From [Limnothrix rosea] IAM M-220 (GTDB taxonomy: Bacteria; Cyanobacteriota; Cyanobacteriia; Cyanobacteriales; MRBY01), in contig NZ_MRBY01000042.1 of assembly GCF_001904615.1 (NCBI RefSeq), forward strand, positions 1 through 35,355: a DNA stretch of 35,355 nt, in the 5' to 3' direction. Position numbers and translations under genes: made by a program. The notes beneath the pieces are model-generated. The model did no database searches and was not told where the DNA came from. It saw nothing but the letters and a program-made list of their open reading frames with translations. This document shows, piece by piece, positions 1 through 35,355 of this stretch; within the stretch, counting starts at the first letter, position 1; each line of letters opens with the position of its first letter.

Positions 1-161
1 GACGCGGTGAATGGGAGAGCGAGAGATCGGGAGATGTTTCTATGCAAACAATCCTACTAGCTTTCAAAAAATACAAATTTTCGTTGCTTCCCCGTGTCTT
101 TCCCTCTCCGTGTCTCCTCTTCTCTAAAGAATTTTGGCTACATTCTTATCCATAACTGACG
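1..161 (+). mobile_element. MITE-like element, copy 1 (subfamily A, cut by the window edge)
   Basis: This is the right-hand part of a short non-coding dispersed repeat. Its sequence from GACGCGG to the terminal AACTGACG matches the reverse complement of the copy at 16829-17022, with only about six differences by eye over 161 bases. The left terminus lies outside the window. The element stops at 161, and the next bases TTATTTAC (162-169) would be the target-site copy and contain the nadK stop codon. It has no plausible coding sequence. The other copies show terminal inverted repeats and target duplications, so I treat this as the same non-autonomous element. Confidence 0.75.
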
Positions 162-165
162 TTAT

Positions 166-1113
166 TTACGAAAATTTGCGTGAGGAAGGCTTCGCCACAT
201 GGGGCATGCCCCAGCCAAGTTTTTCCCGCAGGATACGGAAAAATTCTTGACGCTGTAATCTCACAAATTTGGCATTGTAGGGCGATCGCCCCAAAGAAAC
301 CCGGTCTTCAGGAATCACATAGGCACCACCATTACCATCAGCGACCAACATTAAACGGTGAGGTGTCGCCGGAAAAATATTGACAGGTTCACTATCAGAA
401 AACACAAGGGCACGGGATGCGAGGGAATGGGGACAAATAGGCGCGAGCTGAAAGACCGGTACATCAGGTGTTACAACGGGGCCACCGGCGCTCAGGGAGT
501 AGGCCGTGGAACCTGTCGGTGTTGCCACAATAATGCCATCGGCGGCAATATCAACGGGAGCATGGGCTCCGATTTTAATCTCAAAATGACACATGCCCGC
601 GAGCGGTTCTCGGTGCAAAACCATTTCATTTAAACTCAAGGCTTCCCAAAGTAAATCATTTTGCCTAAACAACTGCACCGTAATCATAGAGCGCTCTTCT
701 ACGTCGTATTCCCCCGCCAATAGCTGGGCGATCGCCTCATCAAGGTGCTGTAGATAAAGCTCAGTCAAAAACCCTAAATGACCCGTATTGACCGTCAACA
801 TCGGTAAACCCAACGGCGCGACCTGGCGCGCAGCAGAAAGTACCGTGCCATCACCACCTAGGACAACAACAAACTTCATTGCATCATCAAAATTTGGCGG
901 AACCAACTGATCAATTCTGGTGTGACAAACCGGACGATCCTGAATGGTGGGCGGTGCAGCAGCTGGCTCTACATATCCTAATAAGCCGCCAAAGCCCGTT
1001 GCCGTCTCCACTTGCCAGCCATTTTGCCGTAGGGTTTTTGTCAGTTCTTGGGCAACTTGGCAGGCGATCGGTTTGATGTCGTTATAAATAATGCCAGCTT
1101 TGGGCACAAGCAA
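166..1113 (-). CDS. nadK: NAD kinase
   Basis: This enzyme phosphorylates NAD to NADP using ATP in the cytoplasm. The 315-residue product carries the family's GGDGT loop (residues 86-90), the NE motif (162-163) and the conserved [14 protein letters not shown] segment (198-211), in the right order and at normal length. The first codon is uncertain. TTG at 1113 has AGGA five bases upstream, while GTG at 1107 would give the [10 protein letters not shown] start common in cyanobacterial homologues. Ycf39 lies upstream on the same strand, about 150 bases away. The stop codon is four bases from a MITE-like element, which apparently inserted just past the end of the gene without changing the reading frame. 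Identification is firm; only the start is open. Confidence 0.95.
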
Positions 1114-1216
1114 AATTGTCCTGAAAACTTAGGGGTATAGACCTATAGATTATCATCCATGTCGCATCCGTCTAAGGCTCTAATGAGCCTGTTGGAACAA
1201 GGTTTCTGCAACAACC

Positions 1217-1252
1217 GGAGACATCCCACGACATAGATTTTGACATGTCTCC
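1217..1252 (-). terminator. Inverted repeat downstream of ycf39
   Basis: GGAGACAT (1217-1224) and ATGTCTCC (1245-1252) form a perfect 8-bp inverted repeat with a 20-base loop, starting 13 bases past the ycf39 stop. On the minus strand no long T-run follows, so this may be a transcript-end stabilising hairpin rather than a classic intrinsic terminator. Confidence 0.35.
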
Positions 1253-1264
1253 CAACTATTTTCC

Positions 1265-2251
1265 TTAAAATGGCGTACGAATATTTGGCTTCTTCTTACC
1301 GGTCTTCTTCTTATTTTTATTCTTCTCATAATCAATTTCCTTGAGCTTCTGCATAATCCGGCTGAAGTATTCCTGTAGATAGCTCTCAAGGGTTGTGGTT
1401 TCGGCGGGGTCTAGCTCAAAGGTTTTGTAGACCTCCTCCATCGGCGCATCGAGGGAATTTCCAGAGGCCATCACCTCGGCAAAGGCAAGGCGATCAGAGG
1501 CGTTTTGGCTCCATTGGAAGAAGCGGGTAATACGACGCATTAACCGGAGGAAACCAAGGGATAAACGGGCAATACTAGCGGTTTGTCCAGAATATCGCTC
1601 ACAAATATTGATAATTTCTTCGCCTTTCCATGCCCGGGTACCCACGACGGGGAAAGAGCCTTTTTGGGTGGCGGGAATGTTTAATGCTTGTACCGCAAAA
1701 CGAGCAATGTCTTGGGTATTCATGTAGGCGATCGCCGAATTTTTACCCGTAATCCAGACCGCCTGATTTTCAAGAATCGGAATGGCATACTGCGCAATCA
1801 AACCCTGCATAAAGCCCGCAAGACGCAAGACAGTAAAGTCCATGTCAGCTTCTTCGAGATATCTTTCGACACAGTACTTTGCATCCATTAAAGGGACATT
1901 ACGGTATTTTTCTGCATCAAGGATCGAGAAAAAGACAAAGCGCTGAATACCAGCCTCCTTTGCCGCTTGAATCAAATTCACCTGACCCTGCCAATCTACT
2001 TCCTTCGCTCCCGTTGAATCTGTCGCACGGGCAGTCGCTGCATCGATAATCGCATCAATACCGTCGAGGGCTGGGGGCAATGATTCCGGAACACAGATAT
2101 CGCCGCCCACTAACTCTGCCCCCCATTCCTTCAGGAAAGATGCCTTACGAGCACTCCTAACGAGACAACGCACGTGATGACCTTCATCTAATGCCCGTCG
2201 CGCAACTTGTCTGCCTAAAGTGCCCGTAGCACCGACCACCAGTACATTCAT
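1265..2251 (-). CDS. ycf39: Ycf39-type NmrA-like NAD(P)-binding protein (photosystem II assembly factor)
   Basis: This is an atypical short-chain dehydrogenase of the NmrA group. In cyanobacteria Ycf39 acts with Hlip proteins in photosystem II assembly and chlorophyll recycling at the thylakoid (family knowledge). The start at 2251 gives MNVLVVGATGTLGRQ, placing the dinucleotide-binding GATGTLG motif at residues 7-13. The open frame reaches to 2329, but those 26 extra residues do not resemble the family. Sequence blocks such as RCLVRSARKASFLKEWGAEL and DPAETTTLESYLQEYFSRIM are typical of Ycf39. After the usual end there is a short lysine-rich tail (NKNKKKTGKKKPNIRTPF), probably lineage-specific. 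The gene is divergent from msrA, with about 155 bases between them. Confidence 0.93.
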   Translation of the reverse strand: MNVLVVGATGTLGRQVARRALDEGHHVRCLVRSARKASFLKEWGAELVGGDICVPESLPPALDGIDAIIDAATARATDSTGAKEVDWQGQVNLIQAAKEAGIQRFVFFSILDAEKYRNVPLMDAKYCVERYLEEADMDFTVLRLAGFMQGLIAQYAIPILENQAVWITGKNSAIAYMNTQDIARFAVQALNIPATQKGSFPVVGTRAWKGEEIINICERYSGQTASIARLSLGFLRLMRRITRFFQWSQNASDRLAFAEVMASGNSLDAPMEEVYKTFELDPAETTTLESYLQEYFSRIMQKLKEIDYEKNKNKKKTGKKKPNIRTPF

Positions 2252-2407
2252 GTAAATTTCGGTTAAGTAACGTTTTTTTAAGATCTTAGAAGATTTTATC
2301 AGAAATCGCTCACACATCCTGAGAGTCATAACCCAAACGTATCACCCAAGGCCTTGGCAATTTTGTCTACAATCAAGGTGACAACCTCAATGTGAGCCTA
2401 CTGTTTT

Positions 2408-3070
2408 ATGTTTTTCGGTCTACTCGGCAAAAAATCAGAAATGCCTAATCCGGAACAGGCACTCCCCGGCCGCGATCGCCAAATGCCCGTTCCTGAGAAG
2501 CACTTTGTGAATGGCAACCCCATTAAAGGGCCTTTCCCTGACAATATCGAGCTTGCCATGTTCGGACTCGGTTGTTTCTGGGGAGCAGAACGGAAGTTCT
2601 GGCAAACCGAAGGTGTCTATAGTACTGCGGTAGGCTACGCGGCAGGCTACACCAAAAATCCTACCTATCAAGAAGTTTGCTCTGGCATGACGGGTCACAA
2701 CGAAGTGGTTCTCGTCGCTTACGATCCGGCTCAAGTTTCCTATGAAACCCTCCTTAAGGTTTTTTGGGAAAGCCACAACCCCACCCAAGGTATGCGCCAA
2801 GGTAATGACACTGGCACGCAATATCGTTCTGGTATTTACGCTTATACCGAAGCTCAGAAAAAAGCAGCAGAAGAGTCTCGCCAAATGTACCAAGGGGCGA
2901 TCGCCGCCAAAGGATACGGTGAAATCACCACAGAAATTCTTGATGCGCCCGAATTTTACTACGCAGAGGAGTACCATCAGCAATACCTCGCGAAAAACCC
3001 CGGTGGCTATTGCGGTTTAGGCGGTACAGGCGTTACTTGTCCTGTCGGTTTGGGCGCTGAAGCAAACTAA
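2408..3070 (+). CDS. msrA: Peptide methionine sulfoxide reductase MsrA
   Basis: This enzyme reduces S-isomer methionine sulfoxide in free and protein-bound methionine, using thioredoxin. The catalytic GCFWGAE motif holds the nucleophilic cysteine at residue 56. Two more cysteines in [13 protein letters not shown] (202 and 211) fit the C-terminal resolving and recycling cysteines of three-cysteine MsrA proteins. The 220-residue length includes an N-terminal extension of about 45 residues before the core, as in E. coli-type MsrA. There is no clear signal peptide, so a cytoplasmic location is likely. It is transcribed alone, divergent from ycf39, and ends just before a good hairpin terminator. 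Confidence 0.95.
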
Positions 3071-3123
3071 ATTTTTTCGTAGCCGTTTAAATCTCAAGCG
3101 AAAATCAAAAATCAACTTGGTAG

Positions 3124-3155
3124 GGTGCGTTAATGCAATGTAACGCACCTTTTTT
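3124..3155 (+). terminator. Rho-independent terminator after msrA
   Basis: GGTGCGTTA (3124-3132) pairs perfectly with TAACGCACC (3141-3149) around an 8-base loop, followed by six T (3150-3155). The arms resemble the GGTGCGTTA/TAACGCACC repeats scattered through many cyanobacterial genomes, so a mobile repeat may have been recruited as terminator. It lies about 50 bases past the msrA stop. Confidence 0.75.
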
Positions 3156-3210
3156 CGTGCTTGAGCATTCTTTCATGACATCCATTACCCACGACATTTG
3201 CCACTCAGAA

Positions 3211-3435
3211 TTACACTTCCTCTAAAACGTAAGTTAAGAAGGCATAGGTTTTCGGCGTATCGAAACGATAGGTTTCACCTTGAAAGTCAACAATATAATC
3301 TCCTCGAATTTCGCCACAAGCCGTACAGGTAATTGCTTTTTTATTCAGCGTATCTACGCTTAATCTCAAAATTTCCCTTTGAAGCCACTCATCAAATTGA
3401 GGATCCTTAAAAACCGCAGAAGAAGCTGTACTCAT
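3211..3435 (-). CDS. Small conserved-looking protein of unknown function
   Basis: A 74-residue protein starting at an ATG (3433-3435). I do not recognise a named domain. It is mixed polar with no signal peptide or membrane span. One CTAC cysteine pair in the middle (residues 37-40, ITCTACGEIRGDY) resembles half of a zinc or redox site but has no second pair. It sits between the msrA terminator and the promoter of the ParA-type gene, and is transcribed toward msrA as a single gene. Its composition and lack of overlap with a larger gene argue that it is real, but no function can be assigned. Confidence 0.6.
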   Translation of the reverse strand: MSTASSAVFKDPQFDEWLQREILRLSVDTLNKKAITCTACGEIRGDYIVDFQGETYRFDTPKTYAFLTYVLEEV

Positions 3436-3613
3436 AACTAAAACAGATCATTTATCAACAGATAACAAATATTAAAGCGACTCAACGCTAGATCATGCAG
3501 CGCCACAATCACCGTTTATCCTAGCCCACCTCACCAGCAATATTTTGTCCACGCCCACTTCGTCCCAACTCAAGAATGATTGCGTTTTCGATAATGAGCG
3601 GGAGCGAAGCCGC

Positions 3614-3619
3614 TATAAT
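3614..3619 (+). promoter_or_regulatory. Likely -10 box of the ParA-type gene
   Basis: A perfect TATAAT lies 43 bases before the GTG at 3662, with no good -35 box at standard spacing. If used, transcription would begin near 3626, leaving almost no leader for the ATG at 3632 but a normal leader of about 35 bases for GTG 3662, which has AGGG six bases upstream. This supports the downstream start. Confidence 0.45.
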
Positions 3620-3661
3620 GTCACACCGTAAATGTCGGCTAACGCAAGAGTAGGGAAAACT

Positions 3662-4297
3662 GTGACATCCCATCGTATTTTGGCGGTTATTAACGGGAAA
3701 GGTGGCGTCGGCAAAACGACAACAGCGGTCAATCTCTCGGCAATTTTTGCAGAAAAACAGCGAGTACTACTGGTCGATAGCGATCCCCAAGGCTCAGCGG
3801 CTTGGTGGGTAGATCGCAATCCAGAGAAATGGAACATTGACATTAGTACTGAGAAAAAACCTGAGGCCTTAAAAAATTTACGGCAAGTAGAGGGCTATGA
3901 CTTAATTGTGGTTGATACTCCGCCGGCGCTGCGTTCCCAAGCTTTAAAGGCTGTCTTACTGACCGCAGATTCTGTTATTTTGCCAACGCCGCCCGCGCCA
4001 ATGGATCTCAGTGCCCTCATTGAAACGGTGCAAAAGGCCATTAAACCAGTTGGTGTGCAGCATCGCGTTTTACTCACGAAAGTCGATAGTCGGAGCTTGC
4101 GGGAGAGCATTGATGCCCAAAATACGCTAATCGAACTGGGTATTCCTGTGTGTCATGCCTTTGTACGAGCCTACAAGGCTCATGAACAAGCTGTCTTGGC
4201 AGGCGTACCTATCAGTCAGATGCGTGGTAAAAAGACTAAAGACGCAGAAACCGATTACCGTCGTGTCGCGGACGAATTGCAACGGGATTGGACATAG
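3662..4297 (+). CDS. ParA-type Walker ATPase, candidate McdA (carboxysome positioning)
   Basis: This is a deviant-Walker ATPase of the ParA/MinD family, which binds nucleoid DNA in the ATP state and positions cargo. With the GTG start the protein is 211 residues. The Walker A motif KGGVGKTT has the signature lysine at 13 and the P-loop lysine at 18. A' (DSDPQGSA) and the Walker B-like VVDTPP segment follow. An in-frame ATG at 3632 would add 10 residues, but GTG 3662 has a well-spaced AGGG and fits the -10 box. No parB follows. Instead, 17 bases downstream is a coiled-coil gene whose last residues are IGWFD. An orphan ParA next to a small coiled-coil protein with a C-terminal tryptophan matches type 2 McdA/McdB. 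A chromosome-partition or other cargo-specific ParA is the alternative. Confidence 0.85.
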
Positions 4298-4314
4298 TAT
4301 TAATGAGGGACGTT

Positions 4315-4926
4315 ATGGCGAGCAGTAAGCAGAATTTATCCGATTTACTTCGAGAGGAAGTCAAACAAGAGGCGACTGACAAGCCTGAAACGAAGACCCA
4401 ACCTAAGGCGACAAAGAAGGTTGAATTGCCAGCGCAACCCTCGGCGACGGCGCTTTCCCGCATGACCAAAGCCCAGCTTTTAGAGCACATTAAATTACTA
4501 CAAAATCAGCAGCCAAGTTCTGCGACGACTCCTGACCCGCAAGCCGAAAAAATTGAAGCTAAAAATCAAGAATTAGCGAAACAGGTGAAGGCTCTAGAGG
4601 ATAAAATCTCAACTCAAGAAAAGGCGATCGCCGACGCAGAGAAAACCATTAAAACCCTCAAAACAGATTCTGCGGAAAAAACCAAGCTCGAAAAAGAATT
4701 AATAAAGCAACAGGGTTTGGTGGAAAAACTCTATGCCCAAGTGCAAGTTCTCGAAGCAGAAACAACCAAACCGGAACCTGAGCCGGAACCAGTTAACGAA
4801 GAGCGGACAATTGAGGAAGATCGAGCTTTAGTTTTAGCGCGAATTTCCAGTTACCAAGCAAATTTACAGTTTCCCTCGCAACCTGCTTCTAGCATCCCTG
4901 AGGAGGATATTGGCTGGTTCGATTAG
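4315..4926 (+). CDS. Coiled-coil protein, candidate McdB (carboxysome positioning adaptor)
   Basis: A 203-residue charged protein. The N-terminal motif NLSDLLREE is followed by a disordered K/E/P/Q-rich part (about 15-90), a heptad-rich coiled coil (about 90-155), an acidic PEPEPEPV linker, and a C-terminus ending EEDIGWFD with tryptophan at position 201. McdB proteins link carboxysomes to McdA; they are described as disordered/coiled-coil and carry an invariant tryptophan near the C-terminus (family knowledge). The ATG at 4315 is chosen because GAGGG ends five bases upstream; TTG 4288 and ATG 4303 are in-frame alternatives, and TTG 4288 would overlap the ATPase gene. It is 17 bases after the ATPase gene, so the two are almost certainly one operon. 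No sequence enzyme motif is visible. It could instead be an unrelated ParA partner. Confidence 0.8.
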   Translation: MASSKQNLSDLLREEVKQEATDKPETKTQPKATKKVELPAQPSATALSRMTKAQLLEHIKLLQNQQPSSATTPDPQAEKIEAKNQELAKQVKALEDKISTQEKAIADAEKTIKTLKTDSAEKTKLEKELIKQQGLVEKLYAQVQVLEAETTKPEPEPEPVNEERTIEEDRALVLARISSYQANLQFPSQPASSIPEEDIGWFD

Positions 4927-5008
4927 GGAAAGCCCCCAATGTCTGGAATTCTCTAGATTGATAGAATAGATTGTAGGAATTTTTACTAGAACAATTTTTG
5001 CATCGATT

Positions 5009-5944
5009 ATGTTTAAACGCTTTTTGTATGGAGCTTTGGCGGTCATGCTGTCCTTTGCCCTAACTTTCACTCCAGCTGATGAGGCTTGGGCAGCGCGTAG
5101 TGGCGGCAGAATTGGTGGTGGCTCCTTCCGTAGTGCGCCTAGCCGCAGTTTCTCCCCTGCTCCTACTCGTCAGGCTCCTGTGGGTGGCGGTTATGGCTAT
5201 GGTGGTGGCTTCGGTTTTCCTTTCCTCCTACCATTCTTTGGCTTCGGCGGGTTTAGCGGTATCTTCGGTCTCTTCTTTATGTTGGCGATCGCCGGATTTT
5301 TAGTCCGTACTTTCCAGGGTGTACTGGGTGGAGGTGCAGAAAGCGGAGACAGTGTGGGTTATTCGGCACCGTCTAGCCAAATTTCTGTGGCAAAAGTGCA
5401 GGTGGGTTTGTTGGCACAGGCACGGGATTTGCAAAAAGATTTAGATAGATTAGCAGCAACGGCTGACACTGGCACCCAAGCTGGTCGCGCCAAGGTTTTA
5501 CAGGAAACTACTTTAGCGCTACTGCGTAATCCTGAATATTGGGTTTATGGTGCGGCAGACGCGGCAAAATTAGGGGTTGATGCAGCGGAATCTACGTTTA
5601 ATCAATTAGCTCTCGGTGAACGCAGTAAGTTCACGGCGGAAACTCTAACGAACGTCAACAACGAGCGTAATGTTCCGGCGAGTAGCGACCGTGCTGACCT
5701 TGTGAAGGCTGACCAAGGTAATAACGAGTACATTATGGTCACGATTATTGCTGGGGCACTCGGCAAGATCGATTTACCGAAAATTAATGATTCTCAGAAT
5801 CTTGAACAAGCCATCCGTCAAATTGGTGCTCTCGGTGGCGATCGCCTCGTTGCTCTAGAGATTCTCTGGACTCCCCAAGCAGAAGGTGACACCCTCAGTA
5901 CCGATGATATTTTGACCTATTACCCTGACATCAAACTCGTCTAA
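5009..5944 (+). CDS. DUF1517 family exported or membrane protein
   Basis: A 311-residue protein. An N-terminal signal sequence (MFKRFLYGALAVMLSFALTF, with likely cleavage after DEAWA near residue 28) is followed by an RSGGRIGGGSFRSAPSRSF stretch rich in Arg, Gly and Ser. Then come a Gly/Phe-rich segment and one strong hydrophobic helix (about residues 75-105). The soluble C-terminal domain (about 125-311) is the DUF1517 region, which is conserved in cyanobacteria and plants; its function is unknown to me. Residues 26-75 are strongly biased in composition. It has its own upstream region of about 80 bases after the coiled-coil gene and ends at a terminator, so it is probably a separate transcript. 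Confidence 0.85.
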   Translation: MFKRFLYGALAVMLSFALTFTPADEAWAARSGGRIGGGSFRSAPSRSFSPAPTRQAPVGGGYGYGGGFGFPFLLPFFGFGGFSGIFGLFFMLAIAGFLVRTFQGVLGGGAESGDSVGYSAPSSQISVAKVQVGLLAQARDLQKDLDRLAATADTGTQAGRAKVLQETTLALLRNPEYWVYGAADAAKLGVDAAESTFNQLALGERSKFTAETLTNVNNERNVPASSDRADLVKADQGNNEYIMVTIIAGALGKIDLPKINDSQNLEQAIRQIGALGGDRLVALEILWTPQAEGDTLSTDDILTYYPDIKLV

Positions 5945-5963
5945 TCACAGTATGAATTAAACG

Positions 5964-5993
5964 AAAATCCTCCTGAATTTAGGGGGATTTTTT
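5964..5993 (+). terminator. Rho-independent terminator after the DUF1517 gene
   Basis: AAAATCCTCC pairs with GGGGATTTT-type bases around AATTTA, followed by a T-run (5988-5993). The A-rich left side and T-rich right side allow it to work in both directions, which suits the convergent arrangement with the PmbA-like gene. Confidence 0.7.
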
Positions 5994-6013
5994 GTTTGTG
6001 CCACAGTTGATCG

Positions 6014-6076
6014 AGGGCGCATCTCGATGTCGCCCCTACACAAACCAATACTTGTAGGGGTTGTTCGCGAACAACC
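6014..6076. repeat. REP-like double palindrome between convergent genes
   Basis: Two palindromic units lie side by side. The first, GGGCGCATCTCGATGTCGCCC (6015-6035), is an imperfect hairpin. The second, GGTTGTTCGCGAACAACC (6059-6076), is a perfect 18-base palindrome. Between them CCCCTACA (6033-6040) and TGTAGGGG (6053-6060) form a perfect 8-bp inverted repeat. The TGTAGGGG-plus-palindrome layout is the same as repeats commonly scattered between genes in cyanobacteria (established knowledge). It may add termination or transcript protection for the two converging genes. Confidence 0.7.
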
Positions 6077-6092
6077 TTCCGAAAAGCTTCTG

Positions 6093-7421
6093 TTAAATGC
6101 TATCGGTGACGCTACTGAAATGAAAAGCGCTAACTTTCACTGCTGGCACGACTGAACTGCCATGACGTTCTGGGGTGGCGATCGCCTCGATATTATTCAG
6201 TAGATTTGGCAGCGTATCGTTAAAACGCAAATTGTAGATGGGATAAGCTAGTTTGCCGTTCTCAATCCAAAAGGCTCCGTCGCGGGTCATGCCCGTCAGC
6301 TCAAGGGTTTTGCGGTTCACCGACTGCACATACCAAGCGCGATTTACGAAAATCCCCCGTTCAGTATTCGCAATTAAATCCGCTAGGGTTTGATCCGTTC
6401 CCTCCATCACCAAGGGGAATAAACCGCCAGTCGGTTTTTGATGTTTTTGGGCAGCCCAATAACGGTCATAACTTAAGGTTTTCACTACGCCATTCTCCAC
6501 AATTGCTCGGCGATCGCAGGGCAAACCGCCGCCACTAAATGGACTCGATTGCAGCAAAGGATGCCTCGGATCGCGATACAAATTCACTTTGTCGTTAAAC
6601 AGTTTTTCGCCCAAACGATTCCCGTCTTTCTCCCCAGAGAAAAAGCTACGCCCTTCATCCGCTGAACGCGCCGACATACCCCACACCATCCGTGGAATCA
6701 GGTTGGCGATCGCCCCGGCATTAAAAACAACCGGATAAGTATCTGCTTCTAAACGGGTGGGATTTTGCGCTAAAGTTGCCCGCTGCAACGTCGTAGTTAC
6801 AATTTTTTCGATGGGCAGTTCATTGATACCCCAAGCCGTGCGTCTTCCCCAACTGGAGCCTTTACCAATTTTTGCAGTAAAGCTAAATTCCGCGCTAGTT
6901 TTGCAATCGTAAGCCCGTAAACCCGCCGAATTACCAACGGCATAGGCCGTCGCGCTAGTACTCAAAATGCCGGATCCTTCCGTCCTAGCCACTTCACTTT
7001 GCTGACAAACCTTTTGGATCAGCTCCCCTCGTTTTAACGGTGAAAAAGTGTAGGTTGGCTCGTCAAATTTCGCCGAAAAATCAGGATAGCTTTGCGTCTC
7101 TAGTAACGGGATCCACTCTGGGTCAGGAGGCGCAATTCGAGCTAAATCTTCACTCCGTCGCAGAGCTGCGATAATGCCATCAAAATCCTGCTCAACGGTG
7201 GTGACACTGGCGTTTTGTTTCCCGAAATAGCTAGTAATGCGAATTTCAAACTGATTTTTCTGGAGATTTTGCCGAATTTGATTTTCACCAAATCGCCCTA
7301 AGGCAGACTCGCGTTCTTCTATTTGCACAGAAACACCATCTGATTTTGCCTGTGCCACAATCTGCTCAATCCAATCTAGAGCCTGCTCCCGAGAAATCAA
7401 ACGCGGCGCTGCAACAACCAT
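6093..7421 (-). CDS. TldD/PmbA family protein, PmbA (TldE)-like
   Basis: A 442-residue member of the TldD/PmbA (U62) protease family. In bacteria TldD and TldE/PmbA form a heterodimeric metalloprotease that trims peptides such as antitoxins and RiPP precursors. No HExxxH zinc motif is present, which points to the non-catalytic PmbA/TldE partner rather than TldD. Typical family segments include AYAVGNSAGLRAYDCKTS and the C-terminal GMTRDGAFWIENGKLAYPI. The start at 7421 (ATG) is preferred over GTG 7442, since AAAGGA lies a short distance upstream. No TldD partner is in this window, so it must be encoded elsewhere. The gene is convergent with the DUF1517 gene and downstream of cphA on the same strand, with about 150 bases between them. 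Confidence 0.88.
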   Translation of the reverse strand: MVVAAPRLISREQALDWIEQIVAQAKSDGVSVQIEERESALGRFGENQIRQNLQKNQFEIRITSYFGKQNASVTTVEQDFDGIIAALRRSEDLARIAPPDPEWIPLLETQSYPDFSAKFDEPTYTFSPLKRGELIQKVCQQSEVARTEGSGILSTSATAYAVGNSAGLRAYDCKTSAEFSFTAKIGKGSSWGRRTAWGINELPIEKIVTTTLQRATLAQNPTRLEADTYPVVFNAGAIANLIPRMVWGMSARSADEGRSFFSGEKDGNRLGEKLFNDKVNLYRDPRHPLLQSSPFSGGGLPCDRRAIVENGVVKTLSYDRYWAAQKHQKPTGGLFPLVMEGTDQTLADLIANTERGIFVNRAWYVQSVNRKTLELTGMTRDGAFWIENGKLAYPIYNLRFNDTLPNLLNNIEAIATPERHGSSVVPAVKVSAFHFSSVTDSI

Positions 7422-7576
7422 AATGTCAATTTTTCCTTTCACTAGGTCATATCCTAACGATAGTCGCCAGACTAAAGCAAAGGCCGGCGAAAAAACGCTT
7501 ATTTTTCTAGATAGATTGCCCTTCAGCCAGCTTGATTGTGTTCTTGAAATGCTTTTGCAATGGGAGGGGGCTTCCT

Positions 7577-10276
7577 CTAATTCAACATTGGCGCTGAATC
7601 AGGAGTTGTCGTCACTCCGCCACTGGTTTGGTGACCATTGGTCGAATTTACAGGCTCATCAATCGGATTCCGTTCCTCAATCATGGCGATCGCCCGATTA
7701 ACACTTTCGGGGAAGATCACAACCAAAGAACCCTTTGGCGCACCATCGAGAGCAACATTTACAGCCCGACGCTCATCGAGAATCGTTTCATGGCGACAAT
7801 CAGGACTCTGTTGGCGAATGCCTTCAATAATTAAAGCAGCAGCTTCACCATCAGCTCGACCCCGCTTATCATCATCTTCTTTAACAATAATCTGGTCGAA
7901 CACATCAGCAGCAATCTTACCGAGCAAAATTAGATCTTCATCGCGGCGATCGCCGGGGCCACCCACAACACCAATACGCTGACCCTCCCAATTTTTCACA
8001 AACGCACCAACCGCTTCGTAGCCCGCAGGATTATGGGCATAGTCAATCAAAGCATGATGTTCACCAAGATTAAACAAATTCATCCGACCCGGCGTTTGAT
8101 CCGCCGAAGGCTTAAAGGTACGCAAACCCTGACGAATATGCTCAATATCAACACCCTGAGCAAAAGCCGCCAAACAAGCCGCCAAAGCATTCGCGATCAT
8201 AAAAGGAGCCATACCACCCATCGTCACAGGAGCATTTTTGGCCGACTCGACCCGTAGCTTCCACTCCCCTTCGCAAATCGTGATAAAACCATTTTCATAA
8301 ATCGCAGCTAAACCACCACGACGGACATGCTCCAACACAATCGGATTATCCGGCTGCATAGAAAAATACGTGACTTTACCCCGGACTTTCTCAGCCATCG
8401 CTGACACCAGAGGATCATCCGCATTAAGGACCGCATAACCATCAGGAGCCACCGTCTCTGCAATAACCCCTTTTACCTGTGCCATCTGCTCAATGGTATT
8501 AATATCTCCCAAACCAAGGTGATCAGCCGCCACATTGAGCACAACCCCAACATCACAACGATCAAAAGCCAAACCTGCTCTGAGAATGCCGCCCCGGGCA
8601 GATTCGAGCACCGCCACTTCTACCGTCGGATCCTGCAAAATCATTGCCGCACTCTGGGGGCCAGTATTATCACCACCTTGGGCAAGATAATCCCCGATAT
8701 ACACACCATCGGTGCTGGTGTAGCCGACAACTTTACCCGTTTGGCGATAAATATGAGCTGTTAAACGCGTTGTTGTGGTTTTACCGTTTGTACCAGTCAG
8801 AGCAACAATGGGAATGCGGCTAGGAGTATCGTTGGGATAGAGCATATCCATCACTGGAGCCGCAACATTACGCGGTAGGCCACGGCTGGGGGCAACATGC
8901 ATCCGGAATCCCGGCGCAGCATTCACTTCCACAATCACACCATCTGTTTCTGGTAAAGGCTTCGTGATGTCTTCCGTTACGACATCAATACCGGCAATAT
9001 CTAGACCAATAATCTTGGCAACCCGCTCAAACAACCAAATATTGTAGGGATGAATATCATCAGTACGATCAATCGCAATACCGCCAGTACTGAGATTTGC
9101 CGTCGCCCGCAAATAGGCCATTTCGCCATCACGCAAAACAGTGTCTAGAGAAATGCCTTGGCAATCTAAAACTTTTAATGCCGTTTGATCCACCACAATG
9201 CGCGTCAAAACATTGTCATGACCGTCACCGCGATTTGGGTCGCGATTGATTTCCTCAATCAACTCTTCCACGGTTTTTCGACCATCACCCACCACATGGG
9301 CAGGCACGCGTTGGGCAACGGCTGTTAATTTGCCATTAATCACCAGCACACGGTGGTCACTACCGCGATAATAGCGCTCGATAATCACAGAACGCGTTTT
9401 GGAGGCTTCACTGGCTAGGTCGTAGGCAATTTCTGCGTCTTCCCAAGCTTTGATATCAATTGTGATACCTCGACCATGGTTACCGTCGAGGGGCTTGATC
9501 ACAATGGGATAACCGCCCACATCTTCGATGGCATCTTCTAGGTCGTCGAGATAACGGATGACAACACCGCGGGGAACAGGCACACCGGCATCAGCCAATA
9601 TATTTTTTGTGCCTTCTTTATCGCAGGCTAGTTCCACAGCCAAAATGCTGGATTTGTCGCTGAGGGTCGCTTGGATACGTTTCTGGTGAACGCCATAGCC
9701 TAGCTGAATCATGGCTCTAGCGCTGAGCATTGACCAGGGAATCCCCCTGGCTTCTGCTTCTTTGACAATGGTTTCGGTACTGGGGCCGAGGGCTGAGCCG
9801 GCTTTAAGATCCCTGAGGTCTGCGAGGTCTTGTTCTAGTTCTTCCTTTGGATAGCGTCCGGTATCAAGGATTGATTGACAGAGACGAACGGCTGCCCGGC
9901 CTGCGTAGCGTCCAGCTTGTTCGTATACATATTCAAAGACAACGTTGTAAACGCCTGCATCGCCAGTCATACGGGTGCGACCAAAACCGACGGGCATGCC
10001 CGCGAGTTCTTGGAGTTCGAGGGCGACATGCTCAACGATGTGTCCCATTAGTGTGCCTTCGCGAACACGGCTAAAAAAACCTCCACGACAGCCGGGCGAG
10101 CAGTAGTGTTCTACTAAACTGGGCAAGGTATCGCTTAACGCTTCATAGAAACCATCGAGCTCATTAGATGGTGTTTCCGCAATTTCTTCGAGATCGAGCC
10201 GCATGACGATTAATTTTTTGCGTCGAATACTCCAGTAGTTGGGGCCTCGAAGGGTTAGGGTTTTAAGGATTCTCAT
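7577..10276 (-). CDS. cphA: Cyanophycin synthetase
   Basis: This enzyme builds the nitrogen and carbon reserve polymer cyanophycin (multi-L-arginyl-poly-L-aspartate) without a ribosome, using two ATP-dependent activities. The 899-residue length is normal for CphA1. The order is an N-terminal domain starting MRILKTLTLRGPNYW, an ATP-grasp domain (about 220-480) with GYPIVIKPLDGNHGRGI, then a Mur-ligase-like domain with the P-loop GTNGKTTTTR near residue 495 and the downstream GGPGDRRDEDL segment. The start ATG at 10274-10276 is well supported by homology. Cyanophycinase lies just upstream on the same strand with a 198-base gap, the usual cphB-cphA order; the gap is long enough for a second promoter. 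I saw no perfect NtcA site (GTA-N8-TAC) in the upstream regions read by eye. Confidence 0.97.
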   Translation of the reverse strand: MRILKTLTLRGPNYWSIRRKKLIVMRLDLEEIAETPSNELDGFYEALSDTLPSLVEHYCSPGCRGGFFSRVREGTLMGHIVEHVALELQELAGMPVGFGRTRMTGDAGVYNVVFEYVYEQAGRYAGRAAVRLCQSILDTGRYPKEELEQDLADLRDLKAGSALGPSTETIVKEAEARGIPWSMLSARAMIQLGYGVHQKRIQATLSDKSSILAVELACDKEGTKNILADAGVPVPRGVVIRYLDDLEDAIEDVGGYPIVIKPLDGNHGRGITIDIKAWEDAEIAYDLASEASKTRSVIIERYYRGSDHRVLVINGKLTAVAQRVPAHVVGDGRKTVEELIEEINRDPNRGDGHDNVLTRIVVDQTALKVLDCQGISLDTVLRDGEMAYLRATANLSTGGIAIDRTDDIHPYNIWLFERVAKIIGLDIAGIDVVTEDITKPLPETDGVIVEVNAAPGFRMHVAPSRGLPRNVAAPVMDMLYPNDTPSRIPIVALTGTNGKTTTTRLTAHIYRQTGKVVGYTSTDGVYIGDYLAQGGDNTGPQSAAMILQDPTVEVAVLESARGGILRAGLAFDRCDVGVVLNVAADHLGLGDINTIEQMAQVKGVIAETVAPDGYAVLNADDPLVSAMAEKVRGKVTYFSMQPDNPIVLEHVRRGGLAAIYENGFITICEGEWKLRVESAKNAPVTMGGMAPFMIANALAACLAAFAQGVDIEHIRQGLRTFKPSADQTPGRMNLFNLGEHHALIDYAHNPAGYEAVGAFVKNWEGQRIGVVGGPGDRRDEDLILLGKIAADVFDQIIVKEDDDKRGRADGEAAALIIEGIRQQSPDCRHETILDERRAVNVALDGAPKGSLVVIFPESVNRAIAMIEERNPIDEPVNSTNGHQTSGGVTTTPDSAPMLN

Positions 10277-10474
10277 AGTCAGCGTCGCAGGTTTATTTTG
10301 GCTAGAGCAGTTCTGGTTCTGGCAAAACTTTCGTGGCGATCGCCCTCCTCAAACGTGCTAGAAACGAATAACTATCTCGGTCATTTTTACTAGGATTTTG
10401 TGGGTCGTCCACGAAGTTGGTAATTATTCTAAGGCAATTTGTTTCCGGATGATTTGTCGGATAGTCATCATCAT

Positions 10475-11314
10475 TTAAAGGTTTCCGGACATTGGCCGTT
10501 GCTGCTGGATGTCATAGCGATCGCCGTGACAAAGGACATGTAAATGGAGACCATGGAGACTGAGTGGCTCTGTCGTATCAGCCTTGGCTTGGTTTGTGTG
10601 ACTCATTTCGCGAGCATCAACAATGGTGACTGTGCCACGACCCAGTACCTGAAGATAACCTTCCCGCTCAAATACAGCGCAGGTATCTTCATCGATGCCA
10701 ATACCCAAGCGATCAGGATGGACGGCAATGGTACTCAGGAGACGTGCCATGCGATTTCTATTGTGAAAGTGCTGGTCGACAATAATTTCAGGAATCATAC
10801 CTAAACCCATCGCAAGATCCACTAAGCCTCGGTTGGGAGATTCACCACTACTGCCCCCTGCAATCATATGGTGTCCCATGACCGCAGCTCCGGCGCTCGT
10901 GCCAGCGAGGGCAATTTCACCATCATGAACCCTTTGGCGAATACGTTCCATTAAGGGCGTATCTGACAGTAAACCACATAGCCTTAGTTGGTCTCCACCG
11001 GTCATGAAAACGCCGGTGCACCCTTCAACAAATTCTTGGTAATAACGGTCTTCTGCATGGACGCGATCACGCACATCCAACACTTTAACCTTGCTAGCAC
11101 CCATATCCTCAAAGATACGTTGGTAGCGATCGCCAATCAGGAGGGGTTCCCGTGAAGCGGAGGGAATAATGGCAATGGCAGCATCAGTACCACCAGAACG
11201 GCGGACAAAAGACGATAAAATCTCTTTCCCATGCACCTTGTCCTCAGCGCCACCGATGACAAGAATAGAACTCTGGGTAGAAATTTGATTAGAAAGGGTG
11301 GTTTCTGATGGCAT
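10475..11314 (-). CDS. cphB: Cyanophycinase
   Basis: This serine-type exopeptidase (peptidase family S51) cuts cyanophycin to beta-Asp-Arg dipeptides. The 279-residue product has GGDQ at 106-109 and the nucleophile elbow GTSAGAAVMGHHM, with the catalytic serine at residue 140. The N-terminal segment SSILVIGGAEDKVHGKEIL is characteristic. It starts at ATG 11312-11314 and is followed on the same strand by cphA. It is divergent from trmD across 231 bases. Since cphB and cphA share direction and order with other cyanobacteria, they are probably cotranscribed, at least in part. Confidence 0.96.
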   Translation of the reverse strand: MPSETTLSNQISTQSSILVIGGAEDKVHGKEILSSFVRRSGGTDAAIAIIPSASREPLLIGDRYQRIFEDMGASKVKVLDVRDRVHAEDRYYQEFVEGCTGVFMTGGDQLRLCGLLSDTPLMERIRQRVHDGEIALAGTSAGAAVMGHHMIAGGSSGESPNRGLVDLAMGLGMIPEIIVDQHFHNRNRMARLLSTIAVHPDRLGIGIDEDTCAVFEREGYLQVLGRGTVTIVDAREMSHTNQAKADTTEPLSLHGLHLHVLCHGDRYDIQQQRPMSGNL

Positions 11315-11545
11315 TATGTTTAGTCTTCAGGGCAAAAATTACAAACAAGACAAAAGAGCCTTGATGGAGGTCAGATGAGATAATCACTCATATCGTTACA
11401 AGGAATGAACATCTAACCTGATAAGGAATGCAAAGCACAGCAAACCCGTAAAAATCAACTCAATTATTGCATAGTCCTCGACATTCTCAAATTTCTAAAA
11501 CACCCAATTTTTTTCCTCAAAATTGACGGAAAAACTTTCAATCTT

Positions 11546-12250
11546 ATGGCCATTCAGTTTGATTTAATTACGCTTTTTCCTGAATTTTTCCAGTCGCCTC
11601 TCCAGTCAAGTTTACTAGGGAAAGCATTGGCAAAAGGGATTGCTCAAGTGAACATCACCAACCCCCGAAACTTCTCCACAGATAAGCATCACAATGTTGA
11701 TGACGAACCCTACGGTGGTGGTGTGGGTATGTTGTTGAAGCCGGAGCCTTTATTTGCTGCGGTCGAATCCTTACCTGTACTGCCAAAACGAGAAGTGATC
11801 TTAATGACACCCCAAGGGCAACGTCTTGATCAACCGCTTTTAGATGAATTAACAACATATGATCAACTCGTTGTGATTTGCGGACATTATGAAGGTGTTG
11901 ATGAACGGGTGCGTCAACATTTGGTAACGCGGGAAATTTCCCTCGGAGATTTTGTTTTAACTTGTGGTGAAATTCCGGCTTTAACGTTAATTAACGGTGT
12001 GGTTCGTTTATTGCCTGGAACTGTGGGAAAAAAAGAATCTCTCAAGGCAGAAAGTTTTCAAATACCGCTCTTGGATTATCCACAATATACGCGTCCGGCA
12101 GATTTTCGAGGCTGGTGTGTGCCAGAGGTTTTGAGATCGGGGAATCATCAAAAGATTGCGGCTTGGCGACGGGAACAGCAGCTATTGCGCACAAAGGAAC
12201 GGCGGCCTGATTTGTTTGAGTTATGGCAACGTCGGGAAAGGGAGCAATAA
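11546..12250 (+). CDS. trmD: tRNA (guanine-N1)-methyltransferase TrmD
   Basis: This SPOUT methyltransferase makes m1G37 in tRNAs that read CNN codons and so prevents +1 frameshifting. The 234-residue protein starts MAIQFDLITLFPEFFQSPLQ. It has the PYGGGVGMLLKPEPL segment, the ILMTPQGQ and VICGHYEGVDERV motifs that form the SAM-binding knot, and EISLGDFVLTCGEIPALTLI. The ATG at 11546 matches the family start. The 231-base region upstream is shared with the divergent cphB and probably holds both promoters. The next gene begins 10 bases after the trmD stop, so they form an operon. Confidence 0.96.
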   Translation: MAIQFDLITLFPEFFQSPLQSSLLGKALAKGIAQVNITNPRNFSTDKHHNVDDEPYGGGVGMLLKPEPLFAAVESLPVLPKREVILMTPQGQRLDQPLLDELTTYDQLVVICGHYEGVDERVRQHLVTREISLGDFVLTCGEIPALTLINGVVRLLPGTVGKKESLKAESFQIPLLDYPQYTRPADFRGWCVPEVLRSGNHQKIAAWRREQQLLRTKERRPDLFELWQRREREQ

Positions 12251-12260
12251 TGGTTGAGCT

Positions 12261-13082
12261 ATGGAAATTAGTTTGTTACATCGGTTGTGGGGTGCTTGGC
12301 TTGGTTTTCGGGGGGCGATCGCCCTGGAGCCTCGGTTCTCGGCGGCGGAAATTATTGCGTTAGATCTCTGGCAAGCATTGTTAGGGACGGGTGACTGGCC
12401 GGTCGATCAAAATCGTTTTGCCCAAGGGTGGCTTGTTGATCCGTTAGAAAATGCTTTAGCTCTGTTGCCGGTGTTACTGTTTTATCACGAAGATCCGGGC
12501 TATTTGGGCGATCGCCTTGGACGGTGTGGCTTAAGGCCAGCGCACCTAAATGTTGTTCAGGATATCGGTCTGTGTATGAGTGACTGCCTGAGGGAAAAGG
12601 TTACCCTTGGGCAATTTGGCGTTTGGCTGGGGCGGCGATCGCCGCAACATGACCAAGAAACAGCTTTGTTAGAATCAATTTATTATAGAAATAAGTCTTG
12701 GCGAGACTACCAGAGGCAATTATCTATGTCGACTTTTACGCCTACTGCCCAACAACTTTTACAGTTATACGGCGCGATACTATGGAGTGGCGGTCATGTG
12801 GGGCATTGCCAACGGCTGCTGGGGGGCTGTGGTGCTGTGGTGCAAGTTTGGGGGCACATATTACTGGGCTGTCTGCGGGGCGATCGCCAATCTCACCAGA
12901 GAAATAACCCAAGGCTGAATCATCATGAACTAAGGGCAGATGTTGTGGCCTTCTGGAGCCGTTGGTCGGGACTTCCGCCGACAAATCAGTTAAGGTTGGA
13001 GCAATTTCCGGTAATTGCCAATGCCCAGGGTCTTAAACCTCGTGCCTCATTGCAACTAATTTCTCAACGTCATCTCACCTAA
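12261..13082 (+). CDS. Unknown protein coupled to trmD
   Basis: A 273-residue protein that I do not recognise. It starts 10 bases after trmD, so translation may be coupled. It is rich in Leu, Trp, Gly, His and Gln. The N-terminal GAWLGFRGAIAL segment and later LYGAILWSGG hint at an all-helical fold of the ADP-ribosylglycohydrolase type, but the acidic metal-binding residues of that family are not visible, so I make no functional call. It has no signal peptide. Several HIP1 sites lie inside the frame and dictate local residues such as GDRL and RRSP. It may have a role linked to tRNA or translation only by neighbourhood. Confidence 0.75.
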   Translation: MEISLLHRLWGAWLGFRGAIALEPRFSAAEIIALDLWQALLGTGDWPVDQNRFAQGWLVDPLENALALLPVLLFYHEDPGYLGDRLGRCGLRPAHLNVVQDIGLCMSDCLREKVTLGQFGVWLGRRSPQHDQETALLESIYYRNKSWRDYQRQLSMSTFTPTAQQLLQLYGAILWSGGHVGHCQRLLGGCGAVVQVWGHILLGCLRGDRQSHQRNNPRLNHHELRADVVAFWSRWSGLPPTNQLRLEQFPVIANAQGLKPRASLQLISQRHLT

Positions 13083-13153
13083 ATTTTCCGCCTTCTAGAG
13101 GTACTCTGCTCCTATTTTTCTCTAGATGTTTGCGCCCACCTCCATGACTTCAT

Positions 13154-15538
13154 ATGAATCTTTGGTCTAGTCTGAAATATTATTGGAATAGTGCTGTGGC
13201 TGTGCCGACCCCCCGGGCTAGTACTGTTACAACCCAAGCGCAGCGCAGAAAAGCAACTTATTCTTCTTCGGCGATCGCTGCGATTACCGTCATTGTCTTT
13301 ACGGGTATTATTGGTGAGCGTTTTTACAATCAACCGAAATTAGCCGTCGAAACCATTGCACCGACGACAGTGATTGCTCCCACAGATGGGGAGTTTGAAG
13401 ACAAAAAAACAACGGAGGAGAAGCGCCAAGAGATTCGTACTGGCGCAATTTTGAGTTTAAAGCGGGACGCTGAAGTGACCAGCGCCATCAAGCAAGACAT
13501 TCGCACATTACTCAATGACATCACGCGTATTCGCGATATGGCGGGGGAGTTTCCCTTTGCAGATCTCAATATTCTCTCAATCCCTAGTCAGGTGGCCTTG
13601 CGACAGTTACCTGATGATCAGTGGCAAGAATTTGTGGCGATCGCCGATCAACTGACCCAAGCTGAATTACCCCCATTAGGCCAATTAATGCCCAGCGATA
13701 TTGACCTTGCCCCTCCCCTGCGGGAGCTCTATGATTACGCTCGCACCAACGAGCCTGAAGCGGTACAAACCGTGATCACTCAAATTATTGTGGCTCGGGA
13801 AGGCTTTCAGCAAGCCGTACAAGCTGCGAGGCAGACAGAACAAACCCTCTTCCGTCGCCACCAGAGCCTATTGTTACGCCTATCGTCAGAGCAATGGACA
13901 GAGACCCAGACCCAACTCCTCGCCGCCAGCGATCGCATTTTGACCCAGGGCATTCCCAAGGGGACAGCCGATAGTCTGCTCAAAGAAACGATTCAAGTAC
14001 AGACGAAGAACGATGTCATTAGTAGTGCCTTTATTACCGATGCACTTACGAGCTATCTACGGCCTAATTTAATTGAAGACAAAGAAGAAACCAAACGCCG
14101 TTCCGAACAGGCAGCCTTGGCCATTGAGCCTGTGACTGTCACTGTGCGGGCAGGGGATGTCATTGTTGAAAGAGGGGAAACGATCACCCAAGCAGATTTT
14201 GTCCTGCTGGATGGTTTTGGACTAAGCGATCGCCAGATTAACTGGTGGGGTTTAGCCGGTTCTGCGGCGATGGTGAGTGGTAGTGCTGTCATTATGGTGA
14301 TGGTCATTCGCCGGGTACACCGCCCCATGCGTTGTCGTGATCATCTGTTGCTGTCACTGATTAGTTTAAGTACACCACTCCTTGTCTTTTTTAATGTCCC
14401 CTACAGTAATTTGTCGGCAGTCGGTCTATTAACCAGTAGTCTCTATAGTCCGGCGATCGCCTTTACCCAGGTGAGTTTGTTGTCGGGTATTGTGGCAGTC
14501 AGTAGCGAAACCTTGCAATGGCAACACCTTGTCACAGGGACAATTGGTGGTTTAATTGCCTCCATCCTTGGGGGACGGCTGCGATCGCGAGAAGAGCAAG
14601 CAACCATGAGCGGCATTGTCGGTGTCTCCCAAACCGTTGTGAGTTTTTCCCTAAGCTTAATTGCCAGTGCCAGTGCCGAGACCCTCTGGTACGTTTTCCT
14701 GCCAGAAGCCGTTCTATATGGGTTTTCCGGCACAGCTTGGATTGTCGTTGCCTTGGGTATTTCCCCTTACTTAGAACGTCTGTTTGATCTTGTGACACCG
14801 ATTCGACTGGCTGAATTGTCTAACCCGAATCGTCCCCTCCTTAAACGCCTTGCCCTTGAAGCCCCCGGCACTTTTCAGCACACGATGTTTGTGGCTTCTT
14901 TAGCAGAGGCAGCGGCTCGAGAACTCTCCTGCAATGTTGAATTAGTCCGTGCTGGCACTCTTTATCACGACATTGGCAAGATGCATGACCCCCTTGGGTT
15001 TATTGAAAATCAGATGGGAGGCCCCAATAAGCACGACATCATTGATGATCCTTGGAAGAGTCGCGAAATTATTCGAAAACATGTGACCGAGGGTCTCGTG
15101 ATGGCGCGTAAATATGGTTTGCCCCAAGCGATTCGGGATTTTATTCCGGAGCACCAAGGAAAATTGCTGATTTCTTATTTTTTCTATCAGGCCAAGAATC
15201 GCTACCAAGCTGAAGGCAAATCACCGGAAGATTTAAATGAAGCAGAATTTCGCTATGCGGGCCCCATTCCCCAATCCCGTGAGACGGGTCTGGTGATGTT
15301 GGCCGATGGGTGCGAAGCGGCATTGCGATCCCTGAAGGATGCGACCCCGGAGCAGGCATTGATTATGGTTAATAAAATTTTCCGTGCCCGCTGGCAAGAT
15401 GGGCAACTGGATGACTGTGGTATCCGGCGGGAGGAACTGCCTTATATTGCTGAAATTTTTGTGCAGGTTTGGCAGCAGTATAATCACCAACGCCTTGCCT
15501 ATCCGAAGGCGGCTTTAGAACCAACGTCCAAATCTTAA
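13154..15538 (+). CDS. 7TM receptor with HD hydrolase domain (PgpH-like, candidate c-di-AMP phosphodiesterase)
   Basis: A 794-residue membrane protein with the 7TMR-HDED layout. A single N-terminal membrane span (about residues 38-55) is followed by a large extracytoplasmic helical domain (about 60-340, with an RAGDVIVERGE motif). Then come about seven hydrophobic segments (about 360-555) and a cytoplasmic HD domain. The HD metal residues are in TLYHDIGKMHDP (His605, Asp606), and PEHQGKLLISYF supplies a further histidine. Proteins of this architecture, such as Listeria PgpH, hydrolyse cyclic di-AMP, which controls osmotic and day-night responses in cyanobacteria (family knowledge). The function is inferred from domain order. 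The gene stands 71 bases after the trmD follower and probably extends that transcript. Confidence 0.9.
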   Translation: MNLWSSLKYYWNSAVAVPTPRASTVTTQAQRRKATYSSSAIAAITVIVFTGIIGERFYNQPKLAVETIAPTTVIAPTDGEFEDKKTTEEKRQEIRTGAILSLKRDAEVTSAIKQDIRTLLNDITRIRDMAGEFPFADLNILSIPSQVALRQLPDDQWQEFVAIADQLTQAELPPLGQLMPSDIDLAPPLRELYDYARTNEPEAVQTVITQIIVAREGFQQAVQAARQTEQTLFRRHQSLLLRLSSEQWTETQTQLLAASDRILTQGIPKGTADSLLKETIQVQTKNDVISSAFITDALTSYLRPNLIEDKEETKRRSEQAALAIEPVTVTVRAGDVIVERGETITQADFVLLDGFGLSDRQINWWGLAGSAAMVSGSAVIMVMVIRRVHRPMRCRDHLLLSLISLSTPLLVFFNVPYSNLSAVGLLTSSLYSPAIAFTQVSLLSGIVAVSSETLQWQHLVTGTIGGLIASILGGRLRSREEQATMSGIVGVSQTVVSFSLSLIASASAETLWYVFLPEAVLYGFSGTAWIVVALGISPYLERLFDLVTPIRLAELSNPNRPLLKRLALEAPGTFQHTMFVASLAEAAARELSCNVELVRAGTLYHDIGKMHDPLGFIENQMGGPNKHDIIDDPWKSREIIRKHVTEGLVMARKYGLPQAIRDFIPEHQGKLLISYFFYQAKNRYQAEGKSPEDLNEAEFRYAGPIPQSRETGLVMLADGCEAALRSLKDATPEQALIMVNKIFRARWQDGQLDDCGIRREELPYIAEIFVQVWQQYNHQRLAYPKAALEPTSKS

Positions 15539-15613
15539 AACTGTATTTGCTTGCTTGCCCATGGCTTTCGCCGAATAAGTTAAGCTTTGTAAAGTGGTTG
15601 ACTAAGGGAAAAT

Positions 15614-16375
15614 ATGGAACTGACTTATTTAGATAGCAATAGTTGGCTCATTGAGATGGCTGGCAAGCGGATTTTGCTTGATCCTTGGCTGGTTGGCTCG
15701 CTGATTTTTGGCAATGCGCCATGGTTATTTAAGGGCGATCGCCCCGAAGATCGAGAGATTCCTGCTGATATTGATCTTATTTTGCTCTCCCAAGGTTTAG
15801 AAGATCATGCCCATCCAGAAACCCTCAAAATTTTAGATAAAACGTTACCGGTTGTTTGTTCTCCCAATGGTCAGGCGATCGCCGAAAAATACGGCTATCA
15901 AACAATCCATAGCTTGCCCCACGGCGGAGTCTTTACCTGTGACAACCTTGAAATTCGTGCCGTAAAAGGATCGCCCGTTGGCCCCACAACACTGGAGAAC
16001 GGTTATATTTTGACCGATTTAGAGACGAACAAGACGCTATATTACGAACCCCATGGCTACCATTCTGAGGAATTAAAACAATTTGCCCCGATTGATGTGG
16101 TTGTTACACCCTTAATCAATCTAAAGTTGCCTTTACTAGGCGCTGTCATTAAGGGACAAGAAACTGCCCTGAAGGTTTGCGACTGGCTCAAACCGAAAGC
16201 CATTTTGCCAACGGCAGCGGGTGGTGATGTGCATTTTGATGGCTTTTTAATGAATTTCCTTAAACCTGATGGCACAGTACAGGATTTTGCGGAAATGCTG
16301 GCGGCGAAGCAGGTAGGAACCAAAGTGATTGAACCGGAACCGGGTAAGGCGATCGCCCTATTGAACGAACCTTAG
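15614..16375 (+). CDS. Metallo-beta-lactamase-fold protein with altered metal motif
   Basis: A 253-residue protein of the UlaG-like MBL group, with the N-terminal core MELTYLDSNSWLIE, GKRILLDPWL and a beta-lactamase-type layout. The usual metal motif THxHxDH is replaced by SQGLEDHAHPET (residues 59-70). The first two histidines are gone, while Asp64-His65 remain and His67 is added. Later His residues occur in LPHGGVF and EPHGYHSEEL. It may therefore bind one metal, use another set of ligands, or have lost hydrolase activity. The substrate is unknown. The ATG at 15614 is preceded by AAGGGA at good distance. It follows the HD gene by 75 bases and has a gap of about 100 bases before the DUF3134 gene. 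Confidence 0.85.
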   Translation: MELTYLDSNSWLIEMAGKRILLDPWLVGSLIFGNAPWLFKGDRPEDREIPADIDLILLSQGLEDHAHPETLKILDKTLPVVCSPNGQAIAEKYGYQTIHSLPHGGVFTCDNLEIRAVKGSPVGPTTLENGYILTDLETNKTLYYEPHGYHSEELKQFAPIDVVVTPLINLKLPLLGAVIKGQETALKVCDWLKPKAILPTAAGGDVHFDGFLMNFLKPDGTVQDFAEMLAAKQVGTKVIEPEPGKAIALLNEP

Positions 16376-16477
16376 TTGGCCGATGCTCAATTTTTGTTGG
16401 GAGGCAAGAACAAAATTCGCTATAATTAATTGTTTAAATTGTCAAAGATTGTCACAACCTGAGAACTCGTCAAATTT

Positions 16478-16711
16478 ATGGTAAAGAATCCTTCACTAAG
16501 ACAAGAGCCGCGTTACGCACCAGCTTCCGTTCTCAATCTAGAGCACAAAACGTCATTACTCGAATGGCTAGAGGAAAATAACCGCATTATCTTCCGCGAG
16601 AAAAAAGAAGATCCCAGTGAAATGTCTGATGATCAAGATATCGCCGAACTCATGGATGATGACGGTTTTGAAGAAGACGACGATGACGATACTGATGATG
16701 ACGCTGCGTAA
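16478..16711 (+). CDS. DUF3134 family small acidic protein
   Basis: A 77-residue cyanobacterial protein. The N-terminal half (NPSLRQEPRYAPASVLNLEH, then SLLEWLEENNRII) is the conserved DUF3134 core. The C-terminal half is an acidic tail, almost entirely Asp and Glu over the last 30 residues (EEDDDDDTDDDAA). There is no membrane span or catalytic motif. Its function is not known to me; an acidic tail of this kind is compatible with binding basic proteins or metal, but this is speculation. It is a single gene with a strong terminator directly downstream. Confidence 0.85.
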   Translation: MVKNPSLRQEPRYAPASVLNLEHKTSLLEWLEENNRIIFREKKEDPSEMSDDQDIAELMDDDGFEEDDDDDTDDDAA

Positions 16712-16756
16712 CTAAATTTTACCCAGAAAAATTTGGGCTAGACCCAAACCTCAACA

Positions 16757-16813
16757 TAAAAATCCCCCGGCAGAAACTGTCTGTGACAGAACCGCTGGGG
16801 GTTTTAGTTTTTA
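16757..16813 (+). terminator. Rho-independent terminator after the DUF3134 gene
   Basis: CCCCCGGC (16764-16771) pairs with GCTGGGGG (16794-16801, one G-T pair). A small inner stem CTGT/ACAG sits in the loop, and a T-rich run (16802-16813) follows. The MITE-like element at 16829 begins just past its T-run. Confidence 0.8.
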
Positions 16814-16828
16814 TTATTTATTTTGTTA

Positions 16829-17022
16829 ACGTCAGTTATCGATAAGAATGTAGCCAAAATTCTTTAGAGAAAAGGAGATACGGAGAGGGAGAGACACGGG
16901 GAAGCCACGAAAATTTGCATTTTTTGAAAGCTAGTAGGATTGTTTGCATAGAAACATCTCCCGATCTCTCGCTCTCCCATTCACCGCGTCGTACTTCCGA
17001 GCATGCTTAAGCAAAACTCACG
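16829..17022 (-). mobile_element. MITE-like element, copy 2 (subfamily A, complete)
   Basis: A 194-bp non-coding element in reverse orientation. Its ends, ACGTCAGTTATCGATAAG and the reverse complement of CTTAAGCAAAACTCACG, are imperfect inverted repeats. It is bracketed by an exact 8-base target duplication TTTTGTTA (16821-16828 and 17023-17030). The right copy of this duplication supplies the TAA stop of the DUF2079 gene (17028-17030). One strand is strongly purine-rich. It is about 96% identical by eye to copy 1 over the shared 161 bases. No transposase is encoded, so movement would need an enzyme acting in trans. The 8-base duplication fits several IS families, so I do not name one. Confidence 0.85.
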
Positions 17023-17027
17023 TTTTG

Positions 17028-18719
17028 TTACCCACGCGGTTTGCTTAAAAGCGGCTCAATAACTGCATCTCGGTAATTTTGCCAAGCAGCCATAGCCTCA
17101 CTATTTTCAGTTTGATGTTTGGTGAGTAGGATGACCCCATCTCGGAAATCAATGACGCGATAATCCCGTGTGGCGATCGCCTGTGAGATGGCTGCCGTAT
17201 AAGACTTAAGGCGATTAAAATCACCCTTAAACGCATTTTGGTAACGCACTAAACGCCAGAGATCCGCCACAATATAATCGACTTCTTGCACTTCGCCCCC
17301 ATCATCCCGAAACTCTAAACCACTAAGACGAATAATGGCACGGCGGCTAGATAGGTGAGGAATAATATGGGTCGTACCAGAAACACTAGCATCCTGCGGA
17401 ATCTGCCCAATCATCCGATGAATATCAGCACTGCGCTGCCACTGCTCAAGTGGCGAGACATAAACCCAAGGTTGGATGGAATCCGGAATCACAAAATACA
17501 AACTACGATTCGGATTGGCGGCGATCGTAAAAATAAGCGACAGAGTAATACAGGTCAACCAGAACCTCTTAAAAAACAGCGACATCTGCCGCGGCTGACG
17601 CGGTGCATCTTTCTTGAAAAAATTGCCAAAACTTTCCCCAGACCACCACAAAATTGTGCCGTAACAAAGACCCGGCACAACCGCAAGGGCATAGCGAATA
17701 TTAATCACTAAAACCGAAAATCCCTTACCCAACAACAGTTTTGACAAAGGAAAACCCGCCATAATCCAAGCACTAGGGGCGATCGCCGGTATTAGCGCAA
17801 ACGGCAAAAAATGACCAACAAGATAACTAACCGTCCGATCAACAGGCGTAACCAACTCCCTGATCAAAAGTAGCGGATTAGACAACATCGCCAGCAAAAT
17901 ATCAAGAGTCGAAGCCTCAGTCGCATCCGTATATTGACCAAACCGCTCCAACATAAACCGTTTCGACACATCATCCGAAAAGATCGGCATAATAACGTTC
18001 GTCAAAGCCAAAATATAACCAAAACTAAAAACACAGACCGCCGCTCCAATCCGAGGAAACCGCCTACTGAGGAGCATATATGCACCGACCCCAAATAAAA
18101 CAATGCCACTATCCTCCCGAATAATAACAATGAGAGGACACATTAAAACAAAGAGCCACCACCAGCGTTTTTCCATCGCCAACAACAGCGTAAACATGAA
18201 AAAAGGCAACTGGAAATTATCATGAAAATTCCCCAGCGTTGGCCCAAGAACAGCATTAGCTCCGTAATAGCTAAAAGTAATCCAACGGGCAGGCACAGGA
18301 TCTAAATATTGCCGTGCAAGCACATAAAGTACCAGTCCCGCAGCCGATAAAAAAGTGATAAGAAAAACAGCAAGAGTCGCAGCATCCTGAAAAAAATAAT
18401 AGATCGGCAGCCACAACAACAGAGCTGGCGTAAAATGTTGCCCTAAGCGATGGTAGCTAACACTTGGAATTTCTCCCGCATGAACAACATTTGTAGAAAG
18501 CTGAGAAGAAAGAGTACTTTGAAAAAATCTACCATGGGCACTATTCCACATGACCTGATTAAAAATACCTTGGTCATAGGAAGAATAAAAAGTGAAGTGG
18601 CGATGTAAAACCAAAGCCATACAAACACTGAAGAATATCCCTGCAACAACCAATACAGGCCGCCATTCTGCTTTTTTTACCGGAGCTTGCCATGACGCTA
18701 GTTGCTCTAGATTCACCAT
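17028..18719 (-). CDS. DUF2079 family membrane protein (GT-C-like)
   Basis: A 563-residue multi-spanning membrane protein. The first span (about residues 21-40) is followed by the DUF2079 N-terminal signature FYSSYDQGIFNQVMWNSAHG, where the Asp-Gln pair is the likely functional residue of the first outer loop. About ten further hydrophobic segments run to residue 420, then a soluble C-terminal domain (about 425-563). DUF2079 proteins resemble GT-C glycosyltransferases that use lipid-linked sugars, but no substrate is established here. The stop codon lies inside the target duplication of MITE copy 2, and copy 3 lies about 260 bases upstream of its start, so the gene is framed by two elements. 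It is transcribed on its own. Confidence 0.85.
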   Translation of the reverse strand: MVNLEQLASWQAPVKKAEWRPVLVVAGIFFSVCMALVLHRHFTFYSSYDQGIFNQVMWNSAHGRFFQSTLSSQLSTNVVHAGEIPSVSYHRLGQHFTPALLLWLPIYYFFQDAATLAVFLITFLSAAGLVLYVLARQYLDPVPARWITFSYYGANAVLGPTLGNFHDNFQLPFFMFTLLLAMEKRWWWLFVLMCPLIVIIREDSGIVLFGVGAYMLLSRRFPRIGAAVCVFSFGYILALTNVIMPIFSDDVSKRFMLERFGQYTDATEASTLDILLAMLSNPLLLIRELVTPVDRTVSYLVGHFLPFALIPAIAPSAWIMAGFPLSKLLLGKGFSVLVINIRYALAVVPGLCYGTILWWSGESFGNFFKKDAPRQPRQMSLFFKRFWLTCITLSLIFTIAANPNRSLYFVIPDSIQPWVYVSPLEQWQRSADIHRMIGQIPQDASVSGTTHIIPHLSSRRAIIRLSGLEFRDDGGEVQEVDYIVADLWRLVRYQNAFKGDFNRLKSYTAAISQAIATRDYRVIDFRDGVILLTKHQTENSEAMAAWQNYRDAVIEPLLSKPRG

Positions 18720-18977
18720 AGATGTATTACCGCCAAAATCACCCCAAAAATCTTATCAGTTCTAGGAAACAATCAGAATTTCTCTCAGTCCCAACGACCC
18801 CAGTGAATTATCTTTCAGAAATACATTAAGCCTTGTAACAAATATAATTATCAGAAAAAGACTCTTTTATCCATTGCCAAGATCGGAGATATTCACCAAA
18901 TAAAAATCAAGAAGTAAAACTTATAACCCAATAATTTTTTTAGGGTTTTAGTCGGATTTCACTTGCGTATTTATTTA

Positions 18978-19172
18978 ACCTGAGTTCGGTTTAAGCATGG
19001 TCTGGAATGACGACGCGGCGAAAGGGAGAGGGAGGGATGGGGCGATTTTTTATTCAAACAATTCTAATGCGGGTGTCCGTTGATGTCCCGTATCTTCCCC
19101 TCTCCGTGTCTCCCTATCCCAATGTTCCCGTGTCTTCAAGGCATTCGGATAACTCCTTAACCCGAACTGACG
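18978..19172 (+). mobile_element. MITE-like element, copy 3 (subfamily B, complete)
   Basis: A 195-bp non-coding element. The left end CCTGAGTTCGGTTTAAGC matches the reverse complement of the right end (CGTCAGTTCGGGTTAAGG) at 14 of 18 positions. TTATTTA is repeated at both sides (18971-18977 and 19173-19179), giving a 7-base duplication, possibly 8 originally with one base lost. It resembles copy 4 closely but lacks an 11-base internal segment. The right end is about 50 bases past the stop of the neighbouring glycosyltransferase-like gene. The AT-rich interval 18720-18970 to its left shows no gene or convincing signal. Confidence 0.85.
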
Positions 19173-19221
19173 TTATTTAGCCTTGATTTATATCAAAAAA
19201 AGTAGTTTTTTGAAGATCGCC

Positions 19222-20769
19222 TTAGGCTTTACGGCGATAATGCCTGACATTCAAATCATTTGGTATTAGCTCATAGTCATCTTTTAAATAGTTGCTAGCC
19301 ATCTTGCGTAAAATATTTTGTCGACCTGTAAATAAAACTTGGGCTGGTTTATACTCTTGAAAAATATAGTCAACATCCTGTTGATTAAAATTTCCTGTAT
19401 TAAAGCGTTTTTGGGATAAAACTGCCATAATCGGAGGCACAGTTAAAGGACTGGTAAAACTATAAATTGGGTTGTCCACAAATAGCCATTTACTTTGTGG
19501 CTGGTAATTGTCTTCTATTAGTTGGTTGATTTTAGTAAGTTTTGCTGTCCGCTCAACTAGCTGTTCATATCTTTGGTGGCGGGTATATAGGCTGTAGGGT
19601 ACAGATAATGTTGGAGCAAGTAGGGCAATAATTAATAATGCGAAAATGCAATGTTTGAAAAGTTTCTGTTTTTTTGATTGATGAGTATCTGATAATGATT
19701 TCCAGAGCTTTGTAAAAATATCAAAGCATTTCTGTAGGCCTATCCCTGTCAGCCATAGGGCGGGAAAGGATAATAATGGTAGATAGTGAGTCCATAGGGG
19801 TCTGTAGGTCATAAAAACGAGAAGTACAGTCCCTAAGATCGTAATTGGCAGGATTGTTTTCTCGTTTCTATAGATAGTGCTAAAAATTCCAATGAGGACT
19901 AAAGGGACGTATTCATAGTCCTGAAAAATGAATGATAAAAAAACAAGAATACTTCTGTTGTATGACCAGCCATCATCTGCATTGACTTGTGCTTGTAGGT
20001 GAGGCTCTAGGAGTTGGGACAAATTTAATGAGTCGGATAATACGCCGATGAGTATAAATCCAATGAGCATGCAACCTGTCCAAAAAAGTGGATATTTAAG
20101 GTTTTGTATATGCTTTGTTTTTGAGGTTTTGTCTTTGGTTTTGTCTTGAATTGTATTTCTTGATTTGAGTAGCAGGAAAAGCAAAATAGCTGGGATGTAA
20201 ATGGCGGTAATCAGTTTTGTTTGTAATGCGCATGCAAATATTAGGCCAGAGCTGATTAGCCATAGGGTATTTTTCTTTTGATGGTAAATGGTAACTAAAT
20301 AAATACTTAAAACGCCGAGACTTAGGCTTGGTAAGCCGACTTTAATGGCTTGGCTGAGTTCTAAAAATTCTGATGATGTGATGAGAAGAGTGATGGTTAG
20401 AAAGGATACTAGCGGCGTAACTGTTTGCTGCAGAATTCGGGCAAAGGACCACACGAAAATAGTTGCAAATACTAGTGTCATGGTGCGGGCTGCGAGAATT
20501 GTTTCGCCAAAAAGCTTGAGCCAATGAAATAGCAGAAAGGTGTGTAGGGGAGGCTGATCATTCCAGATGTCGGTGTAGAGTTGAAAGCCTTCTTTGAGGA
20601 GGGAGACTTTGGCTAGTTGGTAGCTTTCGTCTGTGCTAATCTGAAAAATCCCTTCTGCGGGCATAATCCAACGGCTGATGAGGATTAGGGTTAATGGAAC
20701 TAGGAGGTCGATGGTGATATGTTTCTGCCACTGTGGCTGGTTTGGTGAGGAACGCTTCGACAGATTCAT
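19222..20769 (-). CDS. ArnT/PMT-like glycosyltransferase family membrane protein
   Basis: A 515-residue membrane protein of the GT-C (glycosyltransferase 39/ArnT-like) type. After a first span (about residues 20-37) comes the outer-loop signature FQISTDESYQLAK (acidic Asp-Glu pair) and LYTDIWNDQPPLHTF, typical of dolichyl- or undecaprenyl-phosphate sugar transferases. About ten more hydrophobic segments follow, with a Lys/Thr-rich loop near residue 205-220 and a soluble C-terminal part. The donor and acceptor are unknown; cell-envelope polysaccharide or protein glycosylation is likely. The gene is visibly more AT-rich than its neighbours and has no HIP1 site that I could see, which suggests horizontal acquisition. 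MITE copy 3 lies just past its 3' end. Confidence 0.88.
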   Translation of the reverse strand: MNLSKRSSPNQPQWQKHITIDLLVPLTLILISRWIMPAEGIFQISTDESYQLAKVSLLKEGFQLYTDIWNDQPPLHTFLLFHWLKLFGETILAARTMTLVFATIFVWSFARILQQTVTPLVSFLTITLLITSSEFLELSQAIKVGLPSLSLGVLSIYLVTIYHQKKNTLWLISSGLIFACALQTKLITAIYIPAILLFLLLKSRNTIQDKTKDKTSKTKHIQNLKYPLFWTGCMLIGFILIGVLSDSLNLSQLLEPHLQAQVNADDGWSYNRSILVFLSFIFQDYEYVPLVLIGIFSTIYRNEKTILPITILGTVLLVFMTYRPLWTHYLPLLSFPALWLTGIGLQKCFDIFTKLWKSLSDTHQSKKQKLFKHCIFALLIIALLAPTLSVPYSLYTRHQRYEQLVERTAKLTKINQLIEDNYQPQSKWLFVDNPIYSFTSPLTVPPIMAVLSQKRFNTGNFNQQDVDYIFQEYKPAQVLFTGRQNILRKMASNYLKDDYELIPNDLNVRHYRRKA

Positions 20770-20823
20770 AGAGTGGCGTTTGTGATGGTTTTTAGTGGGT
20801 TATGGGTGGGTTTTGATGGGGGG

Positions 20824-20847
20824 GGTGATCGAAAAGGTGATCGAAAA
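20824..20847. repeat. Tandem 12-mer next to a G-run
   Basis: GGTGATCGAAAA is present twice in tandem (20824-20835 and 20836-20847), directly after a run of eight G (20818-20825). It lies in the 82-base gap between the glutathione transferase-like gene stop and the membrane glycosyltransferase start. It may be a slippage-prone site. Confidence 0.6.
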
Positions 20848-20851
20848 ATGG

Positions 20852-21847
20852 TTAGGAAATGGAGTTTGACTTGACGATCGCCGCACGGTTATGGGGCATT
20901 GTAAAGGCGTTGGGGTCAATACTAAAAGGGACAATACCGCTAGGATTTAGGGGAAAGAGGGAAGTGTAATACTCGCGTTTGATGGTTTCGAGGGGGCAGG
21001 TTGCTGGGATACCGGGTTGTTGATAAATATCCCGTAGGTATCCCCAAAGGTTTTCATAATCACGGATGCGGCGGCGATCGCACTTGAACAAGCTGTGATA
21101 AACAAGGTCAAAGCGAATCAATGTCGTAAACAATCGCACGTCGCAGAGGGTGATTGTATCGCCTAAAAGATAACGGCGATCGCCCAACCTTTTATCGAGT
21201 AAATCTAGGGTTTCAAAAAGATGGGTGACGGCTTCGTTGTAGGCGCTTTGGGTTGTGGCAAAACCGCACTTATAAACGCCATTATTGACGGTGCAGTAAA
21301 TCAAATCGTTGAGGCGATCGCCCTCTTTCTGTAAATCTTCTGGATATAAATCTCGCTCTGGATTTTTTGCCCACTCATTGAAGTGATCGTTGAGCATCAC
21401 AATGATTTCTGAGCTTTCATTATTGACAATTGAATTCGTTTCGCAATCCCACAAGACTGGCACAGAACACCGCCCTGAATACCTTGGTTGTGCCAATTGA
21501 TACAGTTCTTTCATACTGCGACAACCCGTTGGGTCATTTTCTAAGCGCCATCCACCTACCGACACATCGGCGATCGCCACACTCATCTCAATGCAATCTT
21601 CCAAGCCTTTTAAAACCCGCGTCACCATCGTGCGGTGCGCCCAAGGACAAGTTAAACCGACATATAGCCGATAGCGTTTGTTTGCTGCTGGAAATTTCTC
21701 AGAACCAATAGAATCCCGAAATTCACTTTCTGCCCGCCGGAAATTACCTTGGCGATCGCTCGGCGCAAGTTGTGACATCATGGTTTGCCACATCGTTTTC
21801 CAGACAAACTGAACCGTCTGAATTAGAAACTTAGGGGGGATTGCCAT
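20852..21847 (-). CDS. Glutathionyl-hydroquinone reductase-like glutathione transferase (YqjG/ECM4 family)
   Basis: A 331-residue protein of the Xi-class glutathione transferases. The active-site cysteine is Cys67 in LYVGLTCPWAHRTMVTRVLK, the signature of this group. The length matches YqjG (about 328 residues) rather than ordinary 200-residue GSTs. The C-terminal all-helical domain includes LGDRRYLLGDTITLCDVRLF. The family removes glutathione from glutathionyl-hydroquinones and so returns quinones to the pool; in a photosynthetic cell this would be a quinone-protection step (inference). The ATG start is at 21845-21847. It stands alone, with the GTPase/coiled-coil operon about 60 bases upstream on the same strand. 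Confidence 0.9.
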   Translation of the reverse strand: MAIPPKFLIQTVQFVWKTMWQTMMSQLAPSDRQGNFRRAESEFRDSIGSEKFPAANKRYRLYVGLTCPWAHRTMVTRVLKGLEDCIEMSVAIADVSVGGWRLENDPTGCRSMKELYQLAQPRYSGRCSVPVLWDCETNSIVNNESSEIIVMLNDHFNEWAKNPERDLYPEDLQKEGDRLNDLIYCTVNNGVYKCGFATTQSAYNEAVTHLFETLDLLDKRLGDRRYLLGDTITLCDVRLFTTLIRFDLVYHSLFKCDRRRIRDYENLWGYLRDIYQQPGIPATCPLETIKREYYTSLFPLNPSGIVPFSIDPNAFTMPHNRAAIVKSNSIS

Positions 21848-21905
21848 CTAAAAATATATGGAAAAAATTATGGAGAAATATATCAGCTCGAGCTTAAGCT
21901 TAAAT

Positions 21906-22928
21906 CTATTTGTTCCACATTTGAGCGAGCTGTTTCGTTTTTAAGCCTGCTTCGATTGCTTCCAAAACCCGCGTCATGCCCGTTGTTTTAATAATTTCAA
22001 AGGACTTGTTAGCCTTTTTACAAGCTTCCATTGCCCGTTCTGTCATGGAGTGGCTAGCATAACCCGTAATAATCAAAATTAAATCGTAGTTATTAACCTG
22101 CGCCTCCCCTTGGGCAGAGAGTTGTAGGCCATCTTGTTCGCTGTACCACTGCAACTCAACTTGGGAATTTCGCAGACGATTCCGGACAGCCGTTTGCAGG
22201 CGATCGTGGCCGCCAAAGACTAAAACTTTACCAAAAAGATTTGAGTACAATTCGGGTCTTTGGTCTGATTTGCGGTGGCGGGATTTGGGCTGGATATTGG
22301 GGTGATGGTCGGTGCGGGAGCGGTTTTCGAGGGCTTTATTGTAAATAAAAGTTAGGGTCTGCTCGTGGGTTCCCCGCAGTCGAGCCACGGGGCCTTCTTC
22401 GCTATATTCGTTAATTTGGTTAATGAGCGCGTCGACAATTTCTTCTAATGCTCCTATTTCTTTCAGGTCTTCGACATAACCGCGGACGGCGATCGCCGCA
22501 TCTGTAGCGCTAAAAAAATCCTGTTGGTCATAGACCATATCTAATAAATCCTGTCGTAAATCTGACTGCCATTTTTGCAGTTGCTCGCGGGCTTTTTCTT
22601 CTAAAAGTCTTTCTTCCCGTAGAACAAGTTGACTATCAACAATTTCTGCCGCTTTTTCTGGTATTTCAGCTATTTCTCGCCGAATATCGTTGGCTTTTTC
22701 TTGCAGTTGACTAATAATTTCGGCATTTTGATAACCTTCTGCACGATAGGTACTAATCATTTCTTCGACTTTTTTAAGCAGAGGCTCTAATTTATTTTTG
22801 CGCTGCCGGACAATTTCTTGATATTGTGCGTCGCGCTGCTGCTGTAATTTACGTTCCTCTAGGTCTGTTTTGGCAGCGGATAATAGATTCTCGACTGATG
22901 CTTCTAAATTTTCGAGTTCAATATCCAT
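21906..22928 (-). CDS. Coiled-coil protein with a C-terminal DUF2325-like domain
   Basis: A 340-residue protein. Residues 1-145 are a long charged coiled coil (many Glu, Lys, Gln; MDIELENLEASVENLLSAAK at the start). A mixed segment follows to about 220, then a basic linker (KSRHRKSDQRPE). Residues 233-330 look like DUF2325: KVLVFGGHDRLQTAVRNRL, a hydrophobic strand DLILIITGYASHSMT, then a conserved helix and the IIKTTGMTRVLEAI end. DUF2325 is of unknown biochemical role. The gene lies 42 bases after the GTPase gene on the same strand, so the two are cotranscribed. The long helix could place the C-terminal domain at a membrane-bound GTPase partner (inference). Confidence 0.8.
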   Translation of the reverse strand: MDIELENLEASVENLLSAAKTDLEERKLQQQRDAQYQEIVRQRKNKLEPLLKKVEEMISTYRAEGYQNAEIISQLQEKANDIRREIAEIPEKAAEIVDSQLVLREERLLEEKAREQLQKWQSDLRQDLLDMVYDQQDFFSATDAAIAVRGYVEDLKEIGALEEIVDALINQINEYSEEGPVARLRGTHEQTLTFIYNKALENRSRTDHHPNIQPKSRHRKSDQRPELYSNLFGKVLVFGGHDRLQTAVRNRLRNSQVELQWYSEQDGLQLSAQGEAQVNNYDLILIITGYASHSMTERAMEACKKANKSFEIIKTTGMTRVLEAIEAGLKTKQLAQMWNK

Positions 22929-22970
22929 GACTTTTGTAATTATTAAAAAAATATTTTTGATCTTAACTAC

Positions 22971-24398
22971 TTACGTAGCAGTTTGGGGCGATCGCCGCTC
23001 CAGTACTTTTTGGGAAAATGACTGGAGAAATTTACTCCGTTGATTTTGCTCAAACATCGTTTTCAAGATGCGCCCTAGCTTTTCGAGATTGATCGTCTCA
23101 GATTGTGACTGGAGAGGTTGTTCTTGGAAATACTGAATGAGGCTTAAACCAGCAATGTGAGTGAGATAGGCGGCACTAATGCCCTGTACTGCTCCCCCTG
23201 CAACATAGGTGACGATATTGGTTTTTAAAACCCCGGCGATCGCCTGAGTGGAGAGTTCGACCAGACCGAGCTGAATCATTTGTTTCCCAAGGGCGGTGGC
23301 GATCGTTTGGGCTTGGGAAAGAGAAATTCTCTGTTGATAAACTGTACCTAAATCCACGATCATTTGCCCTGTGACAGCGGCGGTGGCAAGGAGATCTAAG
23401 GCGGCGACAGGATTCGCAAAGGTTGCTCCTGCGGCTAACCATTGATATTTTTCGAGAATAGGCATTGCCTTTTGACGACGAAGCTGTGTCAATTGTTCTT
23501 TCGCTTGATGTTGAACCAGTCTCGCAGTACGCCAAATCGTTGACCAAACTAACTGCTGTTTAATTTCTGGATTGTCCAAAAGCTGTTGCAGAGAAGTTTG
23601 AATCGTTTCTAAATCTGCTTCTGGTTGCTCCAAATATTCGGTTTCTGTGCCGTCTGCCTCAATTTTTTTAACCTTGATGGGCTGGGGCGCGGCGGTAATC
23701 CCGATGACATTCTGGGCGGCGATCGCCGGAAAAACATGACGACGAAGTTGAGAGAGGATTAATTCCCGCTGTTCCGATTGATATTGATCCTGTTTATTGA
23801 AAAGCAGAATAATTTTTTGGCGAGCCTGAACCCAATGCTTGAGCGTATCCCACTGGGAAGCCATTAAATCGCCCGTGACGAGAAACAGTACAAAATCCGC
23901 GGCAAAAACCTGAGATTGGGTCGCTTGGTCGTAACTTACTAAGTCAGTAAATAATGGTTGCGTCTCAATGAAAGAAACATTTAGATCAGATTTTTCTAAA
24001 TATTGCTTAAGGGTTGTTTTGCCAGTACCGCGTCCGCCGGCGATCGCCCCCATAATTTCAGTGCGGTCAAATTGTTGGGGAAGTTCTGTAAGTTTGCTTG
24101 TCAGTTGCGAGAAATCTTGGTCGGGAGCCTCTGCCTGTAGCGCCTTTACCCAATCTTGAGCATTATTAATCGCTTGCTCCACATCTTTTTTTGTCAGTGG
24201 ATTGGTCACATCATCCGTTATTGCGGCGGGTTGCTTTTGTTTCCAGAGCATCAACCCACCTGCGGCGATCGCCCCCCAAAACAGCCATTCCCCAAGGTCA
24301 AAAACACTAGCCTGCCAGCGGCTCAGAACCGCTAAACCTAAGGACAAACCCAGTCCGCCAACCAAAATCGGTTTTTGCATTTGCCTACCCATCCGCAT
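22971..24398 (-). CDS. Membrane-associated GTPase with a C-terminal DUF697-like domain
   Basis: A 475-residue protein. Two N-terminal hydrophobic segments (about residues 11-26 and 37-51) suggest membrane anchoring. The G1 loop GGRGTGKTT lies at 121-129 and the G4 motif NKQD at 201-204, but a clear G3 DxxG was not found; the ETQPLFTDL stretch stands where it should be. The C-terminal 300-450 region (ATAAVTGQMIVDLGTVY, AGGAVQGISAAYLTHIAGLS) is hydrophobic and resembles DUF697. The start may be MQKPI at residue 7. The protein therefore probably acts as a membrane-bound GTP switch with the coiled-coil protein encoded 42 bases downstream. Confidence 0.82.
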   Translation of the reverse strand: MRMGRQMQKPILVGGLGLSLGLAVLSRWQASVFDLGEWLFWGAIAAGGLMLWKQKQPAAITDDVTNPLTKKDVEQAINNAQDWVKALQAEAPDQDFSQLTSKLTELPQQFDRTEIMGAIAGGRGTGKTTLKQYLEKSDLNVSFIETQPLFTDLVSYDQATQSQVFAADFVLFLVTGDLMASQWDTLKHWVQARQKIILLFNKQDQYQSEQRELILSQLRRHVFPAIAAQNVIGITAAPQPIKVKKIEADGTETEYLEQPEADLETIQTSLQQLLDNPEIKQQLVWSTIWRTARLVQHQAKEQLTQLRRQKAMPILEKYQWLAAGATFANPVAALDLLATAAVTGQMIVDLGTVYQQRISLSQAQTIATALGKQMIQLGLVELSTQAIAGVLKTNIVTYVAGGAVQGISAAYLTHIAGLSLIQYFQEQPLQSQSETINLEKLGRILKTMFEQNQRSKFLQSFSQKVLERRSPQTAT

Positions 24399-24526
24399 CT
24401 AACAACTGATTTCTATATGCTACTGCGAAACGGTATGAGGCTTAAGTACGACGGGCGATCGCGCATATTCTTTGAAGAAATATTAAACGGACGACTTCAA
24501 TACGCTCTTTTGTAGGTTTGAAAAAA

Positions 24527-24560
24527 TTGACAGTGGGGATTTTTGCATAACTTCCCCCAC
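24527..24560 (+). promoter_or_regulatory. TTGACA box with overlapping inverted repeat before the XDD3-like gene
   Basis: TTGACA (24527-24532) looks like a -35 box. Directly after it, GTGGGG (24533-24538) pairs with CCCCAC (24555-24560). No standard-spaced TATAAT follows. The 24399-24612 interval between the divergent GTPase and exported-protein genes holds this hairpin and nothing else I could identify. It may be an operator for a repressor. Confidence 0.35.
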
Positions 24561-24612
24561 CGCAAACGATAAGTAAATACAAGTACAAATTAAAAAACTC
24601 AAATCAATAACT

Positions 24613-25470
24613 ATGATTCATCGTTTTGGACTAAGCGCCCTTATGCTCGCAGGTGTAATTGCTGTAGCCCCCAGTGCTAATGCTTTCAGCGCCAAAGGTT
24701 GGCAATATTCAATGGATTCGTTTAACGATAGTAGCGGAGGATTGCCTGGTGGTGGGTCTGGTGTTGGGGAAAATACCAACTATGAAATTCGCGGTATTGC
24801 GACGCAACTTTTTGATGGAAAATTAAGAATTGGTATTCAGTCTAATCTTGGTATCCATGGAGCTTCCAGTCAGTATGCTGATGATGGTCACATTCATTGG
24901 GGAGACATCATCATTAACACGGCTTGTGAAGCCCTTGATAATGTCGGAAAAGAGTCACTCTTCGGTATTCGTTTTGCCCAAGACAATGAATCTGGGGTTC
25001 AACAAGTAGGGTTATTTAAAAACATCACTCTATTTGAGAAAGCTGATGAAAATGGCAATCCTGGAGCAAATCTTGCAGGTCATAATCAGTGGGTTAGAGA
25101 TAGAAAGGGAAACCCAAGTTTTGGAAACTTAGCAAATGGCTACTTTAATGAAAATACTCATGTTGATACGTTGATTCGCTCTGGTGAATATGTAAGCGGC
25201 GTAAACATTATTCAAGATACAAGTGGCTGGGATTTAGACGGCTTTGACGGATTGCGTGGTCAGATTTTGGGTCTAGAAGTAGATATTAGCTCTCTCGCTC
25301 TGAGTAATGGACAGACTGTTTGCCTTCATGCCTCAGCTGAGTGTAATAACGATATTGCAGGTGGTCAATTTGTCTATGATGTGCCGACTCCTGCGGCGGT
25401 TTTACCTGTCTTGAGTGGTTTGTTTGCGGCGGCAAAGCGTAAGAACAAAAAAGAAGAAGCACTCGGCTAA
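24613..25470 (+). CDS. Exported protein with PTPA-type C-terminal sorting tail (XDD3-like)
   Basis: A 285-residue secreted protein. Signal peptide MIHRFGLSALMLAGVIAVAP with cleavage probably after Ala24 (SANA). The body begins GWQYSMDSFNDSSGG and includes YEIRGIATQLFDGKLRIGI, DDGHIHWGDIII and LFGIRFAQDN, the pattern of the XDD3 exosortase-dependent surface protein group as I remember it. The C-terminus VPTPAAVLPVLSGLFAAAKR plus a basic KNKKEE end is a PTPA-CTERM tail: a Pro-Thr-Pro-Ala motif, a hydrophobic stretch and a basic end. This implies processing by an exosortase-type enzyme that is not in this window. Two cysteines lie near residues 235-245. It is divergent from the GTPase operon and ends at a terminator. 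Confidence 0.85.
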   Translation: MIHRFGLSALMLAGVIAVAPSANAFSAKGWQYSMDSFNDSSGGLPGGGSGVGENTNYEIRGIATQLFDGKLRIGIQSNLGIHGASSQYADDGHIHWGDIIINTACEALDNVGKESLFGIRFAQDNESGVQQVGLFKNITLFEKADENGNPGANLAGHNQWVRDRKGNPSFGNLANGYFNENTHVDTLIRSGEYVSGVNIIQDTSGWDLDGFDGLRGQILGLEVDISSLALSNGQTVCLHASAECNNDIAGGQFVYDVPTPAAVLPVLSGLFAAAKRKNKKEEALG

Positions 25471-25507
25471 TTTTCTATCCTGAATTTATTTGTGTAGGTA
25501 TAAAAAT

Positions 25508-25545
25508 AAGGGCGATCGCCGATAGGTTGGTGATCACCCTTTTTT
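25508..25545 (+). terminator. Bidirectional terminator between the XDD3-like gene and rpoZ
   Basis: AAGGGCGATC (25508-25517) pairs with GATCACCCTT (25532-25541, one mismatch) and a T-run follows. A HIP1 site (GGCGATCGCC) makes up part of the left arm. It sits between convergent genes. Confidence 0.7.
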
Positions 25546-25575
25546 GTTGGAATATCAAATTTTTAAACGGAAATT

Positions 25576-25803
25576 TTACTCGCCGATAATCTCAGGTTGA
25601 GTCAGTTCATCAGACATTTCGATAATGGCGCGGATGGGCGGCTTCATCAACGGATCTTCGACGGAATCAAAATCTTCGTAACGGCGGCGTTTCGCGCGTT
25701 TTGCCACTTGGACAGTAATACGATAGCGGTTCGTTGCAGCCTGCATCAGGTTTTCTGAGCGGTGCATAATCTCGGAGGAATTGAAGGAGCTGCGTTTTTG
25801 CAT
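25576..25803 (-). CDS. rpoZ: DNA-directed RNA polymerase omega subunit
   Basis: A 75-residue omega subunit of the cyanobacterial type, which helps assemble RNA polymerase and affects sigma-factor use (family knowledge). [20 protein letters not shown] at the N-terminus is followed by [20 protein letters not shown] and the conserved C-terminal [20 protein letters not shown]. The ATG at 25801-25803 is chosen because cyanobacterial RpoZ begins there; the open frame extends 20 more residues upstream without family resemblance. It follows the SNF2 helicase gene on the same strand by 69 bases. The identification is firm despite the short length. Confidence 0.93.
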
Positions 25804-25872
25804 GCTGGTGGTAACGAGTACTGTTTGCTGTTTCGGACTCTTTATTATAATCGTTCGTCGCAAAATTCTCGG

Positions 25873-28800
25873 TTAATCTTCAATCAGGCGATCGCGGTCT
25901 AAAAGTAATAAATCACGCAATTGATTGGTATCGAGTTCTGTGACCCAGTTTTCGCCAGCATTAACGGTTTGTTCGGCAAGTTCTTTTTTGCTAGCGATCA
26001 TGGCACTAATTTTTTCCTCTAGGGTTCCAGTGGAGACGAATTTGTGAACCTGTACATTTTTCTTTTGACCAATCCGAAAGGCTCGGTCGGTGGCTTGGTT
26101 TTCGACGGCGGGATTCCACCAACGATCTACGTGAAAGACATGATTAGCGCGGGTCAAGTTTAAACCTGTTCCCCCTGCTTTTAGGGACAAGATAAAAATG
26201 TGGGGGGCATTGGGGTCATTTTGAAAGCGATCGCACATTTGTTGGCGGGCTTCCCGTTTCGTTGCGCCGTAGAGGAATAACACTTCTTTGCTGAGACGTT
26301 CTTCGAGATAGGGTTTTAGGAGTTTGCCCCATTCGGAAAATTGCGTAAAGATTAGCGCCCGATCGCCCTCTGAGATTAATTCTTCTAACATTTCTTCTAG
26401 ACGTTGGAGCTTACCGGAGCGCAGGGCAAAGTTTTGGGATAAAGAGGGTTTTTCTTGGAGCAAAGCCGGATGGTTGCAAAGCTGTTTTAGGCGCAAGAGT
26501 AATGTCAAAATCAAACCGCGCCGCTTAATGCCTTCGGCACTTTCAATGTCTGCGAGGGATTGGTCTACCAGCTTTTGGTAGATATTTGCCTGATCTTTTG
26601 AGAGGCTACAAAAGATTTCCATTTCCTGTTTTTCGGGCAAGTCCTGGATAATATTTTTGTCGGTTTTCAGTCGCCGCAAAATGAATGGTTGCGTTAACTG
26701 CCGTAGAGAATTTAGGGTTTGGCGATCGCCGTATTTTTCGATGGGAATGGCAAAGCGTCGTTGGAAAAACTGTTGATTACCGAGGAAACCGGGATTGAGA
26801 AAGTCGAGGATTGACCAAAGCTCCTTAAGGCGATTTTCTACGGGTGTACCTGTGAGGGCAATTTTGAAACCTGCATCCAGCTCCCGTACCGCTTGGGATT
26901 GCTTCGCTTTGGGGTTTTTGATATTTTGCGCTTCATCGAGAATAATGCCCTGCCACGGCACTCCGGCAAGATCTTTTTGGTCGCGATGTACCAACGAATA
27001 ACTCGTGAGAATAACGTTGAATTTTTTCGCTTGGGTTGCAAAGGCTTTTCCTTTTTTGCGGCGATCGCCGTGATGAATCATGGCAGACAGAGTCGGCGCA
27101 AATTTCTGGATTTCCCGCTCCCAATTGCTCACCACCGAAGTGGGACAAACGAGTAAAACAGGCTGCTTTAATTTCTTTTCTTCCTGAAGTTTAAGTAAAA
27201 ATGCAATGGACTGGATCGTTTTTCCTAAACCCATATCATCGGCGAGACAAGCTCCTAAACCCCACTGCTGGAGGAATTTGAGCCAGCTCATCCCTTTCTG
27301 TTGATAAGGTCGTAACGTTGCGTTTAAATCTTCTGGCGGATCAACCAGCTCTAAACTTTCGTTCGTTGCCAAATGGGAAATAAGTTCTTTTAAAATGCCC
27401 GACGCATCAAAACCCACCACAGGCAATTTCGCAAACATTTGCCCTTCTTCTGCGCTAAATCGCAACGCATCTTCAACCTTTAATTCCTGAGCATTGGTTT
27501 TAAATTTATAAACTTCTTGGGCTGCCCGCACATCGGTCGGTTGCAATGCTAGCCATTGACCACCGACTTCCACGAGGAGCGATCGCCGCTCCAGTAGTTG
27601 CGCAAATTCTTTTTCCGTGAGGGTTGTCTCCCCGACCGCAACTTGCAATTGGTATTGCAATAAACTCTGTAAATTGAGGCGGTTTTCGTCCTTCACCTTA
27701 GCCGAAATTTTCACACCCAATCGCGCTTCCTCGGCTCCTGCTTCTAGTCCCGGCGGCAAAATTACGCCCAAACCTTTATCCTTCAGTTGCCATGCCACAG
27801 AGCGAATAAATTCATAGGCTTGAATGGCATCCAGCTCGCACGCGACAGGTTGAGAGGTGTCTAGGCTTTTGACAATGGGTTCATAAAACCTTGAGGCAAA
27901 GCCCAATCCCTTCAATAAAATTTCTTGGGACTGCGCCGCGTCAGACCAAATCGCTGTTGCCGGAATGATCTCCGCTTCTTCGTTACCCAATCCCTGCAAG
28001 CCATAATTTAGCGACCAATTTTCTTGACTTTCAGCGGGAGGAACCAATTCAAAACAAGTGCGAAATAGCGATTGGTTTAGCTCAAATTCTGGTGGCTGTA
28101 CCAAATGTTCACGAACTGGAAATGTCCAACTTTCGTAGGCATGGCGTAACTGTTGCGGCGATCGCCCATCGAGCTCAAAAATTGGTTTAGCCTTAGCGAG
28201 ACGATCAGCCCACGGAGAGGCGACAGAACCTTTCGGAAAATTTTGTACAGGTTTTGCATGGGGACGAATCTGGGCATCCACCATCTGGGTTAGAAAACTC
28301 AGCAGCACCTTTTTCCGCTGTGCCCCGTCAGCACAAATTGCGGGCATATCTTGTAAAAACTGGGCAAACTGTTGTTGTTCCGCCACACTGTCTAAAATCG
28401 GCACCCACGTTGCCAGATGTTCACCATCTTCTAATTCAATGACATGAGGTACAAATTTTTGCCTAATGATTAGCGCCAAACTCCAGCGGTACACCTGCAA
28501 ATAAAACCGTAAATCACCGGCGATCGCCTCAGAACTGAGGGGAAATTGCCCAAGGATTTTCGCCGTTTGTCGAGCATTTAGCCCTAGGCCTGCCACCTGC
28601 CACGACTCCAGATAAATAGTGGTTTTACCGGGCAGTGTTTCTTGGTTTGACAGAAGAGGAAATGCTGCTTTTGTTTTTGTCGCTTTTTTAGAAGGTAGCG
28701 TCAATGCGGTCGTTTGCCACTCCAAGGCCTCCGGCACAGTAATGCGCTCTTCTTGGAGCAGCGCCTCCAAAGACGGGCGATCGCAAGTAAAAGGATGGAG

Positions 28801-28899
28801 AGGCGGTTCAACCTCTGAGCTACTCCGCCAGACTTCACCCCACAGAAAAAAGTAGGACTGTTGTCCTTGAGCGATCCAAGTTCCGTGTAAAACTGCCAT
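25873..28899 (-). CDS. SNF2/RapA-family DEAD-like helicase
   Basis: A 1008-residue protein of the SNF2 family of ATP-dependent DNA translocases. The N-terminal half (about residues 1-500) is poorly conserved and includes a GTW-type start. The ATPase core has LADDMGLGKTIQSIAFLLK (Walker A near 555), ILTSYSLVHRD, IILDEAQNIKNP (DEAQ box near 655) and ALTGTPVENRLKELWSILDF. The second lobe has ILRRLKTDKNIIQDLPEKQE, IFTQFSEWGKLL and HVFHVDRWWNPAVENQATDR, followed by AFRIGQ. Its bacterial targets are mostly unknown; roles in repair or transcription recycling are possible. ATG 28899 is used rather than TTG 28908. It sits between tRNA-Arg and rpoZ on the same strand. Confidence 0.93.
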   Translation of the reverse strand: MAVLHGTWIAQGQQSYFFLWGEVWRSSSEVEPPLHPFTCDRPSLEALLQEERITVPEALEWQTTALTLPSKKATKTKAAFPLLSNQETLPGKTTIYLESWQVAGLGLNARQTAKILGQFPLSSEAIAGDLRFYLQVYRWSLALIIRQKFVPHVIELEDGEHLATWVPILDSVAEQQQFAQFLQDMPAICADGAQRKKVLLSFLTQMVDAQIRPHAKPVQNFPKGSVASPWADRLAKAKPIFELDGRSPQQLRHAYESWTFPVREHLVQPPEFELNQSLFRTCFELVPPAESQENWSLNYGLQGLGNEEAEIIPATAIWSDAAQSQEILLKGLGFASRFYEPIVKSLDTSQPVACELDAIQAYEFIRSVAWQLKDKGLGVILPPGLEAGAEEARLGVKISAKVKDENRLNLQSLLQYQLQVAVGETTLTEKEFAQLLERRSLLVEVGGQWLALQPTDVRAAQEVYKFKTNAQELKVEDALRFSAEEGQMFAKLPVVGFDASGILKELISHLATNESLELVDPPEDLNATLRPYQQKGMSWLKFLQQWGLGACLADDMGLGKTIQSIAFLLKLQEEKKLKQPVLLVCPTSVVSNWEREIQKFAPTLSAMIHHGDRRKKGKAFATQAKKFNVILTSYSLVHRDQKDLAGVPWQGIILDEAQNIKNPKAKQSQAVRELDAGFKIALTGTPVENRLKELWSILDFLNPGFLGNQQFFQRRFAIPIEKYGDRQTLNSLRQLTQPFILRRLKTDKNIIQDLPEKQEMEIFCSLSKDQANIYQKLVDQSLADIESAEGIKRRGLILTLLLRLKQLCNHPALLQEKPSLSQNFALRSGKLQRLEEMLEELISEGDRALIFTQFSEWGKLLKPYLEERLSKEVLFLYGATKREARQQMCDRFQNDPNAPHIFILSLKAGGTGLNLTRANHVFHVDRWWNPAVENQATDRAFRIGQKKNVQVHKFVSTGTLEEKISAMIASKKELAEQTVNAGENWVTELDTNQLRDLLLLDRDRLIED

Positions 28900-28921
28900 A
28901 GGGTGCAAATTGTCGAAAAGA

Positions 28922-28994
<73 letters not shown>

Positions 28995-29014
28995 ACGCAT
29001 TTTTAGCAAATAAG

Positions 29015-29020
29015 AGTATA
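29015..29020 (-). promoter_or_regulatory. Likely -10 box for tRNA-Arg
   Basis: On the minus strand TATACT lies about 20 bases upstream of the mature tRNA 5' end, a sensible distance for a short leader. The -35 region is weak. Confidence 0.45.
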
Positions 29021-29070
29021 GCAGATTCAGTTTCGCCAAAACTTCCCCAGCAATGCCGATTAAATTCTCC

Positions 29071-29226
29071 CTATTCCGGTAGAGTCAGTAGCGATTCTCT
29101 CACCTTGACCAATATCTTTCTACCAACCTTGAGAAACCACTTAATTTCAAGTTCATCAAGAAAAATAGCTAATACCCTTCCTTGAGACCAGTGTTCAAGA
29201 ACAACAGGAATTTTGAGACATGACAT
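29071..29226 (-). CDS. Small unknown protein with good ribosome binding site
   Basis: A possible 51-residue protein starting MSCLKIPVVLEHWSQGRVLA and ending KVRESLLTLPE. The ATG at 29224-29226 is preceded by AGGGAG four bases upstream, a strong Shine-Dalgarno. The open frame continues to 29277, but that part has no signal. The composition (alternating hydrophobic and charged residues, two Trp) looks protein-like. I do not recognise the family. It lies between tRNA-Arg and MITE copy 4, transcribed toward the tRNA. It could be an unannotated small gene or a chance frame. Confidence 0.45.
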   Translation of the reverse strand: MSCLKIPVVLEHWSQGRVLAIFLDELEIKWFLKVGRKILVKVRESLLTLPE

Positions 29227-29285
29227 AACGCTCCCTAAAAAACTCTCTAACCTTAGATTCAAAAAATCAACAAACACTTTTCCAA

Positions 29286-29491
29286 ACCTGAGTTCAGTTT
29301 AAGCATGGTCTGGAATGACGACGCGGCGAAAGGGAGAGCGAGGGATGGGGCGACTTTTCATTCAAGCAATTCTAGGAGTCAAAAAATGCGAGTGTACGTT
29401 GATGTCCCGTGTCTCCCCCTCTCCGTGTCTCCCTATCCCAATGTCCCCGTGTCTTCAAGGCATTCAGATAACTCCTTAACCCGAACTGACG
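29286..29491 (+). mobile_element. MITE-like element, copy 4 (subfamily B, complete)
   Basis: A 206-bp non-coding element with the same left end (ACCTGAGTTCAG) and right end (CGAACTGACG) as copy 3. It is bracketed by an exact 8-base duplication TTTTCCAA (29278-29285 and 29492-29499), strong evidence of insertion. CCGTGTCT-type motifs repeat inside its pyrimidine-rich right half. Compared with copy 3 it retains an 11-base internal segment, so it is probably closer to the full-length form. Confidence 0.9.
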
Positions 29492-29503
29492 TTTTCCAAA
29501 TAA

Positions 29504-29530
29504 AAAAGATCCTCATCATGAGAATCTTTT
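29504..29530. terminator. Bidirectional hairpin between MITE copy 4 and the PTPA-tail gene
   Basis: AAAAGATCCTCAT (29504-29516) faces ATGAGAATCTTTT (29518-29530) with one mismatch; A-runs and T-runs on the two sides would allow termination on either strand. It is about 180 bases beyond the stop of the minus-strand PTPA-tail gene. The rest of 29531-29707 shows a degenerate copy of a CCCTCTAAATCC...GGGGGAC-type cyanobacterial repeat (29611-29645) and no gene. Confidence 0.5.
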
Positions 29531-29707
29531 CTAACCATCTCAAACTGACTCAGAAGATTTCCAAATAAGCTTTCAACTATAGTCTTTGCAAGTAAGCCTG
29601 AGACGCTCGATCCCTCTAAATCCGCCTGATCAAGGGGGACTTGAGATATCCATTATTTCATAGCCAACTGAAATGACTATAATTTTTCAGTAACCTGTAG
29701 CCTGGTC

Positions 29708-30337
29708 TTATGCCTCCTCCTCTTTACGCTTAGACGCTGCACCAAAAAGACCAGCAATCATAGGCAAAACAGCCGCAGGCGTAGGCACCGCTTGCACAGC
29801 AAGAGAACCACTAAATGTTTCACCAACCATGAAAATATCTTGCGAAGTTAAAGAACCAAAGCCAACCACAGAACCAGTCTCGTCGTAAAAATTACCAAAG
29901 AGACTTAAGCCTGCCATTTGCGTCTGTCCATTATCCATTGCAAACATTGTTTCAATGCCTGTCAAAATGAAGGAAACAGGATCGCTATTGGTGGTTGTGA
30001 TGTTGCTGAGAAAAGGATCGATTGTTGTGGGGTCTAGTTCACCATTCACAACAGATAAAGTCCGAGGGTCAAAACCCAACATCACATCTGCAGTTGCATC
30101 GCCATCACATTCTGCGGTGAAGTCACCGGAGCAATTGTAAATAGACGTGGTTTCTGCAAAGGTAATTGAGTAGTTATTGGCATCAACAACATCAAGCTCC
30201 ACTAAACCTCCGGCGAAACCAAATGCACTACCATTTGATAATTCGAGAGCTTGGGCAGAACCGGCAATTGTCATAACTGCTGTTGCTGCTAGAAGGGATG
30301 TTGGAATGAGTTTGTTTGTAAGAAAATTTATCTGCAT
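29708..30337 (-). CDS. Exported protein with PTPA-type C-terminal sorting tail
   Basis: A 209-residue secreted protein. The chosen ATG at 30337 gives a clean signal peptide (MQINFLTNKLIPTSLLAATA, cleavage probably after GSAQA near residue 32) and has GGGGA upstream; the frame extends 24 residues further without such a signal. The body is rich in Thr, Ser, Gly and Asp with one close cysteine pair (CSGDFTAEC), and looks like a beta-rich surface domain that I do not recognise. The C-terminus VPTPAAVLPMIAGLFGAASK plus KRKEEEA is nearly the same as in the exported protein at 24613-25470, so both probably use one sorting enzyme. It has its own upstream region and is the last gene before the hairpin at 29504. 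Confidence 0.8.
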   Translation of the reverse strand: MQINFLTNKLIPTSLLAATAVMTIAGSAQALELSNGSAFGFAGGLVELDVVDANNYSITFAETTSIYNCSGDFTAECDGDATADVMLGFDPRTLSVVNGELDPTTIDPFLSNITTTNSDPVSFILTGIETMFAMDNGQTQMAGLSLFGNFYDETGSVVGFGSLTSQDIFMVGETFSGSLAVQAVPTPAAVLPMIAGLFGAASKRKEEEA

Positions 30338-30740
30338 TGCTGTCCCCAAAAAGTAGAGAAGTTTGTTGTGTACTTTGCTGTTGTCTAAACACAATTTACC
30401 CATAGACACTTAGTGGTGCAATGGGTTTATGGCAATCTTCACTAAACATTTATATAGGTAAAAGATCTCAAATTTAAAGTTGTTTTCTACTCCTGAGAAA
30501 CACTGCTTTTATAGAACTTAAAAACAACAAAAAAAGCCATAATCTAGTGGAAATACGGAGATGTTTTTAAAGTTCTTTCTGGTTTTTATGTGTCCCAAAA
30601 AAGACGCTTGGGGCAACAAATAATTGCAGATAAATTTTGCCACTGAAAAACTGAGCATCAAATAAATAGTCTTCTCAGTATATTTGATGGTTTTTGTTGA
30701 TATTTGTTGTTGAAATTAGTTTTTAATTCCGTGTTTTCAC
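30338..30740. other. AT-rich intergenic region with two competing hairpins
   Basis: About 400 bases without a gene, between the MacB-type permease stop and the PTPA-tail gene start (both minus strand). CATCAAATA (30656-30664) pairs perfectly with TATTTGATG (30681-30689). Overlapping it, ACTGAG (30650-30655) can pair with CTCAGT (30674-30679), so only one of the two stems can form fully. This may be the permease terminator or a regulatory leader. The promoter of the exported-protein gene must also lie here, but I could not pick one with confidence. Confidence 0.45.
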
Positions 30741-31964
30741 TTATTCGGAACGTAGGGCAACGATGGGGTCGAGTTTGGCCGCTTGCCGGGCGGGAAAAAC
30801 ACCAAAAAATAAACCAATTCCACCAGATACACCGACTGCAATAAGAATCGTTGTGGCCGAAATGGGAGCTGCTAAGGGAGTGAGGGCGTTGGTGAGCATA
30901 ATGCCGCCGAGGCCAAGGCTAGTACCAAAGGCTCCACCAATTCCAGCAAGGATGACAGATTCGATCAGAAATTGGAACAATACATCATCCCTAGTTGCAC
31001 CGAGGGCTTTGCGGAGGCCGATTTCGCTAGTGCGCTCTGTAACGGAAACTAGCATGATATTCATGATGCCAATGCCGCCGACGAGGAGGGAAATGCCGGC
31101 GATCGCCGCCAGCATTGTCGTTAAAGCGCCAGTGATTGTATTGGCAACTTCGAGGAGATCCTGTTGGGATTGCACACTAAAATCATCTTCATCGACAATC
31201 TTGTGGCGCAACCGCAGAAGATTTTCAATTTGGAAGGTCATGGCTCGGACGCGGTCTTCCCGCTCACCGGAAACAGAAATAAAGGTGACTTCTGTACCAA
31301 AGGGAGATGTTCGACCAACCACCTGATTCGCCATGGTTGTCAGGGGAATATAAACCGCGTTATCGAGATTTGTGCCGAGGGATGCGCCCTTCTCTTCCAT
31401 CACGCCGACAATATCGAAGGAAATATTACGCACACGGATTTTTTGACCGACGGGGTCGACATTTTGAAACATCTCATCGACAATTTCTGAGCCGACCACA
31501 GCAATACGTTTATTGCGCTTCAGGTCGTCATCAATCACAAAACGACCCCGATCTAGGATAAATTCCCGCACATCGGGAAATTCTGGCGTAACACCGACAA
31601 TTAAAGACTCTTTGTTCACGCCCCGGAAACGCACATTGCCGCGTCCATTAATCTGGGGGGCAACGCCTGCGACATTGGGCACTTGTTCGGCGATCGCCTG
31701 AGCATCTTCCCAAACGAGGGTCTTCGGCAAATCGATGGTTGTCCGTTGGGCAGCGCGGGAACCGGGGATGATAAACAGCACATTAGAGCCGAGGGATTCA
31801 AATTCTTCGGCGGCGAGTTTTTGTGCCCCTTGCCCCAAACCCACCATTGCAATGACCGACGCATTGCCGATAATAATGCCCAGCATCGTTAAACCGCTGC
31901 GCATTTTGTTTGTACGCAGGGTGGCGATCGCCATCTGTAGATGTTCTAAAACGTGTAATCCCAT
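30741..31964 (-). CDS. MacB-type ABC transporter permease (FtsX/DUF214 fold)
   Basis: A 407-residue permease with the MacB layout. It has one N-terminal span (TMLGIIIGNASVIAMVGLGQ), a large periplasmic domain (about residues 50-270) and three C-terminal spans (about 275-395) that include SVTERTSEIGLRKALGATRD, the cytoplasmic coupling loop of the family. There is no nucleotide-binding domain in the protein or next to it, so its ATPase must be elsewhere. The family moves substrates from the periplasm outward with a MacA-like partner, or works as a DevC-like heterocyst or envelope exporter; the substrate here is unknown. ATG 31964 is preferred to TTG 31970. pyrF-pyrE starts 65 bases upstream on the same strand and may be cotranscribed. 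Confidence 0.88.
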   Translation of the reverse strand: MGLHVLEHLQMAIATLRTNKMRSGLTMLGIIIGNASVIAMVGLGQGAQKLAAEEFESLGSNVLFIIPGSRAAQRTTIDLPKTLVWEDAQAIAEQVPNVAGVAPQINGRGNVRFRGVNKESLIVGVTPEFPDVREFILDRGRFVIDDDLKRNKRIAVVGSEIVDEMFQNVDPVGQKIRVRNISFDIVGVMEEKGASLGTNLDNAVYIPLTTMANQVVGRTSPFGTEVTFISVSGEREDRVRAMTFQIENLLRLRHKIVDEDDFSVQSQQDLLEVANTITGALTTMLAAIAGISLLVGGIGIMNIMLVSVTERTSEIGLRKALGATRDDVLFQFLIESVILAGIGGAFGTSLGLGGIMLTNALTPLAAPISATTILIAVGVSGGIGLFFGVFPARQAAKLDPIVALRSE

Positions 31965-32029
31965 CGGCAAATTTGGCGTAAATGTAAAACCTTTCCTAAG
32001 GTAATCAAAAACGCGGCTAATTGGCAGAA

Positions 32030-33478
32030 TTAATCTTTCGTTAGGCTCTCGTATTGCTCTTTCGTAATGCGTCCGGTATCAAACAATGTTTCCGTAATTT
32101 CAGAAATAGTTAGTACCGAATAGGCGTTGTAACCCTGAGCCTTAAGGCGATCTTTTACGCCCCCTTCATGATCAATGAGCACCACCATATCTTTAACGAC
32201 GAGGCCTGCCGATTCGAGTTTTTGTGCGCCTTCAACGATACTTTTACCACTAATCAAAATGTCATCGATCACGGCGATGGTTTCACCCTTTTCAAAGTGA
32301 CCCTCAATTAACCGTCGCGTACCATGGGCTTTCACTTCCTTACGAGGGAAAATCATCGGCGTTTTTAGTTTCAAAGCCAAGCCCGTCGCTGTCGGCAAAG
32401 AGCCATAGGGAATTCCCGCAACACGGTCAAAATTTAGTTTCTCAACAATCTCGGCATAGGCTTTAAGCACTTCACTAAAAACCTGTGGATTCGAGATGAT
32501 TTTCCGCAGATCGATGTAATAGGAAAAGGTCGCGCCGGACGCTTGCACATATTCCCCAAACATCAAACAGCCCAAATCAAAAAGCTGCAAAATGAGTTTT
32601 TCTTGGGGATGGCGGTTGGGAAATTTTAGTTCAGTTTCCCAAATATCACAGCTGGCTTGATCGGGAATAAAAGGTGTCCGAATCGTTTCAATTTTTTGAC
32701 GAAGACTATCAACCGTTTGGGTGCAATTCGTTTGGCTTAAAAAATCATTGGGCACCGGAATTAATAACCCAGAACCGCTACTATTTAGTCCGGCTTGTAA
32801 AATATCTTCAAGGGGATGTTTATCCTGCCAAATACTCCGCGCTAAAATCCAGCGTTCTGGGGCAATTTTCCTTACCCGTGCAAAGGTTTCCGGGCGATCG
32901 CCGCCAATTTCCAAGGCAACTTGTTCTGGTGTGCCCCACTGCTTAGTTTCTGTGACGAGATGGAGATAAAAAGGCGTTTCGAGATCAGGATAAGCCTGAA
33001 TGCTGAGAGCACCGGGGTTAGAAGTACGACATTGCAAAAAAACAGCTTTATCGGGGTAAAGCAAAAACGGCGCAATGTGATCCTGCCCGGGGTAAGGACT
33101 GAGGGTAACGGCATCCACACCCCAATCTTGAAAAATTGTGCGAGCGAAAGTTGTGCCAGTGTTTAAATCCGCGTGTTTCGCATCAAGAATGACAGGAAGA
33201 TCCGAGGGGATTTTTTTGAGAATGCGCGTTAATAGTTCAAATCCCGCTGCCCCAAAAACTTGATAAAAACCCAAGGTCGGCTTGTAGGCACAGACAAAAT
33301 CTGAGGTTTGTTCAATGACACCCAGTAGCCATCTTTCCAAATCTACCAACAAGTCACCACTATCTAACTGTGGGGGCAACATTTCTGGGTTCGGATCTAG
33401 TCCTGCAATCAAAATAGTCTGATTACGGGCGATCGCCGCCGTGAGTTTGTCATTAAACTGCGAATACTTTAGCTCCAA
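32030..33478 (-). CDS. Fused OMP decarboxylase / orotate phosphoribosyltransferase (PyrF-PyrE)
   Basis: A 482-residue fusion catalysing the last two steps of UMP synthesis. The N-terminal 1-280 region is a type 2 OMP decarboxylase with AGLDPNPEMLP and the catalytic segment ILDAKHADLNTGTTFA (Lys101, Asp104). The C-terminal 290-482 region is orotate phosphoribosyltransferase, with the PRPP-binding motif VIDDILISGKS (about 403-413). Fusions in this order are known in cyanobacteria. The start overlaps the end of the DUF3288 gene by 10 bases, so translation is coupled. It is upstream of the MacB-type permease on the same strand. Confidence 0.93.
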   Translation of the reverse strand: MELKYSQFNDKLTAAIARNQTILIAGLDPNPEMLPPQLDSGDLLVDLERWLLGVIEQTSDFVCAYKPTLGFYQVFGAAGFELLTRILKKIPSDLPVILDAKHADLNTGTTFARTIFQDWGVDAVTLSPYPGQDHIAPFLLYPDKAVFLQCRTSNPGALSIQAYPDLETPFYLHLVTETKQWGTPEQVALEIGGDRPETFARVRKIAPERWILARSIWQDKHPLEDILQAGLNSSGSGLLIPVPNDFLSQTNCTQTVDSLRQKIETIRTPFIPDQASCDIWETELKFPNRHPQEKLILQLFDLGCLMFGEYVQASGATFSYYIDLRKIISNPQVFSEVLKAYAEIVEKLNFDRVAGIPYGSLPTATGLALKLKTPMIFPRKEVKAHGTRRLIEGHFEKGETIAVIDDILISGKSIVEGAQKLESAGLVVKDMVVLIDHEGGVKDRLKAQGYNAYSVLTISEITETLFDTGRITKEQYESLTKD

Positions 33479-33753
33479 TCTTGAACATCCTCCCCTTGAC
33501 GTAAATGGCTGTAAGCTCTTCCAGAACTATGAATTTCTCTAGTTTTGGCAAATAGTGATTCTTCCGTTAACCCCCACTGCTGAAAAAGCAGCTTCAAATC
33601 CTGTTGAATTTCCCGCGCCCCCGGAAAGCCTTTATAGCGAATATGCAACCGCGCCAACTCCACTAAATGATGTTCTGTCGGATTGCCCTTCAGAAGCTGA
33701 TCAACAATTAGGCGATCGCGGTTTGCTTGGGGATGAACTTGATCTTGCGGCAT
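33469..33753 (-). CDS. DUF3288 family small protein
   Basis: A 94-residue protein with the DUF3288 pattern as I remember it: QVHPQANRDRLIVDQLLKGN, LVELARLHIRYKGFPGAREI, QQWGLTEESLFAKTREIHSS and an EDVQDWS end. It has no signal or membrane span and no known activity. Its last codons overlap the start of the fused pyrimidine gene by 10 bases, so the two are one transcript and translation is probably coupled. The overlap suggests a link with UMP synthesis, but it may be only a chance operon. Confidence 0.75.
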   Translation of the reverse strand: MPQDQVHPQANRDRLIVDQLLKGNPTEHHLVELARLHIRYKGFPGAREIQQDLKLLFQQWGLTEESLFAKTREIHSSGRAYSHLRQGEDVQDWS

Positions 33754-33755
33754 AG

Positions 33756-34143
33756 ACAGTTAACAGTTATCAGTGAACAGTTATCAGATATCAATGGATG
33801 ATGGACAATGTCAACAGCTAAGAAATAATTTAACAACTTAGCGAATAGAATGCTTGAAATCGTACTGTTTTCTAGGTTTACATAACTGTTTGGAACTTCG
33901 ACTATGATCTTCTGACCACTACAAGCTCTTGCTCTCGAAACCCTGAAATCTGAAATCTCCTGAAATCTGAAATCTGATGTCTGATATCTATTCCCTGTTA
34001 ACTGATACCTGCTCACTGATAACTGATACCTGATAACTGTTCACTGATAACTGTTCACTGATACCTGCTCACTGATACCTGCTCACTGATAACTGATACC
34101 TGATAACTGTTCACTGATAACTGTTCACTGTTCACTGAATCAC
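33756..34143. repeat. Cyanobacterial CAGTGAACAGTTATCAG-type repeat block
   Basis: The left side (33756-33790) is CAGTTAACAGTTATCAGTGA-type sequence; the right side (33993-34143) holds the opposite strand in many copies (ACTGATAACTGTTCACTGAT and ACTGATACCTGCTC). A 60-base unit is exact at 34001-34060 and 34071-34130, a 70-base period. The two sides could pair as a long imperfect stem around a centre (33791-33990) that has only short TGAAATCTGA repeats. The right end runs into the last codons of the response regulator gene, whose stop (CAGTGA) is itself repeat-like. I see no gene inside. Confidence 0.85.
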
Positions 34144-34838
34144 TGAGTTAAGCCATGCTTAAGGGCATAGCGCACAAGCTCGGTACGGCTATTTGTGCCC
34201 GTTTTACCGAAGAGGCGGCTGACGTATTTTTCGACGTTACGCACGCTAGTTTCGAGCTGCTTGGCAATTTCTTTGTTCATCAGACCCTGGGCAACTAGAT
34301 CTAAAACACTCTGTTCACGGGGAGTGAGATCAATTTTTAGGGGAGGGGGAGTCGTCACCAATTGGTTTTGTTGACCAAGGAACTGTTTAATTTCTTTTAG
34401 ATCTTGGGCAATGCCATCAAGATTTGCATCGCCACCGCTTTGGGTTTCGGCGATCGCCTCCTCTTTCGTTAGAAGGTTTTTGACAATCGCTTCTAGTTCT
34501 TCCGGTTCAAAGGGCTTGGGTAAATAGGCATCGCAGCCTGCTTGATAACCTTGGATGCGATCGCTAGTCATGCCACGGGCAGTCAGAAAAACCACGGGCA
34601 ATGTTTTGAAACGGGGATCTTCGCGGAGCTTTTCGAGGAAATCATAGCCACTCATCTGGGGCATCATAATGTCGGAAATCACAAGATCTGGCGTGAAAGT
34701 TTGTAGCAATTCCAAAGCCTTTGTTGCATTTTCCGCTGCCGTCACCGACAAATTTTCATCATCATCCAAATAGGCTTGTACAGACTCTCGTACGCCCGGT
34801 TCATCATCTACGAGCAAAATATTGTAGGTTTTATCCAT
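34140..34838 (-). CDS. NarL/Ycf29-type response regulator (Rre1-like)
   Basis: A 232-residue two-component regulator. The receiver domain (1-120) has Asp10-Asp11 in the acidic pocket, the phosphoryl-accepting Asp56 in LVISDIMMP, and Lys108 in PKPFEP. A linker of variable Gln/Asp/Pro follows (125-165). The LuxR/NarL helix-turn-helix lies at about 168-230 (LTPREQSVLDLVAQGLMNKE and SVRNVEKYVSRLFGKTGTNS). The GMTSDRIQGYQAGCDAYLPK segment resembles Rre1/Ycf29, an essential stress regulator in cyanobacteria (family resemblance from memory). There is no sensor kinase beside it. Its own stop lies in the repeat block. It is divergent from the gamma-glutamylcyclotransferase-like gene by 68 bases. Confidence 0.9.
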   Translation of the reverse strand: MDKTYNILLVDDEPGVRESVQAYLDDDENLSVTAAENATKALELLQTFTPDLVISDIMMPQMSGYDFLEKLREDPRFKTLPVVFLTARGMTSDRIQGYQAGCDAYLPKPFEPEELEAIVKNLLTKEEAIAETQSGGDANLDGIAQDLKEIKQFLGQQNQLVTTPPPLKIDLTPREQSVLDLVAQGLMNKEIAKQLETSVRNVEKYVSRLFGKTGTNSRTELVRYALKHGLTQ

Positions 34839-34906
34839 TGCCTCTGCCGAATTTGGGATGTGTTGATTATATCCCCTTCATTTGTCGCAACTCTAGGTGG
34901 GTAAAG

Positions 34907-35355
34907 ATGGAGAGAACCGAACCTCTACAGGTATTTGTCTACGGCACTTTAAAACCTGAGCATCTTAATTTTGAGCTATTTTGCGCTGGGAAAATAATTG
35001 GTGCATTGCCAGCTCTGGTCAAGGGAAGGCTCTATCAAATTCCGTTTTATACAGAAAAATATCCCCGTGGCTATCCTGCGATGACGATGGAAGCGGGTTG
35101 GGTAGAGGGATACTTACTGAAGTTTGCCCATGATGTCGAAATTTTAAAACAGTTAGATCAATTAGAAGGTTATCAAGGGGGGCGATCGCCGGCAGAAAAT
35201 GAATATCAACGGCAATGTATTCAAATTTTTACCCTAGATAAAATACCATTGACAAAAGCTTGGGGCTATACCATGACAATTGAGCATGTCAAAGAATTAC
35301 GGCTCTCCGGGATTGACTATGCAGCGTTGGTAGGAAAATGCCAACAAATGAGACA
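34907..35355 (+). CDS. Gamma-glutamylcyclotransferase-like protein (partial, 3' end outside window)
   Basis: An open frame of about 149 residues that runs off the window without a stop. It begins MERTEPLQVFVYGTLKPEHL, with the YGTLKP phosphate-like loop of the gamma-glutamylcyclotransferase fold at residues 12-17. The LKQLDQLEGYQGG motif and ENEYQRQ segment (likely location of the catalytic acid) follow in the order expected for this fold. The ATG at 34907 is preceded by AGGTGG six bases upstream. The biological substrate is unclear: family members act on gamma-glutamyl amines or peptides. Divergent from the response regulator gene, with a 68-base gap. Confidence 0.85.
   Translation, partial: MERTEPLQVFVYGTLKPEHLNFELFCAGKIIGALPALVKGRLYQIPFYTEKYPRGYPAMTMEAGWVEGYLLKFAHDVEILKQLDQLEGYQGGRSPAENEYQRQCIQIFTLDKIPLTKAWGYTMTIEHVKELRLSGIDYAALVGKCQQMR

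Follow-up and report, generated by a model that had tools for sequence, protein, structure and literature searches.

Two adjoining genes on the forward strand occupy positions 3662–4926 of the window, by which we mean the whole 35,355-nucleotide stretch of DNA analysed (contig C44 of a 4.07-Mb host genome in 92 contigs). The upstream gene (3662..4297, +), which we designate mcdA (beta type 2), starts with GTG and encodes a 211-residue ParA-type ATPase that matches Pfam AAA_31 (1.7e-22) and CbiA, both above cut-off, has KGGVGKTT with the signature lysine as its Walker A motif, and lacks a mid-protein extension. An alternative, longer ATG start lies at 3632; orthologues from the same genus are 211 residues long from MAS in four of five cases, the first start in the fifth being further upstream. 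Seventeen bases separate this gene from the ATG (4315) of the second, mcdB (4315..4926, +), designated as the beta type 2 adaptor from its motifs, a family profile and its predicted fold. Its 203-residue product starts MASSKQNLSDLLREE and ends EEDIGWFD, with a single tryptophan, W201, and its last residues, SIPEEDIGWFD, place tryptophan and acidic residues within the final ten. The N-terminus, MASSKQNLSDLLREEVKQEA, is charged, with three basic and four acidic residues in 20. Codons 1–20 (4315..4374, +; K5, R13, K17) are the likely McdA-binding N-terminus, as judged by motif conservation and, for function, by analogy with Halothiobacillus McdB, and codons 196–203 (EEDIGWFD; 4900..4923, +) are the likely carboxysome-docking tail, as judged by conservation and by what PMC11321042 reports of function. 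In all of these particulars (coordinates, spacing, signature lysine, 203-residue partner, N-terminal NLSDLLREE, and C-terminal EEDIGWFD with its tryptophan third from the end) the sequence-only reading that had proposed a type 2 McdA/McdB pair was accurate.

The next gene downstream (5009..5944, +) was assigned to DUF1517 by Pfam on the window copy; a similar frame follows mcdB, by eye, in all five other genomes of the genus, and we do not hold it to be part of the McdAB system. Further along the window, on the reverse strand, adjoining cyanophycin synthetase-like and cyanophycinase-like genes were recognized by eye at 7577–10276 and 10475–11314.

Among 40 genomes searched, mcdA and mcdB are both kept, and adjacent, in the five others of the same genus, with 83–93% identity to the window protein for McdA and 61–77% for McdB (66% for the McdB of PCC 7117), and the NLSDLLR stretch and IGWFD end of McdB are invariant in all six genus members. 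Plasmid stretches that are 100% identical over 10 kb identify two of these genomes, G002 and G003, as those of Picosynechococcus PCC 7003 and PCC 7117. Differences between the window and L003 fall mostly at third codon positions, being 22, 5 and 101 at the first, second and third positions over the 211 codons of the ParA gene and 38, 22 and 98 over the 203 codons of mcdB. Conservation of both frames in all five genomes, together with this distribution, marks the gene pair as more than a chance arrangement. Three further matches in the 40-genome search were weak: one (L008) adjoins a McdA in G019 and the other two (L009, L010) had E of about 1e-3.

A cyanobacterial family and its partner protein

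A search of the contigs of 84,980 species with a six-row ParA alignment yielded at least 583 stretches and at least 484 relatives, of which we took the best 80 of 484, a set that may omit genomes very near the window. These best 80 have 61–71% identity and are by title cyanobacterial, save L060. The ten-residue signature-lysine motif is present in 79 of the 80 orthologue matches; in the remaining one, which must be L118, the match begins past the motif and the full frame contains it. A downstream frame with the N-terminal motif occurs in 78 of these 80 loci, and 77 of the 78 partners have their final tryptophan at the third (42) or fourth (35) position from the C-terminus, the N-terminal motif having served to choose partner frames and the tail tryptophan not. 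The one exception (L092) is a frame that runs off the motif, for which a frameshift is suspected, and the two loci of the best 80 without such a partner are both from Microcystis (L071 and L072). Two main classes could be distinguished among the tails of the 78 partners, GWxD in 32 versus WLL, WLLD or WLYD in 41; the latter appeared by eye to belong mostly to Nostoc-like and other filamentous genomes.

Two side observations concern this set and the host. L060 derives from a metagenome-assembled genome (SU_1_2) labelled Gracilibacteria and carries an ordinary cyanobacterial mcdAB pair; its contig is probably mis-binned. Downstream of a plasmid-type ParA on another contig of the host genome (L017, G000:C2) lies a 93-residue frame that begins MSKRKKLDDILGNFEED, like the N-terminal motif of McdB, and is unlike McdB in the rest, so that this partner and McdB N-termini may perhaps have a ParA-binding helix in common.

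The partner gene had been expected to be easily left as 'hypothetical', and indeed neither NCBIfam nor Pfam gave the window McdB any family match near cut-off, for which reason we built a family profile from 48 of the 78 partners, none of them from the genus of the window, leaving out L092 and thinning 29 close relatives by eye. Searching 1102 stop-to-stop frames from the window, the loci of its own genome and those of the same genus (hmmsearch), this profile matched the window protein with 56.8 bits (E 2.3e-16), and the best other frame, once same-genus orthologues and overlapping window copies were set aside, scored 14.5 bits (bias 94.8). An HMM search of the kind suggested by the sequence-only reading finds the protein, with the proviso that the match is to a profile built here from family partners, and to published features, rather than to a characterised type 2 McdB sequence. 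In control runs the protein as read scored 57.4 bits, the best of 300 shuffles 1.4, the reversed sequence −2.2, the core alone 27.0, a version with the ends kept and the core shuffled 4.8, and rotated copies 39.1–50.0, so that the score does not reflect composition and a good part of it comes from the coiled-coil core and not from the ends alone. A profile–profile comparison gave a probability of 99.3, with both ends aligned. When genome contigs were searched with the McdB profile, both in the host genome and in the wider set, the window locus was omitted; because direct hmmsearch with the same alignment finds the window protein, we ascribe this to the first look of that contig search, whose negatives we treat as unreliable and from which we claim no absence. 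Five weak PDB matches to the McdB profile, the best being UspA1 (E 0.0032), were set aside as chance coiled-coil matches.

An AlphaFold2 monomer model of the window McdB, obtained from 30 aligned McdBs (mean pLDDT 77.3, pTM 0.39), places helices at residues 8–21 (including NLSDLLREE), 52–64, 75–151 and 166–182, followed by a loose tail. Block means of pLDDT are 95–98 from residue 81 to 150 in the central helix and 61–65 at the two ends, with values under 50 at residues 22–39. The model fits the published central coiled coil and surrounding disorder. The coiled coil and disordered segment proposed from the sequence are in this respect borne out by the predicted central helix and the low-confidence stretch, the weaker part being the heptad pattern itself, which is modest (225 of 5000 shuffles of residues 76–150 were equally good). 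Glutamine enrichment of the centre is weak, with 19 glutamines among the 203 residues and 8 among the 75 of the central helix.

Association with carboxysome genes

The host has Rubisco, with rbcL, ccmM, ccmN and rbcX on contig C30 above NCBIfam cut-offs, and six BMC-domain matches: C30 and C6 carry two each, and a single frame on C59 holds the other two. We take these BMC genes to be ccmK-like from their domain and position. By sequence the carboxysome gene set reads as beta type and unlinked to the mcdAB pair: no Rubisco large chain or BMC domain was found in the window, those of the host lying on C30, C59 and C6, and tblastn with the proteins encoded in the carboxysome region of C30 found nothing in the window. 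The co-occurrence of the pair with carboxysome genes in the genome, and its distance from any such gene in the window, both of which the sequence-only reading had raised, are therefore borne out.

In 10 of the best 80 of 484 loci, for which flanks of up to 3 kb were covered, BMC genes lie 1.1–1.9 kb downstream of mcdB. All ten are by title from Nostoc and close kin, a single lineage, and because they are related they count as few events. Nine of the ten have two tandem BMC genes, the second being nearest to a C6 gene of the window genome (73–88% identity).

A stronger sign of a link to carboxysomes than these ccmK-like neighbours is the joint decay of mcdA with Rubisco and shell genes. G377, G406 and G565 are reduced genomes of one genus (2.8–3.1 Mb, compared with 4.8 Mb for G371 of the same genus) and, given their reduced size and kinship, are probably diatom spheroid bodies; such diatom endosymbionts have, according to PMC12903740, lost carbon fixation and carboxysome proteins. 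In all three, rbcL contains internal stops, the BMC matches (one, two and one, respectively) are partial or interrupted by a stop, and mcdA is interrupted by stops, its Walker A motif being damaged as well (L180–L182). mcdB is broken in two of them and open in G565, where the tail reads IWWFD, and the next frame downstream, of 219 codons, is open in all three. In G371, rbcL is intact, six intact BMC matches are present, and mcdA and mcdB are both intact. Two other genomes bear on this association. In G603, rbcL and six BMC matches are present, and no McdA was obtained at 1e-40 in a search that also misses true loci. In G638 rbcL is intact and BMC matches are absent; its McdA-like match scores 169.7 bits, less than the orthologues do, and is either a paralogue or a counter-example.

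Identity of the pair, alternatives and known systems

We regard it as highly probable that the window pair is a beta-McdAB type 2 carboxysome-positioning system, the type 2 McdA/McdB reading being supported by the motifs, the family profile, the orthology and the lack of any better pair in the genome. An AAA_31 search of the host genome gave 16 matches in 14 ParA-like genes, and the window pair is the only one of these whose partner has a tryptophan in its last four residues. On contig C3, the partner of the ParA is 102 residues long, with a tryptophan seventh from the end and without the N-terminal motif, and for two other genes (L012 and L023) our script, within its limits, gave no downstream frame. 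The McdB HMM matches the window protein and none of the 13 other ParA-like genes showed such a partner, in line with the sequence-only reading, for which a blank HMM search together with a stronger pair elsewhere in the genome would have counted against the assignment.

That the locus might instead be a partition parA, of a plasmid or the chromosome, with an unusual centromere-binding partner appears to us exceedingly improbable. The best NCBIfam model for the window ParA is indeed a ParA_partition family, matched under its cut-off (123.9 versus 180 bits), and in a 39-row tree (25 of the 80 McdA orthologues, six genus members including the window, six of the 13 other ParA-like proteins of the host and two plasmid ParAs) the PCC 7117 plasmid ParA L151 falls among McdA rows, on a very long branch. 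The six genus proteins form one branch in this tree with 100/100 support; because long and weak branches lie deep in it, we give preference to profile scores. Scored with a profile built from the 80 McdA orthologues, the window ParA reaches 355.6 bits and its same-genus orthologues 354.9–363.1, as against 113.8 for the PCC 7117 plasmid ParA and at most 77.9 for any other ParA of the host, which argues against the grouping with chromosome-partition ParA proteins that the earlier reading had named as a reason to abandon it. Moreover, the partner matched neither ParB nor another DNA-binding family in NCBIfam and Pfam, and gave no tblastn match among 72,556 plasmid records at E 0.01. The stated lack of parB likewise holds for the whole genome, in which the sole ParB_N match, on contig C29, is below cut-off.

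Very unlikely too, if slightly less so, is that the genes form a ParA–adaptor pair positioning some other cargo, for instance a different condensate or a protein cluster, and that the tail is McdB-like and nothing further. ParA–adaptor pairs in general have N-terminal basic helices and coiled coils, carboxysome genes are not near the pair in the genus of the window, and G638 has the McdA-like protein yet no BMC match. Against these points stand the tail tryptophan, at the third or fourth position from the C-terminus in 77 of the 78 partners in the best-80 loci, the BMC genes adjoining the pair in 10 of those 80 loci, and the breakage of mcdA along with Rubisco and shell genes in G377, G406 and G565.

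By analogy with the systems studied in other species, McdA bound to ATP would bind the nucleoid and McdB would dock on beta-carboxysomes by its C-terminal tryptophan-acidic tail, its short basic N-terminal helix contacting McdA and its central helix probably driving dimerisation. McdB would then trigger release of McdA from DNA close to each carboxysome, and carboxysomes would move up the McdA gradient in the manner of a Brownian ratchet, with even spacing and inheritance as the outcome. For the window pair itself, DNA binding, McdA–McdB contact, shell binding, dimer formation and movement are all transferred from those species, and what we observe is the pair with its motifs and cyanobacterial orthologues, its linkage to ccmK-like genes within a single lineage, and the decay that it shares with Rubisco and shell genes.

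PMC8262871 and PMC11321042 describe type 2 McdA as keeping the signature lysine and having no extension, and type 2 McdB as having a central coiled coil, the PCC 7002 protein being reported as a dimer; the features given there for beta type 2 McdB include a glutamine-rich centre, an invariant C-terminal tryptophan with acidic residues in the last ten, a charged N-terminus, hydrophobicity and multivalency. The C-terminal tryptophan is, according to PMC11321042, needed for carboxysome association in the two species examined. For the alpha-McdB of Halothiobacillus, PMC12204374 reports that residues 1–20 are necessary and sufficient to bind McdA, which stays on DNA when McdB lacks those first 20 residues. 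The window pair has the same lysine, lack of extension, charged N-terminus, coiled coil and C-terminal tryptophan as the beta type 2 systems, including Synechococcus (Picosynechococcus) PCC 7002 McdB, that are described in PMC8262871. We found no difference from PCC 7002 beta type 2, the comparison being with sequences from PCC 7003 and PCC 7117, which plasmid matches place in this genus. With beta type 1 (Synechococcus elongatus PCC 7942), as described in the same literature, it shares a ParA-type ATPase with an adaptor and a C-terminal tryptophan, but the signature lysine is missing from type 1 McdA, a large extension interrupts the middle of that protein, and the coiled coil of its McdB is predicted to be C-terminal, with tryptophan as the last residue. 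The alpha-McdAB system of Halothiobacillus neapolitanus resembles the window pair in the lysine-bearing N-terminal 20 residues and the tryptophan-acidic tail; however, alpha-McdB is without the coiled coil and terminates in R(V/I)WPD, whereas the window McdB has a long central helix and ends IGWFD. Three PDB entries, 6NON, 6NOO and 6NOP, all of the ParA family and 6NOO named McdA in its record, were rejected as nearest known structures, matching the genus McdA profile with 30.0–33.5 bits over residues ~6–51 only; the best PDB match to that profile is 3CWQ (80.7 bits).

Split pairs and wider meaning

McdA was detected at E ≤1e-40 in 64 of 386 genomes of the phylum. Among these 64, the listed McdB match lies directly downstream in 43 and elsewhere in 16, and five had none among the rows taken, namely G638, the decayed G377 and three of the genus of the window, in which McdB does lie next to McdA. 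For seven of the 16 the McdB match is on the same contig, 0.1–2.9 Mb off. All six of the 16 that we opened (G594, G068, G557, G392, G012 and G555, the last read through G650 with identical coordinates) have a frame with a tryptophan-containing tail and the N-terminal motif, and for the remaining ten the evidence consists of profile matches, some of them partial. The genomes of the two partner-less Microcystis loci, L071 and L072, likewise have McdB-profile matches elsewhere, and in one of these two genomes a full tryptophan-tailed McdB frame was read (L164). Several individual cases may be noted: the McdB match lies 0.13 Mb from mcdA in G594:C1 and 2.1 Mb from it in G293:C1, G293 bears the same genus label as G555, the match coordinates of G555 are those of Microcystis NIES-4325, and both split-pair stretches read (L162 and L164) encode a GWFD tail.

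The first survey of cyanobacterial McdAB is reportedly that of MacCready et al. 2020. Titles and opening passages of the literature gave us no account of split or decayed mcdAB pairs, which could still be in print. Tentatively, as a proposal that we consider possible and less likely to hold than to fail, mcdA and mcdB may lie apart, in Microcystis and several other lineages and by up to megabases, such that surveys confined to the surroundings of mcdA would undercount the system, and the GWxD tails versus the WLL, WLLD or WLYD tails may represent two shell-docking specificities within type 2.

The window pair is an ordinary member of its class, both this kind of system and the type 2 McdB of PCC 7002 having been described before, and what adds something beyond the known system is the decay shared with Rubisco and shell genes, along with the separation of mcdA from mcdB in some genomes. 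For the window, the analysis provides a firm annotation for a gene left unnamed by NCBIfam and Pfam; for the family, two independent routes, the joint decay with Rubisco and shell genes and the ccmK-like neighbours in the Nostoc lineage, tie the type 2 pair to carboxysomes.
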